A stretch of 64,000 bases of DNA from contig NZ_CP139487.1 of the NCBI RefSeq assembly GCF_034259205.1, positions 2,542,001 through 2,606,000 on the forward strand, read 5' to 3'. The stretch comes from Peredibacter starrii (lineage in GTDB: Bacteria > Bdellovibrionota > Bacteriovoracia > Bacteriovoracales > Bacteriovoracaceae). The position numbers and the translations under genes are program-made. This document shows positions 1 to 64,000 of the stretch, piece after piece. How positions within the stretch are numbered: position 1 is the stretch's first letter; each line of letters begins with the position of its first letter. Below the pieces are notes generated by a model. That model had not been told where the DNA came from. It ran no database searches and saw only the letters and a list, made by a program, of their open reading frames with translations.

Positions 1-90
1 CTGAGGAGTTGCCGCACCGGCGTGGACAAAAACTGTTTGATTAGAATCAATTGCAGATAATACTTCGCGAGTGGTGTTACAGATTTTCAT
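1..90 (-). CDS. N-terminus of an acetyl-CoA hydrolase / 4-hydroxybutyrate CoA-transferase-like protein (partial)
   Basis: Only the first 30 codons are in the window; the gene runs off the left edge. The peptide begins MKICNTTREVLSAID and continues with a stretch reading VFVHAGAATPQ. This resembles the N-terminal strand-loop of acetyl-CoA hydrolase / 4-hydroxybutyrate CoA-transferase family proteins, which have similar GAAxTP text close to the start. The family moves CoA between short-chain acids, or hydrolyses acetyl-CoA, in the cytoplasm. Its ATG lies one base after the nrfA stop codon (TAATATG), so it is probably the last or a later gene of the nrf transcript. The assignment rests on one short motif and could be wrong. 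Confidence 0.5.
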   Translation of the reverse strand, partial: MKICNTTREVLSAIDSNQTVFVHAGAATPQ

Positions 91-91
91 A

Positions 92-1444
92 TTAACGTCC
101 TGATAAAATAATTTCGCCTTCTCGAATTTTGTCCATGGCATTCACGATAAGTCTTGCTGATTCCTGAGGAGCATGGAAGCCAGTTGAATTTTCTGCCTCG
201 ATAAAATCAATAAGGAACTGAGCTTCACGTTGAACGATCAGGGCCTTTTCAATTCTTGTTTTATCTATTTTTTTTGCTTGGGCGGCCTTTATGTTATCCA
301 TAAACTGCATCAAAGCATCCATCGCCTTCTTTCTCATTTCAAGGTGTCTTTCTTGAATTGTATACACCCGTGCCTTCAACTCATCCTCAGGCGCATGGTG
401 ACAAGTCTGGCAGGACTTATTTACATTTAACATCGGACTTTGAACGTGGTGATTGGTCAATTTCATGGCACCTACTCTCTCATAGGGCATGTGACAATCT
501 GTACAGGAAACTCCGGCACGGGCATGGCTTCCTTGACTGAAAGTTTCAAACTCAGGATGCTGGGCCTTCAAAACCGGTGCTCCGGTTTCTGCGTGAACCC
601 AGTCTTTGTGTCCATTCTCGCGGTAATAGCTAAGAATTTGATCACCTTTAAGACCTTTGTCCCATGGAAAAGTAAGGGTCTTTTCAGGACCTTTAAAATA
701 ATACTCCACATGGCATTGAGCACATACGAAGGTTCTCATCTCCTGTTTAGTCGCTTGTTTGTTCACATCATAGTTATGAACACCAGTTGTTTTCTTAAAG
801 GCCTTAATACCTTCCATAAATGCAGGTCTTGTCACCCTTAATTCCATGTTCTGAGGATTATGGCAGTCAATGCAGCTCACTGGGTGCTTAACCTTGGCCC
901 TGGCCTCAACATAAGGGATTTTATTCAATTCATGGAAACCTTTATAAAGATCTCCATTACCTAATTTCATCATGGGAACAAACGTCGAAGCATGGCAATT
1001 GATACAAGCGCCCGGTTGTTTGGAGAATTCTTGTCTCTTGGTAAATTCCTGGTCCACTAGCATGTATGCGTGGCCCCTTTCTTCACGAAAATCATGTGAG
1101 AAAGCATAACCGGCCCACATTCTTTTGAGCTGTTCATCATCTAGTCTTGATTGAGAAACAATACTTCGAGGATCGGCCTTTGACGGAATCTGAGGAATCG
1201 CCTCTGATCCACCATGCTTTGTTCTCTTCTGATCTACAGTTCTTTTATAGGAATCATACTGATGAGGAAAATTTTTGCCCCAAACTTCAGGATCATCTTC
1301 CATGTCTGAAATTTCGACGACCTTGAAATAAGGATTTTTTGCTTCGTTCTTCTTTTCAAGAATATTTACGAGTAAAAAACTCACGACCCCACCAATCACC
1401 GCAGTCAGCAGGATAAGGCCAAGAAGTTTTCCTTTAGTCATCAT
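92..1444 (-). CDS. nrfA: Cytochrome c nitrite reductase, catalytic pentahaem subunit NrfA
   Basis: Periplasmic enzyme reducing nitrite to ammonia with six electrons received from NrfH. About 450 residues, the normal family length, with a single N-terminal hydrophobic segment (signal or anchor). Five haem c sites are visible near residues 147-151, 191-195, 241-245, 314-318 and 345-349. The third continues as CHVEYYF, containing the tyrosine conserved at the NrfA active site, and SHARAGVSCTDCHMPY carries the conserved distal histidine. Oddly, the first (catalytic) haem motif is CINCH, whereas classical NrfA has CxxCK. The reading frame is open to 1486, but that start would overlap nrfH. Two adjacent ATGs at 1444 and 1441 follow a GGAGA ribosome site 11-14 bases after the nrfH stop, so one of these is the likely start. 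Family assignment is firm. Confidence 0.95.
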   Translation of the reverse strand: MMTKGKLLGLILLTAVIGGVVSFLLVNILEKKNEAKNPYFKVVEISDMEDDPEVWGKNFPHQYDSYKRTVDQKRTKHGGSEAIPQIPSKADPRSIVSQSRLDDEQLKRMWAGYAFSHDFREERGHAYMLVDQEFTKRQEFSKQPGACINCHASTFVPMMKLGNGDLYKGFHELNKIPYVEARAKVKHPVSCIDCHNPQNMELRVTRPAFMEGIKAFKKTTGVHNYDVNKQATKQEMRTFVCAQCHVEYYFKGPEKTLTFPWDKGLKGDQILSYYRENGHKDWVHAETGAPVLKAQHPEFETFSQGSHARAGVSCTDCHMPYERVGAMKLTNHHVQSPMLNVNKSCQTCHHAPEDELKARVYTIQERHLEMRKKAMDALMQFMDNIKAAQAKKIDKTRIEKALIVQREAQFLIDFIEAENSTGFHAPQESARLIVNAMDKIREGEIILSGR

Positions 1445-1455
1445 AGAGTCTCCAC

Positions 1456-1938
1456 TTAATGTGTATGTCCAACTTCCCTGTGACAACGGACACAGGAAGC
1501 TCCTCCCTCAATTGCCTCAGTATGAAGTGTCGAATTCATTAAACCTGAGTGGCACTTGAAACAGGATTTCATTGTTATATCAAAATTATGTTTCCGAATT
1601 CTAATGGGATCTTTGAATTGTCCTGTGGTGAATTTTAAAGAATGCATGAAACCATTTTCAGCTTTATTAAAATACTTCAAATAAATATTTTCAGGAGTGT
1701 GACAAGAATTGCATGTGGCGACGTGATGATGACTGGACTTGCTCCAACTTTCATACTGATCACGCATAATGTGACAATTAACACAGGCCCTAGGGTCATC
1801 AGAGAGATAGGAGTAGCCCTTACCATAAAAAAAGGTAAAAGATCCGATCCCAGTCACAAGACCGAGGAGGCAGGCTAATATGGCAGATAAACGTAAAGCA
1901 AATGACATCCTTGGTAGTATTTTAAAGAAAATATCCAT
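1456..1938 (-). CDS. nrfH: Tetrahaem quinol dehydrogenase NrfH, electron donor to NrfA
   Basis: Membrane-anchored NapC/NirT-type cytochrome that oxidises menaquinol and passes electrons to NrfA. It has 160 residues with one N-terminal transmembrane helix (about residues 14-36) followed by four CxxCH motifs at residues 52-56, 76-80, 126-130 and 149-153. The first motif reads CVNCHIM, the CxxCHxM arrangement in which a methionine can ligate haem 1, as in characterised NrfH. It lies directly upstream of nrfA, the usual order. The start is uncertain: ATG at 1938 has no clear ribosome site and sits only 7 bases from the divergent gene's first ATG. A second ATG at 1908 is also possible and keeps the whole helix. 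Confidence 0.93.
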   Translation of the reverse strand: MDIFFKILPRMSFALRLSAILACLLGLVTGIGSFTFFYGKGYSYLSDDPRACVNCHIMRDQYESWSKSSHHHVATCNSCHTPENIYLKYFNKAENGFMHSLKFTTGQFKDPIRIRKHNFDITMKSCFKCHSGLMNSTLHTEAIEGGASCVRCHREVGHTH

Positions 1939-1945
1939 TTAAGAC

Positions 1946-2632
1946 ATGACGAGAATCAGCAAATCACAGATCATTAATGACATGAAAAAACAAACCCCAG
2001 AGATAACATTTTTTCGCAACCTCAAACACTCTGAAGAATTATCAGTTTCAGATGAAGCAAACTCTTACTTGCTAGACGAAAAAGATGGAGAAATTAACAA
2101 GATCATTTTCGCCGAAACAATAAGAAACGCAAATGACACGATCTTTCATATCTATGATCAATTGAAAATGCTTCATGCAAATGCCTATGCAAACATGAAG
2201 GAATCAATACTCATTTCTAAAGAACAGTTAGGATGCGGTTATGAACAAGAGCACATGCTTGTCTTTGAAAACTCCGCTCTTGGAAATCATGAAATACTCT
2301 CGGTAGAAATTGCGCTTGTCATTTTATTCAATAAGCTCGAATTAATCTTCAAAGAACTTACAGTACTAGGCTACATTGAAAATAGCTCCTCTACCAAATT
2401 CCAGAGAGGCGATCTTTTATCGAATGGCAATCTTGGTAGATATCTTACAGCAATGTTTGAAAAGGGATATATCGCAGAGGCTGATTTAGCGTTGCCTCAT
2501 TTGATTAAGGCAAGAACAATAAGAAATCAATTTGCCCATGGGGATCATGTCAATAAAGATGATCTGGGGAACCTAAACATAGTTGATGTTTTTAGAGAGA
2601 TTCAAAGATTTTTTAACAATATAAAATGGTGA
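1946..2632 (+). CDS. HEPN-motif hypothetical protein
   Basis: A 228-residue soluble, mostly helical protein, more AT-rich than its neighbours. Near the C-terminus it reads ARTIRNQFAHGD (residues 189-200). R193-N-x-x-x-H198 fits the Rx4-6H signature of HEPN domains, which often act as RNases in toxin-antitoxin and antiviral systems or as nucleotide-binding helpers. No signal peptide, membrane helix or second known domain is visible, and no nucleotidyltransferase (MNT) partner is adjacent. The first ATG is almost back-to-back with divergent nrfH. A second ATG at 1982 would leave more room for a promoter. Function unknown; the HEPN assignment is motif-based. Confidence 0.6.
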   Translation: MTRISKSQIINDMKKQTPEITFFRNLKHSEELSVSDEANSYLLDEKDGEINKIIFAETIRNANDTIFHIYDQLKMLHANAYANMKESILISKEQLGCGYEQEHMLVFENSALGNHEILSVEIALVILFNKLELIFKELTVLGYIENSSSTKFQRGDLLSNGNLGRYLTAMFEKGYIAEADLALPHLIKARTIRNQFAHGDHVNKDDLGNLNIVDVFREIQRFFNNIKW

Positions 2633-2636
2633 AAGT

Positions 2637-3500
2637 TCATTCACCAAAAGTCGCCTCTAGAACATCTCTCGCTCTCCAATGAGGCAGATCCGCCTTAATC
2701 ATATCCAGCAATGCATCCAACTCAACCTCAGACTTCTGGGCCATTGCCCTCCATTCCGGAGATTGTGCCAAACGTCCTCTCAAGGCCGTAGAGAAGAGAT
2801 CTATCCACGAGGGTGCAGTATAAGTGAAGTTAAGTGAGAGCGCGTTTCCATCGGCCTCAGTCTCATGCCAAACACCTCGAGGAACAAACAGGACTGAGCC
2901 CGGTTTAAGTTCAAAACTCATGGTTTCATGAGGCATTTTAGTCGGCATTGGAGCTTCGAGGTAGCTCGCGAGTTCCGGATCAGGTTCAAGACCCATTGTA
3001 TGTCTGGTCAAAGGATTCTCAACCGTTTCATTCGGGGCCAGTATCCATTTCTTCGTTCCATGAACTTGAATGACGAAGTTAATGTTCTGATCAAAGTGCG
3101 GGGCCGTGCCCTTACCATCTGGAGTGGCATACATCAAACAACGTCCAATGGTCATCATAGGAAGACCAAGATTTTGGCGAATCTCTTCCAACCAATCGGT
3201 TAGAACCGGAGAAATCAGATGGGCCTCATTAAAGAGAAGTCCCATACCGTTATCAAAAAGCTTTCGGGCATCTTTGTTAGTTGTATCGATAGAACTTGCT
3301 TCATCCCGCACATCCGGAAGATGGGCCTGAATCGGCATGGGCCAGGAATTCAGAAGATCATCAAGTGAATTAAGAAATGGAAGACTAGTCAGTGGTTTCA
3401 GATTTTCAAAGTTATTGTGAACAACAAAGGGTCTATTTTCTTTGAACGCCTTTTGAAATTCCGCCGATGAATTAATAAGTGCCGCCAAACCAGTTTTCAT
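2637..3500 (-). CDS. JmjC/cupin-fold 2-oxoglutarate-dependent oxygenase
   Basis: A 287-residue cytoplasmic protein with the metal site of Fe(II)/2-oxoglutarate oxygenases: HFD at 135-137 (HxD) and a distal histidine in GVWHET near 212. Strand text such as INFVIQVHGTKKWIL and PGSVLFVPRGVWHE is typical of the bacterial cupin_4/JmjC group, which includes the ribosomal protein L16 arginine hydroxylase. The substrate cannot be read from sequence. The ATG follows the stop codon of the upstream RbgA-type GTPase by six bases, so the two are co-transcribed. Pairing with a 50S-assembly GTPase makes a ribosomal target attractive, but this is inference. Confidence 0.75.
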   Translation of the reverse strand: MKTGLAALINSSAEFQKAFKENRPFVVHNNFENLKPLTSLPFLNSLDDLLNSWPMPIQAHLPDVRDEASSIDTTNKDARKLFDNGMGLLFNEAHLISPVLTDWLEEIRQNLGLPMMTIGRCLMYATPDGKGTAPHFDQNINFVIQVHGTKKWILAPNETVENPLTRHTMGLEPDPELASYLEAPMPTKMPHETMSFELKPGSVLFVPRGVWHETEADGNALSLNFTYTAPSWIDLFSTALRGRLAQSPEWRAMAQKSEVELDALLDMIKADLPHWRARDVLEATFGE

Positions 3501-3506
3501 AATGAC

Positions 3507-4478
3507 CTAATTTTTCGGAGGAAGACTAAAACATACCTTACCAAGCTCGCCTGCTCTGAAATCCAAAAGGATCAGTTTAAACACACGGTCCAGATCAGGA
3601 AGACCCTTCTGCTTCAAACAGCCACGAACGGTAGCAATTTTTGTCAAAGTCTCATCCAAACTCATATCGAATGATTCAAGCTTATAACGTTCTTTAAAGG
3701 CCTCAGACTTGTTTTTAAGAAGGAACCTAACTAAGTAGCAGGCCGGATCTTCTTCGCCGATAATCTCATCAGGGATAGCGTTAATGGCACTTAACCAGAA
3801 ACGGTGCTCTTCCACTGCAAGCTCAGGGGGCATAACACCTGGAGTATCGAGAAGCTGAAGATGTTCATCCACATCCACCCAAAGTTGGTGACGGGTTTGA
3901 CCAGGCTTATCGGCTTTTTTTGTCGCATTACGATTGGCGACTGAATTAATGAAAGTCGATTTCCCCGTATTGGGAAGACCGATGATCATGAAACCGTATT
4001 TTGATTTTTGTTCAACTTCATTATTACAAGCTCGGCGCTTGTCTTCGATGATCTTACGAGCATAGCTTAGAACTTGCTTGAGTGAATTTTTATCCAAACA
4101 GTTTACGAAAAGATACGGCTCACCTTTTTCTTTGAACCAGGCGTCCCACTTCGCTACAGCGGCTGGATCGGCAAGATTCGTTTTATTTAAAAGAATCAAG
4201 CGCGCCTTACTACCAATGCTTTCCCATAAAGTCGGGTTACCAGAAACGATAGGCACACGAGCATCACGAATTTCAATCACCAGATCAACTGCATTGATCT
4301 TGGCCTTGATTTCACGCATGGCCTTAAGCATGTGGCCCGGAAACCAGTTGAACGCGGCATTCGGTTCAGCGTCGATCTTGAACTTAACCGGCTCTGCTTT
4401 AGGCTTAGGAGTTGGCTTAGGAGCGGGCTTACCCGGCTTATTGAATTTCTTATTTGGATTCATAAGCATTTGTAGCAT
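3507..4478 (-). CDS. rbgA: Circularly permuted ribosome-assembly GTPase, YlqF/RbgA family
   Basis: Cytoplasmic GTPase of late 50S subunit assembly. The permuted G-motif order is clear: G4 as LLNKTN (about residue 96), then G1 as GLPNTGKS (167-174), a TR switch in PGQTRH, and G3 as DTPG (211-214). NWFPGHMLKAMREI near residue 44 is the family's N-terminal hallmark. The 323-residue length is normal except for a lysine/proline-rich extension of about 30 residues that may touch rRNA. Three nearby methionines (residues 1, 4, 6) leave the exact start open. It is the first gene of a pair with the JmjC oxygenase. Confidence 0.9.
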   Translation of the reverse strand: MLQMLMNPNKKFNKPGKPAPKPTPKPKAEPVKFKIDAEPNAAFNWFPGHMLKAMREIKAKINAVDLVIEIRDARVPIVSGNPTLWESIGSKARLILLNKTNLADPAAVAKWDAWFKEKGEPYLFVNCLDKNSLKQVLSYARKIIEDKRRACNNEVEQKSKYGFMIIGLPNTGKSTFINSVANRNATKKADKPGQTRHQLWVDVDEHLQLLDTPGVMPPELAVEEHRFWLSAINAIPDEIIGEEDPACYLVRFLLKNKSEAFKERYKLESFDMSLDETLTKIATVRGCLKQKGLPDLDRVFKLILLDFRAGELGKVCFSLPPKN

Positions 4479-4551
4479 TTAAGGGGCCTATTTCCTATGA
4501 AGAAATTACCCGAAAAGGTCCCGGAATCCGGTTTCATGGTACTTTTTCCCT

Positions 4552-5322
4552 ATGAAATCCCTGGTTTTTTGCCTCCTTTTACTCTCACAATTGGCCTGGG
4601 CCCACGATTACCCGGACACCTATCGCTATCAGGTTCTGGTAACCGATAAAACCACATCAACCGTTACTCAAAGTAGCTTTTTGAGTATCCCGAATATCGT
4701 TCATGCCATTCACATCAAAAACCTTCGAAAAATTAAGGCCTCCGTTGTCGTTACAACAGACTGGGTGAAGCCTTATTTCACTGCTTGGGCCAACCGAGAA
4801 AATGAAAACAAATACACTTTGAATTTCTGGGGAGGCCTGGCTCGAATCCCTGGTATGAATGATGAAGCATTTGCGATTACTGCCTGTCATGAATTGGGTC
4901 ACGTTATAGGCGGAACTCCACGAATTAAAATCAAAGAGTTTCTTTGGTCATCGGCCGAAGGTCAAAGCGATTATTTCGCGACTTCGGTTTGTATGAAAAA
5001 TTATTTTAAATTTGTGAATCAAACCAAGAAGCTAACCATTCCAAAAAAGCTCTCTGAGACGGCCTTCACACTCTGTAGAACAACCTACTCGAATGAATTA
5101 GAATTTCTTATTTGCCTGAATACGAACAAAGGTATTGAGGGCTTTGCGGCCATGCTCGAGCACCTGTCTCAGTATAAAGAACAGCTATCAATCGAAACTC
5201 CAAGCAAGAAACAAGTCAAAGTCACAACCTTTGATAGCTATCCTGATACCCAATGCCGAATTGATACTCTTTTTCAAGGAAGTCTAGGACAACCTCGTCC
5301 GGCCTGTTGGTTCGCTAAATGA
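4552..5322 (+). CDS. Secreted HExxH zinc metalloprotease-like protein, first of a tandem pair
   Basis: A 256-residue protein with a signal peptide (hydrophobic core 3-16, AWA-H cleavage near 17). Its zinc-binding text ITACHELGHVIGGTPR has HELGH at 113-117. About 20 residues later comes EGQSDYFA, whose acidic residues could supply the third zinc ligand. The C-terminus has paired cysteines around DSYPDTQCRIDT and ACWF, suggesting a disulphide in the periplasm or outside. It overlaps the next gene, a paralogue with the same layout, by four bases (ATGA). I do not recognise a named peptidase family. Activity is inferred from the zinc motif alone. Confidence 0.75.
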   Translation: MKSLVFCLLLLSQLAWAHDYPDTYRYQVLVTDKTTSTVTQSSFLSIPNIVHAIHIKNLRKIKASVVVTTDWVKPYFTAWANRENENKYTLNFWGGLARIPGMNDEAFAITACHELGHVIGGTPRIKIKEFLWSSAEGQSDYFATSVCMKNYFKFVNQTKKLTIPKKLSETAFTLCRTTYSNELEFLICLNTNKGIEGFAAMLEHLSQYKEQLSIETPSKKQVKVTTFDSYPDTQCRIDTLFQGSLGQPRPACWFAK

Positions 5323-6071
5323 AGAAGCTAGCAGTTCTTCTTTTAGGACTTGCTTTCAATGCCCAAGCAAATTGGAGCTTGGAAATCATTTCTCACGCGA
5401 ACTCATTGTATCAACCAGTCTCATGGGCAACTTTTGGGAAGCCGATTAAATTTGAAATCTCGGAAGATCAAAGTGCATCGGCAAGTGCCGATCATCTGTT
5501 CCAGGAACTGAAAGTCGTAGTGAATTCCGGACTTCTTTCATCTCCACGTCTGACACCAGATGGTCTTCGTATGATCATTTGTCATGAACTGGGACATCTC
5601 TTTGGTGGTGCTCCTCGAAAGAACATTCCGATGGAATGGGAAGGACCTGTGGCCCATGATGGAATGAGTTTCTTAAGTAGTGAAGGTCAGGCCGATTACT
5701 ATGCAGGACTTTATTGTTTTAAGGAAATGATTAAACTTGCTGAAGGCGATAATATCTTCCCGGCCGATACGACTCGCATCGGTCCCAATCTAAGAGCAAA
5801 ATGTGGTGATGATCAACTATGCTTAAGAGGAGCTCTTGCTGGAGTTGATTTTTTAAATCTCAACTACGACTTCCCCATTTCATGTGAAGTGAAAGACGGT
5901 GAAGTTACACCTGTTCTCATTCGGGACTCTTATCCAGGAAGACAATGTCGTCTAGACACAATCGTGAATGCCTCCGCCTGCAATGAACTTCCAAATCTGA
6001 GTTTAGATTTTAATGATGCCTCTAAAAATGAATGCGAATCGAATCAGCGGCCGCTGTGTTGGTATAAATAA
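5319..6071 (+). CDS. Secreted HExxH zinc metalloprotease-like protein, second of a tandem pair
   Basis: A 250-residue paralogue of the preceding gene. It shares a signal peptide (about residues 1-17, NAQA-N), the motif IICHELGHLFGGAPRK (HELGH at 89-93), a downstream SEGQADYYAG, and a C-terminal module around DSYPGRQCRLDT and RPLCWYK. It starts inside the upstream stop codon, so translation is probably coupled and the two proteins made in similar amounts. A strong intrinsic terminator follows at once. The two copies have diverged strongly outside the motifs, so the duplication is old. Substrate unknown. Confidence 0.75.
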   Translation: MKKLAVLLLGLAFNAQANWSLEIISHANSLYQPVSWATFGKPIKFEISEDQSASASADHLFQELKVVVNSGLLSSPRLTPDGLRMIICHELGHLFGGAPRKNIPMEWEGPVAHDGMSFLSSEGQADYYAGLYCFKEMIKLAEGDNIFPADTTRIGPNLRAKCGDDQLCLRGALAGVDFLNLNYDFPISCEVKDGEVTPVLIRDSYPGRQCRLDTIVNASACNELPNLSLDFNDASKNECESNQRPLCWYK

Positions 6072-6103
6072 AAACGGCCACGAATGATGTGGCCGTTTTT
6101 TTT
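6071..6103 (+). terminator. Intrinsic terminator after the metalloprotease pair
   Basis: The arms AACGGCCAC and GTGGCCGTT flank a seven-base loop and are followed by a run of eight T. It begins at the stop codon of the 5319-6071 gene. Confidence 0.9.
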
Positions 6104-6280
6104 GAGTCTGCGTTTTCGAAGTTTCCTTGACCAATGTCCCATCCTCTCAAATGGTACATCGTAGACTCAACTTCATTGTATGAAACACTCATCCCTTCCA
6201 ACAGCTGATTAATCATAATAATTTCATAAGGATACCTCATCTATTCAATATTTTAAGAAAGAGTGTCGAGATAGTCTAAG

Positions 6281-6904
6281 ATGACTAATTCTCTAATCCA
6301 CGGCGGGATTTCTGAAGTTCTAGAACGACCAAATCCCATCGTCACATTCGCGAAAGTCTGGGCCGAAGGCCGATACTGGGAACCAAAATTTGGTGACCGA
6401 CATGCCTTATTACTTCTTCGAAGAAAGATGCCTGATAAAGTTTCTTTTATTCGTGCTTATCGAGGCTTTAGAGCGAGTGGCGCCAAGGAAGAAAAAGAAT
6501 TAGGTGAAGGCCGCGCTTTTCTTCGTTGGCTTCAACGTCATGAGATCTCGGTGGAATGGAAACAGAGAGACTTTGAACCACATCCCTTCTTTAGTCATCC
6601 GAATGCCCCTAAACATGATCCAAAAGATGAGATGGCCGAAGGTCTGAGTTTTGCCATTAGGCCTGTTGAAGTTTCTGGAAGGAAAGTGAAACTCTATGTG
6701 GGTGATGATGACATGCTGAACCTTCTCAGCATGCCCTATGGTAACGATAAAGACTTCTTGGAATTAGTGATGAGATATGTGGCCCAACGTTTCGAGTGGG
6801 AAGGATGGAGAGCGCCAGCTCCTCCGTTTCTTGATTGGGTCAAGTCACAAGGAATGAGACCGGTGTTTGTGCCGGGGCAATTAGGGTTTCAACCAACATT
6901 TTAG
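6281..6904 (+). CDS. Hypothetical cytoplasmic protein
   Basis: A 207-residue protein I do not recognise. It has no signal peptide or membrane helix and is rich in aromatic and charged residues (for example GRYWEPKFGDRHALLLLRRK and EWEGWRAPAPPFLDW). The first half is basic, with RAYRGFRASGAKEEKELGEGR. It stands alone between two intrinsic terminators, so it is probably a single-gene transcript. No strong ribosome site precedes the ATG. No catalytic motif is visible, and I assign no function. Confidence 0.65.
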   Translation: MTNSLIHGGISEVLERPNPIVTFAKVWAEGRYWEPKFGDRHALLLLRRKMPDKVSFIRAYRGFRASGAKEEKELGEGRAFLRWLQRHEISVEWKQRDFEPHPFFSHPNAPKHDPKDEMAEGLSFAIRPVEVSGRKVKLYVGDDDMLNLLSMPYGNDKDFLELVMRYVAQRFEWEGWRAPAPPFLDWVKSQGMRPVFVPGQLGFQPTF

Positions 6905-6908
6905 ACAT

Positions 6909-6939
6909 AAAAAAAGGTCATGAGCGACATGACCTTTTT
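6909..6939. terminator. Intrinsic terminator
   Basis: The arms AAAAGGTCATG and CATGACCTTTT flank a five-base loop, with A-rich sequence on one side and T-rich on the other, so it can work on both strands. It ends the 6281-6904 transcript. Confidence 0.85.
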
Positions 6940-7095
6940 CCGGTACATATTCGGAATCGGGTCTAACCCTTTTCTTCCTATGAGTCCGGCATGAACAAAT
7001 TTTAAAACGCCACACTCTGCGATGGAAGAGCGTATCATCCAAATTTCGTCTTAAGATTGACTGAATTTCATCTCTCAAATTTGCAGAATGCAGAA

Positions 7096-7136
7096 GGCCT
7101 CCGCTAAAAAAGTGCATCGCGAAAGCTGCGGAGGCC
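7096..7136 (+). promoter_or_regulatory. Hairpin that buries the ribosome binding site of the downstream transglutaminase gene
   Basis: GGCCTCCGC (7096-7104) and GCGGAGGCC (7128-7136) are perfect nine-base reverse complements around a 23-base loop. The right arm contains GGAGG (7130-7134), eight bases before the ATG at 7143, which is the only good Shine-Dalgarno sequence. There is no T-run, so it is not a terminator. Folding would block translation initiation. The trigger (temperature, protein, small RNA) is unknown. Confidence 0.6.
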
Positions 7137-7142
7137 CCTTCT

Positions 7143-8198
7143 ATGATTAGACTCTGTATACTTCTGCTTCTGGTGAGTTGTGGTAAACCGATCACAGAAT
7201 CGGGAGACGCAAAAAAATCCGAGAATGCCCTTAAAGAAGGCGTTATTGAGGGTCTCTATCTGGATCAAGGCATGTTCATGAATTTTGATTATCTGCCTCT
7301 GACAGGTGAAATCAAAGATCAGAAAAAACATTGGTCAGGTGATTCCTGGCGTTTAAAGTTTGGTTCAGTCAATTATCGTTGGAACTCTCCCACCCACGAG
7401 ACAAGAAATTATCCCTCGCCTCACCCTAGAGATTTGAAACGGTATTCAATCGATGATTTGAAGCAACTATCTGCCACTGAGAAATATGACTTGTGGCTTG
7501 GTCGCTATGATTACTTCTTGAAAAATCTGGTGGAAAATTATCTGCCTGAGAAACCGCTTGATTGGGAGGGCCTCTGTCACGGGTGGGCCGGCGCCAGTAT
7601 CAACCACAATGAACCACAACCTAAAATGATGATGAACCCGGATGGAATTCTTATTCCATTCGGCTCTGCTGATATTAAAGCTCTTCTCACTTATTATTAC
7701 TCATTGGAGACAGTTCCTGATAGTTTTCAGCTCGGAAAACGCTGCGAAAGCTACCGACCTGTTGATGATGAAAATTGCGATAATGATGTGACTCCTGGAG
7801 AATTTCACACGGTACTGGCCAACAAGTTGGGTCTTCGGGGTGAGAGCTTCATTATGGATATTGATCGCTATCTGGAAGTGTGGAACCATCCGATTATTTC
7901 TTATAACACTCACATTATGAAAGACATCAGAGTGAAAGGTTCCAATCGAAGAGTCATTCTAAGAACGGCCCTCTACTATGTAGATGTGGCCCTGAAAAGT
8001 TCCTGGAATCCAACAATCGGAACACTCTCCCATTTGATTTCAAAACAACAGCTCGACTATGAGTTAGAACTCACGTCAGGTGGAAATATTGTTGGTGGAA
8101 GATGGATATCAAGAGATCGTCCGGACTTTATGTGGACGATTAAAAAGGTCGAAAATTTTACGGGATATTTGTCGGGACTTAATGAGCTAATAAAATAG
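7143..8198 (+). CDS. Lipoprotein of the oomycete-elicitor transglutaminase family
   Basis: A 351-residue protein with a lipoprotein signal (LLLVSC, Cys13), so probably anchored in an outer-envelope leaflet. From memory the core follows the family of the Phytophthora GP42 elicitor (Pfam TGase_elicitor): HWSGDSWRL...VNYRW (63-80), ATEKYDLWLG, WEGLCHGWAGA (141-151), an FGSADIKALLTYYYS segment, TPGEFHTVLANKLG (217-230) and SFIMDID (235-241). Expected catalytic residues are Cys145, His222 and Asp239. The family cross-links glutamine to lysine side chains. A longer paralogue lies at 48399-50063. A strong GGAGG ribosome site precedes the ATG but is paired in a hairpin. Codon use looks less biased than in the paralogue. 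Catalytic activity is inferred. Confidence 0.8.
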   Translation: MIRLCILLLLVSCGKPITESGDAKKSENALKEGVIEGLYLDQGMFMNFDYLPLTGEIKDQKKHWSGDSWRLKFGSVNYRWNSPTHETRNYPSPHPRDLKRYSIDDLKQLSATEKYDLWLGRYDYFLKNLVENYLPEKPLDWEGLCHGWAGASINHNEPQPKMMMNPDGILIPFGSADIKALLTYYYSLETVPDSFQLGKRCESYRPVDDENCDNDVTPGEFHTVLANKLGLRGESFIMDIDRYLEVWNHPIISYNTHIMKDIRVKGSNRRVILRTALYYVDVALKSSWNPTIGTLSHLISKQQLDYELELTSGGNIVGGRWISRDRPDFMWTIKKVENFTGYLSGLNELIK

Positions 8199-8219
8199 GG
8201 CCACTCGAAAGCGGCCCTA
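8188..8219. terminator. Shared convergent terminator
   Basis: TAGGGCC (8196-8202) pairs with GGCCCTA (8213-8219), with an inner CT/AG pair and a CGAA loop. The + gene's stop codon is inside the stem. On the minus strand it is followed by TTTTATT, serving the small secreted-peptide gene on that strand. Confidence 0.7.
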
Positions 8220-8237
8220 CAGGCTTGGACTCAAAAC

Positions 8238-8393
8238 TTATTCAACTTCCAGTGTGCACGATTCAGAGGCATCTGAGCTTGTGTTACCAGAATTGTCGTC
8301 TGCCGCTTGCGACACATTTAAGTGAAGCGCCAACAAACTGCCCACTGTCAGAAGCAAAAAATTTTTCCAAAGTGATGATGATTTACGTTCCAT
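8238..8393 (-). CDS. Small secreted peptide (51 residues)
   Basis: The ATG at 8393 is chosen because GGAGG lies seven bases upstream. The longer in-frame extension to 8462 lacks a ribosome site. The product starts MERKSSSLWKNF, has a hydrophobic core LLLTVGSLLALHL and an ending like NVSQA-A, so it should be exported. The mature part is only about 25 residues, acidic and Ser/Asp-rich with one cysteine (ASESCTLEVE). It has its own ribosome site and a downstream terminator, which supports it being real. No function can be assigned. Confidence 0.6.
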   Translation of the reverse strand: MERKSSSLWKNFLLLTVGSLLALHLNVSQAADDNSGNTSSDASESCTLEVE

Positions 8394-8599
8394 CCTAGAA
8401 CCTCCAAGTTCTGTTTGATTCATAGATGGGTCCATATTGAATCGCAGGTAATCTTCAGACAACCATAATGAATCCGAGTTCTAAATTTTTTGTGAAGGTT
8501 TCAAAGATCTTGGTGATTTAGAAAAATCGACTGAGTAATTAAGCTATCTTCCACAGTCAAAATCACATGAAATGGAGAATAGTGGAAAGAAATTGATAA

Positions 8600-8701
8600 A
8601 AAAAATGGTCATCTTAGATGACCATTTTTTCCAGTCTGCCCTCAGAAAAGTATTACCTTTTCTTTTGCATAGATTTAAGGCGCTGCCCTTAAATCCCCGG
8701 T
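8600..8701 (-). ncRNA. Candidate small RNA of about 100 nucleotides with its own promoter and terminator
   Basis: No coding sequence of useful length exists at 8394-8764. On the minus strand TGTTATAAT (8716-8708) is a perfect extended -10 element, predicting a start near 8701. The transcript would contain a hairpin of GATTTAAGG and CCTTAAATC around a six-base loop (8672-8695), a second hairpin GAAAAG/CTTTTC (8645-8662), and a 13-base-pair terminator stem with AAAATGGTCATC arms (8601-8629) ending in a T-run. The motif GGGCAG occurs twice, once in the first hairpin loop and once in single-stranded sequence. I recognise no known RNA family. The predicted start and end are inferred. Confidence 0.5.
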
Positions 8702-8707
8702 GAAATC

Positions 8708-8716
8708 ATTATAACA
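8708..8716 (-). promoter_or_regulatory. Extended -10 promoter for the candidate small RNA
   Basis: On the minus strand the sequence reads TGTTATAAT, the consensus TGnTATAAT. No good -35 hexamer is found 16-18 bases upstream, as expected for extended -10 promoters. It overlaps the tail of the folA terminator. Confidence 0.5.
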
Positions 8717-8744
8717 AAAACCACTCCCTGATTGGGAGTGGTCT
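8714..8744 (-). terminator. Intrinsic terminator of thyA-folA
   Basis: ACCACTCCC (8720-8728) and GGGAGTGGT (8734-8742) form a nine-pair stem with a five-base loop. On the minus strand it is followed by TTTTTG, about 20 bases after the folA stop. Confidence 0.85.
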
Positions 8745-8764
8745 TATTCTAAATGTTTTTAAAG

Positions 8765-9256
8765 TTAGCGGCGGTCAAGCACTTGAAAAGTGAAATCGTG
8801 ATCGTTCTCAGTGTTTTTCGAAAAAGATTGCTCAGAAATTTTCTTCCAGTTCTTTAGTGATAGCTGAGGAAAAAACACATCTCCTTTCACTTCACCTTTT
8901 ACTTCTGTGAGATAAATTCGATCAACTAACGAGAGAGCATATTTGTAAATTTTTTCTCCACCAATAATGAAGAGTTCTGTTTCACCATTTCTCTCTGCTT
9001 GTTTGATGGCACGGAAAATTGAAGTAAACCAGAACACGCTGTCTTGATTGGCCTTCGGTTCAGAAGAAACCACCAGGCTCATTCTGCCTGGAAGTGCTTT
9101 ACCGATTGATTCGAAGGTCTTTCTTCCCATCAACATGTGGTGACCCATCGTGAGCTTCTTAAAGTTCTGGAGATCGTCCTTTAAATGCCAAGGAAGCTTG
9201 TTATTCAAACCAATCGCATTGTTCTCAGCTTTCGCTACGATAAGTGAAATTCTCAT
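8765..9256 (-). CDS. folA: Dihydrofolate reductase
   Basis: Reduces dihydrofolate to tetrahydrofolate with NADPH, regenerating the folate oxidised by ThyA. It has 163 residues, the usual size. Visible are the N-terminal strand ISLIVAKAENNAIG, the substrate-loop motif LPWHLKDDL (active-site Trp-His region and Asp), the NADPH-binding MGRKTFESIG, and IIGGEKIY. The ATG at 9256 is chosen because the thyA stop ends one base earlier (TAAAATG). Longer in-frame starts would lie inside thyA. Co-translated with thyA and followed by an intrinsic terminator. Confidence 0.97.
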   Translation of the reverse strand: MRISLIVAKAENNAIGLNNKLPWHLKDDLQNFKKLTMGHHMLMGRKTFESIGKALPGRMSLVVSSEPKANQDSVFWFTSIFRAIKQAERNGETELFIIGGEKIYKYALSLVDRIYLTEVKGEVKGDVFFPQLSLKNWKKISEQSFSKNTENDHDFTFQVLDRR

Positions 9257-9257
9257 T

Positions 9258-10052
9258 TTACACCGCCACCGGAGCTTTAATGTGTGGATGAGATTCGTAA
9301 CCAACAAGTTCGAAGTCTTCAAACTTAAAGCCGAAAATATCTTTCACATCAGGATTAATCTTAATCTGAGGAAGCGCAAACGGAGTGCGCGACAACTGAA
9401 GCTCAGTTTGCTCTAAGTGGTTTGTATAAAGGTGAGCATCTCCGAATGTATGAACGAAGTCACCAACACCAAGACCACAAACCTGCGCCACCATGTGAGT
9501 GAGAAGCGCATAGCTCGCGATATTGAACGGAACACCTAGGAAGATGTCCGCTGAACGCTGATACAACTGACAAGAAAGTTTGTTATTCGCTACGTAGAAC
9601 TGAAACATCGTGTGACAAGGAGGCAGGGCCATCTTATCAACGTCAGCTACGTTCCAGGCATTCACAATCAAGCGACGTGAGTCTGGATTCTTCTTAATCA
9701 TGTCGATAAGATTTTTAATCTGATCAATCGTGCGACCATCATGAGCTTTCCAGCTTCTCCATTGAACACCGTAAACAGGTCCAAGGTTACCGTTCTCGTC
9801 GGCCCACTCATTCCAGATTGAAACGCCATTGTCTTTTAGATATTTGATGTTTGAATCACCCTGCAAGAACCATAGTAGCTCGTGGATGATAGATTTCATG
9901 TGACACTTCTTAGTCGTAACGAGAGGAAAACCTTCGTTAAGATTAAAGCGCATTTGATGTCCGAAAACAGATAGGGTTCCTGTGCCGGTGCGATCTTCTT
10001 TTTTCACACCTTCACTCAGCACTCTTTGCATGAGTTCGTGGTATTGTTTCAT
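9258..10052 (-). CDS. thyA: Thymidylate synthase ThyA
   Basis: Converts dUMP to dTMP using methylene-tetrahydrofolate. It has 264 residues, exactly the length of the E. coli enzyme, with the nucleophile Cys146 in [10 protein letters not shown], the phosphate-binding arginines in EDRTGTGT and DSRRLIV, and the closing [16 protein letters not shown] ribosome site precedes the ATG. It is followed directly by folA, a common pairing because ThyA consumes the folate that FolA restores. Confidence 0.98.
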
Positions 10053-10140
10053 CTGCCCCTCCGTGTGTGTTTGTGTATAAAAAGAATACCAAACATACTA
10101 GGGATTGATCAACAACACCCGAACGACAATGTTTTGACAG

Positions 10141-10902
10141 TTACTTTGAGTTTTTCTTCTTAGCGTAGTCCATCATGATTTTCTCACAACGGTCCATCGT
10201 CTCCTGATTCATTTCAAACGTCTTCATGCCTTTGATTTCATTTTCAATCAGCTCGAAAAGTTCAAAATCGATGAACGGAGTAACTTTTCCGCTCTGGTAT
10301 TCGCGCTCTTTTTCGCCATAAAGGCCCAAGAACGTCTCATCTCTAAACCATAGTTCTTTATTGGCCTTCTGAAGAGCATCTAGTGTCTCAGCGGCCGGTT
10401 TTCGTTGAATGAACTCGAAGAACATCGCACTTGAACGAATTCCTGGGTAATACCACTCACCAGAGAACACCTGGATGAGATCTTCGTCCTCGTCTTTTAG
10501 AATAGGAGTAATAAAATTCACACCACGCTCAGTGGCAAATTTGTGGAAAGCTAATAGATCGTTCGTTCTAAGGGCCATATGCTGATAAAGAGCAGCCGCA
10601 TTGTGAGAATCAAGCATCTCACGCACGTGAGACGGCTGGTTCATTGGTTCAGAAGGCTGAACGATGGCTACAATCGTTTTATTCTTAGCTTTATCGTCTT
10701 TATTGGCTTCTCCAAGCTTGGCCGCGAAAGTTAGAGACTTCTCGCCTTCACCTGGGATCCATTCTTTTCTTTTGTCGTAAAGGATATCTTCCGGACGTAC
10801 GCCGAAAATCACATTAAAAATCACATAGGCCACGTGATAAAGACGAGGCTGAAGAAGAAGTGTCATGTGATCGATTTGAAAATTCTGAAATGAGTGCTTC
10901 AT
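10141..10902 (-). CDS. 4-hydroxyphenylpyruvate dioxygenase-like VOC-fold protein
   Basis: A 253-residue protein that appears to have two glyoxalase-fold modules. The first starts QIDHMTLLL, the second contains YQHMALRTNDLLAFHKFATERGVNFI and ends FFEFIQRKP. The latter text resembles the C-terminal metal-binding half of 4-hydroxyphenylpyruvate dioxygenase (H in QHMALRT, E in FEFIQR), an enzyme of tyrosine breakdown. It is shorter than the usual roughly 350 residues and no other tyrosine-degradation gene is nearby, so the substrate is uncertain. The ATG at 10902 has AAAGG seven bases upstream and is preferred to an in-frame start 21 bases earlier. A 14-base palindrome lies about 65 bases upstream. 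Confidence 0.65.
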   Translation of the reverse strand: MKHSFQNFQIDHMTLLLQPRLYHVAYVIFNVIFGVRPEDILYDKRKEWIPGEGEKSLTFAAKLGEANKDDKAKNKTIVAIVQPSEPMNQPSHVREMLDSHNAAALYQHMALRTNDLLAFHKFATERGVNFITPILKDEDEDLIQVFSGEWYYPGIRSSAMFFEFIQRKPAAETLDALQKANKELWFRDETFLGLYGEKEREYQSGKVTPFIDFELFELIENEIKGMKTFEMNQETMDRCEKIMMDYAKKKNSK

Positions 10903-10968
10903 AGTACTACCTTTTAATAACAATAAATTGGCATTAGCTTAGACTGAACCGCCTAGAATTTAAACCGA

Positions 10969-10982
10969 TTTTGGCGCCAAAA
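10969..10982. promoter_or_regulatory. Perfect 14-base palindrome, possible operator
   Basis: TTTTGGCGCCAAAA is a perfect palindrome in the gap between macB (ends 10998) and the HPPD-like gene (starts 10902). Symmetric sites of this kind are often repressor operators. A weak terminator stem for macB is the alternative. Confidence 0.35.
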
Positions 10983-10997
10983 AAATGACAGAAATCA

Positions 10998-12950
10998 CTA
11001 TTCGTAACGTAGGGCCTCAATTGGATGAAGCTTTGAGGCCGTACGGGCCGGATAGACCCCGAAAAGAAGCCCAATAACGAGGGAAAACACGAAAGAAATG
11101 ACGACACTCACGATGGAAATTGAGGTCGACCAGCCAGAAAAAGCGTTGAGAACAATGGCGAAAGTCACTCCTGTGAGAATTCCCATGACTCCCCCGACAA
11201 TGCCCACCACCACGGATTCGACGAGAAATTGATTCAGGATGTCTCGACCGGTTGCACCCACGGCCTTACGAAGACCGATTTCTTTGGTTCGTTCTTTTAC
11301 AGAGACCAACATGATGTTCATGATTCCGATACCACCCACTACTAGAGAAATAGCAGCAATGACGGTGAGAAGAACAGTCATGGTTTGAGTGCTGGCCTCA
11401 ATCGCCTTTTTCATGTCGGCCATGTTCCAAACTCGGAAAGCTTCCTCTTGCGAGGCCACTGGGATTTTGTGACGGGTATTGAGAAATGTTCTGATTTCTT
11501 CTTCGAGATCAGTTGTGTCGGTATCGTTTGCGATCTGCACATCAATCGAATCAATGGTCGTGCGACCAAAGAGACGGCGTTTCGCGGTTTCAATCGGAAC
11601 CAAGATCACATCATCCTGATCGCGAAAACCACTTGAACCTTTTTCTTCTAAAAGACCCACCACTTGGAAATTTGTTTTATTAATTTTGATGAACTCTCCC
11701 AGAGCGTTTTTTCCTCCGAAAAGTTCTCGGTACACAGTTGCACCAATGAGGGCAACTCGAGCGCGTTTGCGATTTTCTTCCTCAGTGAACTTACGGCCTT
11801 CCATGACCTTCATGGATCTCAGATCATAGTATTCCTCACCCACACCTAAGATCGATGAGTTCCAGTTTTTATTTTTATAAACGACTTGTCCGCGGCCTTC
11901 TAAACTTGAAGCAGCATCTACAATTTGAGGGAATTTATTTTTTAAAGCGTCCGCATCCTCTTCGTAAAGAAGTGCGGTCGATCCGGCCTGAGTCGCTGCA
12001 CCGGCCGATCTCATCACACCAGTCCGAACCATCAGGAGATTTGCTCCCATACTTGAAAGCTGAGATTCGATTGCTTTCTGAGCACCTGTACCGATCGCCA
12101 TCATGGTCACTACTGAGGCCACACCGATGAGAACACCGAGAACCGATAAAAAAGTTCTGATCTTATTCGACATGAGTTGCTTCATGCCTTGGCGAAAGTG
12201 CTCTTCAAGAGAGAGCACACCATGTTTGTTTTCTTTCAGAGAGACTTCAATTTCAGGTCTTTGTGGAAGAGGCTTATTGCGAGTATCCGAGATGATTTTC
12301 CCGTCGCGCATTCTAATAATGCGATTACTCTGCTCCCCAATTTCATCTTCGTGAGTCACCATCACGATGGTCATGCCCATGGCATTGAGTTCGCGAAGAA
12401 TCTCCATTACCTGTTTTTCACTCTGAGAATCAAGGTTACCCGTGGGCTCATCCGCTAAAATAAGTTTTGGTTTATTAATAAGTGCACGGGCAATCGCCAC
12501 ACGCTGCTGCTGACCACCGGACATTTCGCGCGGTAAGTGATCGGCGCGAGTTTCAAGACCAACTCGGCTAAGTAGATGGTTTGATTTTTCTTTTTCAATT
12601 CTTCCCTCTGAATACAAGAGCGGCAGGGCCACGTTTTCAGCGGCATCAAAATACGAAAGGAGATTAAATTGCTGAAAGATGAAGCCTAGTTCATGACGAC
12701 GAAAGAGGGCCAGTTCATCTTCGTTATAGTTTGAAATATCACGGCCATCAAAAATATATTGGCCACTGGTTGAGACATCCAGACAACCAATGAGATTCAT
12801 AAGGGTCGATTTTCCTGAGCCTGATGGGCCCATAATTGCTACGAAGTCTCCTTCATCGATTTTAAGTGACACGTGATCCAGCACCGTGAGTTTGTTCTCA
12901 CCCATGGTGTAGACTTTTGTGATGTCCTTAAGCTCGATGAGTGCGCTCAA
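10998..12950 (-). CDS. macB: MacB-type ABC transporter, ATPase fused to FtsX-like permease
   Basis: Inner-membrane motor of a tripartite efflux or secretion pump. It has 650 residues, the normal MacB length. The N-terminal ATPase (about 1-225) shows Walker A GPSGSGKS, Q-loop FQQFNLL, signature MSGGQQQR and Walker B LILADEPTGNLDS. Then come a first membrane helix near 275, a large periplasmic domain, and three C-terminal helices containing SVKERTKEIGLRKAVGA, the FtsX/MacB_PCD hallmark. Its ATG overlaps the macA stop by four bases. MacB powers outward movement of macrolides, peptides or lipoproteins; the cargo here is unknown. Confidence 0.9.
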   Translation of the reverse strand: MSALIELKDITKVYTMGENKLTVLDHVSLKIDEGDFVAIMGPSGSGKSTLMNLIGCLDVSTSGQYIFDGRDISNYNEDELALFRRHELGFIFQQFNLLSYFDAAENVALPLLYSEGRIEKEKSNHLLSRVGLETRADHLPREMSGGQQQRVAIARALINKPKLILADEPTGNLDSQSEKQVMEILRELNAMGMTIVMVTHEDEIGEQSNRIIRMRDGKIISDTRNKPLPQRPEIEVSLKENKHGVLSLEEHFRQGMKQLMSNKIRTFLSVLGVLIGVASVVTMMAIGTGAQKAIESQLSSMGANLLMVRTGVMRSAGAATQAGSTALLYEEDADALKNKFPQIVDAASSLEGRGQVVYKNKNWNSSILGVGEEYYDLRSMKVMEGRKFTEEENRKRARVALIGATVYRELFGGKNALGEFIKINKTNFQVVGLLEEKGSSGFRDQDDVILVPIETAKRRLFGRTTIDSIDVQIANDTDTTDLEEEIRTFLNTRHKIPVASQEEAFRVWNMADMKKAIEASTQTMTVLLTVIAAISLVVGGIGIMNIMLVSVKERTKEIGLRKAVGATGRDILNQFLVESVVVGIVGGVMGILTGVTFAIVLNAFSGWSTSISIVSVVISFVFSLVIGLLFGVYPARTASKLHPIEALRYE

Positions 12951-13900
12951 CGTTTGCCTCTCCCACCACGTGGACCTTGTGGCATAAATGGATTCTTCGC
13001 CTGTTGCTTACCTTTAAGGGCAAGACTGCGAATCACAATGGTTTCTCCTTCAATAGGACCTTTCACGACTTCGGCCATGCGACCATTATCAAGACCAAGC
13101 TCAATTGGAATTGAAGTGATCTTCTCACCCTGTTTTACTTCGACGAATTTTCCTTCATCATTTGATGTCACTGCCGCCAGAGGGACAATGAGGACATCTT
13201 TTTTGTCCTGAACCACGATGTTCACATTCGCGGTCATCCCACTGCGCATGAACTCAGGCACTTCATCCGGTAGAACGTCTACCACATAAGTTGTAACGTT
13301 ATTGGTGACGGTTGAGTCGTAAGCTACGTGAACGACTTTTCCTTTTACTGGATTTTGTGGGTAAGCATCGAGTGTAATGAGGGCACGCTGACCGTTTTTC
13401 ACTTGAGCGATATCAGTCTCATCTACTTGTGTTTTTACAGTCAGGCGATCGGCCATGGTGAAGATCACATCAGTGCTGGTGAAACTCTGGCCGGTTTCCA
13501 TACTTCTAAGAATGAGAGTACCATTAATTGGAGCAATCACTGGGGTCGGCTTATAAAGATCCTGCCAACGTTTAAATTCCTTATCCCCTTTGGTGCGAAC
13601 TGAATCGAGTAGGGCCGCGCGCTCAGTGGAACTGGTCCAGGCAAGAATATCTCCGCGCTTCAGAACGTCCCCTTCCTTCACGAGAATCTCTTCAATACGT
13701 CCGGCAACCGGCGACTTAATCTCGAGACGGTTTTGAGGGCTCACAGTTGCCGTAGCATCGACTGTAACTTTTAGATCACCTTTCTTAATTTGCACCGGAG
13801 TAAAAACATATTCCTCTCCAGTCTTACGAGAAAAATAAAAAACTCCGCCTGCTGCGAGGGCAACAATCACAACCAAGAGGGCGATGAGCTTCTTGTTCAT
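12947..13900 (-). CDS. macA: MacA-type periplasmic membrane-fusion protein
   Basis: A 317-residue adaptor linking MacB to the outer-membrane channel. It has an N-terminal membrane anchor (LIALLVVIVALAAGGVFYF), then the split lipoyl domain (VSPQNRLEIKSPVAGRIEEILVKEGDVLKRGDIL and VIAPINGTLILRSMETGQSF), a short helical hairpin, a beta-barrel region (TVKTQVDETDIAQVKNGQ) and a membrane-proximal domain. The hairpin is shorter than in E. coli MacA. The C-terminus is very basic and Gly/Arg-rich (GPRGGRGKR). It overlaps both neighbours by four bases, forming a tightly coupled operon. Confidence 0.9.
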   Translation of the reverse strand: MNKKLIALLVVIVALAAGGVFYFSRKTGEEYVFTPVQIKKGDLKVTVDATATVSPQNRLEIKSPVAGRIEEILVKEGDVLKRGDILAWTSSTERAALLDSVRTKGDKEFKRWQDLYKPTPVIAPINGTLILRSMETGQSFTSTDVIFTMADRLTVKTQVDETDIAQVKNGQRALITLDAYPQNPVKGKVVHVAYDSTVTNNVTTYVVDVLPDEVPEFMRSGMTANVNIVVQDKKDVLIVPLAAVTSNDEGKFVEVKQGEKITSIPIELGLDNGRMAEVVKGPIEGETIVIRSLALKGKQQAKNPFMPQGPRGGRGKR

Positions 13901-15189
13901 GGAATGGATCCTTTTCCTATCACTTTTTCAAAGTTTGCATAACGAATCACACGGTCGCGCTTACTTTGAAGATATGTAATCTGTCTGGTAATGAGTTCGT
14001 TTTCAATAATGTCCCAGTCTTCGAATGTCAGAAGACCGTTGTTGTACTTGATACGAGAAATCTCCGCTCGAGTGGCACTGGCGTTCTTAAACTTTGTATC
14101 CACCGCTAGTTTGATGTCACTTTGTTTCGCGAGAGTTTGCGCCTGTTTAATTTGTGGCACGAGAGTCAGGAAAGTTGTGCGTTTACTTTCTTCTGCAGCG
14201 TATTTTGAAAAGATCGCAGACTTGGTGGCACTGTAATCGGCGAATCCATCAAAGATGGGAATCGAGAGGGTCAGGGCCATCGACCAGCGTTCGTTATCTC
14301 TGTTCGGAAAGAAAGTCTGATCTTGTCTGGTGACATTTCCGACTAAATCCAGACTTGGAAGAAAGTTTGAACGAGCAATTGTGATTTCTTTTGAAGCAAT
14401 TTTCTCAGTCGCGACCGCGCGATTATAATCCGGAGTTTCAGTCGCGAGATTAACGATCTCGTTTTCTTTGATTGCTATATTCGCCAGAGGTAAGTCCCCG
14501 GTCGCCTCATAATCATCAAAGCCTTCGCGGTTTAAATAGGAAAGCAAAGTTGAGCGGGCCACACGAAGAGCGTCTTGGGCGGCGATGTTATCGAGTTTGG
14601 CTTGTTCGAAGTAGGCCTCTGAAAGAAGCACCGAACCTTTGTTCTCACGACCATTATCATAGCGAATGGAAACGAGTTTATAGTTACTTTCACGACGTTC
14701 AATAATGTCGTCAGTTAGTTTTAGATATTCCTGAGCATAAACGAGATTGGCGAAGGCCTGTTTCAAGTTATAACTCAAATCAGACTTCACGCGTTCGCGG
14801 TTCCAGAAAGAATCTTTCACGCGCCATTCGGCCTGATCGACTTTTGAAACGTCTTCCAGTCCATTAAAGATGTTTTGATTGAGGGTCAAGGCACCAAGAT
14901 AGTTGCTTGAAACGGAACTCGAGCTGCTGTTTAGAAGAACGCCGTTAGAAACGATCCCTCCGCCTCCACGAGAGCCAATCCGAGTGGCCGAGACGCTTGC
15001 TCGGATACTAGGCATATACCCCCGACGGGCGACTTGCACATTTTCTTGAGCGGCCAGGTATTGTTGATTTGCCTGTGAGAGTGAAGTGTTTTCTTTGAGT
15101 GCCATGTTAACCACGTCATTCCAGGTTAACTGAGCAGACCACCCCAGGCATGGTAAGCAGGCAAGGCCCACAAATATACGAGTAATCAT
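13897..15189 (-). CDS. TolC-family outer-membrane efflux protein
   Basis: A 430-residue protein with a signal peptide (ending GWSAQ) and the two-repeat coiled-coil layout of outer-membrane factors, for example LTWNDVVNMALKENTSLSQANQQYLAAQENVQVARRG at the start and LPSLDLVGNVTRQDQ at the start of the second repeat. It forms the outer-membrane channel and periplasmic tunnel for the MacAB pump encoded directly downstream with ATGA overlaps. First gene of a three-gene efflux operon, divergent from the NamZ-like gene with only 63 bases between start codons. Confidence 0.88.
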   Translation of the reverse strand: MITRIFVGLACLPCLGWSAQLTWNDVVNMALKENTSLSQANQQYLAAQENVQVARRGYMPSIRASVSATRIGSRGGGGIVSNGVLLNSSSSSVSSNYLGALTLNQNIFNGLEDVSKVDQAEWRVKDSFWNRERVKSDLSYNLKQAFANLVYAQEYLKLTDDIIERRESNYKLVSIRYDNGRENKGSVLLSEAYFEQAKLDNIAAQDALRVARSTLLSYLNREGFDDYEATGDLPLANIAIKENEIVNLATETPDYNRAVATEKIASKEITIARSNFLPSLDLVGNVTRQDQTFFPNRDNERWSMALTLSIPIFDGFADYSATKSAIFSKYAAEESKRTTFLTLVPQIKQAQTLAKQSDIKLAVDTKFKNASATRAEISRIKYNNGLLTFEDWDIIENELITRQITYLQSKRDRVIRYANFEKVIGKGSIP

Positions 15190-15252
15190 ACGTTTATTAT
15201 TCCTTATCCCAGTTTATTTGCACTAAAATAATGACATATTTCAGGAGCAATT

Positions 15253-16443
15253 ATGGCCATCGTGCAAACCGGTCTTTCTCGACTATTATCTGATACAAAT
15301 GTGCAAAGAATGTTCAAAGGTAACATTGGCTATCTCTGCCATAGTGCCTCTGTAACTGAGAACTTAGAGCATGGATTAATCGCGATTCAGCGTACATTCG
15401 GTTCTCAGCTAAAAAAGATCTTCGGACCTCAACACGGATTCGTGACTGACGTTCAGGACAACATGGTTGAAACCAACCACTACATTCACCCTTATTTTAA
15501 ACTTCCTGTTTATTCTCTTTATTCGGAAACTCGTATTCCAACTGATGAGATGCTTGAAGGTCTTGATCACATCTTCGTGGATCTTCAAGACGTGGGAACT
15601 CGTATCTACACTTACATCTACACGATGACTCTTCTTATGGAAGCTTGTCAGAAGAAAGGCATTGAAGTGGTTATCTTGGATCGTCCAAATCCAATCGATG
15701 CTGACACTCTTGAAGGTAATATTCTTGATATGAATTACGCTTCATTCGTGGGCCGCCATCCGATTCCAGTTCGTCATGGACTTACAATGGGTGAAGTGGC
15801 GAAGATGCACCAGAAATACTGGGGCGGTAAGGACTGCAAACTTACAGTTCTTGAGATGAAGGGCTACGATCGTAAGATGAGCTATGAAGATACAAAACTT
15901 CCATGGGTCATTCCTTCACCAAATCTTCCAACTGTTGAAGCTGCTTATACATTCGTGGGCACAGTTCTTTATGAAGGAACAAATATCTCTGAAGGCCGTG
16001 GTACAACTCGTTCTCTGGAGATCATTGGCCATCCTAAAATTGAAGCTTTCGGTTTCCATGAGAAACTTAAACCAGTACTTGAGAAAGCAAACCTTAAAGG
16101 TTTCGTGCTTCGTCCGCTGGTGTTCTTACCAACTTTCCAAAAGCACCAAGGTAAACCTTGTGGCGGTTATCAGATTCACGTGACTGATCGTAAAACGTTC
16201 GAGCCATGGCGCCTGTGTCAGTATCTTCTTCGTGAGATGTATCATGAGCTAGGATCTGACTTTGCTTGGAAACAACCTCCGTACGAGTATGAGTATCACA
16301 AGGTTCCAGTTGATCTTATCAACGGTACAGATAAACTTCGTCACTGGGTTGAGAAGCGCGGTACGGAAGAAGAGTATCAAGCGATTATGAAAGAGCACCA
16401 GGCCGAATTCCTGGAGCAACGTAAGAGCTGCTTAATTTACTAG
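15253..16443 (+). CDS. NamZ-like exo-beta-N-acetylmuramidase (DUF1343 family)
   Basis: A 396-residue protein of the DUF1343/NamZ family, recognised from KKIFGPQHGFVTDVQDNM, PVYSLYSE, IFVDLQDVGTRIYTYIYTM, VVILDRPNPI and ISEGRGTTRSLEIIG. NamZ removes terminal MurNAc from peptidoglycan fragments. The characterised Bacillus enzyme is exported, but no signal peptide is visible here. The protein may recycle imported muropeptides in the cytoplasm, or leave by another route. Codon use is strongly biased to CTT, CGT and GGT, suggesting high expression. The ribosome site is CAGGAG and a terminator follows immediately. Confidence 0.85.
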   Translation: MAIVQTGLSRLLSDTNVQRMFKGNIGYLCHSASVTENLEHGLIAIQRTFGSQLKKIFGPQHGFVTDVQDNMVETNHYIHPYFKLPVYSLYSETRIPTDEMLEGLDHIFVDLQDVGTRIYTYIYTMTLLMEACQKKGIEVVILDRPNPIDADTLEGNILDMNYASFVGRHPIPVRHGLTMGEVAKMHQKYWGGKDCKLTVLEMKGYDRKMSYEDTKLPWVIPSPNLPTVEAAYTFVGTVLYEGTNISEGRGTTRSLEIIGHPKIEAFGFHEKLKPVLEKANLKGFVLRPLVFLPTFQKHQGKPCGGYQIHVTDRKTFEPWRLCQYLLREMYHELGSDFAWKQPPYEYEYHKVPVDLINGTDKLRHWVEKRGTEEEYQAIMKEHQAEFLEQRKSCLIY

Positions 16444-16449
16444 AAAAAG

Positions 16450-16476
16450 AAAAGGCTCCGAAAGGAGCCTTTTTTA
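16450..16476. terminator. Bidirectional intrinsic terminator
   Basis: AAAGGCTCC and GGAGCCTTT arms around a GAAA-type loop, with A-rich and T-rich flanks on opposite sides. It serves the NamZ-like gene on + and livF on the minus strand, which ends at 16477. Confidence 0.9.
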
Positions 16477-17193
16477 TTAGTGTTCGCCGAGATAGATTTT
16501 TTTCACATCTTCATTATCGAGAAGATTTGAACCACTCCCCTCTAGAAGAATTTTTCCAGTTTCAAGCACGTAAGCGTAGTCTGAAATCTTCAGCGCTTGC
16601 TTAGCGTTCTGCTCAACCAGAAGAACTGTCGTTTGATTGTCTTTATTGATTTTAACAATAATATCAAAAATAAGTTTCACCACCTGAGGTGCTAGACCCA
16701 GGCTCGGTTCATCTAAAAGCAGAAGATCTGGTTCACCAATGAGAGCTCTCGCGATCGCAAGCATCTGCTGCTCACCACCTGAAAGAGTTCCGGCGACTTG
16801 ATTGATACGCTCTTTGAGTCTTGGGAAATAATGAAATCCCATCTCAAGGTTCTTATCAAAATTTACTTTTGCGTGATGACGGCCAACTATTCCGAGTTGA
16901 AGGTTTTCCATCACTGTAAGGTTCGGGAATACACCACGGCCCTCAGGGCAGTGAATAAGGCCATCGCCCACCAGTTGATATGATTCACGATTTGAAATCG
17001 GATGACCATTGAAGACAACTGCACCAATTGATTTCACATTACCTGAAATCGCTTTAAGTGTTGTTGTTTTCCCGGCGCCATTGGCACCAATCAAAGAAAC
17101 GATTTTTCCTTTAGGAACTTTGAATGAAATTCCTTTCAGGGCCTGAACGTTTCCAAAGTTAACGGCCAGTCCGTCTACTGCTAAAATTTCCAT
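16477..17193 (-). CDS. livF: Branched-chain amino-acid ABC transporter ATPase LivF
   Basis: A 238-residue cytoplasmic ATPase with Walker A GANGAGKTT, signature LSGGEQQMLAIARAL and Walker B LLLLDEPSLGLAP. The latter text is characteristic of LivF-type subunits, as is GRGVFPNLTVMENL. It pairs with LivG to power import of branched-chain amino acids, or related amino acids and amides, through LivHM. Last gene of the liv operon, starting at the last base of livG. Confidence 0.93.
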   Translation of the reverse strand: MEILAVDGLAVNFGNVQALKGISFKVPKGKIVSLIGANGAGKTTTLKAISGNVKSIGAVVFNGHPISNRESYQLVGDGLIHCPEGRGVFPNLTVMENLQLGIVGRHHAKVNFDKNLEMGFHYFPRLKERINQVAGTLSGGEQQMLAIARALIGEPDLLLLDEPSLGLAPQVVKLIFDIIVKINKDNQTTVLLVEQNAKQALKISDYAYVLETGKILLEGSGSNLLDNEDVKKIYLGEH

Positions 17194-17954
17194 TAATCGA
17201 CACCTAGGTAAGCTTCAATTACGCGTTTATCATTCTGAACCACTTCTGCCACACCTTCGCAAACAAGTTGGCCCTGTACCAGAACGTAGATTTTTTCACA
17301 GATTTTCATCACAAGACCCATATCGTGTTCGATGAGAAGGACAGTGATGTGACGCTGTTTTTGAATATCACGAATAAGAGTTGTGAGTTCTCTGGTTTCA
17401 GCTGGGTTTAGACCTGCAGCTGGCTCATCTAAAAGAAGGAGCTTTGGATTCAGTCCAAGCGCTCGAGCTATCTCAAGCTTTCTTTGCTTACCATATGGAA
17501 GACCACCGGCCGGCACTTCTGCGAGATCTTTGATTCCCATCACGTCCAGAAGCTCCATGGACTTCATGCGAATCTCTTCTTCTTCCTGCTTGAATTTCTT
17601 ATTTTGGAAAATCATATCACGGATAGAAGTTTCAGAAGACGAATAAAAAGAAGTCATCACGTTTTCAAGAACTGAAAGTTCTTTAAAGAGACGAATATTT
17701 TGAAATGTTCTTCCAATCCCCATTTGGGCAATTTCATAGGGCTTCTTACCAACTAACGACTGGCCACCAAGTCTCACGTCACCAGTTGTTGGTGCATAGA
17801 TCCCAGTGAGAACGTTAAAGATCGTCGATTTACCAGCACCATTGGGGCCGATAAGTCCGTATAAAATTCCTGGCTCAAGCCTCATGTTCACGTTCTGACA
17901 GGCCTTGACCCCGCCGAACTGAAGGCTCATATTTTCTACTTCGAGGAAAGCCAT
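17193..17954 (-). CDS. livG: Branched-chain amino-acid ABC transporter ATPase LivG
   Basis: ATPase of 253 residues with Walker A GPNGAGKST, the LivG-type loop IGRTFQNIRLFKELSVLENV, signature LPYGKQRKLEIARAL (GKQ variant) and Walker B LLLLDEPAAGLNP. Two nearby ATGs exist at 17960 and 17954. The second is chosen because AAGGA sits six bases before it and directly abuts the first. It overlaps the end of livM, so translation is coupled. Confidence 0.93.
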   Translation of the reverse strand: MAFLEVENMSLQFGGVKACQNVNMRLEPGILYGLIGPNGAGKSTIFNVLTGIYAPTTGDVRLGGQSLVGKKPYEIAQMGIGRTFQNIRLFKELSVLENVMTSFYSSSETSIRDMIFQNKKFKQEEEEIRMKSMELLDVMGIKDLAEVPAGGLPYGKQRKLEIARALGLNPKLLLLDEPAAGLNPAETRELTTLIRDIQKQRHITVLLIEHDMGLVMKICEKIYVLVQGQLVCEGVAEVVQNDKRVIEAYLGVD

Positions 17955-18940
17955 TTCCATTCCTTATTACCCATAATCCCTTGAGGACGCAGGATCATAA
18001 TTAAAATAATCGTTAGAGCGTAGATGATCATACGAAGATCGATGCCTGTAATGTCCTGAACCACACGAAGGCCCTCAGGAAGAACAGTTAGAATCCCCGC
18101 TCCCATAATCGCACCCGAAAGACTTCCGAGACCACCTACTACGTTCATGGCAATCACTTCAAAACTCTTCACGAATGTGAAAGTTTGAGTTGAAAGGTAA
18201 CCTTCAGAGTGAGCGAAGAATGATCCCGCAACACCGGCCATGAAACTTGAAAGCACGAAGGCCTTAAGTTTAATGCTCAGAGGATTAATCCCCATCATGT
18301 TGGCCGCCATTTCGTTTTCTTTAATCGCCAGCATCGCGCGACCAAGACGACCATCACGAACACGCTTGATCACTAAAATTGTAATGATCGTGAGAAGGAA
18401 AACCGAACCAAGGTTCATGTAAACCGGAATATCTGTCATTCCACGAGCACCACCTACGGCATCAATGTTCAGAAGGATAATACGAATAATTTCACCGAAC
18501 CCTAAAGTCACCATGCCCAGATAGTCACCAGCAAGGCGAAGTGTACTTGAACCAATAATAAGTCCAATCACAGCTGCTAATATACCGGCCGACAAGCTTC
18601 CAACAACCAGTTGAAGAGCAAATGGTGCTGTTGGTAGCAGGAATGAAACCACAGATGCTGATGCATAAGCACCAATCGCCATGAAGCCCGCGTGACCCAT
18701 TGTAAAAAGACCAGTAAAACCATTTAGCAGTGCCAGAGACACTGAAAGAATGATGTTGATTCCAAGAATGATGAGAACAGAGTAATAGTACGGCGAAATA
18801 AGTCCAGAGAATCGCCCTGGCTTCGCATAAAATAAATCTGCAAGCTGAACTGAGAATCCACTCAACACAAAGTTAAGTGCAATCGCAGACGCAAAGAAAA
18901 TTCCAGTAAGTAATAGCGTGGTGTTTATCTTTTTTGCCAT
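17936..18940 (-). CDS. livM: Branched-chain amino-acid ABC transporter permease LivM
   Basis: A 334-residue inner-membrane permease with multiple hydrophobic helices and the family text ALLNGFTGLFTMGHAGFMAIGAYASA and ENEMAANMMGINPLSIKLKAFVLSSFMAGVAGS, the loop contacting the ATPases. It forms the membrane channel together with LivH, whose gene ends two bases upstream. Confidence 0.93.
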   Translation of the reverse strand: MAKKINTTLLLTGIFFASAIALNFVLSGFSVQLADLFYAKPGRFSGLISPYYYSVLIILGINIILSVSLALLNGFTGLFTMGHAGFMAIGAYASASVVSFLLPTAPFALQLVVGSLSAGILAAVIGLIIGSSTLRLAGDYLGMVTLGFGEIIRIILLNIDAVGGARGMTDIPVYMNLGSVFLLTIITILVIKRVRDGRLGRAMLAIKENEMAANMMGINPLSIKLKAFVLSSFMAGVAGSFFAHSEGYLSTQTFTFVKSFEVIAMNVVGGLGSLSGAIMGAGILTVLPEGLRVVQDITGIDLRMIIYALTIILIMILRPQGIMGNKEWKWLSSK

Positions 18941-18942
18941 GA

Positions 18943-19845
18943 TTACACCTTCTCGATTTTCTTCGACCCAAGAAGACCTGCTGGTCTGATCAAGAGCACG
19001 AGAATAAGAATCACAAAGGCAAGAGCATCACGGTAAGTTGAACTAATATAACCGGCCACATAAGTTTCCGATAAACCAATTAGAATCGCACCGATCACAG
19101 CACCTGTGATGTTACCGATACCACCAAGAACTGCTGCAATGAAGGCCTTAAGCCCCGGCAGAATTCCCAGAAGAGGATCAATTTTTGGATAGGCCACACC
19201 GTAAAGAACGCCCGCTGCACCAGCGAGTGAACTTCCGATGATGAACGTAATGAGAATCACTTTGTTAACGTTGATCCCGATGAGGTTGGCCGTCTCAAGT
19301 GAGTGACTGATCGCACGCATCGCTCGTCCAAACTGAGTTTTGAAAACCAGGAACGAGAGAATTTGCATAAGAACAAATGAAACAATAAAAATCGTTAGTT
19401 GGTTTGAATCAAGAATGATGTCACTACCAATATCGATCATTTTACGAGGAAGAATTTCTGGAAAGAACTGTGGTGAAGCACCAAACACTAACTGGCCACC
19501 GTACTCAAGGAACAAACTCACACCGATTGCAGTAATAAGAATGTTGATACGAGGAGCACGTCTTAATGGTCTGTAAGCAAACTTCTCAATGAGCACACCC
19601 ATGAGTGCCGAACCGGCCATGGCCACTAGAATAACTGTGATAGCAGTTAAAAGTGATGGCTCAACATTCGGAATGAAGTATCTGATGAAGTAAAGTCCGA
19701 TAAAAGACCCCACCATGAAGATATCTCCGTGGGCAAAGTTAATCAGCTGAAGAACGCCGAAAACCATTGTATAGCCCAGGGCAACTAGAGCGTAGATACT
19801 CCCAAGTGCCAGGCCGTTAATTGTGTGTTGGATAAATTCGTTCAC
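18943..19845 (-). CDS. livH: Branched-chain amino-acid ABC transporter permease LivH
   Basis: A 300-residue permease with about eight hydrophobic helices. It contains NGLALGSIYALVALGYTMVFGVLQLINFAHGDIFMVG near the start, and the coupling-loop region SLETANLIGINVNKVILITFIIGSSLAGAAGVLYG, both characteristic of LivH. The gene follows the binding-protein gene by 12 bases and precedes livM by two. Confidence 0.94.
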   Translation of the reverse strand: MNEFIQHTINGLALGSIYALVALGYTMVFGVLQLINFAHGDIFMVGSFIGLYFIRYFIPNVEPSLLTAITVILVAMAGSALMGVLIEKFAYRPLRRAPRINILITAIGVSLFLEYGGQLVFGASPQFFPEILPRKMIDIGSDIILDSNQLTIFIVSFVLMQILSFLVFKTQFGRAMRAISHSLETANLIGINVNKVILITFIIGSSLAGAAGVLYGVAYPKIDPLLGILPGLKAFIAAVLGGIGNITGAVIGAILIGLSETYVAGYISSTYRDALAFVILILVLLIRPAGLLGSKKIEKV

Positions 19846-19857
19846 TCGAAACCTTTT

Positions 19858-20982
19858 TTAAGGATTAACAGTCTCAACAAACTTAAAGTTCTTACCTTGA
19901 ACCTGAAGAACTACTGCTGATTTAGTTGCATCTCTTTTTTCATTGATCGAAATAATTCCCGTTACACCTTGGAAGTTTTTAACTTGCGCAAGGCCATCAC
20001 GGATTGCTTTTGGATCAATTGAATTAGTTGATTTAATCGTCTGGAAAAGAATTACGGCAGCATCGTATCCAGAGGCCGCAAGTGCGTCTGGTTTAGAACC
20101 GAAACGAGCTTGGTAGTTCTTAATGAAGTTTTGAACCTCAGGGCGTGGATCTTCAACTGTGTAGTGGTTTGAGAAGTACGAACCATTGATCGCTTCTCCA
20201 CCAATTTCAACTAGCTTCTCAGAATCCCAACCATCTCCACCCATAAGTGGAACTTTAATACCTTGTTCACGGGCCTGACGAGCAATCAGACCAACTTCTG
20301 TATAGTAACCAGGAACGAAAATGAATTCCGGTTGCTGAGACTTGATGTTTGTAAGCTGAGCTTTAAAATCTACGTCACCAGAAACATATTTTTCATCCGC
20401 AACAATTTGACCGCCAAGAGCAGTGAAGGTTTTGATGAAATAGGTTGCTAGACCCATTGAGTAGTCTGACTTCGAATCACGAAGAACCGCCGCTTTCTTA
20501 AACTTTAAAGAATTGAAAGCAAACTTCGCCATCACTTCACCTTGAAATGGATCAATGAAGCAAACACGGAAGATGTAATCACCTTTTTGTGTTACAAGCG
20601 GGTTCGTCGAGCTTGGGGTAATCATTGGTACTTTGTATTGTTGAGCAACTGGTGCACCCGCAAGTGAACGAGTTGAAGCAACTTCACCAAGAACCGCAAC
20701 AACGTTATCAATATTGATAAGCTTCTCTACTGAAAGACGAGCTTCCTCAGGCTTACCTTGGTTATCGTAAGCTTTAAGTTCAATTTGTTTTCCAAGAAGA
20801 CCACCGGCCTTGTTCCACTCTTCCATCGCTAGAATAATTCCATCGCGTGTTGAAATACCGAACGTAGCTTCAGCTCCAGTCATTGAACCGAAGTTACCGA
20901 TCACGATTTTGTCAGATTTGTCCTGACAGCCCATTGCGATTAATAGCATTAAGAACAGAATGGATTGCACGATCACTCTCAA
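19858..20982 (-). CDS. Lipoprotein substrate-binding protein of the Liv ABC transporter
   Basis: A 374-residue protein with a lipoprotein signal (LLIAMGC, lipobox Cys19) and the periplasmic-binding fold of the Leu/Ile/Val-binding family: IVIGNFGSMTGAEATFG, ITPSSTNPLVTQKGDYIFRVCF, and a final YDAAVILFQTIKST region. It delivers branched-chain amino acids or a related ligand to LivHM. A lipid anchor, instead of free periplasmic location, is unusual compared with E. coli LivJ/LivK but common elsewhere. The start codon is TTG (20982-20980), supported by AAGGAG six bases upstream. First gene of the five-gene liv operon. Confidence 0.9.
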   Translation of the reverse strand: MRVIVQSILFLMLLIAMGCQDKSDKIVIGNFGSMTGAEATFGISTRDGIILAMEEWNKAGGLLGKQIELKAYDNQGKPEEARLSVEKLINIDNVVAVLGEVASTRSLAGAPVAQQYKVPMITPSSTNPLVTQKGDYIFRVCFIDPFQGEVMAKFAFNSLKFKKAAVLRDSKSDYSMGLATYFIKTFTALGGQIVADEKYVSGDVDFKAQLTNIKSQQPEFIFVPGYYTEVGLIARQAREQGIKVPLMGGDGWDSEKLVEIGGEAINGSYFSNHYTVEDPRPEVQNFIKNYQARFGSKPDALAASGYDAAVILFQTIKSTNSIDPKAIRDGLAQVKNFQGVTGIISINEKRDATKSAVVLQVQGKNFKFVETVNP

Positions 20983-21296
20983 GTTGGTCTCCTTAATTTT
21001 ATAAAGAATTTCAAAAACCTTAATAGTCTACAATTCTTATAAACGAAATGAGAACCATCTTCTTGAATTAGTTGATGTTGAAGTGTCCTTACATTTCCTT
21101 ACTCATGTATCTCGTCAGATGCATTTGAGGAATTCTCCTCTGAGGAAAAGTATTTTTTTCACTCTACGGTGACGAAGATATCAACTTTTTATTTCTTTCT
21201 GACTGCAAACCTTAAGGCAACCTTTATTTTATTTGTAGCAATTCATGCAACGACCTCTCATTTACTTTCGCTGGAGAAAGTTAACTTTTTTAACAA

Positions 21297-21325
21297 TTGA
21301 CAAGTCCGTATCTTTTCCGTATTTT
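21297..21325 (+). promoter_or_regulatory. Candidate promoter of the HNH gene
   Basis: TTGACA (21297-21302), 17 bases, then TATTTT (21320-21325). The ATG at 21333 lies about where transcription would begin, so the message may be leaderless. The rest of the 350-base gap (20983-21296) shows no gene and no clear liv promoter. Confidence 0.35.
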
Positions 21326-21332
21326 TTTTATC

Positions 21333-22181
21333 ATGAGACTTAAACATTTAGCAAATACAATTTTACTGATTGATACAAAAAATTTGGTGAGCACTGAGAG
21401 AAGTGCGACCACTAAACTTCTTCATCATTTAAAGGAAATAGAGCGAAGAAAGCTCTATTGCGACTTAAAATATTCGTCTTTGTTCGCTTATTGCGTGCAT
21501 GAATTAGGTTATTCAGAAGGCGCGGCCCAAAGACGAATTGTGGCCGCACGCGCTTTGGCCGAAATGCCAGAAATTGAGACAAAAATAGAAGACGGAAGTC
21601 TAAATCTCACAAATATTTCATTAGTGAATCAATTCATTGATGATCCTATTCAAAAGCGTGAGGTCCTCAAAGAAGTTGAAAATTTAACCAAGACAGAATG
21701 TGAGAAGAAATTATTTGAAATTACTGGCAAAGAAGAAAAACCAAAAGATAAACGGAAAAGGATTTCAAAAGATAAGATCCAGGTAGCGATTGTTTTATCG
21801 GATGAAACGATGGCCTATGTTGAAAAACTAAAAGGTCTTCTTGGCAAAAATCTTGATATGGATCAACTCGTTCAATTTATGGCGAAAAAGGCCATTGAAT
21901 CAGTAGAAAAATCTAAGTTTAAACAGACCACACCGAGAAAATCACTTCCGCCAGTGAAAGTAGGACGTGTCATTCCGGCCGCAGTGAAAAGAGATGTGTA
22001 CTCACGAGATAAGAAATGCACCAATTGTGGTTCATTCCGTAATCTAAATTACGACCATATCCTTCCCTATTCTATGGGAGGACCAAGTACCAAAGAGAAT
22101 TTGAGAATATCGTGCTCACCGTGCAATCAGCGAGCGAGGATAAAGGCGGGGCTTGTGGCCCCGCCGAGGAAATTTACTTGA
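21333..22181 (+). CDS. HNH endonuclease-domain protein of a Bdellovibrionota multicopy family
   Basis: A 282-residue protein. The N-terminal half is helical and contains LLHHLKEIERRKLYCDLKYSSLFAYCVHELGYSEGAAQRRI, text I associate with a family repeated in Bdellovibrio-group genomes. The C-terminus is a zinc-ribbon HNH fold: KRDVYSRDKKCTNCG, NYDHILPYSMGG, NLRISCSPCNQR. The HNH core suggests DNA cutting, but the target is unknown. The ATG at 21333 is preferred. A TTG 36 bases earlier is in frame but coincides with a TTGACA promoter-like hexamer. It overlaps the 3' end of the convergent S8 protease gene by eight bases. Confidence 0.8.
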   Translation: MRLKHLANTILLIDTKNLVSTERSATTKLLHHLKEIERRKLYCDLKYSSLFAYCVHELGYSEGAAQRRIVAARALAEMPEIETKIEDGSLNLTNISLVNQFIDDPIQKREVLKEVENLTKTECEKKLFEITGKEEKPKDKRKRISKDKIQVAIVLSDETMAYVEKLKGLLGKNLDMDQLVQFMAKKAIESVEKSKFKQTTPRKSLPPVKVGRVIPAAVKRDVYSRDKKCTNCGSFRNLNYDHILPYSMGGPSTKENLRISCSPCNQRARIKAGLVAPPRKFT

Positions 22182-23505
22182 ACATTGGAGTAAGAGGCAT
22201 TGGAACAACTGAGAATGGGTAAACTCTTTCAGATCTGAATGAAGAAGGAGCTTTTACCGCAGACTTAGCGCGAGAGATTGCTTCAGTTACTGACATTGAG
22301 TTTGTCATTTGAGCAGCAACAACAGCGCGTTCAGTGTTCACGATACCGCCAGTAGCAACTTTATCAGCTAGGAAGCCCTTAGGGTCAACTGTGCCCATAA
22401 GGATTTTCTTGATTTCAACTGGCTTAAGACGAGGGTTTGCCTCTTTAATTTGTGCAGCAACATTAGCTACGAAAGGAGAAGCTTGAGATGTACCAGATAC
22501 TTTTAGATATTCGTTGCCTGGGATCGCCGAGTGAATCAGCATGCCTGGAGCTGCGATATCAACCATTTTTTTACCGTAGTTAGAGAATGGCGCGAAGAAT
22601 TCATTCTTATAAGTAGCACCAACTGTAATTACGTTGTCAGCTTTGATGTTTGCTGGAGATGTACCGAACTGATCGTTCGACATACCATCGTTACCGGCAG
22701 CAAATACGAAAAGTGTGTTTGGTGCAGCAGCTACGAAGTTTTGGCCATGTTTTACCATTGCAGCGATGAACATAGCAGCGGCACGGTTAGAATCTTCTTC
22801 AGAAGGTTTTTTGAAGAAAATAATACGGTAAGCGTTGTCTGTGATCATTTTAGCTTGGTTGAAACCAGTACCGAATGAACCGTTAGCAACGTCGGCTTTG
22901 TGGTAAGCCGTGAAACGAGCGATGTCTGTAAGCATTTTCATTTGCTCAGCAGCTAGAGCGTCGAAAGCTTTCTCAAGAAGTGACCAACGGTCAGCTTGGT
23001 AAGCTTTGTTGCGAGCTAGGCCGTCGAAGAAAGGCTTCACTTCAGTTGGGATAAGCTTGATGCCCATAACGTTGTTCTTAGTGTTGCGGATAGAGATACC
23101 AGCAACGTGTGTACCGTGAACGAAGTTACCGAACTTGCCCATTTCTTTGATGAAGTTAGGGTCTTTTACTTTTTCTTTTAACCAAGCGATCTCAGATTCA
23201 GTTGCTTGACCAAGGAACATTTTTCCTTGAATGTCGAAATACTTCGAGCAATCAGGAGAGAAAGTGCCAAGGTAAGAGTAATCGATGATGTTGCCGTTTT
23301 GTTCAGCAAAGTTCCAACCGTGAACGTCGTCTTGGTAACCGTTGCCATCGTTGTCACGACGGTCTTCAACTTCGCCAGCGTTAGTCCAAAGATTTGGAAC
23401 GATCATTTCGTGTTTGTAATCAAGGCCAGAGTCGATAACAGCGATAGTAGCAGCGTTTGCTTGAAAACCGATGGTCGCAAGAACGCACAAAGAAATCCAT
23501 TTCAT
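22174..23505 (-). CDS. Secreted subtilisin-like (S8) serine protease
   Basis: A 443-residue protein with a signal peptide (residues 1-18, ending ANA). The catalytic triad is visible as Asp25 in IAVIDSGLDYKH, His130 in VHGTHVAG and Ser340 in SGTSQASP. The oxyanion Asn region is FVFAAGNDG. There is almost no propeptide between the signal peptide and the catalytic Asp strand. An insertion of roughly 60 residues lies between the Asp and His regions (CSKYFDIQGKMFLGQATESEI). Start chosen at 23505 because GAGGAG precedes it; an upstream in-frame extension lacks a ribosome site. A neighbouring S1 protease suggests a digestive role in the periplasm, the medium or prey. Confidence 0.92.
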   Translation of the reverse strand: MKWISLCVLATIGFQANAATIAVIDSGLDYKHEMIVPNLWTNAGEVEDRRDNDGNGYQDDVHGWNFAEQNGNIIDYSYLGTFSPDCSKYFDIQGKMFLGQATESEIAWLKEKVKDPNFIKEMGKFGNFVHGTHVAGISIRNTKNNVMGIKLIPTEVKPFFDGLARNKAYQADRWSLLEKAFDALAAEQMKMLTDIARFTAYHKADVANGSFGTGFNQAKMITDNAYRIIFFKKPSEEDSNRAAAMFIAAMVKHGQNFVAAAPNTLFVFAAGNDGMSNDQFGTSPANIKADNVITVGATYKNEFFAPFSNYGKKMVDIAAPGMLIHSAIPGNEYLKVSGTSQASPFVANVAAQIKEANPRLKPVEIKKILMGTVDPKGFLADKVATGGIVNTERAVVAAQMTNSMSVTEAISRAKSAVKAPSSFRSERVYPFSVVPMPLTPMFK

Positions 23506-23564
23506 ATAAATTCTCCTCAGAGTTAGAGATAAATAATTTTCTCTAGTAATGAAAGTGATCGTCA

Positions 23565-23592
23565 AATAAAAAGGCCTCCGTAAGGAGGCCTT
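23565..23592 (-). terminator. Intrinsic terminator of the S1 protease gene
   Basis: AAGGCCTCC (23571-23579) pairs with GGAGGCCTT (23584-23592) around GTAA. On the minus strand a TTTTTATTT tail follows. It separates the S1 gene from the downstream S8 gene. Confidence 0.85.
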
Positions 23593-23618
23593 CTTAAGAA
23601 AAGAAAGGTTAATTTATA

Positions 23619-24497
23619 TTAACGGATGGTTCTGAGAGCTTCGATGTTTGTGATGTATGTAACATCTTCGCCACGACAGCCAGTGCTTGGACACTTGTTA
23701 GAAACTTGGCAGCCTTGAGCAGAGCTGTATACATAATCGTTTTCTCCGCGAACTAGGATACCTTCAACTTCACCAGTGCGAGAGTTGAATACTGCAGAAC
23801 CAGAGTTACCGCCGTAAGTATCAAGGTTAGCTACGAAATACTTTGTATTAAGAGAACGAACGTTCGCGCCATCAGCAATCTTCGTTGGAAGACCAGTTGG
23901 GTGACCGATTACTGTTACAGCTGTACCAGAAGCGATTTTACCTGAACGACGGAAAGTAAGTGGACGACGGTTAGCAACTTTGCGGTCAAGCTCGATTACT
24001 GCGTAGTCATCTTTTGACACTTGATCAAGTGTACGAGAGATGATGCGCTTACATGAATAGATGTTTGAAGCAGCAACGTTTACTGTACCTTGTTCAGCGC
24101 TATCAACTTTGTAGTCGAAAACCCATTTCCAAGAAGCACAGTCATTATTGTCTTTAATACAGTGACCAGCAGTCACTAGAACGTTTTCAGAAACCAGGAA
24201 GCCAGAACAGTTAGCGGCCGTGATTTGCTGAGAGAATCTTTCTGATTTACAAACACCGCGGCTTTCAAGAGTTTCAGCTTGAATCGCGATTTCGCCGTTA
24301 GCGGCTTTTTTAAGGTTAGCTCCAGCGATCATTGCAGCTGTAGAACGAGATAATTCAACCATAGCAGAGTCACGAGACTCGAAAACGTCCATGCGGTTGT
24401 CTTCGCCGTAAATCACATCCATTTGCTTGTTAGAGGCAAGGGCCTGGGCCGAGATAGCGATAGTTGAAAGAACAAGAATTGAATTAATTAGTTTCAT
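23619..24497 (-). CDS. Secreted trypsin/V8-like (S1) serine protease
   Basis: A 292-residue protein with a signal peptide (about 1-21). A region of about 60 residues before the catalytic domain may be a propeptide (possible cleavage near ESRGVCKSER). Triad: His112 in VTAGHC, Asp164 in KDDYAVIEL and Ser232 in YGGNSGSAV, where N replaces the D of the usual GDSGG. IGHPTGLPTKIADG is typical of glutamyl-endopeptidase-like bacterial S1 enzymes. Several cysteines near the end (CQVSNKCPSTGC) suggest disulphides. It has its own ribosome site and terminator and lies just upstream of the S8 protease gene. Confidence 0.9.
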   Translation of the reverse strand: MKLINSILVLSTIAISAQALASNKQMDVIYGEDNRMDVFESRDSAMVELSRSTAAMIAGANLKKAANGEIAIQAETLESRGVCKSERFSQQITAANCSGFLVSENVLVTAGHCIKDNNDCASWKWVFDYKVDSAEQGTVNVAASNIYSCKRIISRTLDQVSKDDYAVIELDRKVANRRPLTFRRSGKIASGTAVTVIGHPTGLPTKIADGANVRSLNTKYFVANLDTYGGNSGSAVFNSRTGEVEGILVRGENDYVYSSAQGCQVSNKCPSTGCRGEDVTYITNIEALRTIR

Positions 24498-24578
24498 CCG
24501 GGGAATCCTTTTCCTGGAGGTAAAAGTACTGGAGAAGATTGTTCCGTAATTGAAAACGTACCGTAAACTAACAGTTTC

Positions 24579-24965
24579 TTACAAAGAGGGAGAATCCGTT
24601 GCAGATAAATTGGCCTTAATCTCGTTATTTTTGAAACGCCATACCCGACCATCTGGATCAACTACTCCACATGAAGCGTCTTCTGTCCCTAAATACAAGA
24701 AGCGAGACGGGCCTCTTCGGTAATAAAAGAAGGAAACTTTGTGAACGAGATCCTGAAATTCTTCCGCGCTAAGACTGAACTCCACGTTACTGGCAACGGT
24801 GTGAGGTGCCGTAGGAACATTTTTGATTTCTAACCATGTGCCCTGTAGATCCAGGCGCATTGAAATGTCCGTGAGCTCCGTCAGTTCGAGTTCTAACACT
24901 TCTGTCAAAAACGACAGATAGTCTTCGAAATAAACTGTTTCAAGGGTGAGTCCGGATAATCTCAT
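24579..24965 (-). CDS. VOC (glyoxalase-fold) superfamily protein, hypothetical
   Basis: A 128-residue single-domain protein beginning MRLSGLTLETVYFEDYLSFLTEVLEL. It contains paired strand text of the vicinal-oxygen-chelate fold and the late motif DPDGRVWRF, common near the end of such domains. The usual metal-ligand His/Glu pattern is not clear, so it may bind a ligand and not act as an enzyme. The ATG at 24965 is preferred to an in-frame TTG two codons earlier. It lies 34 bases after the triple-CheW gene in the same direction and may belong to that transcript. Confidence 0.6.
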   Translation of the reverse strand: MRLSGLTLETVYFEDYLSFLTEVLELELTELTDISMRLDLQGTWLEIKNVPTAPHTVASNVEFSLSAEEFQDLVHKVSFFYYRRGPSRFLYLGTEDASCGVVDPDGRVWRFKNNEIKANLSATDSPSL

Positions 24966-24999
24966 GTTCAAAAGTATACATGAGAAAAAACTTCATCGT

Positions 25000-26433
25000 C
25001 TACGCGACCTTGTAGGTCTCAGGTTGAAAGAATTTGAGGGCCTCAAGTACCACCAGCGGTTTATTTTTGATGGTCGCGCCGTCATTCAACAGCACAAACT
25101 CACGAACGAGGCCTTTTAATCTCGAGTTTTGGTTATTCTGCATGAGGTCCGGGCACGGAAATTTGTCTTCCACATAGATAGAGAAGATATTTTCTATTGA
25201 ATCAACCACCAGACCCACGTATTGGTCGTCATTTTTCATGATAATGACTTTTTTCTGGGTATAGTCGCCAGCTTCATCCAAATTAATCAGGGTAATCGCC
25301 TTTCCGCGAAGATTATAGATTCCCAGGATGTAATCCGGGGCACCTATTGGGCGTGTCAGTTCTTTTGGGAACTCGATAATTTCCCGAATGTCTAAAATCG
25401 GGAAGCAGTACTCAGATTTAATTTTAAAAGAAATGAAAGTTTCTTTGGCGGTGTTCTTTCGGCGCGCCTTCGTTGCCACGTTCTGATAAAGCTTCGCGTG
25501 ACCTTTGATGATCTGAGAGATTTCAGAATGGTTTAAAAAGAGATCGGCCTTCATGAGAAGAATATTTTGAGGAAGCATCCCGGTATAAAATCCATGCTGA
25601 TTCATATCGAGGTTTGAAATCGTCAAAACTTCACTTTCATAGTAACCCACGATGCTTTCCACCGCATCCACCATAATTCCCACCTTAAAATCATCTTTTA
25701 AAGTCAAAATCATGATCTGCTTTTCATCAGAGGCCTCCATCAAAGCATGATTCAGAAAATGGCCATAATCCATCACCGGAATCATCATACCTCTGAGATT
25801 GATGAGTCCGCGGGAGTAAGGATAATTCACATACCCTTTCTCCATCTTTGGAATTTTAATGATCTCAAAAATATCATCCATCGGGAAAGCCAGCTTCTTG
25901 TCCCCGATCAGAAAACTAATGGCCTGTTTTTTCTTCTCTGTTTTAGTATCAGTTTTCTGAACTCCATGACTAATTCGAACGGAGCTCATAATATGAGGAA
26001 TGTCTTCTACCTTGATCAGGTTTTCGATATCAATCACTTGAAGGAGGCGCTCACCGATTTTCAAAATATTTTTAATCACCGGATGAGATGAACCCTCCTG
26101 ATAAGAGACTTGATTAAAATCATCATGGGAAACTTTCAGAATCTCATGTGTTGAATCAAAAACGAGACCAATCTTAATATCGTGATATGTGGTGATGGCG
26201 ACTTTTTTATGATTCATTTCACCAGAACTACCGAGCCCCAACAACTCTCCCAGATTAACGACGGGGATCACCATTCCACGAAGAGTAAAAAGGCCGGTAA
26301 AGAAATGAGGTGCTAAAGGAATAGGAGTGATATTTTCAGGATAATTTACAACTTCCTGAACCGACTCAATGGGAAGAGCGATTTCAAAATCACCAACAAA
26401 GAATGAACCGTAGATACTTTTGTTATCTTTCAT
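25000..26433 (-). CDS. Triple CheW-domain chemotaxis scaffold protein
   Basis: A 477-residue protein made of three consecutive CheW domains (roughly 5-145, 165-310 and 325-470). Each has the core text F/L-LRG-M/K-I-PVxN seen as LFTLRGMVIPVVNLGELLG, GLINLRGMMIPVMDYGHFL and IYNLRGKAITLINLDE. Ordinary CheW has one domain and links the kinase CheA to receptors. Three in one chain could bridge several receptors or kinases. It overlaps cheD by four bases and ends the mcp-cheR-cheD operon. No cheA or cheY lies in the window. Confidence 0.85.
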   Translation of the reverse strand: MKDNKSIYGSFFVGDFEIALPIESVQEVVNYPENITPIPLAPHFFTGLFTLRGMVIPVVNLGELLGLGSSGEMNHKKVAITTYHDIKIGLVFDSTHEILKVSHDDFNQVSYQEGSSHPVIKNILKIGERLLQVIDIENLIKVEDIPHIMSSVRISHGVQKTDTKTEKKKQAISFLIGDKKLAFPMDDIFEIIKIPKMEKGYVNYPYSRGLINLRGMMIPVMDYGHFLNHALMEASDEKQIMILTLKDDFKVGIMVDAVESIVGYYESEVLTISNLDMNQHGFYTGMLPQNILLMKADLFLNHSEISQIIKGHAKLYQNVATKARRKNTAKETFISFKIKSEYCFPILDIREIIEFPKELTRPIGAPDYILGIYNLRGKAITLINLDEAGDYTQKKVIIMKNDDQYVGLVVDSIENIFSIYVEDKFPCPDLMQNNQNSRLKGLVREFVLLNDGATIKNKPLVVLEALKFFQPETYKVA

Positions 26434-26894
26434 AGTCCCTTCAATATCCGGACATCATATTGGCCCGAATCCACATCGAGAATGAGTTGACGACCGTGTT
26501 CTTTGCCGGTGTCCTGAAATATGATTTTAATTTTTTTCTCAGATAAATATTTAAGCGCGGCCGCAATATTAAGATTTCCCACTCTGAGACCATTGGGACC
26601 AATGTCCTGATACATGTTCGCCCCACCAGCAACCACGGCCTCAATCTCTTTCCATGAATCGTGCGAGGCCCCGATTAGCTCCAGGAGTGAATCCACTGCT
26701 TCATTCACGAATTTGGCCTTTTGCTGAGACTTTCCTTCTGGCAATAGACAATGAGCAAGAGCGATTTTATTTTGTTTGCGCCAAATTAAACCAATACCCA
26801 CACATGAACCCAGAATGGCCTTCAAGACCGAATGAGGAGCGCCGAGTTTTGCCTCTCCAATATGGACATGAATGACTTCTGGTTCAGTGCTCAT
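26430..26894 (-). CDS. cheD: Chemoreceptor glutamine deamidase CheD
   Basis: A 154-residue protein with the CheD catalytic pair Cys31 in LGSCVGIGL and His48 in ALAHCLLPEG. It also has VAGGANMYQDIGPNGLRVGNLNIAAALKYL, the conserved second half. It deamidates receptor glutamines to glutamate, tuning receptor output, and can be bound by CheC. It overlaps cheR upstream and the triple-cheW gene downstream by four bases each. Confidence 0.93.
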   Translation of the reverse strand: MSTEPEVIHVHIGEAKLGAPHSVLKAILGSCVGIGLIWRKQNKIALAHCLLPEGKSQQKAKFVNEAVDSLLELIGASHDSWKEIEAVVAGGANMYQDIGPNGLRVGNLNIAAALKYLSEKKIKIIFQDTGKEHGRQLILDVDSGQYDVRILKGL

Positions 26895-27691
26895 AATTTA
26901 TATACCAAAGGCTCCACATATTTAAATTCGGTCTCAAAACGGCTGATTGATTCAGACTCACCTAAGATCAAATAAGCATCTTTTTTAAGAGCTTTTGCCA
27001 TATGTTTTAAAACTGTCTTCTGATCCTGATCGTTGAAATAGATCATCACATTCCGAAGGAAAATGATGTCCATATTCTGTAGATTCACCGGAGTCAGAAG
27101 GTTGTGCTGAAAAAACTTCACTTGTTTTTTTATCGAATCCTGAATGGTCCACTTGGGACCTACAGATGTAACGTACTTCACATACCAGTCTGGACGATAT
27201 TTTTGAATTCCTTGCACAGAACGTTCTTCATAGAGCGCTTTCTGGGCATCACCTAGAATCTCTTTGGAGATATCACTCGCGCAGATTTCAAACTTTAAAT
27301 CAGGATACTGGGCCAGGCAAATAGCAAGCGAATAGGCCTCTTCACCACTGGAAGATGCCGCCGACCAGAGCTTCAGCGTCTCACCAGGATGCTTTGCCAT
27401 CCAGTCCGGTAAAAACTGTTTTAAAAAGAAGTCCCAAACTCTGTGAGTACGAAAGAAAAAAGTTTCATTCGTCGTTACGCGATCAATAAATGTCTCAATT
27501 TCTTCTTTATGGGCCGAAAGATAAACTAAGTAGGCCTCATAAGAAGTCAGGGACAACTCACGAAGCCGGGGACGAAGACGAGACTGAAGAAGATTTTTTT
27601 TCTTCTCCGTCATGTTGATGCCCGTGTACCGATGAACGGTTTTAAGCATCTCCGAAAGGACCGGTTCTTCCAAATCAAGTTCGGTTAACAT
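26891..27691 (-). CDS. cheR: Chemoreceptor methyltransferase CheR
   Basis: A 266-residue S-adenosylmethionine-dependent methyltransferase that methylates receptor glutamates. It shows the N-terminal helical domain (TGINMTEKKKNLLQSRLRPRLRELSL), then TTNETFFFR, the AdoMet site LKLWSAASSSGEEAYSLAI, and IIFLRNVMIYF. The ATG at 27691 is chosen because the mcp stop sits one base upstream (TAAAATG), the same junction as thyA-folA. A longer TTG start would overlap mcp. Confidence 0.94.
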   Translation of the reverse strand: MLTELDLEEPVLSEMLKTVHRYTGINMTEKKKNLLQSRLRPRLRELSLTSYEAYLVYLSAHKEEIETFIDRVTTNETFFFRTHRVWDFFLKQFLPDWMAKHPGETLKLWSAASSSGEEAYSLAICLAQYPDLKFEICASDISKEILGDAQKALYEERSVQGIQKYRPDWYVKYVTSVGPKWTIQDSIKKQVKFFQHNLLTPVNLQNMDIIFLRNVMIYFNDQDQKTVLKHMAKALKKDAYLILGESESISRFETEFKYVEPLVYKL

Positions 27692-27692
27692 T

Positions 27693-29774
27693 TTAAACCA
27701 CAAACTTCTGAACGAGCTGTGCTAGTCCTTTTGATTCCGTTGAAAGGTTCTTAGTTGCATTGGCGATACTTTCTGAAGCGATCGCCGACTTCTCAGTTTC
27801 CTCAGCAATGTGAGCAATGGAAGAACTCACTTCCTTAGCGGCCGAAGACTGCTCTTCAGCTGCACAAGAAATCTCAGCAATGGACTGACCGGTTTTACCA
27901 ACACCAGAAACAATCTTCTTAAAGGCCTCGCCGGCCTCTTTAGAAATATCACTCCCCTGCTGAACACGCTTGGTTGATTCGTGAATCAGTTTAGAAATCT
28001 CTTTAGTCGCTTGTGATGATCTTTCAGCGAGCTTTCTCACTTCATCCGCTACCACCGAGAAACCTAGACCGTGCTCACCAGCACGGGCCGCTTCAATCGC
28101 AGCGTTGAAGGCCAGAAGGTTCGTTTGTCCCGCGATCTCTGAAATAACTTTCACAATCTCAGAAATATCTTCTGAAGACTTATTAATAAGGTCCATCGCC
28201 TCGACAGATCTTTTCAAGGCCTCACTTCCCGCTTCAGCTTCTTTTTGAGTAGTCTGGGCAAGAAGATTAGCACTCTTGGTATTTTCCGCAATAAGGTTAA
28301 TAGAAGCTGTGAGTTCTTCCACTGAAGCATTCATTTCTTCTACTGTTGCACCCAGGGCCTGAGACCCCGACGCCACAGAAGTTGATTTTTCCGAGATATC
28401 TCCCGTTGAATGAGACAGTGAAGAGACCGAGTTCACCACCAGAGAAATCACTTCTCGGAGATCTCCAATCATTTTCTTCACACCACTTGCCAGTTGATCC
28501 AGGGCCTCATTACCTTGAACGGCAATATCTACTGTAAGATCTCCGGCCGCTGCCTTATTCACCTGGCCTAGAAGAACATCAACTTTCTTCTGATCATCAT
28601 GGGCCTTTCTTTGAACACTTTGTTCCATCTCGACTTGGGCCGTAATATTCGAAGCAAACTTCACAACTTTATAGACTTTCTGGTTAAGGTCAAAGATCGG
28701 ATTATATGAGGCCTGAATCCAGATCTCTTTTCCGTCCTTTGACAAACGCTTATAGCGGCCCGAATCAAACTCCCCGCGATTTAGTTTTTCCCAGAAATGT
28801 TTGTATTCATCCGTATTCGCATAATCTTTTTCACAGAACATACGGTGGTGCTTGCCCTTAATTTCTTCCATGCTGTAACCAAGAGTCACGAGGAAGTTAT
28901 CATTCGCGGTCAGGACAGTGCCATCTAAGTTAAACTCAATGACCGCCTGGGCCTTACTCATGGCCTGCACTTTTCCTTCGTACTCCGCATTCATTAATTT
29001 ATGAGCAGTGATATCAGTGGCAAACTTCACCACTTTATACACGCGGCCTTTCATATCAAAAATCGGATTGTAAGAGGCCTGAATCCAAATCTCTTTACCA
29101 TCACGGCCAAGGCGCTTGTATTCGGCCGATTCAAACTCTCCACGATTCAATTTTTCCCAGAACTTTCTATAAGTAAGAGAATTAGCGTATTCAGGGACAC
29201 AGAACATACGGTGGTGCTGACCTTTGATCTCATCAAGTGTGTAACCAACCGTCGCCAGGAAATTTTCATTGGCGGTAATGATAGTTCCATCAAGATTAAA
29301 TTCAATCACGGCCTGAGCGCGGCCGATGGCATTCACTTTACTTTCAAACTCAGCATTCAGAGTTTTTTCTTTCGTGATATTAGTCGCGAATTTAATGACC
29401 TTATAGACTTTGCCTGATTCGTCCTTTACCGGATTATAAGAAGCGTTGATCCATATCTCTTTACCGTTTTTATCTACACGACAGAACTCACCTTGATCAG
29501 AAAGTCCGAGATTTAGTCTTTCCCAAAATTGCTTATATTCAGAAGACTCAGTGTACTGAAGATCACAAAAAATTCTGTGATGCTTACCTTGAATTTCTTC
29601 TAAGTCATATCCGAGAGTTTTTAAAAAGTTTTTATTCGCTGAGAGAATGAATCCTTCGGAGTCGAATTCAATAATGGCCTGAACACTATCCAGAGCTTTA
29701 TAAATACTCTCAAGCTCGAGTGTGGTTTTGACTTCTTCATTCGACAAAGTTTTCATTTTTAGAGCCGAAGACAT
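27693..29774 (-). CDS. Soluble methyl-accepting chemotaxis protein with three PAS domains
   Basis: A 693-residue chemoreceptor with no transmembrane helix. Three tandem PAS domains (roughly 20-140, 145-260 and 265-382) are very alike, each with text such as GxHHRxFC and FWExLN. The second and third share [20 protein letters not shown]-like segment and the signalling hairpin follow ([40 protein letters not shown]). Aer/BdlA-like receptors of this type sense redox state, oxygen or energy through PAS ligands such as FAD or haem. The ligand here is unknown. The ATG at 29774 is preferred since GGGGGA precedes it. A sigma-28-like promoter lies just upstream, and cheR, cheD and the triple-cheW gene follow in one operon. 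Confidence 0.93.
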
Positions 29775-29799
29775 AAATCCCCCCATTTTTGATAAATAT

Positions 29800-29826
29800 C
29801 AATCGGCTTTTTTTCTTCAGTAGTTA
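29800..29826 (-). promoter_or_regulatory. Sigma-28 (FliA)-type promoter of the chemotaxis operon
   Basis: On the minus strand TAAC (29826-29823), exactly 15 bases, then GCCGATTG (29807-29800). The consensus is TAAA-N15-GCCGATAA. The predicted start near 29790 gives a short leader with GGGGGA before the mcp ATG. Sigma-28 commonly drives receptor and motility genes, which fits the operon. Confidence 0.6.
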
Positions 29827-29895
29827 ACGTGGGCCTAATAAAGATTAAGGTGATTTTACAAAAGCTTTACGAAGAAAACTTAAAATTTAAGTTCC

Positions 29896-30696
29896 CTAAA
29901 GGTTCGGGATCATCTCTGGTTTATGAGTTCTGATCCAGACTGTTCCAGAAACTGAGGAAAGAACTTTTAATAAAACGTTTGTATGAAATTGATCGAGATC
30001 ATCACGAGTATCTGGGGTGAGTTTTTCAATCCCCAACTTCTTTCGAAGAAAGGATTTCCGGGAAAAACCAAGCAACCATTCATCATGTTTCACAAGACTT
30101 TGAAGAGTCGAGAAATTCTCAAGCGTGTACCAATTCTGCTCATAGGTTTTTGAGAACCCCAAAGTCGGATCAAGAATAACTTGTGGTCTGGCAAAAGGAC
30201 GTAAGTAATTGGCGAGTTCCTCCAAGTAAGCTTCACCATTTGATGGAGAAACGAAATTCATGTGCTTTCCAGAAAGCTCTCTACTTGGTGCGAGATTATG
30301 ACAGAACACATACTTGTTCTCTGGATGAAGACGTAAGAATCGCTCCACATGCTCATCAAACTTTCCAGAAACATCATTCCAAATCAGAGGTCGTTTAATC
30401 ACATCAAACAGGCGAAAGATGTTCTCAGGATGATAGGTATCAAAGGAAAGTGGAATCTCTAGACTTTTAAGTAACGACAAGTGCGGTTCTAAACGCATCC
30501 ATTCTTCTTCAAAACGAATGGATTCATTCATAGGTGCGGTTGATTCAGCACCGATATCTAAGGCATCAATGGTCCCGAAAGAAGTGATTCGAGTGAGGAT
30601 TTTTTCCAAAGATGATAATTCACCACCGTCCGAAAATGAATTGGGGGTGAAATTCATCACCCCCAATCGTTTTAAAACTAATTTTTGTGAACTCAT
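29896..30696 (-). CDS. folP: Dihydropteroate synthase
   Basis: A 266-residue TIM-barrel enzyme joining p-aminobenzoate to the pterin pyrophosphate in folate synthesis. Key text: LGVMNFTPNSFSDGG at the N-terminus, DIGAESTAP (pterin loop), and WLLGFSRKSFL (the Ser-Arg-Lys motif). The family's usual D-x-N variant reads IWNDVSGK. It starts within the ftsH stop (TAATG overlap), the common ftsH-folP arrangement. About 120 bases separate it from mcp, which has its own promoter. Confidence 0.93.
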   Translation of the reverse strand: MSSQKLVLKRLGVMNFTPNSFSDGGELSSLEKILTRITSFGTIDALDIGAESTAPMNESIRFEEEWMRLEPHLSLLKSLEIPLSFDTYHPENIFRLFDVIKRPLIWNDVSGKFDEHVERFLRLHPENKYVFCHNLAPSRELSGKHMNFVSPSNGEAYLEELANYLRPFARPQVILDPTLGFSKTYEQNWYTLENFSTLQSLVKHDEWLLGFSRKSFLRKKLGIEKLTPDTRDDLDQFHTNVLLKVLSSVSGTVWIRTHKPEMIPNL

Positions 30697-32594
30697 TAGG
30701 CCGGAGTCGGTTTACCTGCACCAAAAAGTGGGCCCGCTCCTACAACTGTTCCAGATGGTGGAGTATCAGTTGGCTTCTTGCTCATAACTGGTTGACCGAT
30801 GTCTTTACCAGCAACGATGTCTCTGATTTGTTCAGCATCCAGAGTTTCCCAAACCACAAGGGCAAGGGCCACACGGTGAAGAGCTTCGATATTATCGTTA
30901 AGGATCTTCTTCGCTACTTCATAGTTGCTTTGAACAAAGTGTTGGATCTCTAGATCGATCTTACGTGAAGTCTCGTCAGAGAAAGATGTACCTGGATCAC
31001 CTGCGTACGGATTACCGCCGCCTTTTTGGTAATTGATAGGTCCAAGCTTCTCAGACATACCCCAGCTACAAACCATAGAGCGTGCTAGATCAGTAGCACG
31101 TTCGATATCGTTAGAAGCACCGTTAGTCATTTCACCATAAACGATTTCTTCAGCTACACGTCCACCCATTAGGAACGAGATGAAGTTCTCACCCTTCTCT
31201 TTAGAAAGGTTCAGCATATCTTCGTTCGGTAGAGTTTGAGTCACACCAAGGGCCTGGCCACGAGGAATGATCGAAACTTTGTGAATAGGATCAGTGTGAG
31301 GGAGGTTCATACCAACTAGTGTGTGACCTGCCTCATGGTAAGCTGTAAGCTTTTTCTCTTTTTCTGAAATCATCATCGACTTACGAGCAACACCCATAAG
31401 AACTTTATCTTTAGCATTCTCGAAATCGTGCATGCTAAGTGCTTTCTTAGAATCACGTGCAGCTAATAGAGCGGCTTCGTTTACTAGGTTCGCTAGGTCA
31501 GCACCAGTAAAGCCTGGAGTACCTTTGGCGATGACTTCTAGATCGATATCTCCCGCAAGTGGAGTCTTACGAGTATGAACTTTAAGAATCTGGTGACGAC
31601 CACGAACGTCCGGACGGCCAACAGTTACTCGACGGTCAAAACGACCTGGACGAAGAAGAGCTGGATCTAGTACGTCGATACGGTTCGTAGCTGCCATGAT
31701 GATGACGCCATCATTACCTTCGAAACCGTCCATCTCAACCAGGAGTTGGTTAAGAGTTTGCTCACGCTCATCGTGACCACCACCCATACCAGCACCACGG
31801 TGGCGACCTACGGCATCGATCTCATCGATGAAGATGATACATGGAGCATGCTTCTTACCTTGTTCGAATAGGTCACGAACTCGAGAAGCACCCACACCTA
31901 CGAACATTTCTACGAAGTCAGAACCTGAAATCGAGAAGAATGGAACTCCTGCTTCACCAGCAACAGCACGTGCAAGAAGAGTCTTACCTGTACCTGGAGG
32001 ACCAACAAGAAGACAACCCTTAGGAATTTTACCACCTAGAGTTGTATACTTCTTTGGATCTTTTAAGAAATCTACGATCTCTACCAGCTCCTCTTTAGCT
32101 TCCTCGACACCGGCAACGTCAACGAAAGTAATTCGCTTGTCGTTTTCCGTGAGCATCTTCGCTTTTGCTTTACCAAAGCTCATCGCTTTACCGCCGCCGG
32201 CCTGAAGCTGACGAAGGAAGAAGAAGAAAAATAAGAAAAGAAGAATCATAGGCAACCAGTTAATTAACAGAGTTGCTAAGAAGCCTTGCTTTTCTTCACG
32301 CTTGTAGTTTGGAATGATTCCGTGATTCTTTAGAATGCGGAATGTTTCATCACCGGTATTACCTGTTAATTCAAAGTAAGAACCGTTTTCATAACCATCA
32401 GCGAACTTACCTTGAATGGCATTTTCACCTTGGAATGTAACTTCTTTAACTTTGCCGCTTTCTACTGCAGTGATGAAGTTAGAAAAATTGATGTTCTTTG
32501 CACTGACTGTTTTCTGTTCAAGTACCTTCATAACAAAGGCCATGATCAAAATGACAACAATCCAAAGCATTAGGGTTTTCTGTTGTTTTCTCAT
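30696..32594 (-). CDS. ftsH: ATP-dependent membrane zinc metalloprotease FtsH
   Basis: A 632-residue inner-membrane AAA+ protease that degrades misassembled membrane proteins and regulators. Two N-terminal helices (about 8-24 and 100-118) flank a small periplasmic domain. The AAA module has Walker A GPPGTGKT, Walker [16 protein letters not shown] and [21 protein letters not shown]. The zinc site is HEAGH with a downstream acidic ligand ([20 protein letters not shown]). The ATG at 32594 is preferred over an upstream frame extension because AAAAGG precedes it. It lies between tilS and folP in conserved order. Confidence 0.97.
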
Positions 32595-32673
32595 GATAGA
32601 AACCTTTTTGTAACTCTTGAGGAATAAAAAAAGCCGAGTCGAGGCTGGCTTCAATTATACAGAAAGACTTCTG

Positions 32674-34014
32674 TTAATGGGAAGCAAAGAGATTGGAAAG
32701 ATTAGAGAGAGGTAAAAGCCTGAGTCTTTCAGGCAACTTTTCTTTCTTGCTCATCCATGTATCTAAACACTTCTGAAAAGTAATAAAGCGCAATCCCCGC
32801 TCCTTACAAACTTCAGAAACTCGAGGGAAAAGTTCATTAAACACAGAAGTATTTAATGTCTTACAAATTGACTCGGACTCCAAAACTAATACGAGACCCG
32901 GCATGTTAAGCATTGCATCTGGTGACTGTAAGAGATTCTGCCAGGCGTATTCGAGTTCAACTCTCTTATAAGTGGACATACTCATCAACTGATTCGTTGT
33001 GAGAGTAGATAAAGTCCTCGCAATGGATTCATCGTAATTCTTCAGGCCCTGCTGATAAATCATGAGCACTGTGTTGTTACTGAAGGCCTCCATTCCACCA
33101 CTGAAATGGAACGGACCTTTCTTGCCATTATCAATCGCACGAAGCATGCGCTCAATCGGAGTGATGATCTCTCCCCGATCCGTATTTGAATAAGTGTGAA
33201 TGATCTCTTGAATCTGAATCTCGGAATAATGACTGCCCACCAGGACTGCGCCTTGCTCAAAGACAAAGATCTTCGAAGTGCCAGCGCGACTCATGATGTT
33301 TGTTTTCAACATCATGGTTGAGAAGTTTGCGTAATGAGAATAGAACTTTAAATATTTCGGATAGCGCTCTTTAATAAGAGGGATGATTTTGTAGCGGACA
33401 AAATTTCGATCGTATTTGAGATCACGATTGGTCGGATCCTCTCTAAAAGGAATGCCTTCAAACTTTGCTAAACGTCTAATCTGAGCTTTGGTTACACATG
33501 AAAAGGGACGAACAATGGTTCGGTTTCTGACCGGAATGCCAACCGCCGCCTTCGGGTTTGTTGAACGATTCCTCTGCATGAGGTTCCATTCATATGAGTC
33601 ATCCAGGTGATGTCCGGCCCAGAGTAATTCATTTGATTTCAGATCATTGATACAAAGTTCACGACGCTTTTTACGGGCCTTTGCCTCAAAATTAGCAATC
33701 GAAGCTGAAAGACCTTCGACATGGAGCATTTTAAAAGGAATGCCTTCCTCTTTACAAAATTTCTTTACAAGCTCGCCGTCAGCATCCTGACCTTCGCGGG
33801 TATGGTGATGAACGAAAATCGCCCTTACCGGTCCAATTTTCCCTTGTTTATGTAGTGATTGAGCGAACCACAGCAGGCACATCGAGTCCAATCCACCTGA
33901 AACAGCAACCGCGTGGGAGCCAGAAAGCTCCTTAGAAACGGTCACATTTCCTAGAAAACGCCAGGCGTGTTTAAAAAATAAGGCTCGGTACGCTATGGGA
34001 CTTAATCTTTTCAT
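32674..34014 (-). CDS. tilS: tRNA(Ile)-lysidine synthase TilS
   Basis: A 446-residue N-type PP-loop ATPase with SGGLDS (39-44), HHHTREGQD and GHHLDDSYEWNLMQR. It attaches lysine to C34 of the minor isoleucine tRNA with CAU anticodon so that it reads AUA. The C-terminal half is the weakly conserved substrate-binding part. It precedes ftsH as in many bacteria. A CAT-anticodon tRNA is encoded just upstream on the other strand, though that tRNA looks like elongator methionine. Confidence 0.92.
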   Translation of the reverse strand: MKRLSPIAYRALFFKHAWRFLGNVTVSKELSGSHAVAVSGGLDSMCLLWFAQSLHKQGKIGPVRAIFVHHHTREGQDADGELVKKFCKEEGIPFKMLHVEGLSASIANFEAKARKKRRELCINDLKSNELLWAGHHLDDSYEWNLMQRNRSTNPKAAVGIPVRNRTIVRPFSCVTKAQIRRLAKFEGIPFREDPTNRDLKYDRNFVRYKIIPLIKERYPKYLKFYSHYANFSTMMLKTNIMSRAGTSKIFVFEQGAVLVGSHYSEIQIQEIIHTYSNTDRGEIITPIERMLRAIDNGKKGPFHFSGGMEAFSNNTVLMIYQQGLKNYDESIARTLSTLTTNQLMSMSTYKRVELEYAWQNLLQSPDAMLNMPGLVLVLESESICKTLNTSVFNELFPRVSEVCKERGLRFITFQKCLDTWMSKKEKLPERLRLLPLSNLSNLFASH

Positions 34015-34045
34015 GTGTTAGCACTTCTAAATATAGGAAATAATA

Positions 34046-34074
34046 TTGACGGACAGTTTTCCCATGATTAATAT
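34046..34074 (+). promoter_or_regulatory. Promoter of the tRNA gene
   Basis: TTGACG (34046-34051), 17 bases, then TAATAT (34069-34074), with the mature tRNA starting 20 bases after the -10. Good match to a sigma-70 promoter. Confidence 0.65.
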
Positions 34075-34093
34075 TACACTACTTTTTTTCTGG

Positions 34094-34170
34094 GGCAACG
34101 TAGCTCAGTTGGTGAGAGCACAGCATTCATAACGCTGGGGTCGGCGGTTCAACTCCGCCCGTTGCTACCA
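34094..34170 (+). tRNA. tRNA with CAT anticodon, probably elongator tRNA-Met
   Basis: A full cloverleaf with encoded CCA. The acceptor GGCAACG pairs with CGTTGCT (first pair G-U) and the D-stem is GCTC/GAGC. The anticodon loop TTCATAA gives CAT, the T-stem is GGCGG/CCGCC and the discriminator is A. The acceptor resembles bacterial elongator Met tRNA (GGCTACG in E. coli), not minor Ile tRNA. The last anticodon-stem pair (A31-C39) is a mismatch. Initiator identity is unlikely because the 1-72 position is paired and the three-GC anticodon stem is absent. Confidence 0.93.
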
Positions 34171-34180
34171 TTCTTTTCCC

Positions 34181-35647
34181 CTAGAAATCTTCTCTTCTGC
34201 ATTGAATAATCTTCTCCAATTCAGGAATTGCATCAGTATCTACTAGGCATACAAGTCTATCATACAACTCGATATCCGTATTACCATCCGGCATAAAATC
34301 TTCTTCTCCTCTATGAATTAAGACAACAAGCACCTGCATAGGAAAGTTAAGCTCAAGAATGTTTTTACCCAATAGGGGCGAACCTTCTCTCACTTCAAAC
34401 TCAACGAAGTCTTTACCATGATGGCGTGACTTAAAAGGAAGTCTCCGACGTGGTGAAAAAGGCTCCTGAACCTTAAGCCATTTTGCCAGATGTCCGAGAC
34501 TCGTTCCTTGAATCAGCATCAAAAGAATCACGATAAAAAAAATAAGATTAAACATGGTCTTGGAACCAGGCACTTTATTCACTAACAAATAGGTCGCAAG
34601 GATAATCGGAATTGCACCTCGAAGTCCGCCCCAACTTACAAACATCATTTCATTGAGTGAATACTTGAATCGAACAAGACAAAAATAGACCGACAAGGGA
34701 CGCGCGACAAAAAGAAGGCACAGAGAAAGAAACACTCCAGTGCCCATGATAGGCCCAATGGCAGACGGAATGACCAAAAGCCCGAGCATGAGGAACATAA
34801 TTACCTGCATGAGCCACGCCAGACCATCGTGAAACACCGTGAGGGTCTTCTTATTAAAATATTTCTCATCGCTCATCGCGAGACCCGCAATATACACACT
34901 TAAAAAACCATTCCCTCCGCAGAATTCTGTGAGTGAATAAATACAAATGACACCAGCAATGGTCAGTACCGGATAGAGACCTTCAAATTCCAAATCAAGC
35001 CAGTTAATCAGATGAACCATTCCCTTTCCTAAAAACCAACCGGCCAGGCCCCCAAGAGACATTTGAATAAAAAAATTCATCAAAACTTCATTCCAAGTGA
35101 AGTTCTCTGGTCGCAAAATAATTTGAATCAAACTCAAGGTGAGAAAAACCGCAGTAGGATCGTTACTCCCCGATTCAAGTTCTAAAAGAGATTGAATACG
35201 TGAGCGAAGTTGAAGCTTCTGAGTTTTTAAAATTCCAAAAACCGCCGAAGCATCCGTTGAAGAGCATGTTGCACTTAACAATGCTGATGATACCCAGTCC
35301 CAACCCAGAGCAAAATGGATGATACAGGCCATGACCAAGGTTGAAATGATCACGCCAAAAAAAGCAAGGAGGGTGCCTTCTTTCCACACTGGACTCACCG
35401 TTTGCAACTGAGTTGAAAGTCCTCCGGAGAAAAGAATAAACATCAATGAGATGGTGCCTAAAATGTGTGTCAAAACCGGTCTATCAAAGTGTATGCCACC
35501 AGGACCTTCTACTCCTGAAAGCATCCCAACCAAAATGAAGATCAACAAAATGGGAATGCCATAACGAGTAGATGTCTTACTTGCAAAGACGCTGATTAAG
35601 AGTAGAACACCGGACGCCAGCATAAGCTGGAGAAATGCCTTGTCCAT
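34181..35647 (-). CDS. K+/H+ (or Na+/H+) antiporter, NhaP2/CvrA type
   Basis: A 488-residue inner-membrane CPA1-family antiporter with about 12 helices (for example IPILLIFILVGMLSGVEGPGG). It carries the ion-site text SATCSSTDASAVFGIL and ELESGSNDPTAVFLTLSL, whose ND pair is typical of the family. A C-terminal TrkA-C-like regulatory domain follows (FVEFEVREGSPLLGKNILELNFPMQVLVVLIHRG...IELYDRLVCLV). It exports K+ or Na+ in exchange for protons and helps pH and osmotic balance. It is divergent from the two-component system. Confidence 0.88.
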   Translation of the reverse strand: MDKAFLQLMLASGVLLLISVFASKTSTRYGIPILLIFILVGMLSGVEGPGGIHFDRPVLTHILGTISLMFILFSGGLSTQLQTVSPVWKEGTLLAFFGVIISTLVMACIIHFALGWDWVSSALLSATCSSTDASAVFGILKTQKLQLRSRIQSLLELESGSNDPTAVFLTLSLIQIILRPENFTWNEVLMNFFIQMSLGGLAGWFLGKGMVHLINWLDLEFEGLYPVLTIAGVICIYSLTEFCGGNGFLSVYIAGLAMSDEKYFNKKTLTVFHDGLAWLMQVIMFLMLGLLVIPSAIGPIMGTGVFLSLCLLFVARPLSVYFCLVRFKYSLNEMMFVSWGGLRGAIPIILATYLLVNKVPGSKTMFNLIFFIVILLMLIQGTSLGHLAKWLKVQEPFSPRRRLPFKSRHHGKDFVEFEVREGSPLLGKNILELNFPMQVLVVLIHRGEEDFMPDGNTDIELYDRLVCLVDTDAIPELEKIIQCRREDF

Positions 35648-35753
35648 GAAGGAATTTTAACCTGTCTTAACTTTTCTTTACCTAAATGTTTGGTTGACAC
35701 CGGTCCACCTTAAACTTACCTTTATAGAGGAAAATTCTCCGTGAGAGGTTCAC

Positions 35754-36428
35754 ATGATCAACATACTCGTAGTTGAAGATGAAAAAAAAGTTTCGGCCTT
35801 CATTCAACAAGGGCTGAAGGAAGTTGGGTACGAAGTAGAAACTGCAGAATCTCCGGGAATCGCGCGCGAATTGATCCGATCAAAAAAGTTTGATCTCTTA
35901 ATCCTCGATGTGATGTTACCTGAGATGAGCGGGATGGATTTCGCCAAAGAATTAAGAGCAAATGGCCACAATGGTTTCATTCTCATGCTCACCGCACTCT
36001 CAACAACTAAAGACAAAATTCAGGGACTCGATTCAGGTGCAGATGATTATCTTGCAAAACCTTTTGAATTCGAAGAGCTCCTTGCTCGTGTAAGAGCACT
36101 CATTCGTAGAAAAAGTGACGACAAAGCACAATTACGTAATGGCGATTTGATCATGGATCTTATCACTCGTAACGTAACTCGCGATGGAATCCGCATTGAA
36201 CTAACAACAAAAGAATTTTCTCTGCTTGAGTTCCTAATGAGAAACCAAGAGAAAGTTATGGACCGTTCGGCCATTGCACGTCAGGTGTGGGGCGCGGACT
36301 TCGATCCTGATTCAAACGTGATTGATGTTTACATCAACCACCTAAGGAAAAAGATCGATAGCCCATATCCTAAGAAAATTTTGAAGACTGTTGTTGGACA
36401 GGGCTACGTCCTGAACAAAATTGACTAG
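35754..36428 (+). CDS. OmpR/PhoB-family response regulator
   Basis: A 224-residue regulator. The receiver domain (1-115) has acidic pocket EDE (8-10), phospho-acceptor Asp52 in LLILDVMLPEMSG, the conserved Thr in LMLTAL and Lys in DYLAKPF. A winged-helix DNA-binding domain (about 130-222) contains TTKEFSLLEFLMRNQEKVMDRSAIARQVWG and YINHLRKKID. Its 3' end overlaps the histidine kinase gene, the normal pairing. A TTGACA lies 60 bases upstream of the ATG (35694), but the matching -10 is weak. Target genes unknown. Confidence 0.93.
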   Translation: MINILVVEDEKKVSAFIQQGLKEVGYEVETAESPGIARELIRSKKFDLLILDVMLPEMSGMDFAKELRANGHNGFILMLTALSTTKDKIQGLDSGADDYLAKPFEFEELLARVRALIRRKSDDKAQLRNGDLIMDLITRNVTRDGIRIELTTKEFSLLEFLMRNQEKVMDRSAIARQVWGADFDPDSNVIDVYINHLRKKIDSPYPKKILKTVVGQGYVLNKID

Positions 36429-37839
36429 ATATTTATTCAACGGCATCAGATTCCGATTAACGTTGGTGTATTCGACGTTATTCGGTCTCTTCATCTGTGC
36501 TTTCGCCTACATCATCACAAACCAGTACCTGCAAGACGGCAGAGCTGATTTTGATCACGGCCTTTTTAACTACGCCATCGACCTTTCAGAACATTTAGAA
36601 GTCGATCATGCGGGCCTGAAGATTAACTTTACACTTCCAGCATCAGAAGACCGTAAGGCCTTCCCGTTCATGCTTCAAGAAACATATTATTTTGTGCGTT
36701 CCATTGATGGAAAAATTATTTCTCGTGGGGACGAAAAATCTCCCTTTGATGAAATCCCCTTTGATCCCACACTTCCGCGCAAAGAAGATTACACTCACCG
36801 CTTTTTTACTTTCAATTCAAATGACCTTCACTACCGGGCGGTGAATTTAAAAATCACAAATCGCTCCGGTAAAAAAGAAATGATCCTCCAGGTGGCCACT
36901 CCTTCGGACGCTCTGGAAGATCAGGAACGCCGCCATCTTGTCATGACGTCCCTCATGGTGCCGATCCTCATCCTTATTTCAAGTTTTGCTTCATATCTCA
37001 TTGCGGGAAATGCCCTGACTCCCATTAAGAGTCTGACGGACACCGCGAATAATATTGCGGCCAAAAACCTTTCTCTTAGAGTTCCTGAAGTGAACACTGG
37101 GGATGAGGTGGCAGAGCTTTCAAAGACCCTTAATAACCTTCTGGAGCGTTTAGAGAAGTCCTTTAAGGCCCAGGAGCATTTCGTATCTAACGCCAGTCAC
37201 CAGCTCAATACTCCCCTTGCCATCATTAAGGGAGAGCTGGATGTTCTTGAATCAAAACCTCGCAACATCGAAGACTATGTTCGTTTTCAAAAATCTCTTC
37301 GCGAAGAGATCAGTCGTCTGATTGAACTTGTGGCCAACATGCTTCTTGTTTCTCGAGTAGAATCAGGTCTGGAAAACTTTATTTTTAACCCGCAAAGAAT
37401 TGATGATCTTCTGCTTACGACTTCATCACGACTGGCCTATAAGTCTCGCGAAAAGAAAGTCACAGTTCGGTTTAATATTTCAGAAGATATTCCGCCTGAA
37501 AGCTTAACCGTAATGGGCGAAAAGCAACTTCTCGATAGCTTGTTTGAAAATATTTTAGATAACGCCATCAAGTACACGCCGGAAAATAGTACGATTCAAA
37601 TCGACATCAAGATTGTTAACGGAAAACTTGAAGTTTGGATCCAGGATGAAGGGCCCGGTATTCTTGGGGATTTCGAAGAGTTCCTTACTAAGCGTTTTCA
37701 CCGAGGCCCTGGAATCAGTATTCCAGGTACCGGAATTGGCCTTCCTATCGCTAACCGTATCGCCGGATACCACAATGCCCAAATTCTTTATGAGCGCCCT
37801 GGCCAAAGAGGCAGTCGATTCATCGTTCGCTTCAATTAA
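36421..37839 (+). CDS. Membrane sensor histidine kinase
   Basis: A 472-residue kinase with two membrane helices (about 12-33 and 173-195) flanking a periplasmic sensor of about 135 residues. HAMP, HisKA and HATPase domains follow. The phospho-acceptor is His260 in SNASHQLNTPLAI, with HQLNTP in place of the usual HELRTP. The ATP lid shows NILDNAIKYTP, DEGPGI and GTGIGLPIA. It starts with TTG inside the response-regulator gene, so the two are co-translated. The signal is unknown. Confidence 0.9.
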   Translation: MTRYLFNGIRFRLTLVYSTLFGLFICAFAYIITNQYLQDGRADFDHGLFNYAIDLSEHLEVDHAGLKINFTLPASEDRKAFPFMLQETYYFVRSIDGKIISRGDEKSPFDEIPFDPTLPRKEDYTHRFFTFNSNDLHYRAVNLKITNRSGKKEMILQVATPSDALEDQERRHLVMTSLMVPILILISSFASYLIAGNALTPIKSLTDTANNIAAKNLSLRVPEVNTGDEVAELSKTLNNLLERLEKSFKAQEHFVSNASHQLNTPLAIIKGELDVLESKPRNIEDYVRFQKSLREEISRLIELVANMLLVSRVESGLENFIFNPQRIDDLLLTTSSRLAYKSREKKVTVRFNISEDIPPESLTVMGEKQLLDSLFENILDNAIKYTPENSTIQIDIKIVNGKLEVWIQDEGPGILGDFEEFLTKRFHRGPGISIPGTGIGLPIANRIAGYHNAQILYERPGQRGSRFIVRFN

Positions 37840-38205
37840 GGCTAAGCATTAGAAAGTAGATAGTTCTTACCAAACATCACAAACTTTATTTGATCCCAAT
37901 TGCTCGGGCTTTTCTAAACAAATTCTCCAATGATTTAGACAACTTGCATCTTGTAGCAATTTGCCCAAGAACCCCAATTTTCCCCTAAAAACTAACCTCA
38001 TTTTCTGAGTTAACCTCTGAATTTTTCTACTCAAATCTCCTGTCACGGAAATTGCATAGAGGCACGTGGACTTTAGGGCCCCAAATGCATTGCCTATCAT
38101 TTTTACATTCTTAAGGGGTTATGCATGCGCAGCGTCTTAAAATTCGCTACACTGCAGCACGAATTAAAAACGATTTAATTTTTCGATATTTTCGGAGAGG
38201 TCATT
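37840..38205. other. 366-base gap before the ATP-grasp fusion operon
   Basis: AT-rich with no convincing gene. An inverted pair AATTCG (38141-38146) and CGAATT (38160-38165) lies 40-65 bases before the GTG start and could be an operator. I see no clear -35/-10 pair. A minus-strand frame at 37867-38100 lacks coding character. Confidence 0.4.
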
Positions 38206-41200
38206 GTGATTAAAGTGAAAAATCAACGTCGGAAACTAGAGCCTTACAATCCGAACCTTGGGTTCATTGGAAGCGTTAAAGTCGATGTGGCCAATTACAT
38301 TTTCTCATCAAGGAGAAAAAGGGCCCCCTATAATCACTCGAAAGCTCTGGTAAAAAATCTACTCTCTCGTGAAGTCTCTGTTCACTTGAAAGAGTCGCAG
38401 AACCTTACGAAGTTCATTCGTAAACGCGATCTTACTTTCCAAAAATCAGACGCCAACGGGAACTACAAAATCTTTACGGTTCCATGTACGACTACGATCG
38501 TTCCGTTACAAAAATCAGTTTATAACACGATTGAGAAAGCGGCCCAGTCGCTTATCGTTTCTCTTCGTTGTGTGATCCAGGACATCTACGGTTCTAAGTC
38601 TGTGAAGGACTCTCCATTCGTGAAGTCTCTTCCAGTTGAAATTCGTAAAATCTTCGTAGACGCCATCATGGAGTCTCCGAACTATTTCCCACAACTCCAC
38701 CACCCGAACATGAAGAAATATCCTTTCTTCGATAACGTGGGTCTGGATCTGGTTTTGATCGAAGATTACCTTGAGCAATCAAAGAACTTCGAAAAACTTC
38801 TTAAGGCAAAAAAGACCTCGAAGCTTCCAGAGCTTCCGTTCCGTATCCTTGAGTTGAATGCAGGAGCTCCATCTGGTGCTTCAAACAACATGAACGTACT
38901 TGAGGGCCACTACGAGCAGAACCCTGAGGTTCTAGAATCAATGGGCAAGATGATGCCTAACGATCACTTTCAGGTTCTTGCCGACACTTATAAATCTCTA
39001 GGTGAAGACTGGACCGGTGTAAAAGACGGTATTCAAGTTATTCTACCTCCAGGTGGTATGAACGGTGCCGCTCCTGAGATCCACAACCTTGCTGCTTACT
39101 CTGGTCTTGTTTACGCTGATCCTGTTCAGCTTTTCCAGGACGAGAAAGGTTATATCCGTCTTCGTACGATCAATGGTTCTAATCCGATCGTAACGGCGAT
39201 CTACTCTCGTATTAATGCTGATTCTGCTCTCTTCGATGTGGATAAGGGCATTATCCTTCGTGACCCTGATACGAATGAGCCAATCTACCTTCGCGATTCA
39301 CTTAAACTTGGTGAAGAAGGTGAAGCTCCAATGGTTCTTGATGTTAATGGTGATCCTATTCCTCTTCAATCAGACTACGCAGTTCCAGGTCTTCTGGATG
39401 CTATTTTGAATAAGAAGATCTATATGGGTGGATTAAACCGTATCCTGGATAACAAAATTATCCTGGCGGCCCTAACTACATATGCTCCTAAGTTCTTCGC
39501 TCCTAAGCTTAAAGAACTTGGAATCGCAACTAATGGCCCAAAGATCACTCCCCCTGAAACTCTTCCTCCTAAGAAAGAGTCAGTGAAAGTGATTGAGAAG
39601 AACATGGATGAGTGGGTAATTAAAGCACCTAACCTATCTGGTGGTTCAGGTATCTACATCATGAAGACTCTTTCTGACGAAGCGAAGAAAGAAGTCATGA
39701 ACATGATCAAGAAGAACCCTTCTCACTACGCTTATCAGAAGCTAGTAAAGATCGCTCGTATTCCAGTGGCGATGAAAGATAAGAAAGGTTCTCGTTTTGC
39801 GAACCTTGCGGCCGATATTCGTCTATGGGTGTTCTACGGCGGTGGAGCCAAGGCACTTCCAAAGATGACTCACAACGCTCTTGTCCGTTACGCTCCTGAA
39901 GAGAAAGGACCGATGAGTTCTATCGTGAATACTTCGAAAGGCGGCGGTTATGCTCCGTTCGTGGTGGTTGATGATACAAATTCTTCTGAATCAGTAACTG
40001 CAGCTGAGTACATTAAACAAAAGACTCCGGTTCCTCTACAAACTCACCTTCCGATGTTTGTGGCGGCCCAGTTGATTCAGGTTTCTCGTCTAGCGACTGA
40101 GATCTACAATCACCTCAAAAACAATACGGCCGATAGCTATACACTGCTTGGTCTGGCCCTATCACTTAAGACTCAGTGCCGTGAGGTTCTTTCGTTCCTT
40201 AACCCACGCGCCATTGAGCCGGTTTACAAGATCATTGATGTTCTTGAGGCAAAACAAGCGACAATGGAAATTGCTGCTTTCTTCGAGAAGATCAATACAA
40301 ACCAGATTCAACTCGTGACAACACTAGAGCGTCTTGAATCGAAGAACAAGCTTCCGAAGGGCTTCCGTGACATGATGGATGAGCTTCTGGTTCTGGACCA
40401 GGACATCGTGTACCAGAACTACACAGAAGAAAACCGTAAGCATGACCGCAAGATTCTGAAAAATCTTAAAGCGTCTCTTCTAGAAAAAGCAGGAACGAAT
40501 AAGAAACTTCTGGCAGAATACAATCTTCTGATCTCTGCCCTTCGCGGTAGCATTGAGGCCTCTTTCCCACGTGAATTGGTCACAGGAAAAACGGCCATCA
40601 ACATGATGAAGCTGATTGATACTTTCATGAACATGGTGAGAGAGCGTCTTCAAAACTCTGAAAAGGCGATCGAGTTCGCAAAACTTTTCACTGTTGAGAC
40701 GGTTCACCCTGAACTTAAATTTGAAACTTTTGGTCTTTCAGAAGAAAGCCTTAAAAAGACCTCTGGCTTCTTGTCTGCTTCTCAAAAAGAGTTTGCCACT
40801 GGTGAGCTTCTAACTGAATCAGACTATATCCCTGAGCACATCAAGACCGCTCGTGCTGCCTGGATGAAGATCGAAGCTGAGGCGAAGAAGCTTTCAGCTG
40901 AGAAGAGAAATGCCTTCTTAAATAAAAAGCGCACAGCTCACTTTAAAGAGTTCCCTTTCCTTGCTCGCATGAGCGAGATCATGAACTCTCGTCGCGTGGG
41001 TGTAAAAGATCTGATTGAACTTATGCCGGCCATGCCGTACGCCAAGTACAATCTGGAACAATTTGCCAAGAAACAGGGCCTGACTCTCGAAGGTCTGTTT
41101 GTTAATGAACTGACTCCGAATAAGATCTCAATCCTATCGGGCCAGAAAATCCGTGAAAATCACCTGTCGGCCCGTGAGGACGCTGGTGAGTGTTTTGCTA

Positions 41201-41967
41201 AAAAACGTAAATCACATGGTCTGTTCTCAGACTCAGATATCTTTATCTGGATCAGAAAAGAGCTTGATCCTCTGACTCAGATCTATACTGCTGGTCACGA
41301 GGTGATTCACTACCATCAGATTGAAGAGACAACTAAGCTTGAAGCTCGCGCTCTTTCTGACGGTGCTATTGCTCAGGCCTACTTCTTAAACTTCTACGGA
41401 AACTTCCTGGGAGTTTCGGCCGCTTCTCTTGAGGGTCTTTCAGTAGACATCTCAGTTGAACGTCAGCCGCTTTATGGTCTAGCTGATCGAATTGTGCCTT
41501 ACTTCTTCACGAACCTCATCACTGAGATTCGTGATGGTATCAATAGCTCTCGCGAAGACTACGATGCGATCCTGAATAAATATGGCTCACTCTTCGGTTA
41601 TATGATGCCGAACTCTAACCAAGTTAAGGTGAAGGCCCTACAGGAAATCATTCCGGCACTGGAAAACGCCAAGAACATTCTCTTTGCTAAAGAGCTTGGT
41701 CTTGAAATCGGTTGGGACGAAATTCGCTCGGCCCTTCCATCTGCAAACGACATGCAGATTAAGTTAAATACGCCAAAAATCATGAGGGCCATTAAGAAAG
41801 CTCGTCCTGATTATGAAGCATTGACCGCCATTGGAAACCATCAGTTCTACGGTGTGAGTTTCGCCCGTAAACTTGAGCTTTCAAAATCGATCACACTACG
41901 TCCGATTTTGAGCACGATTTCCCTTGGAAATAGTTACAACCAAACTCAACAGCAGCAGCAACAGTAA
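38206..41967 (+). CDS. Giant fusion protein: circularly permuted ATP-grasp-like half plus C-terminal HExxH domain
   Basis: A 1253-residue protein without signal peptide. The N-terminal half has motifs I associate with circularly permuted ATP-grasp ligases (DUF404/DUF407 group): LELNAGAPSGASNN (215-228), VILPPGGMNGAAPEIHNLAAYSG (two parts, 278-300), IKAPNLSGGSGIYIM (472-486), and DIRLWVF with NTSKGGGYAPFVVV (537-588). A helical middle (about 610-900), reminiscent of the alpha-E partner domain, follows. Near the end TAGHEVIHYH (HEVIH 1031-1035) is a zinc-protease-type motif. The last residues are a run of glutamines. The start is GTG after GGAGAGG. Enzymatic roles (peptide-bond ligation, proteolysis) are inference. 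It heads a three-gene unit. Confidence 0.8.
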   Translation: MIKVKNQRRKLEPYNPNLGFIGSVKVDVANYIFSSRRKRAPYNHSKALVKNLLSREVSVHLKESQNLTKFIRKRDLTFQKSDANGNYKIFTVPCTTTIVPLQKSVYNTIEKAAQSLIVSLRCVIQDIYGSKSVKDSPFVKSLPVEIRKIFVDAIMESPNYFPQLHHPNMKKYPFFDNVGLDLVLIEDYLEQSKNFEKLLKAKKTSKLPELPFRILELNAGAPSGASNNMNVLEGHYEQNPEVLESMGKMMPNDHFQVLADTYKSLGEDWTGVKDGIQVILPPGGMNGAAPEIHNLAAYSGLVYADPVQLFQDEKGYIRLRTINGSNPIVTAIYSRINADSALFDVDKGIILRDPDTNEPIYLRDSLKLGEEGEAPMVLDVNGDPIPLQSDYAVPGLLDAILNKKIYMGGLNRILDNKIILAALTTYAPKFFAPKLKELGIATNGPKITPPETLPPKKESVKVIEKNMDEWVIKAPNLSGGSGIYIMKTLSDEAKKEVMNMIKKNPSHYAYQKLVKIARIPVAMKDKKGSRFANLAADIRLWVFYGGGAKALPKMTHNALVRYAPEEKGPMSSIVNTSKGGGYAPFVVVDDTNSSESVTAAEYIKQKTPVPLQTHLPMFVAAQLIQVSRLATEIYNHLKNNTADSYTLLGLALSLKTQCREVLSFLNPRAIEPVYKIIDVLEAKQATMEIAAFFEKINTNQIQLVTTLERLESKNKLPKGFRDMMDELLVLDQDIVYQNYTEENRKHDRKILKNLKASLLEKAGTNKKLLAEYNLLISALRGSIEASFPRELVTGKTAINMMKLIDTFMNMVRERLQNSEKAIEFAKLFTVETVHPELKFETFGLSEESLKKTSGFLSASQKEFATGELLTESDYIPEHIKTARAAWMKIEAEAKKLSAEKRNAFLNKKRTAHFKEFPFLARMSEIMNSRRVGVKDLIELMPAMPYAKYNLEQFAKKQGLTLEGLFVNELTPNKISILSGQKIRENHLSAREDAGECFAKKRKSHGLFSDSDIFIWIRKELDPLTQIYTAGHEVIHYHQIEETTKLEARALSDGAIAQAYFLNFYGNFLGVSAASLEGLSVDISVERQPLYGLADRIVPYFFTNLITEIRDGINSSREDYDAILNKYGSLFGYMMPNSNQVKVKALQEIIPALENAKNILFAKELGLEIGWDEIRSALPSANDMQIKLNTPKIMRAIKKARPDYEALTAIGNHQFYGVSFARKLELSKSITLRPILSTISLGNSYNQTQQQQQQ

Positions 41968-41986
41968 GTTCTGCAGGATTTAAGTT

Positions 41987-44218
41987 ATGAGACTCGAACT
42001 ACTGACAGCTGATATTCCAAAACTCCAACCGTTTCTGGAAACTGTTTTCCAGGACGGTGGTAAGAAGCTTTACGCCATTGATGGTGTAGTGACTCCTATC
42101 CGTAATATGGGTGGGCTTTCGGGCTTTGAATACAAGGAAGATGGCCTCATTGGTGAATTGAAAGTGGGCCTCATTCTTGGTGGAACCGGCTACGTCTTAA
42201 AACGCATTCTTAGAAACAGTGGCGAAGAATATGAGCGCTATGATTACTTCAACGTTCAAGGGGACATCACGTTCACTTCGGACAAAGAAGCTCTCAAGGC
42301 CGCCATTCCAGATTTCCATGAAATGGATCTCACTTGTCCAATCCTAAACCACTTCTACAATTTCCTTTCCATGGAATATAAGAACGCGGCGGAAGGAAAA
42401 ACTAATACTCAGATCGTAAATTCTGTTGAGCAGCTTTTAAAAACTGCCTACAACTCTAAGCTTATTCGTATTTCTATCCGCGAACGCGCCGATGATCCGG
42501 CGATTAACAACATCTACAACAAGATCCTTGCTGCTGAAATGGACCCGGTTCTTACCTGGGAAGAGCGTCAACTGGTTTTCAAGAATTATAAAGTTGATCT
42601 CAAAAGAATTGTTGATACCAAGGTTCGTGCTCACAAATTAAATAAGACCCGCATGAAGCTCGCTCTTCTGAGAAAAGACGGCGGAAACTTCATGGCCCGT
42701 ATCATTGCCCGTCCTGTAAACAACGCCAAGGGACTTCTCTATCGTTATACTGTGGGCAAGGTCATTTGGTTCTTCCAGACAGTGAAAAACAATCTGGGCT
42801 ACTCGATCGCTTTAGCGGTTTATGGACCGTTCACATACTATTTTATTACGATGCCAATGAACCCGCATGCGATGCAGGCGGTAGGACGTGTACGCGCGAC
42901 TTATCTTGAAGTTAAAACTGAAATCATGCAGATTCTTGATAAGAGCGATGTGGCGATCAATGATATGCGCAGTAAATCTGCCATTGCGACCACGACAACT
43001 CCTGCTCCTACGCTTCCGGTTCAGGCGACTGATACGGTATCAACCAAGAGCGCAGCTCCGGCCAATAATAATGACTTCATCATGGCCAATATTATCAATC
43101 CATCTGAAGTGACAAATGGAAAAGTTGACTCACTTCTGGTGAGTTTGGGTGATGGCGCGACTGAGAAGGCCAAGCCATCTATCTTAAACATGCTTTTATC
43201 AACTGACTCAGACCAAGTGAATAAGACCTCTTGGAGTGAGCGTATGAGTAACTTTAAGCAGCTTCAAATCGCCTACGAAGAGAACATTGAATACGCCTCA
43301 CGTATGGGCCGTCTTGAGCAGCTAGAAACTCAATATAACTTCCCGATGCAGGTAGAAGCGACTTGGGAAGAACTCGAGCGCTATAACAATCTTATTTTCA
43401 AACTTCGCGAAGAAAATCCAAATATGTCGGCGAAGATGAAGCAATATCTCTTCAACGAGATCAACCGTACCCAGCAGCTTGAGCTTTATCTTTGGGATAG
43501 AATGTCGCGCTTTATCCTCGATCAAATCTACGTAATGCTCGATCAAGACAAAGAACAAAAGCGTAGTGACTACTACGTGGGCCGCTCATTTGTGTTCATG
43601 GAAGAGATGACTAATATTCTTTCATGGCGTTACAAGGATTTCAAAAAGCCAGAGGGCTATGACAAGATCCAAAAACTTGCTGAGTTTTATTCAAATGCTC
43701 GCAAAGAACATGGAACTGTGCTGAAGAACCTTCAGGCAAACTCTGATTTGTTTAAACAGAAAAATGTTTATGACACAAAAGAGTTCCGCAGCTATATGAA
43801 GCGTCAGTGGGAAATCCTATTCTTACAGAACTCGAAAGCAGAAGAAGCTTCGAATATGGGTCTGAATATGTACATCTGGTCTGTGCGAAACACAGTATGG
43901 ATTCTTCAGTCGATCTATTCAGCGAAGCGTGAAGAGCTGGCACTTCTGATCAAGCGCGATGTCTCAGGACAAGCATTGACACCGGCCGAGATGCTCAGTC
44001 GTTCAAAAGCAAATATGCTCTTCGAGACCCTTCTCCACAATCTCACTCTTGAGTACGTGGGGATCAGAGAGGAGATCATGAATCGTCTCGGAAAAGATAT
44101 TGAATCAACTCAGAGAATGATCGTGATCGACAACTTGAAAGAGTTTTTATCAGACCGGGAAAAATTAGATAACCTCGGCGTGGCCCAAAACCAAAAAACC
44201 GCAGGACACACTCTATGA
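41987..44218 (+). CDS. Unknown 743-residue protein with one transmembrane helix
   Basis: I recognise no family. The first 260 residues are a soluble alpha/beta-looking region (GLSGFEYKEDGLIGELKVG...RYDYFNVQGDITF) with many charged helices after it. One hydrophobic segment lies at about 270-290 (GYSIALAVYGPFTYYFITMPM). A Thr/Ala/Pro-rich flexible linker follows (about 332-362). The C-terminal half is a long helical, partly coiled-coil region. With no signal peptide, the N-terminal part is probably cytoplasmic and the C-terminal part periplasmic, or the reverse. It lies 19 bases after the ATP-grasp fusion gene and overlaps the barrel gene, so it could bridge the two. Confidence 0.7.
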   Translation: MRLELLTADIPKLQPFLETVFQDGGKKLYAIDGVVTPIRNMGGLSGFEYKEDGLIGELKVGLILGGTGYVLKRILRNSGEEYERYDYFNVQGDITFTSDKEALKAAIPDFHEMDLTCPILNHFYNFLSMEYKNAAEGKTNTQIVNSVEQLLKTAYNSKLIRISIRERADDPAINNIYNKILAAEMDPVLTWEERQLVFKNYKVDLKRIVDTKVRAHKLNKTRMKLALLRKDGGNFMARIIARPVNNAKGLLYRYTVGKVIWFFQTVKNNLGYSIALAVYGPFTYYFITMPMNPHAMQAVGRVRATYLEVKTEIMQILDKSDVAINDMRSKSAIATTTTPAPTLPVQATDTVSTKSAAPANNNDFIMANIINPSEVTNGKVDSLLVSLGDGATEKAKPSILNMLLSTDSDQVNKTSWSERMSNFKQLQIAYEENIEYASRMGRLEQLETQYNFPMQVEATWEELERYNNLIFKLREENPNMSAKMKQYLFNEINRTQQLELYLWDRMSRFILDQIYVMLDQDKEQKRSDYYVGRSFVFMEEMTNILSWRYKDFKKPEGYDKIQKLAEFYSNARKEHGTVLKNLQANSDLFKQKNVYDTKEFRSYMKRQWEILFLQNSKAEEASNMGLNMYIWSVRNTVWILQSIYSAKREELALLIKRDVSGQALTPAEMLSRSKANMLFETLLHNLTLEYVGIREEIMNRLGKDIESTQRMIVIDNLKEFLSDREKLDNLGVAQNQKTAGHTL

Positions 44219-45273
44219 AAATCAATCGGAAAGGACTCTCTTCACAGATTCTCATCGCGGCCATGGCCGGCTCAGTTCTGATGTTCATGCTTCAAGCGGC
44301 GCGAGCTCAATCAAACGATCAGGCCCTGCAGAACATGCAGAGTAACAACAGCAGTAATGCGGCCCTGGCACAGGCATCAGGTGCAAACCAAACTTACCAA
44401 AGCTCGAACACGGGCCAGGTTCTTCAAATCGGCATGCCTCAGAAAAGTCTTGGCCGCCGTCTTTGGGAGAACACTTCCCTCTCATACTATCAACAGTTCC
44501 TCGGACCTACTGCCGCTGGCGGTGGTAACACGTACAACGTGTTCCAGGAGGGTCTAGATACTCCAAACTCGGGCTTTGCTCCTATGCAAAGTTTCCATGC
44601 TGTGAACCTTCGTCACCAGATCAATACTGACTGGGCAGTGGGTGCGACTCTTTCAGCGGCTAACGGATATACTAAAGAAGTTAATAATAAAGATCGTAGC
44701 GGCGGCACTTTCACTAACAGACCTGATAGTGAGTTCTTCAACGCCCGCGCCTATGTGAGTCTACCGTCTCTTCGTTTTGCGGCCGGTACACTTTTCTCAA
44801 CTCTTTCATATGAATTCCCGACTTCGGAAATTTCGAAAGATGATGAAATGCGCTTTGGTTGGGTGGCCTCGAATAGTTTTGCTTTCAATCTACCGAACCT
44901 TCACTGGAACGTAGGTCTTATGAGTCAGATCTATCGTATTTATTATAATAATAACGTGAAGGCCGCTCCATTCGTTGGTGGTAGACCAACTGCTCTTCAA
45001 ACGATGATTGTGAGTGGTGGTCCTTATGCCAACTATCGCTTCAACGATAAGTGGCAAGTGGGTTCAGTGATCACAATGGACTGGGACCAGCGTGGTGCTC
45101 AGACGGGTTCACGTGACTTCAACAACAACCTTTCTCACAGAGGAAGACTGTCGCTGACGTATTTCCCTCAGCAGATCAAGTATCTTCAAAGTGTAGGATT
45201 GTTCTCTCAGGCGCTTTTGAAGTTCCGTCCGGAAACGACGGCCTTTGGTGCTGACTTCGCTGTTCGCTTCTAG
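44215..45273 (+). CDS. Outer-membrane beta-barrel protein
   Basis: A 352-residue protein with a signal peptide (LIAAMAGSVLMFMLQAARA-Q) and an Asn/Gln/Ser-rich stretch of about 40 residues. A series of alternating amphipathic strands follows (for example SFHAVNLRHQINTDWAVGATLSAA). The end is FGADFAVRF, with the C-terminal Phe typical of BAM-assembled barrels. About 12 strands are plausible. It overlaps the preceding gene by four bases (ATGA), completing a cytoplasm / inner-membrane / outer-membrane set. Its stop codon shares a CTAG palindrome with the convergent L,D-transpeptidase gene. Function unknown: pore, adhesin or structural link. Confidence 0.75.
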   Translation: MKINRKGLSSQILIAAMAGSVLMFMLQAARAQSNDQALQNMQSNNSSNAALAQASGANQTYQSSNTGQVLQIGMPQKSLGRRLWENTSLSYYQQFLGPTAAGGGNTYNVFQEGLDTPNSGFAPMQSFHAVNLRHQINTDWAVGATLSAANGYTKEVNNKDRSGGTFTNRPDSEFFNARAYVSLPSLRFAAGTLFSTLSYEFPTSEISKDDEMRFGWVASNSFAFNLPNLHWNVGLMSQIYRIYYNNNVKAAPFVGGRPTALQTMIVSGGPYANYRFNDKWQVGSVITMDWDQRGAQTGSRDFNNNLSHRGRLSLTYFPQQIKYLQSVGLFSQALLKFRPETTAFGADFAVRF

Positions 45274-47246
45274 AAAAAATTAGATTTCATCTCCGGGCCC
45301 GAATAACTGAAAATAATCGAGCCCGGAAGATCTTGTCTCAAAGCTTCCAACTGACTCACATTTCTTTTCTTCTTATCCAAATGCTTCATCACTGCTCCTG
45401 AAACTCCCAGACAACCTTCGGTCGTCGCCATGTATTTAGAGACACGAGTGGCATCAGTCATTCTATAAATGGCGTTCTCAAGTTCCGTCGCAGATGCAGT
45501 GCTTGGATTAATGTTCTTCATCAGACGAACAGAATCAACCGGGCCCGAAAATTTCTTTCTCTCCCTGTCCCAATCTCTCACTCCAATTGAATAATCTTCC
45601 ATCGGGGTGATCCATTCATGCATCACCACCGCACGACTGGCCATGTTCGTATTGTTTCTATCGATACCGTTTAAGATCACATTATTTCCGAATGTCGAAC
45701 CACTGCTCGCTTTACCGGCAATAACAAATCCCTCAGATGATTTAAGAGAACCATTCACGTTCGACATTTCAGGACTTCCACCTAGGCCGTCAGTTCCGGC
45801 ACCGTTATCTGAACTTCCGATTCCATGGGACACCCAGGTATTATGCAGAACTTCAAGGTTATTCAGATCGAGAACATACATTCGTCTTTCATTAGAAGGA
45901 CGAGAGTAATCGACGATGGTGATTTGATCCGGAAGCTTCACACTGCCCTTGTACTTACTCATCACATTCGCCCGCCCCTTCATCGCCTTCATAAAAGCGT
46001 CTTTGGAAATAAAAGGACATTCTGGTTTACCATCATCACCGGTTTTAAACACATGGTCTTTAACCAGCTCCTGAGCGATGTCGTTTTGAAATTTACTCAT
46101 ATCAAGATTCTGGTTCCCAAGGACATCTTGATAAAAGATCGCTCTCATACGCAGGCGCAAGGTTTTGACGTCACCACTATTGGACTTAATTTGAGAGGCA
46201 TATGACTGGACCTGACTGCGGACCGAGGATGATACATCATAACGATTAAAAACATCATCGATGTTGCCGTTGTACTCAAGACCTCTGAGATCTTTTTCGA
46301 GGAGGCGAACTAAGAGCCCACTAGGTTGTTTCCCCGGATCATTCATGACGTTCTCAGGTTTACAAAATGGAGAATTCTGAAACTTCTGTTTCATGTCCTC
46401 ATATATAGTGTCCATGGAACTGCCGGCCACCTGCCCCAACGCATTGGCGAAGGTCTGCACTTCACGATGAGAGTGAGATGGCTCATCACAATCTTCTTCA
46501 TTATGCGGAGTTAATTCAGGAGCAGAATCGACCACTACCTTTTCAGGTATTGCCTTTTTTACTTTTTCTGGCTTAACTTCTGAAACGGACCCTGTATCTT
46601 CTGCCGTGCTGGCCGTACTTCTCGCCACACCTTGCTGAATGGATTTAAGTCCATCCGGAAGTTTCTTCATAATGTTCTTACAAATGATGGTATTTTTCTG
46701 AGGAGATTTTGAATGAGGTCCACAAACTTCACCCGCCACCAGAGAAATTTCCTGAAGCTCTAAGAGATCCTTTTCGGAAGGATCATCCAGGAAAGAATAG
46801 TTTCCACCCTTGGCCTGAAATTTCTTCTCACAGTTTGAAAATGATGAGCGTCTTTCTTCTGCTGAACCAAAAGGCACACAGAGACCTTTATCAAAGAGCA
46901 TCGGCTGACATTGGATTTCGCTCTTACCGCAAGTTCCCTGACTGTAGCCAGGATTGGACCTCGTTGGCATCTGACAAAGTTTTTTTCCGCCACTTAAGCG
47001 AAGGACACTTGGCCATCCACCATAAAAACAATTAAAGCGTGAATCTGCCCAGGCACTTTCAATGAGTGTAAAACGAAGAAGAAAGTTCTTCTCACTCTCC
47101 ACTAACAACTTGGTGTCTTGTATATCAATTTCGGCGAGGAGACTTTTCAGGTCGCGAGTCCAGGACTCTCGCATGAGAGCATCGTTGGTCCGAGCTAGGA
47201 CCGAAAACGATAAGAATAGGCCTAGAAAGACTATCCATTTGGACAT
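45270..47246 (-). CDS. Periplasmic L,D-transpeptidase-like protein (YkuD_2 / murein L,D-transpeptidase catalytic family)
   Basis: A 658-residue protein with a signal peptide (ending VLA-R). A cysteine-rich N-terminal region (CGKSEIQCQPMLFDKGLCVPFG) is followed by an acidic Lys/Pro/Glu linker and helices. The C-terminal catalytic domain begins ITIVDYSRPSNERRMYVLDL, with VSHGIGSS, GSLKSSEGFVIAG and His543 in AVVMHEW, and ends at the nucleophile motif TTEGCLGVS (Cys612). Such enzymes cross-link or edit peptidoglycan stem peptides. The His-Cys spacing (about 70 residues) looks long for the family, implying an insertion. GGGAGG precedes the ATG. Confidence 0.8.
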   Translation of the reverse strand: MSKWIVFLGLFLSFSVLARTNDALMRESWTRDLKSLLAEIDIQDTKLLVESEKNFLLRFTLIESAWADSRFNCFYGGWPSVLRLSGGKKLCQMPTRSNPGYSQGTCGKSEIQCQPMLFDKGLCVPFGSAEERRSSFSNCEKKFQAKGGNYSFLDDPSEKDLLELQEISLVAGEVCGPHSKSPQKNTIICKNIMKKLPDGLKSIQQGVARSTASTAEDTGSVSEVKPEKVKKAIPEKVVVDSAPELTPHNEEDCDEPSHSHREVQTFANALGQVAGSSMDTIYEDMKQKFQNSPFCKPENVMNDPGKQPSGLLVRLLEKDLRGLEYNGNIDDVFNRYDVSSSVRSQVQSYASQIKSNSGDVKTLRLRMRAIFYQDVLGNQNLDMSKFQNDIAQELVKDHVFKTGDDGKPECPFISKDAFMKAMKGRANVMSKYKGSVKLPDQITIVDYSRPSNERRMYVLDLNNLEVLHNTWVSHGIGSSDNGAGTDGLGGSPEMSNVNGSLKSSEGFVIAGKASSGSTFGNNVILNGIDRNNTNMASRAVVMHEWITPMEDYSIGVRDWDRERKKFSGPVDSVRLMKNINPSTASATELENAIYRMTDATRVSKYMATTEGCLGVSGAVMKHLDKKKRNVSQLEALRQDLPGSIIFSYSGPEMKSNFF

Positions 47247-47322
47247 GGGGATTCCTCCCAGGGCTTATCGGTCCATACCCGACAAACCCTGACAAGAAAC
47301 CTCATTTAAAGAATGTTATCGA

Positions 47323-48192
47323 TTACTTAGTATAGATACCAAAGGCCTCTCTGTAGGCATTCGAGAGGTCCCACTCACCCCAAAAATCCTTCTGCTTACT
47401 TTTCTTATCCAGGGCCTCTAGATCAATCGGCTGGTAATAATACATCGGAACTTTGAGAAGCATGCACCAACCTTTCGCCGGATCTTCGCGCGTGTATTCA
47501 TAGTCAGTGTATTTTGTGACCTCTGAACATTCAGCATTGTTATGCATGAAGATGTCAGTCCAGGCCTTCATCGAAACCGGACTATAAGTATAACGATAGT
47601 CCATCACCTTTTCTTTTACCTTACCGTCTTCACGAACATAAACGTATGGCGCCACATGGAACCACCACTCAAAGTTATAGCGACGAATATATTTTCTGGT
47701 GAAGAACATGAAGACTTTCATTGAACGCACTTGATGCTTTGTCAGCATCTCCCAACTCCACACATGAGCGCGGTTATAGCATTGAGACTCTTGCTGATAA
47801 CGACGATTCATCCCCTTATAAATCTTGTAGGCCTCATCATAAGTAGGAATAACAGTCGCGCGATATTCCTTGATTGAACTTGTGGAAGCGAATTCTTCCA
47901 TTCCTTTTTCTTCTGGCTCCGGAATACTTTCCACCGCCAAAAGTTCGCGCTCAGAAGTCGTAGTGACATTTACCCACTCCTTCTTTTTGAGCGAAGTCTT
48001 GAGATGAGGAATAAGATCAGAGTTTTTATCTAATCTCACTACCCGTCCGTTCCCCAGATAGACCAGGGTCTCAGACTCTCCATTTTGGGCGTAATCAATC
48101 TGCAAAATCTTGGTAGCATCTACCTCAACCGTGGCGTAGGCACTCGTTCCTAGGACAAATACAGAGGCGAGAAGGCCAAAAGTCCATTTCAT
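47323..48192 (-). CDS. Secreted protein-glutaminase-like enzyme (Gln_deamidase_2 family)
   Basis: A 289-residue protein with a signal peptide (1-20, ending AYA). The catalytic half matches bacterial protein-glutaminase: QCYNRAHVWSWEML (Cys138), a KVFMFF segment, WWFHVAPYV (His179) and KVMDYRYTYSPVSMKAWTDIF (Asp198). The Cys-His-Asp spacing of 41 and 19 residues is close to what I recall for the Chryseobacterium enzyme. These enzymes deamidate protein-bound glutamine to glutamate. The roughly 110 residues before the core may be an inhibitory propeptide. Start at 48192 because GGAGG lies upstream. It is divergent from the transglutaminase gene. Activity inferred. Confidence 0.75.
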   Translation of the reverse strand: MKWTFGLLASVFVLGTSAYATVEVDATKILQIDYAQNGESETLVYLGNGRVVRLDKNSDLIPHLKTSLKKKEWVNVTTTSERELLAVESIPEPEEKGMEEFASTSSIKEYRATVIPTYDEAYKIYKGMNRRYQQESQCYNRAHVWSWEMLTKHQVRSMKVFMFFTRKYIRRYNFEWWFHVAPYVYVREDGKVKEKVMDYRYTYSPVSMKAWTDIFMHNNAECSEVTKYTDYEYTREDPAKGWCMLLKVPMYYYQPIDLEALDKKSKQKDFWGEWDLSNAYREAFGIYTK

Positions 48193-48362
48193 GTTCAAAC
48201 CTCCAGGTCTTAACAAAATCTTCAAAATGATGATTCATTCCCTGATTAAAGTCGTCACCTTAAAACAACCTTAAGCCTATGAAATCATTAGTCAAAATTC
48301 TTATGTAATCTTTACTTAAAAACATGATTTTACTAGCGGTTTCAGGCAGCAATTGATACTCC

Positions 48363-48394
48363 CCTCCGCAAAATTGAAAATCCGTTTCCGGAGG
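48363..48394 (+). promoter_or_regulatory. Hairpin that pairs the ribosome binding site of the second transglutaminase
   Basis: CCTCCG (48363-48368) and CGGAGG (48389-48394) are complementary around a 20-base loop. CGGAGG is the Shine-Dalgarno sequence, four bases before the ATG at 48399. The stem is shorter than that at 7096-7136 but has the same CCTCCG/CGGAGG core. Confidence 0.4.
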
Positions 48395-48398
48395 CATC

Positions 48399-50063
48399 AT
48401 GAAAAAACATCTTCTCATGTCACTCGCGTTGGTTGTTTTGACCACACCGGTCTTCGCTCAATACGATAACCAAGACGATTGCGACGCTGAAACTCAAGAC
48501 TGTTCTACTCCTGGTGGAGTGAAAGAGCCCAACAAGACAATTTATCCTTACAAGCCATTTGAGACGTCAAAAATTAATGAACGTCTTCGTGCTTTGAACG
48601 AGGGTGAAAAATACATTTCAAACATCTTTGAAATGGAAAAGCGCAAACTCAATACGGCCAATACTAAAGTTCAACCATGGGGTGGTTCTTACTGGCCACT
48701 TAACGGCGGACAAATCGCCAACACTTACCAGGACAAAGACTATACGACATTGATCTTCTCTGCTCGTAAACACATTGACTGGAAGAAGAACGTAAAAGAC
48801 TTTAAAAAGCGCGCGGAAGAAATTTATCCAATCATCAATCAACTGACTGATGAAGACCTTGCTAAACTTGCTCCTTCTGAAAAATATGACCTTCTTCTAG
48901 GTGATACAACTTTCGATCTTACCAACCGTATTTGGGCATTCGCTGAAAGATGGGGTAACGAAAAGAAATGGGGCTTCCTTTCTGCAATTGAAATTCCAGA
49001 AGGCTACCGTATTCCTGAGGCCAACAAACTTATGGCAACTTGGGAAGGTATCTGTCACGGATGGGCAGTGGCCGCTGGTCACTATGAGCGTCCAGAAAAA
49101 ACAGTGACCGTGACTCTTCCAAACGGAAGAAAGCTTCCTTTCTATCCAAATGATATCAAGGCCCTTATTTCTCTTATGTGGGCCAACTCAACGATCCAGT
49201 CGAACGTTATCTTCGAAGGTAACCGTTGTAACAAGAAAAACCCTGATAAAGATAAGAACGGTCGTTATATTGACGTTGAAAAAGATCGTGATGATCTTGA
49301 ACTTATCCCTCGTTGTGCTGACGTTCACCCTGGTATTTTCCACGTTTCAATGGTCAACATCCTTGGAGTTGAAGGAAGAAGTTTCGTAGTAGATAAAACG
49401 GCCGAAGCAGCGGTAGCAAACCAACCAGTATCTGGTTATGAGCTTTTTTACTACAACCCTAAGACAGGTAAAGAAGGTCCTCTAAGCGATTCAGTTATCT
49501 CTCGTAACGAGTATGGCGAAAAAGATCCGTTCCGCGTTTCTCGTAACCCTGAAGCTGTTAGCATCGTAGGTGTTCAAGTTAATCTTAAGTATGTTGACTG
49601 GGAATTCCCAAAGAAGAAAGAACTTAACTCTGAGCTAGACGATAAGATCAAGTCATTCACATTCAACTACGACCTCGAGATCAACTCTAAGGGTAATGTT
49701 GTTGGTGGCCAGTGGCGCGTGAATAAGAAAGGTGGTCAAGGTCTTGGTGGTTCAACTCACCAACCAGACTTCTTCTGGGTTGTTCCTCGTGATTGGAAAA
49801 ACTACTTCCAGCCTCTTCCTGGTCTTCCAGAGTGGGACTTTGCTAAAGGAGTTCCACCGAAAGAATATAAGGCAGCAGCTTGGGCCGCTCATAGCTTCAT
49901 CTACGAAGAATCTGCGCGCTTCTTCACAGAGAGCCCGAAGTGTCCGGTGTTCCCAATGAACGGTGGGGAGCCAATTAAAGTTAACTGTGAGTTTAAGTAT
50001 CCACGTCCGCAACCACTAATTCAGGTTGTGAACAAGCTTCTTGAAGAATCTAGAAAATGGTAA
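48399..50063 (+). CDS. Secreted elicitor-type transglutaminase, longer paralogue
   Basis: A 554-residue protein with a signal peptide (1-20, PVFA-Q) and an acidic Cys-containing N-terminal stretch. The core matches the 7143-8198 protein and, as remembered, the Phytophthora GP42 elicitor: PWGGSYWPLNGG (93-104), APSEKYDLLLGD, WEGICHGWAVAAGHYE (215-230, Cys219), FYPNDIKALISLMWA, HPGIFHVSMVNILGVEGRSFVVD (two parts, 310-332; His315, Asp332) and NQPVSGYELFYYNP. The family joins glutamine and lysine side chains. It carries an extra C-terminal region of about 60 residues with a Cys pair. Codon use is strongly biased (CTT, CGT, GGT), suggesting high expression. Terminator directly downstream. Confidence 0.82.
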   Translation: MKKHLLMSLALVVLTTPVFAQYDNQDDCDAETQDCSTPGGVKEPNKTIYPYKPFETSKINERLRALNEGEKYISNIFEMEKRKLNTANTKVQPWGGSYWPLNGGQIANTYQDKDYTTLIFSARKHIDWKKNVKDFKKRAEEIYPIINQLTDEDLAKLAPSEKYDLLLGDTTFDLTNRIWAFAERWGNEKKWGFLSAIEIPEGYRIPEANKLMATWEGICHGWAVAAGHYERPEKTVTVTLPNGRKLPFYPNDIKALISLMWANSTIQSNVIFEGNRCNKKNPDKDKNGRYIDVEKDRDDLELIPRCADVHPGIFHVSMVNILGVEGRSFVVDKTAEAAVANQPVSGYELFYYNPKTGKEGPLSDSVISRNEYGEKDPFRVSRNPEAVSIVGVQVNLKYVDWEFPKKKELNSELDDKIKSFTFNYDLEINSKGNVVGGQWRVNKKGGQGLGGSTHQPDFFWVVPRDWKNYFQPLPGLPEWDFAKGVPPKEYKAAAWAAHSFIYEESARFFTESPKCPVFPMNGGEPIKVNCEFKYPRPQPLIQVVNKLLEESRKW

Positions 50064-50071
50064 AATAAAGA

Positions 50072-50101
50072 AAGAGCTCCCTAGTGGAGCTCTTCTTTTT
50101 T
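50072..50101 (+). terminator. Intrinsic terminator of the transglutaminase gene
   Basis: AAGAGCTCC and GGAGCTCTT arms around CTAGT, followed by C and six T. It overlaps the last codons of the convergent metalloprotease gene. Confidence 0.85.
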
Positions 50102-50749
50102 AAGAATTTGTCTCGCCATATCTCCCACGATGTAACCGATGGCATACGGAGCTGAATCATGTTCAGCGGCCGATTTATGATCAAAGCCGATCTTATGGGT
50201 CCATTCGTGAGCAAGGTTACTAACCACGCTATCTACCGTGAAGTTCTTGTAGTACTTCCAGTTCGTATTAATTACATTCGTGTCTCCAGTCGTATAACCA
50301 ATCACCTTTGACCAGGGACGATTGTACATATTGAGATAGAAGTTCATCTCACCTGGAGTGTCTTGTTGAAGTGTTTCACGACCTTCCATAAAGATGTCGT
50401 AAATCTCTTCGTTTGAAAGACCTTTATTAGAAGCAAAGGCCCTCTCACCTTTCGTATTACGAAAGTTAATCACGCGCTCTTTGAACTCTTCCGTATTCAC
50501 AACTCTTTCTAAAAGCGCGAAGGCGGAATCAAGTTTTGCACGTGCTTCTTGATTGTAATTTGTGACCTGCATCCCTTTCACCGAAAGGTGACCGGTTTGG
50601 ACTTTGGCAGGATCTAAATATTCTGGATCCATGGGTGAAAAGACCCCAGGAGCATGATCATGTTTATGATCAATAATCATTTCTTGTGATTGAGATTGAT
50701 TAAGAGAAACGGTGAAAACCAGTGCCAGCGAAAAAATCCATTTTTTCAT
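50081..50749 (-). CDS. Secreted metzincin-like zinc metalloprotease
   Basis: A 222-residue protein with a signal peptide (about 1-21, ending SQS-Q). The motif LAHEWTHKIGFDHKSA has HEWTH at 181-185 and a third histidine at 191, giving HExxHxxGxxH, the metzincin zinc site. No classical Met-turn is obvious; SAPYAIGYIVGD follows. A His-rich segment DHKHDHAP lies just after the signal peptide. Proteolysis is inferred from the motif. It is convergent with the transglutaminase gene. Confidence 0.75.
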   Translation of the reverse strand: MKKWIFSLALVFTVSLNQSQSQEMIIDHKHDHAPGVFSPMDPEYLDPAKVQTGHLSVKGMQVTNYNQEARAKLDSAFALLERVVNTEEFKERVINFRNTKGERAFASNKGLSNEEIYDIFMEGRETLQQDTPGEMNFYLNMYNRPWSKVIGYTTGDTNVINTNWKYYKNFTVDSVVSNLAHEWTHKIGFDHKSAAEHDSAPYAIGYIVGDMARQILKKEELH

Positions 50750-50891
50750 GGGCCATCCTTTTAAAGTTTGTGGATACCCAGCTTTTCGGTCCGTTTCCTG
50801 TATTGTTGGGCCTTTTTGGCACTACCTCCTTTGGGGGTAAAAACTTCCCGATCCCCTTCCCAAAACGCCTCAAAAAAGGGAAAAAAAGTCC

Positions 50892-51662
50892 ATGAAATGG
50901 ATGACTGTCTTTGCTTTATTAATGAGCCTTAATCTTTGGGCCCGTCCCGTAGTTCTTCTGAGCTACTTTGATGCTTTTGATAAGGCCCCTTTCAATAACT
51001 CTGAGAGGGTTGCCCTGGCCCTGAATGAGAAGCTTAAAAACCATCCGGAATTTGAATTGAAGCTTTGTGCTCTTTCAACTGTGTTTGATAAATCATTCGC
51101 ACAGCTCGAAAATTGCCTTAAAAATGAATCTCAAGCTCCCGCCTTGGTGTTGGGGCTAGGTGAGGCCAATTGTAATTTTAAAATCGAAATTGCGGGCCGA
51201 AACTTTGATAAGACCAAGGGCCCTGATAATGAAGGCAACGAAAGAAAGAGCACAAAAATTCTGGCAGAAGGTGAGGCCGCAGTGGCGCTCAACTACCCTT
51301 TGGATAAAATGTACTGCTCGCTTGATCAGAAAAATCGCGCTCTAGTGGAAGTTTCAAATAATGCCGGAACATTTGTTTGTAACAATCTCGCTTATCAGTT
51401 TGCTCACTATTATCCTGAAGAGACTTTCGGATTTATTCATGTGCCAAGTCACAACTGTAAGGACCTACCTGCAAAAACAGAAGTGGCAATTGCCAATCTT
51501 TCGAACATGATTCCAGAGGCGATAAACCACGCTCCGAAACTCCTGCCAATTTATAAAAATGAGATTAAGACCCTTCGAAAGTCATATGAGAACGATGCCT
51601 GCTTAAATGAGTTCTATAAGCGTGTTAAAGGAATTGACGAGAAAGGTCCTTGGCCATTTTAA
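50892..51662 (+). CDS. Secreted pyroglutamyl-peptidase-like (C15) protein
   Basis: A 256-residue protein with an N-terminal signal sequence (VFALLMSLNLWA-R). The body follows pyroglutamyl peptidase I: VVLLSYFDAFDKAPFNNS, a glutamate in FKIEIAGRN (Glu99), GPDNEGN, SNNAGTFVCNNLAY (Cys163) and FGFIHVPSH (His183). Together these give a Glu-Cys-His triad. The family removes N-terminal pyroglutamate and is normally cytoplasmic, so export is unusual. Several extra cysteines suit a periplasmic location. It overlaps the convergent oxidoreductase gene by 38 bases. Confidence 0.72.
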   Translation: MKWMTVFALLMSLNLWARPVVLLSYFDAFDKAPFNNSERVALALNEKLKNHPEFELKLCALSTVFDKSFAQLENCLKNESQAPALVLGLGEANCNFKIEIAGRNFDKTKGPDNEGNERKSTKILAEGEAAVALNYPLDKMYCSLDQKNRALVEVSNNAGTFVCNNLAYQFAHYYPEETFGFIHVPSHNCKDLPAKTEVAIANLSNMIPEAINHAPKLLPIYKNEIKTLRKSYENDACLNEFYKRVKGIDEKGPWPF

Positions 51663-52620
51663 GACTTAGAGTATAGCCGTTCTTATACAATCCACCGATA
51701 AAAATCTTATGACCTTCTTGAAAAAGATAGGGCTCTCTTTTCTGGGCCTTTTCACGCAGACCAACTTTAATCTCGCCTTTCTCAATTGGTGGAAGCTCTA
51801 GAGTTACAGCATTTGAAATTCGCTGATAGATGGCCGTAAGCTCTTCCATAGGCGGAAGTACATGGCCCTTATCTTCCGTTGTCGAACCGACAAGAAGACG
51901 CTTTAAAGGCCTGTTCCAGATGAGATTGTCACCATCCAGTGTGAGCGAAAAAGAATCCATGTCCCACTGGATAAGATCAAATTGATAATAAGAGCCCTGA
52001 ACCGGTTTACTGGATTTAAGTTTTGAAGTAGGGGCCAGCTGGGTCCAGAAACGATTATAGTTTCCACCAGCAAAAATCACTTTATCAAATGAATGACTGC
52101 GACCGTCCTGAGTTTTGATGTGAACGCGTTCATTTTCTTCCACATCAATCACCAGGTCTTCAATCAACTCCAAGTGATACTTTTCCATGGACTGAGTTTC
52201 AGATAATAACCAGTTGGTATAAAGAGTTGGATCGATAAGATAGGCCTGTTCAGTTGCAATATAGGTTTCGTTTGTTAGAAAGAGTTTTTGAACAGAACCA
52301 TTTGGATAACGCTTTTTGAATTGATCTAACTTTTCTGTGGCACCAGTATATTGGATGATTTTTTGAATTCCAGCGGGAGCATCAAGCTCAACATGACGAG
52401 AAAATTCATTGAATCCGGCCATGATGGAATCACCCAAAGGAGAATGTCCAGAGCTCAATCCGCGAGGTGCAACAATGGCGGTAGAATGGATGGCACAAGG
52501 GAAAGTAAATGAATCAGAATAGAAAACCGTGATTTTCTCAAAGGATTTTTCCTCTTTGGCAAGAGTGTAAATCAAACTTCTTCCAGCGATTCCGCTACCA
52601 ATAATGGCAAGAGTCGTCAA
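51625..52620 (-). CDS. FAD-dependent oxidoreductase (DAO family)
   Basis: A 331-residue protein with an N-terminal dinucleotide-binding motif (LAIIGSGIAGRSLIYTLA) and a second flavin strand in FDKVIFAGGNYNRFW. The C-terminus (IFIGGLYKNGYTLSLKMAKDL) resembles the closing Rossmann element of D-amino-acid-oxidase-like flavoproteins. Substrate unknown. Single gene, divergent from tex. Confidence 0.7.
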   Translation of the reverse strand: MTTLAIIGSGIAGRSLIYTLAKEEKSFEKITVFYSDSFTFPCAIHSTAIVAPRGLSSGHSPLGDSIMAGFNEFSRHVELDAPAGIQKIIQYTGATEKLDQFKKRYPNGSVQKLFLTNETYIATEQAYLIDPTLYTNWLLSETQSMEKYHLELIEDLVIDVEENERVHIKTQDGRSHSFDKVIFAGGNYNRFWTQLAPTSKLKSSKPVQGSYYQFDLIQWDMDSFSLTLDGDNLIWNRPLKRLLVGSTTEDKGHVLPPMEELTAIYQRISNAVTLELPPIEKGEIKVGLREKAQKREPYLFQEGHKIFIGGLYKNGYTLSLKMAKDLSRQFL

Positions 52621-52741
52621 TTTCTATCCTTTATTTTTATTTTTCCCTCACATATTCTCACAAATTCTTGCCATTTTCTACTCTCCGTCGTTACCATTTT
52701 GGTTCGTAATTTCGAGATATATTTTTCAGGAGATCTGCCTA

Positions 52742-55084
52742 ATGGCCGCACAGACACTAGACCCGAATGCAATGATTTATTGTACTACTAAGCTAGGGAT
52801 TGCCCCTGCTAAAATCATGGCAACTTGTAAACTTCTGTTCGAAGAAGAATGTACGATTCCATTCATTTCTCGTTACCGTAAAGAAGTAACTGGAAACCTG
52901 GATGAAGTTCAGATCCGCGACATCCAGGAAAGTTATAATGAATATGTTGAGACTGAAAAACGTCGTGCTTTCATTTTAGATGCTATTAAGAAGATGGAGG
53001 CCCTTACTCCGGAACTTGAACGTCAAATCAAAGTTGCAACGACTCTTACTCAGCTTGAAGATATCTACGCTCCTTATAAGTCGAAGAAGAAAACGAAGGC
53101 CATGATCGCTAAAGACAATGGTCTTGAGCCTCTTTCTGAGATGATCCTCAAAGGTGATAAAGACGTTCGTACGATTATCGCTGAGCTGGAAGAGAAATTC
53201 GTTAAGCCATCTGCCGGTAAAATTAAGGACGTTCAAGAGGCCATCAATGGTGCTTGTGACATCATTATGGAATCAATGGCCCACCAGCTTGAGCTTAAAG
53301 AAAAAATCCGTCAAACGTTCTGGGAAACTGGTGTGATGAAGACCGGTCTACGTAAAGACGGAGACAAGATCGAAGACGCAGCTAAATTCAAAGACTTCTT
53401 CGAATTCTCTGAGCCACTGGCAAAACTTAAAGATCCAAAAGCTTCTCACCGTTATATGGCCATGAGACGTGGTATGAACCTTAAAGTCCTTAAAGTGGAC
53501 GCTGAGATCATTCCTGAGGTCGGTATTGGTCTGATCGAAGGTGAGTTCTTCCCTAAGCGCGATAAGCTTGCGAACTACGAACTTCTTAAAAAGTGCGCAG
53601 AAAAATCATTCACAAACTACATCCAGCCTTCACTTGATCTGGAAGTTAAAAACGAACTTAAAAAGATCGCTGACACTGCCGCAATTTCAGTATTCGGCGT
53701 GAACTTAAAGAACCTTCTGCTTCAACCATACCTTGGTTCAAAAGCGGTCCTTGGTATTGACCCTGGTGTTCGTACAGGTTGTAAGGTCGTCATCGTAGAC
53801 CATACTGGTAAATTCATGGGTGACCACGTAGTTTACCCTCACGAGCCGAAGAACGATAAAGTGGGCGCAGCTCAAATTCTTACTAAGATGATTGAGATGT
53901 TCAACGTTGAATACATTGCCATTGGTAACGGTACTTATGGCCGTGAGACTCTAGAGTTCGTTGAAACTCACATCCCACAAGTTAAAGACGGAAAAGTGAA
54001 AGCGACAATGATCTCTGAGGCCGGAGCTTCAATCTACTCTGCTTCTGATATCGCTCGTGAAGAGTTCCCGGATAAAGACGTTACAGTTCGTGGAGCAGTT
54101 TCAATTGCTCGTCGTTTCCAGGATCCTCTGGCCGAACTTGTAAAAATTGATCCGAAATCAATCGGTGTCGGTCAATACCAGCACGATGTGAACCAGGTTC
54201 AACTTAAAAATAACCTTGAAGCGGTTGTTGAATCATGTGTGAACTTCGTAGGTGTGGATCTAAACACAGCTTCAGCTCCACTTCTTTCATACGTATCAGG
54301 TATCGGTCCAACAGTTGCTCAGAACGTAGTGAAATACAGAGATGCAAACGGTGGTTTCAAATCACGTGCGGATCTTCTAAAAGTAACTCGCTTCTCGCAA
54401 AAAGTTTTCGAGCAATCAGCGGGCTTCCTTCGTATTTACAACGGTCCTCATGCACTTGATGGAACATTCATTCACCCTGAACGTTACCCTGTGCTTGAAG
54501 AATGGGTAAAAGCTCATAAGAAAGATCTAAAAGATCTTCTGACTGATGAATCTCTTCAAAACGATCTGGCGAATGATAAAGCGCTTAAAGAGAAGATTGG
54601 AGATATCACTCTTCAAGATATCGTGAAGTGTTTGAAAGCTCCTTCACAAGATCCACGTACAACGTTTAAGTCAGTTGAGTTCACGAAAGGTATTTCTGAT
54701 CTTAAAGATCTGAAAGTAGGCCAGTGGTACCAGGGACAAGTAACAAACATCGCGATGTTTGGTGCTTTCGTTGATATCGGTATTAAAGAGAATGGTCTTC
54801 TTCACATCTCTGAGATGAGTGACCGTTTCGTTGAGAACGCTCTTGATGAACTTAAAGTTGGCCAGGAAATCAAAGTTCGTATTCTTGGTATCGATATGGA
54901 TCGTCGTCGTATCTCTCTATCTTGTAAGTCAGACTCACAGGTTGAAGGTGTGACTGGTACTGACCAAGGTCGTCCTCGTCCAGGCAAGAGCAACCGTCCT
55001 CAGACTCAGCAGCCAATGCAATCAGGCCCTCAGTTTAAGAACAATGCCTTCGCGGGACTTAAAGGTCTTCAATTAAAGAAGTAA
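52742..55084 (+). CDS. tex: Tex-family RNA-binding transcription accessory protein
   Basis: A 780-residue nucleic-acid-binding protein. It has the N-terminal helical Tex region (EECTIPFISRYRKEVTGNLDEVQIRDIQE), a YqgF/RNase H-like domain with VLGIDPGVRTGCKVVIVD, and a helix-hairpin-helix region SYVSGIGPTVAQNVVKYRD. The C-terminal S1 domain contains VTNIAMFGAFVDIGIKENGLLHISEMS. Tex affects transcription and RNA turnover and is widely conserved. The start at 52742 is chosen because AGGAG precedes it; the longer frame extension has no domain content. Codon bias suggests high expression. Confidence 0.95.
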   Translation: MAAQTLDPNAMIYCTTKLGIAPAKIMATCKLLFEEECTIPFISRYRKEVTGNLDEVQIRDIQESYNEYVETEKRRAFILDAIKKMEALTPELERQIKVATTLTQLEDIYAPYKSKKKTKAMIAKDNGLEPLSEMILKGDKDVRTIIAELEEKFVKPSAGKIKDVQEAINGACDIIMESMAHQLELKEKIRQTFWETGVMKTGLRKDGDKIEDAAKFKDFFEFSEPLAKLKDPKASHRYMAMRRGMNLKVLKVDAEIIPEVGIGLIEGEFFPKRDKLANYELLKKCAEKSFTNYIQPSLDLEVKNELKKIADTAAISVFGVNLKNLLLQPYLGSKAVLGIDPGVRTGCKVVIVDHTGKFMGDHVVYPHEPKNDKVGAAQILTKMIEMFNVEYIAIGNGTYGRETLEFVETHIPQVKDGKVKATMISEAGASIYSASDIAREEFPDKDVTVRGAVSIARRFQDPLAELVKIDPKSIGVGQYQHDVNQVQLKNNLEAVVESCVNFVGVDLNTASAPLLSYVSGIGPTVAQNVVKYRDANGGFKSRADLLKVTRFSQKVFEQSAGFLRIYNGPHALDGTFIHPERYPVLEEWVKAHKKDLKDLLTDESLQNDLANDKALKEKIGDITLQDIVKCLKAPSQDPRTTFKSVEFTKGISDLKDLKVGQWYQGQVTNIAMFGAFVDIGIKENGLLHISEMSDRFVENALDELKVGQEIKVRILGIDMDRRRISLSCKSDSQVEGVTGTDQGRPRPGKSNRPQTQQPMQSGPQFKNNAFAGLKGLQLKK

Positions 55085-55092
55085 CTTCGTTT

Positions 55093-55114
55093 AGGGTCCC
55101 TTCGGGGACCCTTT
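55093..55114 (+). terminator. Intrinsic terminator after tex
   Basis: AGGGTCCC and GGGACCCT pair around TTCG; a T-rich tail (TTTACACTTT) follows. The tail is weaker than in neighbouring terminators. Confidence 0.7.
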
Positions 55115-55207
55115 ACACTTTCGCCAGCGGAAGTAAAAAGTCTAAACACCTCTGTTTTCTAACCCCTTAAAATTCGATTCTCCCCACTGGCACCCGGTTT
55201 GATGTAG

Positions 55208-55229
55208 AAACCTCATCTATTTGAGGTTT
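55208..55229 (+). promoter_or_regulatory. Hairpin that buries the ribosome binding site of the NodB deacetylase gene
   Basis: AAACCTCA (55208-55215) and TGAGGTTT (55222-55229) pair perfectly around a six-base loop. GAGG in the right arm is the only Shine-Dalgarno candidate, seven bases before the ATG at 55234. Upstream, TGGCAC at 55188 followed by TTTGA at about -12 spacing loosely resembles a sigma-54 promoter. Confidence 0.5.
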
Positions 55230-55233
55230 AACT

Positions 55234-56100
55234 ATGAAAACTTGGCTCCTGGCCCTATTACTCATTCCTATGACCACTCATGCGGGGATCGACCAATATC
55301 CGGAAGATCGCGAGTACACGAACCTTGATAAGGGTTACACCCAATACGGCGCCCCTTCGCTTCATAGAACGGGTAAATACGCCCTGACCTTCGATGATGG
55401 TCCTCATGGTGTGAAGACCCCTAAAATCCTTGATACCCTTAAAAAATACAAAGTGCAGGCGACATTCTTCGTGGTCACCTCTCAAATTACAGATTCAAAC
55501 TTCCACATCGTGAAACGCATTCTGGATGAAGGCCATATCCTGGCCTCCCATGGTCGCGCTCATGATAACTCGACTAAGATCACTAAAGACGAATGGAAGA
55601 CCAAGGTTAAGCAGTCCTTCTTAGACCTATCTAAGTGGTATAAGAAGGCCGGACACCCCTTTAATAAGTTCTATTACCGTTTTCCTTATGCGGCCTATGG
55701 TGGACGTAAGGATCATCACCACATGAACACGTTAAAAGAGATCTCCAAAGAGCTCCTGAAGGATAACTGCATTCAGTTTGCTTTCTGGGACATTGATTCA
55801 GGAGACTGGATTCCCGGTATGAGTCCTCAGGAAGTCTTCCAGAACTTCAAGGCGAGTAACGAAGGCGGGAAATTCATTACTTATAAAACGATGAGAGTGA
55901 ATGGGAAGCTGACTCAAGTGAAAGTTCGCACCGAGATTGAAGAACCGACCCAAGGGGGTGTGGTGCTTCAGCATGATATTCAAGAAAGCTCAGTTGGTGG
56001 AACAGAACTATTCTTAAAGTATGCTCAAGAAAATCATCTCGAGATCATTCCACTAGATAAGGTCGAAGAATTTAGTGTGACGAAGAATTGTAAGCTGTAG
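55234..56100 (+). CDS. Secreted NodB-family polysaccharide (peptidoglycan-type) deacetylase
   Basis: A 288-residue protein with a signal peptide (ending THA-G). It has the five NodB motifs: TFDDGPH (catalytic Asp54, metal Asp55), SHGRAH (metal His106 and His110), FYYRFPYAAYG (Arg149), DIDSGDW, and VVLQHDIQ. These enzymes remove acetyl groups from GlcNAc or MurNAc polymers. In Bdellovibrio, related deacetylases modify the prey wall during invasion, so a similar role is plausible but unproven. Its ribosome site is folded in a hairpin, implying tight timing. Confidence 0.88.
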   Translation: MKTWLLALLLIPMTTHAGIDQYPEDREYTNLDKGYTQYGAPSLHRTGKYALTFDDGPHGVKTPKILDTLKKYKVQATFFVVTSQITDSNFHIVKRILDEGHILASHGRAHDNSTKITKDEWKTKVKQSFLDLSKWYKKAGHPFNKFYYRFPYAAYGGRKDHHHMNTLKEISKELLKDNCIQFAFWDIDSGDWIPGMSPQEVFQNFKASNEGGKFITYKTMRVNGKLTQVKVRTEIEEPTQGGVVLQHDIQESSVGGTELFLKYAQENHLEIIPLDKVEEFSVTKNCKL

Positions 56101-56203
56101 TGTTTTCAAGAGTGGGCTTCATCACGACAGGATCACGTTTCACCGTTACTTTTAAAAAGTAAATTCCTGCAACGGCCGTCATAACTAGGATGAAGTTTTT
56201 CAT
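56072..56203 (-). CDS. Small single-helix membrane protein (43 residues), tentative
   Basis: The ATG at 56203 has GAGG seven bases upstream. The product MKNFILVMTAVAGIYFLKVTVKRD continues to a TAA at 56072. The first 20 residues form one membrane-spanning helix with positive residues after it. A short Thr/Asn/Ser-rich tail follows. It overlaps the last 29 bases of the deacetylase gene. Its good ribosome site is the main support; conservation is unknown. Confidence 0.4.
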   Translation of the reverse strand: MKNFILVMTAVAGIYFLKVTVKRDPVVMKPTLENTTAYNSSSH

Positions 56204-56342
56204 GGGCTCACCTCTTCGGAGATTCTCCTCCAAACTTGAGCCCAATATGAGTAATTTTTAAACGATTGTACTTTTTACAGTCGACTCAGATCCAAACTCA
56301 TGCGATTTATGGGCGCATTAAACTTACACCCAAGGATCAAGC

Positions 56343-56660
56343 ATGAAATTTCTCACTGTAATTGCTTTATTATCTTTCTCACTTACATCATTTGCCGGTC
56401 TTATGAAACAAGCCGGAGAAGCTGAAAGCACAGTTGATAAATCAATTTCAGCTCAAGCTCAACAAGCTGAACTAACTAAGATTGCTGAAGGTCGTGCTAT
56501 GAGCAACCTATATAGCTACTGCGAAAGAAGCGCTTCTTACTATCTTGAGAATCCAGCTATCGGTCAAAGAAACGTTCAAACTGCCAATACAGCTCAAGGC
56601 CGCTATATGAAAGTGAGTGCCCTTGCAGTTGGTAACTGTGTTTTCGTAAGACATCCATAA
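56343..56660 (+). CDS. Small secreted protein, hypothetical
   Basis: A 105-residue protein with a clear signal peptide (FLTVIALLSFSLTSFA-G). The mature part of about 87 residues is helical, Ala/Gln/Glu-rich at first (AGEAESTVDKSISAQAQQAELTKIAEGRA), with two cysteines (YSYCERS and GNCVFV) that could form a disulphide. AAGGA precedes the ATG and a strong terminator follows, so it is an independent transcript. No family recognised. Confidence 0.7.
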   Translation: MKFLTVIALLSFSLTSFAGLMKQAGEAESTVDKSISAQAQQAELTKIAEGRAMSNLYSYCERSASYYLENPAIGQRNVQTANTAQGRYMKVSALAVGNCVFVRHP

Positions 56661-56662
56661 AT

Positions 56663-56694
56663 AAAAAAGCCCCTCTAAAGAGGGGCTTTTTTTT
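56663..56694. terminator. Strong intrinsic terminator
   Basis: AAAAGCCCCTCT and AGAGGGGCTTTT arms with a two-base centre and eight T at the end. It may work on both strands. Confidence 0.9.
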
Positions 56695-56790
56695 GCTCCA
56701 AAAACGAATTATCTCATCTCCCCCTCTCCTGAATCTTGAAGAACCATCCAACTCAAAGTTATTTCTCCTATTTTATTCAAGGAGAATTCT

Positions 56791-57330
56791 GTGGAATTTC
56801 ATATCGAAAAAATTGAGGCAATGATCTACACCATTCGAGGTCAACGAGTGATGATGGATAGTGATCTCGCAAAGCTTTATGGAGTTGAGACGAAGGCCCT
56901 TAATCAGGCCGTTAAAAGAAATAGAGAACGTTTTCCGGAGGACTTCTTAATTGAGCCAAATTCCAGTGAGTTAGCTTCACTAAGGTCACAAATTGTGACC
57001 TTAGAGGGCTCAAGTCATGAAAATCATTTCCGACACAGTCCCTTCCTTTTCACTGAAAACGGTGTCGCCATGCTTTCAAGTGTTCTTCATAGTAAGGAGG
57101 CCATTCAAGTCAACATTACTATTATGAGAGCATTCACAAAACTCAGAAGCTTTTTAGCAATGGGAAGCCCACTCGAAAAACGAGTAGATAAAATTCAAAA
57201 AGAAACAAATCAGCTTTTTAAAATTGTCTTCGAAAGGTTAGATCATGCTGATAATCAAATGGCGGCATATGAAGAAGCAGTCACCCCAAAGCTTCCTCGT
57301 ATTAGAAAAAAAATTGGCCTTAAAAACTAA
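56791..57330 (+). CDS. ORF6N-domain (phage antirepressor-type) DNA-binding protein
   Basis: A 179-residue protein opening with IEAMIYTIRGQRVMMDSDLAKLYGVETKALNQAVKRN, the ORF6N domain found in phage antirepressor-like proteins, then FTENGVAMLSSVLHS. A coiled helix and a basic tail (PKLPRIRKKIGLKN) complete it. It starts with GTG after AAGGAG. It stands alone with no other phage genes, so it is probably a domesticated or stray phage-derived regulator. Confidence 0.85.
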   Translation: MEFHIEKIEAMIYTIRGQRVMMDSDLAKLYGVETKALNQAVKRNRERFPEDFLIEPNSSELASLRSQIVTLEGSSHENHFRHSPFLFTENGVAMLSSVLHSKEAIQVNITIMRAFTKLRSFLAMGSPLEKRVDKIQKETNQLFKIVFERLDHADNQMAAYEEAVTPKLPRIRKKIGLKN

Positions 57331-57344
57331 TTCTTCACTGGGAC

Positions 57345-58478
57345 CTAAGATAGCTCAAGACTTTTCGTTGTCTTCGCTCCCAGCTCCTTTAAGTTTTCCA
57401 TCCTCGAAGCGAGACTTCCCTTTCCAGTCAACATTCTCGACTTCAGATCCTCAAAAGAATCCCCAACACGCTTAATTTGATTCTGCATACTATCCAGATC
57501 ATTCGCGACACCTACAAATTTGTCGTATAGAGCACCGGCCTGACGGGCGATCTCAATTGCATTCTTCGTTTGTCGTTCTTGCTTCCAGAGGCTCGCAACC
57601 GTTCTTAGAGTCGCAAGTAATGTCGATGGACCAACCAGCATAATATTGCGGTCCCAAGCGTGATTAAAGAGCTCACGATCCTTCTGCATGGCGAGCATGA
57701 AAGCACCTTCAATAGGAATAAAGAGCATCACGTAATCCGGAGTTTGAAGCTTATCCAGACGCTGATAGTTCTTAGAAGAAAGACCCTTGATGTGAGCATA
57801 GAGAGAATCTAAGAAGTGAGAAAGATCTTCTTCTTGTCCTTCATTCACAAAGCGCTCGTAAGCAACAAGACTCACTTTCGAGTCCACGATCAAATGCTTA
57901 TTCTCAGGAAGATTGATGATCACATCCGGCTGCATGGTGCGACCCTCTTCATCTTTTAGACCCATCTCCTTACCTTGAAGAATAAATTCTTCTCCGTTAC
58001 GAAGGCCAGAGGCCTCTAGAAGTTTTTCGAGAATCATCTCACCCCAGTTACCCTGCATTTTCACATCACCTTTAAGGGCACGCGTGAGGTTTTCCGTCTC
58101 AGAAGTCATCTTCTGACCGGTCATCACAATGCGTTCAATTTCAGAGTGAAGTTTCAAACGATCTTTGGTATCAGTGAGATGCATTTCTTCCACGCGCTTT
58201 TGAAAGTCGGCCATTTTTTCTCTGAAAGGATTTAGCACGAGTTCCATTCCGCGAAGTGAGTCTTCACGAAAGCGACGAGACTTTTCTTCGAAGATTTCCT
58301 GAGTAAGTGTTTTAAGTTTTAATTCAAGTTTTTCAGAGGCCTCTTGATGGACCTTTTCCTGAATGGCGAGTTTCTCTTTCAAGATTCCATGCTCAAGCAA
58401 AAGCTTCTGGACGCGGAAGTGATAAACAGCAAGACCTGCGATAAAGGCCCCAATAGCACTCAAAATAACCAATGCCAT
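57345..58478 (-). CDS. rmuC: DNA recombination protein RmuC
   Basis: A 377-residue protein with an N-terminal membrane helix (ALVILSAIGAFIAGLAVYHF), a long coiled coil (to about 140), and the RmuC nuclease-like domain: KGDVKMQGNWGEMILEKLLEASGL, QPDVIINLPENKHLIVDSKVSL, YVMLFIPIEGAFM and LVGPSTLLATLRTVASLWKQERQ. RmuC limits inversions at short repeats and may restrict foreign DNA. The ATG at 58478 is chosen for its AAGGAG ribosome site. Confidence 0.93.
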   Translation of the reverse strand: MALVILSAIGAFIAGLAVYHFRVQKLLLEHGILKEKLAIQEKVHQEASEKLELKLKTLTQEIFEEKSRRFREDSLRGMELVLNPFREKMADFQKRVEEMHLTDTKDRLKLHSEIERIVMTGQKMTSETENLTRALKGDVKMQGNWGEMILEKLLEASGLRNGEEFILQGKEMGLKDEEGRTMQPDVIINLPENKHLIVDSKVSLVAYERFVNEGQEEDLSHFLDSLYAHIKGLSSKNYQRLDKLQTPDYVMLFIPIEGAFMLAMQKDRELFNHAWDRNIMLVGPSTLLATLRTVASLWKQERQTKNAIEIARQAGALYDKFVGVANDLDSMQNQIKRVGDSFEDLKSRMLTGKGSLASRMENLKELGAKTTKSLELS

Positions 58479-58522
58479 TCTAACTCCTTGATAACTCAAT
58501 TATATTCTGGGCCAAAACAGAA

Positions 58523-58918
58523 ATGAAAGCTAAAGATTGTACCCGACCAAACCGAATGGTTATTATGAGGTATTTTGCTCTTTCCCTCATTCTCGTTTCA
58601 GTAGAAATGGTTCACGCCTGTGAGCTGGTTGAAATTATCCACAATGAGAAGAAAGTAAAAGTTTGTTTTAATAAAAAAACTGAGCGCTACCTATCAGCAG
58701 AATGCAAGAGTATCGAGACATGTTTCATTCAGAAGAAAATTGAATTCAAATTCTTTCCAGATCAGAGTCCAGGATTTTCTTTATGTTACCAGCTTGAAGG
58801 AAAACCCTTTTTTGCTGAAGTAAGTGGAAAATCAGAAAAAGTTCCCATGTGCTTTAAGGCCCCTTACTATGTAGACCAGGAACATCTCTTCATGAGTTTC
58901 AAAAAGGTGAAACCATGA
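58523..58918 (+). CDS. Small secreted cysteine-rich protein, possible partner of the papain-like protease
   Basis: The open frame has 131 residues. A start at residue 12 or 15 (ATG at 58556 or 58565) gives a normal signal peptide, MRYFALSLILVSVEMVHA-C. The mature domain of about 100 residues is basic, beta-rich in appearance, and has six or more cysteines (CELVEI, KVCFNK, ECKSIETCF, SLCYQ, PMCF). It overlaps the papain-like protease gene by four bases (ATGA), implying coupled synthesis. An inhibitor, chaperone or binding-partner role is speculation. No family recognised. Confidence 0.6.
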   Translation: MKAKDCTRPNRMVIMRYFALSLILVSVEMVHACELVEIIHNEKKVKVCFNKKTERYLSAECKSIETCFIQKKIEFKFFPDQSPGFSLCYQLEGKPFFAEVSGKSEKVPMCFKAPYYVDQEHLFMSFKKVKP

Positions 58919-59916
58919 AGTTCTTATTCTTGCTCGTATTAAGTTTTTCGGCCATGGCGCAGGTTTCTCAAAAAGATTGCGCGCCCACAGATATTAGAAA
59001 TACCAATCCGAATATCCGCGACAGTAAAGAAATGCAGGCACACTTCTCTACTCCTCGTAATCAAGACTCCATTGGCTGGTGTTATGGTTTTACCGGGGCT
59101 GACCTCATGTCGGCCGAGATGAAAACTCCCATATCTTCTCTCCATACCAGTCTCATTTATGGCCAATACAAAGAAATGGGCCTCTTGGATTACTTAAAAG
59201 AAGTTGTAGATCCAACTCCATCACCGCTTAAGAAGCAGACCTCTGGAAATTTTAAATTCATTAAAGAGGGCGGATTTGTAGATATCGCCATTCTCGCACT
59301 AAAACAGCGAGGCAAAGTTTGTACTGAGAAGGCACTGCCTTTTGATCAGCACTTGGGTCGAACCACGATGAGCCTTATTCGTAAGATGGAAGAGATCAAG
59401 CTCAGTGTGATCAATAAGAAGCTTCAGGAAAAAATCATCTGCGAAGAGATCAGTCGTGTGCTTCCCGATTATGGTCTCAACAGTGTAGACTTTGAAATGG
59501 TCTCACATTCACTCATGAAAGACCGCGTGGACAAAACCATGGACCTGATGGTGCGCCAGTATTGTAAGGACAATATGGTGCGAGTTCCGGCCAGGACCGT
59601 GAACACTCTTTATCCAAAAACGGCCGCACCTAAAACTTTTTTTGATACTCTTAACCAGACTCTAAACCGAGGCCGTCCTCTCGCCTATTATTATGACGTT
59701 AAACATGTGGCGAGCTTTTCGGGGAACCACACGAGTCTCATCACCGCCCGTCGCTGGAACAAGGGTAAATGCGAATACAAGGTCCGCAATACCTGGGGAA
59801 AGACCTGCGCCTATTACCAAAAAGGGATTGATTGTAATCGTGAAGAAGGCTCTTTCTGGATGAGCGATGAAAAACTCAAAAACTCTTCTTACCTCGTCCA
59901 GTATTTGACCGAATAG
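58915..59916 (+). CDS. Secreted papain-like (C1) cysteine protease
   Basis: A 333-residue protein with a signal peptide (ending AMA-Q). Papain-type catalytic text: RNQDSIGWCYGFTGADL (oxyanion Gln50, nucleophile Cys56), GNHTSLITARRW (His272) and YKVRNTWGKTC (Asn292). The long segment between Cys and His (over 200 residues) holds several extra cysteines and a helical insertion. It lies downstream of, and overlaps, a small secreted protein gene. Likely extracellular or periplasmic protein digestion. Confidence 0.8.
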   Translation: MKFLFLLVLSFSAMAQVSQKDCAPTDIRNTNPNIRDSKEMQAHFSTPRNQDSIGWCYGFTGADLMSAEMKTPISSLHTSLIYGQYKEMGLLDYLKEVVDPTPSPLKKQTSGNFKFIKEGGFVDIAILALKQRGKVCTEKALPFDQHLGRTTMSLIRKMEEIKLSVINKKLQEKIICEEISRVLPDYGLNSVDFEMVSHSLMKDRVDKTMDLMVRQYCKDNMVRVPARTVNTLYPKTAAPKTFFDTLNQTLNRGRPLAYYYDVKHVASFSGNHTSLITARRWNKGKCEYKVRNTWGKTCAYYQKGIDCNREEGSFWMSDEKLKNSSYLVQYLTE

Positions 59917-59957
59917 TCCCCTATTGAAATAGTTGCAAATTACCCTAAAATAAGAGC

Positions 59958-60971
59958 ATGTCTAAGAAAAAAGATTCCAGTGCCCTGACTCTCCATGTGA
60001 ACCAGGATCTGGCCCGAAAGTTTCAGGAAGCCGCTCAAAAAAAATCTGATATTCGAGATTTTATTAATGAGTTCCTGGTGCAGTTTCTTTCCGAAGACAC
60101 TAAGACCGCTTACATCAAAGACCTTCAATTTTTTTTCGACTTTTTAAGGTCAGGAAATGTTCAGGTGTCTCATCCAAATGAGATCAAGAGTTACCACTTT
60201 CAACTCTATCGTGATCACCTGATGGAAAGGGGCCTCGCCTCTGCCACCATCAACCGCCGCCTGGTATGTATTCGCTCTTTCATGAAATGGGCGATTGCCG
60301 CTCGCTTAATTGAGTTCAATCCTCTGGACACAGTTAAACTTCCAAAGGTCCAGACTGAATCACCGACTGTGGCCTTTGATGATGAAGAAGTTGTTCAGAT
60401 GTTGAATGCTCCGGATCTGAGCACGCATAAAGGCAAAACTCATCGCTTAGTCATGGTGATGCTTTTTCATCTTGGACTTCGTCGCTCTGAACTTACTAAT
60501 CTTAAAATGCATCAGATCGTTCATGATCGCACTCACTGGGTTCTACGCATCCAGGGTAAGGGTGATAAACTTCGTTTGATTCCCATGAATGAAACAGTTT
60601 ATGAAGAAGTGAAAATCTACGTCGCTCATTTAAATGATAATGGAGTTCAACTAGGACCTGAAGACTATCTTCTCCAGACTGAACTTAAGCATAAAAACGA
60701 AAAGCCAATGGATGGTTCGACCATTTTCCGAGTGATCGAAAGATACGCCAAGCAACTTGGAATTAATAAGTCGGTCTCACCTCACTCATGTCGAGCGACC
60801 GTAATTTCTCACCTTCTGGATACTCGTCATGCGGCCATTCGTGATGTGGCGACCTTTGCTGGCCACTCGAATATCACAACTACCGAGCGCTACGATAAAC
60901 GCCGTAAAAACCTCGATAAGAGTGCTGCTTATCAAGTCGATTACGAGGCCGATCTTAAAAAGAACGGTTAA
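59958..60971 (+). CDS. Tyrosine recombinase / XerC-XerD-like integrase
   Basis: A 337-residue enzyme. A SAM-like core-binding domain (about 45-120, ATINRRLVCIRSFMKWAI) is followed by the catalytic domain with Arg175 in HLGLRRSELTNL, Lys201 in IQGKGDKLR, His276 and Arg279 in SPHSCRAT, His303 in FAGHSN and Tyr312 in TTTERYDKR. It lies among housekeeping genes with no tRNA, dif-like site or mobile genes nearby. It could be the Xer chromosome resolvase or a stray integrase. The N-terminal extension of about 45 residues is slightly long for Xer. Confidence 0.88.
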   Translation: MSKKKDSSALTLHVNQDLARKFQEAAQKKSDIRDFINEFLVQFLSEDTKTAYIKDLQFFFDFLRSGNVQVSHPNEIKSYHFQLYRDHLMERGLASATINRRLVCIRSFMKWAIAARLIEFNPLDTVKLPKVQTESPTVAFDDEEVVQMLNAPDLSTHKGKTHRLVMVMLFHLGLRRSELTNLKMHQIVHDRTHWVLRIQGKGDKLRLIPMNETVYEEVKIYVAHLNDNGVQLGPEDYLLQTELKHKNEKPMDGSTIFRVIERYAKQLGINKSVSPHSCRATVISHLLDTRHAAIRDVATFAGHSNITTTERYDKRRKNLDKSAAYQVDYEADLKKNG

Positions 60972-61921
60972 GCGGTCTTCAAATTTCCTGAATTTTTCTG
61001 ATAGTGATTTCTCACAAGCTCTCTGGTGTGGGCCACGAAGTTTTTAATGTTCTTCACACTTCCAGGATGAACAGCAGCGAGCTTCTCATAAGAGATGAAA
61101 AGATACACCTTCTTCTCCTTTGAGAAATCAAAGCTCGATTGAACTGAGAAATCCCCAAAGTTGCATGGAATGGCGTCTTCTTTTCTAGATGAATACATCA
61201 AATTGAAGGCGAATTGAGAAAGGTGATTTTTAAGTTCTGGAAGCTCTTTACCTTGTCCACCATCAAGCATCTCAGTATTCAGGAGCACACGCACCTGAGG
61301 ACTTTGAGAGATTTTTTTCATGAAGGTATCAGAGTCCACTGAGAACAATAGACCATTGGTCGTTATTTGCTCCAGGGCAACGAGATGGGCCTGATTGAAG
61401 TCAGAACCATATTCCATCAACACTTTTGATTTTAGGCGAATACGGAAGTCTCGCTTAGGAAGTTTTCCCTTTAAAAGATTGATCAAGACAAAATCTTTGT
61501 AAGTTGTTTTATTGAAGCACTCCGCAACTGACATGCCTTTAAAAGGACCTGTCCCCGAGATGAATGAAAGCTCAATCGGACAGAAAGGGTCAACACCGAT
61601 CAAAAGCTGGGTCTGATTCAGAATGTATTTCTCATACAGGTCATGCATGGTGGTCTGGTGAACTTTATTTTCAGTGCGAATCCAAACTGGAATAAGCGCC
61701 AGGCGAGCAAGGGCCGCCTCACGGTTTTTGAAGTCTTCAGAAAGCACAGGATCGTTTTGCATCTGATTTTTAATCAGATCACATGTCTCAAAGAAATCGG
61801 CCCAATGGAAAACGACATTTCTGTTTTCACACAAAACGAATTCTTCACCCAACGTTTTAGTCAGTGCATTCTCAGCAATAAAAGATGATGCAAAAAACTG
61901 TGTGATGTTTTGAAGGGCCAT
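60968..61921 (-). CDS. Hypothetical protein, possibly PilZ-like
   Basis: A 317-residue cytoplasmic protein with no signal or membrane helix. A segment PKRDFRIRLKSKVLMEYGSDF followed by ITTNGLLFSVDS (about 165-205) faintly recalls a PilZ c-di-GMP site (RxxxR then D/NxSxxG), but the second motif is degenerate. The first 60 residues read like a small regulatory domain. The 3' end overlaps the convergent recombinase gene by four bases. No firm function. Confidence 0.6.
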   Translation of the reverse strand: MALQNITQFFASSFIAENALTKTLGEEFVLCENRNVVFHWADFFETCDLIKNQMQNDPVLSEDFKNREAALARLALIPVWIRTENKVHQTTMHDLYEKYILNQTQLLIGVDPFCPIELSFISGTGPFKGMSVAECFNKTTYKDFVLINLLKGKLPKRDFRIRLKSKVLMEYGSDFNQAHLVALEQITTNGLLFSVDSDTFMKKISQSPQVRVLLNTEMLDGGQGKELPELKNHLSQFAFNLMYSSRKEDAIPCNFGDFSVQSSFDFSKEKKVYLFISYEKLAAVHPGSVKNIKNFVAHTRELVRNHYQKNSGNLKTA

Positions 61922-61935
61922 AAAATCCTCTTATG

Positions 61936-61982
61936 CAGATGAAGATCCATCCTGAATCTCGTTCTTATTTTACCTTCATCTG
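61936..61982. repeat. Inverted repeat upstream of the hypothetical gene
   Basis: CAGATGAAG (61936-61944) and CTTCATCTG (61974-61982) are perfect nine-base inverted copies 29 bases apart, in the 5' region of the minus-strand gene starting at 61921. It could be a leader hairpin or a two-half operator. Confidence 0.4.
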
Positions 61983-62009
61983 GGAAAAACTATTAAAAAA
62001 TTCTGACCA

Positions 62010-63179
62010 TTATCCCAGACTTCGGACTATCGCTACAAATGATTGATTTTCCTTACGGAAGTGAGCGAACGAAAAATAACTAAAAATCAGTGAAATCCCG
62101 AATGGAATCACCAAACTCATCACTATGTGACTGAAATCTAACTGAACTGGAAGCTGTCTTTCGACAAAAATATCGGGCATAAGATCGTGACCGAATTTCT
62201 CAAGTAATTTTAGTGTAATGTAGCCAAAAATTCCCCCTATCACCACAGTCAGCGCTGAAAGAATCAGAGTGAATTTAAAACACAACCCTACTAGTTGTTT
62301 TTGGGCCATACCGAGAATCCAAAAACTCATAAGGTCACGACGGATTTTTGAGTAAAAAATCATGAGTCCAGACGTGATAGCAATCGCCACGAGCAAGCTC
62401 ATACTGATGAATAAAAAGAGCATAACCTTGGTTTCAAGATTAAGTGACCACACCAGGGCCTCATTCATCTTCTCCCAACTTAAATGGCGCTTCTCCACTT
62501 GAGTTGGTACCGCTAAAACTTTTTCTAAAACATCATCAGGCACATTACCGAAGAGTCGAATTTGGTTTACACCCGGAGCGCGCAGAAGGTTTTGCACCAT
62601 TCCTACACGAGACCAGATCTCAAATTCATCGACCTCAGAAAGTTCTGTGTAGAGATAGTCAGATAGAGTTTCGGTCACAAAACGCGGAACCTCACCCATA
62701 ATGGAATCAGTCACACCGGGAGCGATGATTTGCACTTCATCCAGGAACTGCAGATGAATCTTACCTGCAAGTTCACTTCCCATGACCAGACCTTTGAAGT
62801 CTTTGTCCTGAAGGAACTCAGGTTTCTCATCATCCAGATCAATCCCGTGAAGCTTTGCCGGGGCCACGAAGTTTTTCGACTTAAGCATCACTTCGGTTTC
62901 GAGCTCCGAATAAAAGTGAATGCCTTCTTTAATCAGAATGTCTTTAATCGGCGCTAATGACTCAGAAGTGGGTTCATCGAAGATAATAAGGTGTGAACCG
63001 TGAATCGACTTAGAACGAGCGATAAGACCCTTTTGAAGGCCTCCCATAATTCCTTGAATGACCATCAGGCTGAAGGCCGAGAGGAAAAGACCCACCACCG
63101 CGATAAACAACAGGCGCTGGCGAGTCTTTGCTCTCAAGATATACGAGAAGAAGTATCTAAAAAAAGGCCAAACTTTCAT
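62010..63179 (-). CDS. LolC/LolE-type ABC transporter permease
   Basis: A 389-residue inner-membrane protein with the MacB/LolE layout: one N-terminal helix (LLFIAVVGLFLSAFSLMVIQG), a large periplasmic domain (about 50-245), then three C-terminal helices starting VMLFLFISMSLLVAIAITSGLMIFY. The latter includes the coupling segment SKIRRDLMSFWILGMAQKQL. LolCDE extracts lipoproteins for transport to the outer membrane. No LolD ATPase gene is visible downstream, so the partner must be elsewhere. Its ATG overlaps the stop of the fad gene (TAATG). Confidence 0.8.
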   Translation of the reverse strand: MKVWPFFRYFFSYILRAKTRQRLLFIAVVGLFLSAFSLMVIQGIMGGLQKGLIARSKSIHGSHLIIFDEPTSESLAPIKDILIKEGIHFYSELETEVMLKSKNFVAPAKLHGIDLDDEKPEFLQDKDFKGLVMGSELAGKIHLQFLDEVQIIAPGVTDSIMGEVPRFVTETLSDYLYTELSEVDEFEIWSRVGMVQNLLRAPGVNQIRLFGNVPDDVLEKVLAVPTQVEKRHLSWEKMNEALVWSLNLETKVMLFLFISMSLLVAIAITSGLMIFYSKIRRDLMSFWILGMAQKQLVGLCFKFTLILSALTVVIGGIFGYITLKLLEKFGHDLMPDIFVERQLPVQLDFSHIVMSLVIPFGISLIFSYFSFAHFRKENQSFVAIVRSLG

Positions 63180-64000
63180 TAAAGGTCGTAGAACTTTTTC
63201 TTATCGTTGATCATCATCGATAAGAATGGAGCGATTTGGTATCGATCTTGGTTTACGTCTTTAGCGAAATTCGAAAGACGCTCGGCAATCTGATCCAATC
63301 CTTCCTGATCGGCCCATTTACATAGACCACCTCTGAATGGAGGGAAACCAGTTCCGTAGATCATACCTACGTCAACCGTCGAGGCCTTGTCTACAATTCT
63401 GTCGGCGAAAATATATGCGGCCTCATTCACCATTGGAAGGAACAAGCGCATTTGAATTTCCATTTCGTCTTTACGAATTTTCTTCTGTGGAAGAAGTTTT
63501 GCAATGTCAGGGTTCTTCCCTGTTACCTTGCCTTTTTCATCGTAAAGGTAGAAACCTTTACTGTTTTTCTTACCAAGTAGTTTGGCATCGTAAAGTTTTC
63601 CGGCAAGTGAACTTGGATTCGCTCTCGCACCAAGACCATCTTGCATGATCTTCCCTACTTTCACACAAACATCGAGACCAATCTCATCCATCAGACGACA
63701 TGGGCCCATCGGCATACCAAAGTTAAGAGCGGCCTCATCAAGCGCCTCAACTGAAACACCTTCCTCAAGAAGGAAAGCAGCTTCATTTAAGTATGGAGCA
63801 AGAATACGGTTCACAAGGAAACCTGGTCCGTCTTTTACCACAATCGGAGTTTTCTTTGCGTCCAGTGTCCACTTAACAAGTGAATCAATCGTTTCTTTCG
63901 ATGCACGCTCGTGAGTGATGATCTCAACCAACGGCATTTTGTTAACTGGATTAAAAAAGTGAAGACCTGCGAAGCGCTCTGGCTTTCTAAGCGCCTTACT
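63179..64000 (-). CDS. 3-hydroxyacyl-CoA dehydrogenase part of a FadB/FadJ-type enzyme (partial)
   Basis: The gene enters from the right edge; 273 codons are visible. The edge sequence reads ALRKPERFAGLHFFNPVNKMPLVEII, the conserved text of the dehydrogenase domain. It is followed by TPIVVKDGPGFLVNRILAPYLNEAAFLLEEG and MPMGPCRLMDEIGLDVCVKVG, then a second C-terminal helical repeat with YGTGFPPFRGGLCKWAD. This domain oxidises 3-hydroxyacyl-CoA in fatty-acid beta-oxidation. An N-terminal enoyl-CoA hydratase part is expected outside the window. Co-transcribed with the LolC/E-type gene. Confidence 0.92.
   Translation of the reverse strand, partial: SKALRKPERFAGLHFFNPVNKMPLVEIITHERASKETIDSLVKWTLDAKKTPIVVKDGPGFLVNRILAPYLNEAAFLLEEGVSVEALDEAALNFGMPMGPCRLMDEIGLDVCVKVGKIMQDGLGARANPSSLAGKLYDAKLLGKKNSKGFYLYDEKGKVTGKNPDIAKLLPQKKIRKDEMEIQMRLFLPMVNEAAYIFADRIVDKASTVDVGMIYGTGFPPFRGGLCKWADQEGLDQIAERLSNFAKDVNQDRYQIAPFLSMMINDKKKFYDL

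Follow-up and report, generated by a model that had tools for sequence, protein, structure and literature searches.

Organization of the Locus

The window analyzed here, i.e., a stretch of 64,000 nucleotides from Peredibacter starrii (contig NZ_CP139487.1, positions 2,542,001 to 2,606,000), carries three adjacent open reading frames on the + strand, numbered g1, g2 and g3 and collectively referred to as the trio. The first of them, g1 (38206..41967, +), starts with GTG and encodes a protein of 1253 aa that combines a permuted ATP-grasp part, a helical region, a region with an HExxH motif and a glutamine tail. It is followed after 19 bases by g2 (41987..44218, +), encoding a predicted inner-membrane protein of 743 aa with no matching family, which overlaps by four bases (ATGA) with g3 (44215..45273, +), encoding a predicted outer-membrane beta-barrel of 352 aa with a signal peptide and a C-terminal phenylalanine. 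The gene set of an earlier sequence-only reading, including the sizes, the gap and the overlap, was reproduced by our ORF calling.

Comparison of the window with locus L033 indicated purifying selection (dN of 0.08 for g1 and 0.18 for g2, with dS saturated), and together with the co-occurrence of g1 and g2 in 58/58 genomes this places the three-gene observation far beyond chance. Scans of the region for promoters and terminators gave no more matches than expected by chance, and no Rfam element was found in it. The identity of the trio as a defence system was rejected, since no PADLOC profile matched g1, g2 or g3.

The ATP-Grasp and HExxH Regions of g1

The ATP-grasp fold occupies residues ~26-589 of g1 (38281..39972, +), as delimited by Pfam, alignment and structure match. 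PF14403 (CP_ATPgrasp_2) scored 73.1 bits (E 2.7e-20), above the curated threshold of 32, and PF04174 scored 45.8 bits against a cut-off of 23.1, while 3n6x was the sole match of g1 in a sequence search of the PDB (E 3e-7). The structure model employed was that of the L053 orthologue (1200 residues, 58% identical to g1, pLDDT 87, pTM 0.87), which superposed on 3n6x with a Z of 28.2 over 439 aligned residues (rmsd 2.8), followed by glutathione synthetases (Z 18-19) and bifunctional glutathionylspermidine synthetases (Z ~14); Foldseek with the same model returned an E of 2e-16. Residues E216, N218, K417 and K473 are invariant in all 34 rows of the g1 alignment, and so are GG.G 479-482, Q511, D537, R539 and NTS 575-577, so that the nucleotide- and metal-site residues are kept even in distant homologues. 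We assign g1 to the circularly permuted ATP-grasp enzymes. Its ligase chemistry is well supported, and an active enzyme is predicted. The permuted motifs claimed previously are thus borne out, and the fold was present in residues 200-600, the span for which this check had been set beforehand.

The helical region that follows (residues ~617-815; 40054..40650, +) matched generic helix bundles only. The C-terminal region (residues 881-1253; 40846..41964, +) is a putative zinc peptidase with the motif HEVIH at residues 1031-1035 (41296..41310, +), in line with the HExxH fusion proposed earlier, and with E1046 (41341-41343, +) as the candidate third zinc ligand. HExxH was found in every row of trio-type g1, the form without a signal peptide, in which H1031, E1032, H1035 and E1046 are conserved. 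The region shows weak likeness to DUF6782 (PF20573), a putative metallopeptidase family: the g1 of the window scored 16.4 bits, below the 27-bit cut-off, and weak matches were obtained in 15/19 members (best E 5.9e-5). As this likeness is below the cut-off and a PDB sequence search with the HExxH region gave no match, we consider a zinc peptidase likely rather than proven.

A Conserved Glutamine Tail

The most unexpected feature of g1 is its C-terminal tail, which reads YNQTQQQQQQ in the window (41935..41964, +). Gln-Gln forms the C-terminal end of all 44 trio-type g1 proteins examined; QQ is the shortest form in relatives, YNQTQQ is the commonest end, and up to eight Gln occur in some trio-type proteins. 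Five distant exported homologues also end in Gln-Gln and other exported homologues do not. Across these 44 trio-type and five exported proteins, the last two codons show all four CAA/CAG combinations (16, 13, 12, and 8 cases) and the genes use all three stop codons, showing that selection works at the protein level. An RNA or slippage effect was rejected for the same reasons and because Rfam elements are missing from the region. A general sorting signal was also discarded, as a CARx4-TRA scan of the genome itself, covering tails of at least four Gln codons before TAA or TGA, gave three matches, among which only that of g1 was a gene end. In the L053 model the tail has a pLDDT of ~84, suggesting that it packs against the enzyme. 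Being exact and small, the Gln-Gln end offers a handle for experiments.

The Predicted Envelope Proteins g2 and g3

In g2, residues 269-303 (42791..42895, +), NLGYSIALAVYGPFTYYFITMPMNPHAMQAVGRVR, form a membrane segment that is nearly invariant across 31 homologues. In nearly all 31 of them, its core (272-290) ranks first or second in membrane character, with octanol-scale values from -6.8 to -10.6. The Kyte-Doolittle value is only ~1.3, the segment being aromatic rather than strongly hydrophobic, and for this reason the helix is rated as probable, not certain. Basic residues precede it, which predicts a cytoplasmic N-terminus. C-terminal to the segment lies a low-complexity linker rich in Ala, Thr and Pro (residues 323-366; 42953..43084, +), modeled as flexible and disordered with a pLDDT below 50. 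Both elements agree with the single membrane helix and flexible linker described for g2 earlier. No family was found for g2 in Pfam, Foldseek with its model gave no match at E <= 0.001, and VIA-align returned helix-bundle matches only (best Z 8.9). No motor, channel or sensory domain was recognized in g2, and a search for it on plasmids gave no match. A short second g2-like gene, covering profile positions 17-331 only, was observed at G328:C238:63918-64871 in a genome that also carries the full unit.

The g3 protein starts with a signal peptide ending in ARA and terminates in ..ADFAVRF, and in most lineages its homologues have similar aromatic beta-signal ends (all judged by eye). Pfam and PDB searches gave no family covering g3. 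These termini make an outer-membrane beta-barrel probable, as had been predicted, and the distribution of g1, g2 and g3 over cytoplasm, inner membrane and outer membrane envisaged earlier fits the sequences. Two weak g3-like matches lie elsewhere in the same genome (G000:C1:3848269-3848847 and 3661701-3662033).

Distribution of the Trio and of Distant g1 Homologues

A g2 profile gave matches in 58 of 369 genomes of the phylum, and trio-type g1 was found in the same 58, which belong to three families and 12 genera; the two genome sets were compared by reading the two lists, and no signal peptide was seen on trio-type g1 in the loci read. Since these genomes are related, they do not represent 58 independent events. 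The gene order is g1-g2-g3 in family f26, while in family f22 g1 is inverted, so that it points away from g2-g3 but is still their neighbour. Wherever the contig is long enough, g3 comes next after g2, with the exception of L070, where g2 has no g3 beside it. That the genes remain neighbours despite rearrangement, and do so in separate families, is strong evidence, and the three genes, whose staying together in related genomes had been set beforehand as a check, do so in three families. In the tree, a branch with support of 100/99 separates trio-type g1 from the other homologues.

On the other side of this division, a signal peptide or lipobox, identified by eye, stands at the start of most g1 homologues. 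An exception is L072, a distant homologue that has no signal peptide and no g2 beside it. None of the distant homologues has g2 or g3 nearby, and g2 is absent from every genome having only distant homologues. According to the 34-row alignment, the ATP-grasp residues are retained in these proteins, and where the C-terminus is long an HExxH is present as well, in other surroundings. Apparently exported permuted ATP-grasp enzymes with intact catalytic residues are encoded, among others, at L073 (7604-10870), L075 (8626-12150), L124 (6005-9466), L126 and L129. Since ATP is normally confined to the cytoplasm, such enzymes are puzzling and raise the question of their ATP source. In L071 (8698-12179) the reading frame of an exported homologue changes ahead of the HExxH part, leaving two pieces, the second of which ends in QQQ; both an assembly error and a real break are possible.

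Recurrent Neighbours

Downstream of the trio lie genes for an exported protein-glutamine-deamidase-like protein (PF18626; 47323..48225, -) and an exported transglutaminase-elicitor-like protein (PF16683; 48399..50063, +), both carrying signal peptides. PF16683 was found beside the units of nearly all loci of the genus, L050, L078, L070 and loci of f22 and f26, and PF18626 in the window, L049/L059, L050, L078, seven f22 loci and L121. The trio genomes tested contain ~2-12 PF18626 matches and ~4-11 PF16683 genes each, and from these counts we estimate that, per genome, a neighbour would fall within a 17-kb stretch by chance in ~1-6% of cases. On the branch L054-L069, neither family is present near most units. 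The sequence-only reading had pointed to a transglutaminase and an L,D-transpeptidase; the former recurs in several genera, while the latter is not conserved with the unit and was rejected as a part of it, its occurrences being ~10 loci within the genus, a single close relative and two contigs that carry solo homologues. The Gln tail and the glutamine-deamidase-like neighbour go beyond that reading.

Further occurrences of these families were observed. The genome of the window has eight transglutaminase-elicitor genes and twelve Gln-deamidase matches, and neither family was found in any of 14 control genomes. A second transglutaminase-elicitor gene lies in the window itself at 7563-8144 (+), corresponding to 2549563-2550144 of the genome. 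In L054, L057, L065-L069 and L079 the unit stands beside a conserved pair of an exported protein and a lipoprotein; in the former, the signal peptide is often followed by ..AQYYKTLPKGVR and the C-terminal residues are FRMFF-like. A Pfam search with the L067 members of the pair returned no family. Finally, a response regulator and a histidine kinase (35754..37839, +) located upstream of g1 are possible regulators. Two-component genes flank many units, their subfamilies differ between lineages, and they may be incidental.

Possible Function of the Trio

We tentatively favor, with somewhat less than even confidence, that the trio works as one unit, in which an amide ligase with a built-in hydrolase is tied via the inner to the outer membrane and makes or alters a peptide-type envelope product. 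In such a unit, g1 would be a cytoplasmic ATP-dependent amide (peptide) ligase and its fused putative zinc hydrolase could trim or edit the ligase product. The N-terminal domain of g2 is predicted on the cytoplasmic side of the helix and the long helical part past the linker in the periplasm; g2 would dock g1 at the inner membrane by physical contact and reach towards g3, the presumed barrel in the outer membrane. The product may be an amide-linked short peptide, an amino-acid oligomer or a peptide-tagged protein placed in the outer envelope, and the exported enzymes resembling transglutaminase and deamidase may have this glutamine-rich material as a target. The Gln-Gln end of g1, predicted to pack back against the enzyme, may be a primer, a substrate mimic or an inhibitor of either active site. 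This proposal is supported by the ATP-grasp fold of g1 with its intact catalytic residues, by the HExxH motif of all trio-type g1 and its weak DUF6782 likeness in 15/19 members, and by the co-occurrence of g1 and g2, their adjacency even where g1 is inverted, the position of g3 next to g2 and the well supported branch. It is also supported by the conserved membrane segment preceding the g2 linker, by the signal peptide and beta-signal of g3, and by Gln-acting neighbours that recur in several genera though they are rare per genome. Moreover, a precedent is provided by the Rlo system (PMC12239564), where a cytoplasmic ATP-grasp protein cooperates with a partner in the inner membrane and with a secreted protease. 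Against the proposal stand the lack of g3 in L070 and of Gln-acting neighbours near most units of one family branch, as well as the below-cut-off DUF6782 likeness of the HExxH region and its lack of PDB sequence matches. In addition, g2, with a single helix and no recognized motor or channel fold, offers no evident route for a product across the inner membrane.

A different reading of the signal-peptide distribution, which we consider unlikely, is that g2 and g3 serve to assemble or export g1 itself, so that the whole protein or just its C-terminal part would end up within the envelope or outside it. It would account for the strict split, as g2 is present in 58/58 genomes with trio-type g1 and in none with only distant homologues, while the distant homologues mostly possess ordinary signal peptides, stand without g2/g3, keep the ATP-grasp residues and, in L074 and L124, are followed by a transglutaminase-elicitor gene on the same strand. 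However, a folded enzyme of 1253 aa would need a large channel, g2 has a single membrane helix, g1 has no known secretion signal, the usual absence of ATP outside the cytoplasm argues against such a location, and L072 is a distant homologue with neither a signal peptide nor a g2 beside it.

A low probability is also assigned to a ligase/hydrolase couple acting on cytoplasmic proteins or metabolites under the control of g2/g3 as an envelope-stress sensor, by analogy with RimK/RimB or glutathionylspermidine synthetase/amidase. The nearest folds are indeed glutathione and glutathionylspermidine synthetases, the latter being ligase/hydrolase fusions as well, and two-component genes stand beside the unit in many loci; however, these regulators vary with lineage and may be incidental, and g2 contains no recognized sensory domain. 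Quite improbable, in our view, is an envelope conjugation system in which the Gln-Gln tail of the ligase itself would be the primer or attachment end, and g2/g3 would present the tail or the product across both membranes; if true, the distant homologues, being exported ATP-grasp enzymes, would carry out this chemistry beyond the cytoplasm. The least probable alternative is a Pup-like self-tag, whereby the Gln-Gln end of g1, after deamidation or activation, would be linked to an envelope protein by the ligase or the transglutaminase, thus anchoring g1 or a C-terminal fragment that the HExxH part could free; the constant Gln-Gln end with free codon and stop choice in 44/44 trio-type and five exported proteins and the glutamine-acting neighbours speak for it, but these neighbours have signal peptides and may never encounter g1, which lacks one, the ordered tail of the model favors a role inside the enzyme, and several exported homologues end without Gln-Gln. 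Given the strict co-occurrence of g1 with dedicated inner- and outer-membrane proteins, the question of location can be tested by gene deletion.

Comparison With Known Systems

Many bacteria possess ATP-grasp ligases with partners of the transglutaminase type, and few of their products are known. As already mentioned, g1 shares its fold and catalytic residues with the permuted ATP-grasp type 2 proteins (PF14403/PF04174, 3n6x). Operons combining such a protein with alpha-E, transglutaminase and Anbu are described in PMC6376114, which cites Iyer 2009, and the ATP-grasp protein of an Anbu operon was found to release phosphate from ATP (PMC6376114). A transglutaminase-type neighbour is common to these operons and the trio, whereas the fused HExxH region, the Gln tail, g2, g3 and the exported PF16683 neighbour set the trio apart. 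Alpha-E (PF04168), which the sequence-only reading had named as a partner, was absent from all eight trio genomes tested, while the same search detected it in two control genomes.

The nearest system in logic is Rlo (RloA/B/C) of Pseudomonas aeruginosa, which is made up of a cytoplasmic ATP-grasp protein, a partner in the inner membrane and a protease that is secreted (PMC12239564); the trio resembles it in its ATP-grasp protein, predicted inner-membrane partner and putative protease function. However, the membrane protein and the protease of Rlo belong to other families. RloB is an inactive transglutaminase with seven helices, whereas g2 matches no transglutaminase family and shows a single probable membrane segment; the retropepsin family, the type of the secreted Rlo protease, was not found among g1, g2, g3 and the four following genes of the window; and the Rlo operon as reported has no outer-membrane protein, in contrast to the predicted barrel g3.

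Glutathionylspermidine and trypanothione synthetase-amidases (2io9, 2vps) likewise unite an ATP-grasp ligase with an amide hydrolase in one chain (fold match with Z ~14), while the putative hydrolase of g1 is the C-terminal HExxH region. RimK/RimB also pair an ATP-grasp ligase with a protease, which is putative in g1, and act on a protein C-terminus (PMC12239564); however, they belong to another ATP-grasp subgroup and have no membrane partners. Our literature search found no paper linking Bdellovibrio, ATP-grasp and transglutaminase. The Gln-Gln end of all trio-type g1 proteins, the signal peptides of most distant homologues together with their lack of g2/g3, and the recurrent glutamine-acting neighbours are new.

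Follow-up and report, generated by a model that had tools for sequence, protein, structure and literature searches.

A predicted secreted GP42-family transglutaminase of Peredibacter starrii and the occurrence of the oomycete elicitor family among bacterial predators

The closest described relative of the protein considered here is GP42 (PDB 3tw5), an elicitor transglutaminase of Phytophthora sojae. In PMC10318531, GP42 is described as unusual among papain-like enzymes in that a His directly follows the Cys (the 'CH' motif), and this His is reported to contact one of two residues, an Asn of a core strand or an Asp borne by a different helix. PMC4915311, citing Reiss 2011, states that GP42 homologs occur only in oomycetes and in marine Vibrio, and names Vibrio as the donor.

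We analysed a window of the Peredibacter starrii chromosome, that is, the whole stretch of 64,000 nucleotides, which encodes two proteins of this kind, P0001 and P0002. P0001 resembles GP42 in family, CH motif, helix Asp, Asn of the NQP motif and fold (319 of 344 residues), but differs from it in having only 26% identity over 406 columns, in the absence of a four-Cys insert and in the replacement of the Pep-13 Trp. GP42-type proteins of Myxococcota (Nannocystis and a Polyangiaceae MAG), together with L059, a protein from a MAG belonging to the same family as P. starrii, share the Pfam family and catalytic motif with P0001 but carry the four-Cys insert and form a clade with GP42. The TGase_elicitor proteins of Vibrio fall into the same deep clade (III) as P0001 and differ in their sparse occurrence (a single match in each of 11 among 247 Vibrionaceae genomes) and in the ricin-type lectin domain annotated for the plasmid-borne one. 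Streptococcal IdeS/Mac-1 cysteine proteases weakly match the papain-like core of P0001 (Z ~6) but, at 7-10% identity, belong to a separate family.

GP42-family genes of the window

The open reading frames of P0001 (554 aa) and P0002 (351 aa) are real and lie exactly where the first-pass annotation had placed them (Table 1). The two proteins are homologous (29% identity over 331 columns, BLASTP E 3e-26), carry the motifs that had been listed as shared (WEGICHGWA and WEGLCHGWA, DIKAL, PGIFH and PGEFH in P0001 and P0002, respectively), and both match Pfam PF16683 (TGase_elicitor; curated cut-off 25 bits) at 121.8 and 90.1 bits. GP42 is the sole credible sequence match in the PDB for either protein (E 9.5e-19 for P0001, 6.5e-16 for P0002). 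No NCBIfam model matches P0001 or P0002, which we counted against the best explanation. An initial count of two such genes proved too low for the genome as a whole, which holds 9 matches in 8 genes.

Signal-like starts are visible by eye in the TGase_elicitor paralogs of the genome, and export is predicted for them from sequence. P0002 begins with MIRLCILLLLVSCGKP, a lipobox with Cys13, and P0001 with a signal-peptide-like stretch in which 0 of 21 positions are invariant across orthologs, so that the earlier distinction between a lipoprotein and a secreted protein stands by the same reading. The longer N-terminus also attributed to P0001 is mostly part of the GP42 architecture, to which a poorly predicted leader is added.

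The stronger codon bias ascribed to P0001 was borne out by its CAI of 0.678, which ranks third among the 56 open reading frames of the window, compared with 0.432 and rank 42 for P0002 (reference, ribosomal-region genes, with a mean of 0.683). This ribosomal-level bias suggests that P0001 is an abundant exoprotein, codon bias being an indirect sign of expression. The two window genes ranked higher, both above the ribosomal-region mean, encode an exported-looking subtilase and an exported-looking trypsin-like protease.

Table 1. Coordinates of the genes and residues discussed, as positions in the window unless stated otherwise.
Feature	Coordinates	Strand	Evidence or remark
P0001, predicted secreted GP42-type transglutaminase, clade III, long type	48399..50063	+	PF16683, 3tw5 match, conserved place
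Signal-peptide-like N-terminus of P0001, aa 1-21, ending TTPVFA/Q	48399..48461	+	by-eye reading
P0001 catalytic Cys219-His220 (CH motif)	49053..49058	+	invariant, alignments A1 and A2, 22/22 orthologs
P0001 Asp252 (DIKAL)	49152..49154	+	invariant; separate helix 250-262 in model
P0001 His315 (PGxFH)	49341..49343	+	invariant
P0001 Ala340-Asn341	49416..49421	+	Asn invariant; position 340 variable vs GP42 Trp
P0002, GP42-type transglutaminase, predicted lipoprotein, clade II	7143..8198	+	PF16683 90.1 bits, trees
P0002 catalytic Cys145-His146	7575..7580	+	aligned with Cys219-His220
Subtilase and trypsin-like protease	22174-23565, 23619-24497	both -	CAI ranks 1 and 2
YkuD_2 L,D-transpeptidase, variable neighbour	45270..47246	-	86.6 bits; 10 matches in 22 regions
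Divergent neighbour, predicted secreted protein-glutaminase (PF18626)	47323..48225	-	Pfam 51.8 bits
Metzincin-like small protein, HEWTHKIGFDH, convergent neighbour	50081..50749	-	in 18/22 regions
Pyroglutamyl-peptidase-like (PF01470), signal-like start	50892..51662	+	70.3 bits; 19 matches in 22 regions
Own-genome copy of transglutaminase-lipoprotein-glutaminase unit	L189:6580-10275 = own genome 1324579-1328274

Active site, predicted fold and proposed reaction

An AlphaFold2 model of P0001 built from a 30-row alignment reached a pLDDT of 74.2 and a pTM of 0.78, with residues 17-53 and several loops below a pLDDT of 50. Searched with Foldseek, the model had 3tw5 as its sole match with E <= 0.001 (E 5.7e-15), and VIA-align superposed model residues 53-554 on 3tw5 with Z 29.2 and an rmsd of 4.2 over 319 of 344 residues, indicating that, as modelled, P0001 has the GP42 fold. 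Family membership and fold are secure for P0001; activity, export, substrate, abundance and predatory role are what we infer.

Conservation of the Cys, His and Asp, on which the first-pass annotation had staked its proposal, holds in a 30-sequence alignment (A2) and extends to the second His: Cys219, His220, Asp252, His315 and Asn341 are invariant there and in 22/22 P0001 orthologs, as is Asp332. The motifs noted earlier are thus active-site motifs, given that the Cys-His pair, the Asp and the Asn do not vary. In the model, Asp252 lies within helix 250-262 and Asn341 opens strand 341-352, and mapping by alignment identifies these two residues as the counterparts of the catalytic residues of GP42. 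They lie in the most conserved segment of P0001 among its orthologs, residues 212-461, in which 68 of 250 columns are invariant. The 3tw5 chain has a Ser at the position aligning with the catalytic Cys, the crystal presumably being that of an inactive Cys-to-Ser mutant of GP42.

The reading we favour, with moderate confidence, is that P0001, an enzyme with a papain-like core belonging to the GP42 (TGase_elicitor) family, is secreted and cross-links or modifies envelope proteins. P0001 would first be exported; Cys219, aided by His220, Asp252 and Asn341, would then attack the side chain of a protein-bound glutamine, giving a thioester, and resolution of the thioester by a lysine amine (or by water) would leave envelope proteins cross-linked or modified. 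In a Bacteriovoracaceae-like bacterium the likely substrates would be prey-envelope proteins or the predator's own surface proteins.

The pocket of P0001 nevertheless departs from that of GP42 at one place. The Pep-13 Trp, which we take to be important for GP42 activity, stands beside the catalytic Asn and is replaced by Ala, Ser or Gly in 22/22 P0001 orthologs, so P0001 may catalyse a different reaction from GP42 and cross-linking is not assured. A paralog of the L002 type in the same genome retains the Trp. This loss is a reason for caution about the earlier suggestion that the enzyme seals or stiffens a prey-derived structure. Against Pep-13 as printed in PMC9879208, P0001 is identical at 6 of 13 positions and P0002 at 4 of 13 (counted by eye), and neither shows the Pep-13 pattern.

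The replaced Trp is also what lends some weight to a different enzymology, in which family and fold are kept but, with the pocket changed near Asn341, P0001 and its orthologs act as glutamine deamidases or specific cysteine proteases. IdeS-type proteases are the next structural matches after 3tw5 in VIA-align (Z ~6), and predicted protein-glutaminases are also numerous in the genome (12 matches), yet Cys, His, Asp and Asn are all retained, and the likeness to IdeS is weak and may reflect just a common papain-like core; we regard this alternative as unlikely, though a serious one. A second alternative concerns the target and has P0001 building the predator's own surface, acting on its outer-membrane or coat proteins and not on prey. 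That one paralog, P0002, is a predicted lipoprotein and that relatives of P0001 in its deep clade occur in Thiothrix and Vibrio, which are not known as predators, would agree with such a role, but the company P0001 keeps at the top of the codon-bias ranking, a subtilase and a trypsin-like protease, fits a digestive secretome, and we consider an own-surface role improbable.

Conserved neighbours and linked protein-glutaminases

The gene for P0001 occupies a conserved chromosomal place across 22 regions (21 relatives and the window's own), which were selected for holding a long-type match; four genomes of the genus (G001, G004, G020 and G022) were left out, there being no long-type match among the matches listed for them. 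In the 21 relatives P0001 has 43-79% identity. Common flanks across the 22 regions include h41987 (17 matches) and h44215 (18), and conservation extends on the farther side, beyond the pyroglutamyl-peptidase-like gene, to FAD and Tex genes. Many regions hold a second, shorter transglutaminase in tandem with the long type; across all loci together, at least 15 transglutaminase-transglutaminase pairs less than 3 kb apart occur in 13 genomes, among the matches listed.

The convergent metzincin-like neighbour has no Pfam family above cut-off and keeps its HExxHxxGFxH motif in 18/18 cases. It is missing from four regions, two of which (L178 and L179) are short contigs ending near the place and two of which (L176 and L184) are without the gene. 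Transglutaminase of Streptomyces is activated by metalloproteases, and by analogy the metzincin-like metalloprotease could be an activator of P0001. Elsewhere in the window, the overlapping genes at 4552-5322 (+) and 5319-6071 (+) encode exported-looking HELGH metallopeptidase-like proteins, the second with a weak M48 match.

On its other side P0001 is flanked by a divergent gene for a predicted protein-glutaminase, the likelier start of which, by eye, is an internal ATG 33 nt downstream. A conserved pairing of these two genes was rejected, since they adjoin in just 2/22 regions. The Pfam family of the neighbour, PF18626 (Gln_deamidase_2), is equated with protein glutaminase 3A54 in PMC10318531. 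It has 12 matches in the P. starrii genome, a set in which Cys, His and Asp are conserved and catalytic-looking, and is expanded across the genus (26/26 genomes, 2-14 matches each), the proteins being predicted to be secreted.

At other loci, transglutaminase and glutaminase genes do lie together. Drawing on 150 transglutaminase and 150 glutaminase matches, among the matches listed, we counted at least 15 pairs less than 3 kb apart in 12/26 genomes, compared with 1.7 expected under uniform placement; these pairs are not independent, as 12 of the 13 regions read (L248-L258 and, in P. starrii itself, L189) have the same unit. The unit, present in 12 genomes, combines an L002/L004-type transglutaminase and an L019-type glutaminase with a conserved lipoprotein; the thirteenth region, L259, has a different, looser transglutaminase-glutaminase pair. 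In 12/12 cases the lipoprotein of the unit shows conserved blocks and a Cys positioned as in a lipobox, and the one copy scanned has no Pfam family. The genes of the unit are convergent in ten genomes, whereas L252 and L254 have them co-directional; the unit also occurs in two flanking contexts, and its being kept together in two arrangements and two contexts suggests selection for the link.

Distribution of the family and relatives of GP42

TGase_elicitor matches were present in 26/26 genomes searched of the genus, at 1-13 per genome, where one match may be only a gene piece. In the phylum as sampled, 164/290 genomes had the family and 126/290 were without a match; the phylum of Nannocystis had it in 60/235 genomes, and 14 control genomes yielded no match. 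A named scan, covering the best 80 of 465 relatives picked by likeness to L059 and hence biased to GP42-like proteins, found myxobacterial-type carriers (Nannocystis, a Polyangiaceae MAG and Sandaracinus) alongside Halobacteriovorax, Bacteriovorax, Silvanigrella, Thiothrix, Vibrio and Candidatus Electronema. The last three taxa are not known as predators, and their possession of TGase_elicitor proteins indicates that the family is not predation-specific.

Among plasmids, the sole record with the family is a mobilizable Vibrio owensii plasmid, NZ_CP025798.1, whose gene is the one annotated as encoding a ricin-type lectin domain protein. Viral contigs gave 21 pattern matches, with no true relative among them. 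The transglutaminase of L059 is very GP42-like (345 bits) and forms part of an open frame of 1201 aa in which PKD-like repeats can be seen by eye. The terms transglutaminase, TGase and elicitor are absent from the main text of PMC11656739, a 2024 comparative genomics study of Bdellovibrionota predators, and from that of PMC12827227. Our literature search, outside which most subscription papers lay, returned no account of this family or of a protein glutaminase in Bdellovibrio and no relevant account of GP42 in Myxococcota.

Three unrooted trees, of 97 rows, 61 rows and 41 rows (the last with columns filled to 70%), all resolve three deep groups: clade I, with Myxococcota-type proteins, L059 and GP42; clade II, with short predator-type proteins including P0002; and clade III, with proteins of Vibrio, Thiothrix and Electronema and the P0001 group. 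A recent duplication within the genome giving rise to P0001 and P0002 was rejected, a joint clade costing 93.6 log units (AU p 1e-49), as was a single clade of the four own paralogs sampled (AU p 6e-10). Judged from these trees, the eight own paralogs stem from at least two ancient lineages.

GP42 itself is nested within the Myxococcota-type clade in the trimmed tree (96/82, 97/91); its exact neighbour is weakly resolved in the 97- and 61-row trees, and the 61-row tree carries a long-branch warning. A clade of GP42 and Vibrio was rejected (AU p 3e-9 in the 61-row tree, 7e-76 in the 41-row trimmed set), which, together with the grouping of GP42 with Myxococcota-type proteins, argues, on a single oomycete sequence, against the published idea of a Vibrio donor. 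Scores against PF16683 agree with this grouping, reaching 349 bits in Myxococcota but lying at 134-150 bits in Vibrionaceae. It is further supported by a discrete character, a four-Cys insert directly upstream of the active site in GP42 and 31 clade-I rows; the rest of clade I has one Cys in this stretch (17 rows), none (4) or is unscorable (2), and outside clade I 101 rows have zero Cys, one has two and 22 are unscorable, leaving 0/102 scorable rows with four. With 0 Cys in this stretch, P0001 and P0002 stand apart from the GP42 clade in insert as well as in placement.

Pairwise comparison with 153 domains gave GP42 scores of 264 bits to L059, ~200-210 bits to most Nannocystis rows and 123 bits to the best Vibrio protein. 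Direct transfer between oomycetes and the P. starrii lineage, in either direction, would account for their common PF16683 family but is very improbable, with P0002 in clade II, P0001 in clade III and GP42 in the Myxococcota-type clade, and with GP42 scoring 96.7 bits to P0001 against 268 bits to the Polyangiaceae MAG protein (L088) in the same comparison. On these alignments and trees, the nearest bacterial relatives of GP42 that we found are of the Myxococcota type, and neither P. starrii nor Vibrio. To the question of gene transfer raised by the first-pass annotation, the phylogeny, run with one oomycete sequence, thus offers an answer without this bacterium, GP42 grouping with the Myxococcota type. 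As to the donor, several MAGs are uncertainly named and an unrooted tree proves no direction. We tentatively propose, as a possibility, that a predatory bacterium of the Myxococcota type, and not Vibrio, was the source of GP42, and that the family as a whole serves bacterial predators chiefly as an exoenzyme. In Bacteriovoracaceae-like genomes these enzymes would work with secreted protein-glutaminases on prey or envelope glutamines.

The most interesting outcome is a changed picture of where the relatives of the oomycete elicitor occur: within a phylum of bacterial predators, TGase_elicitor proteins are common and present in multiple copies, as against the published restriction to oomycetes and Vibrio. 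Pep-13, which lies within GP42, is a classic pattern that plants recognise, and the likely donor of GP42 is revised. For the predators themselves, which can be cultured in the laboratory, the family and its companions provide a testable set of protein-modifying enzymes.
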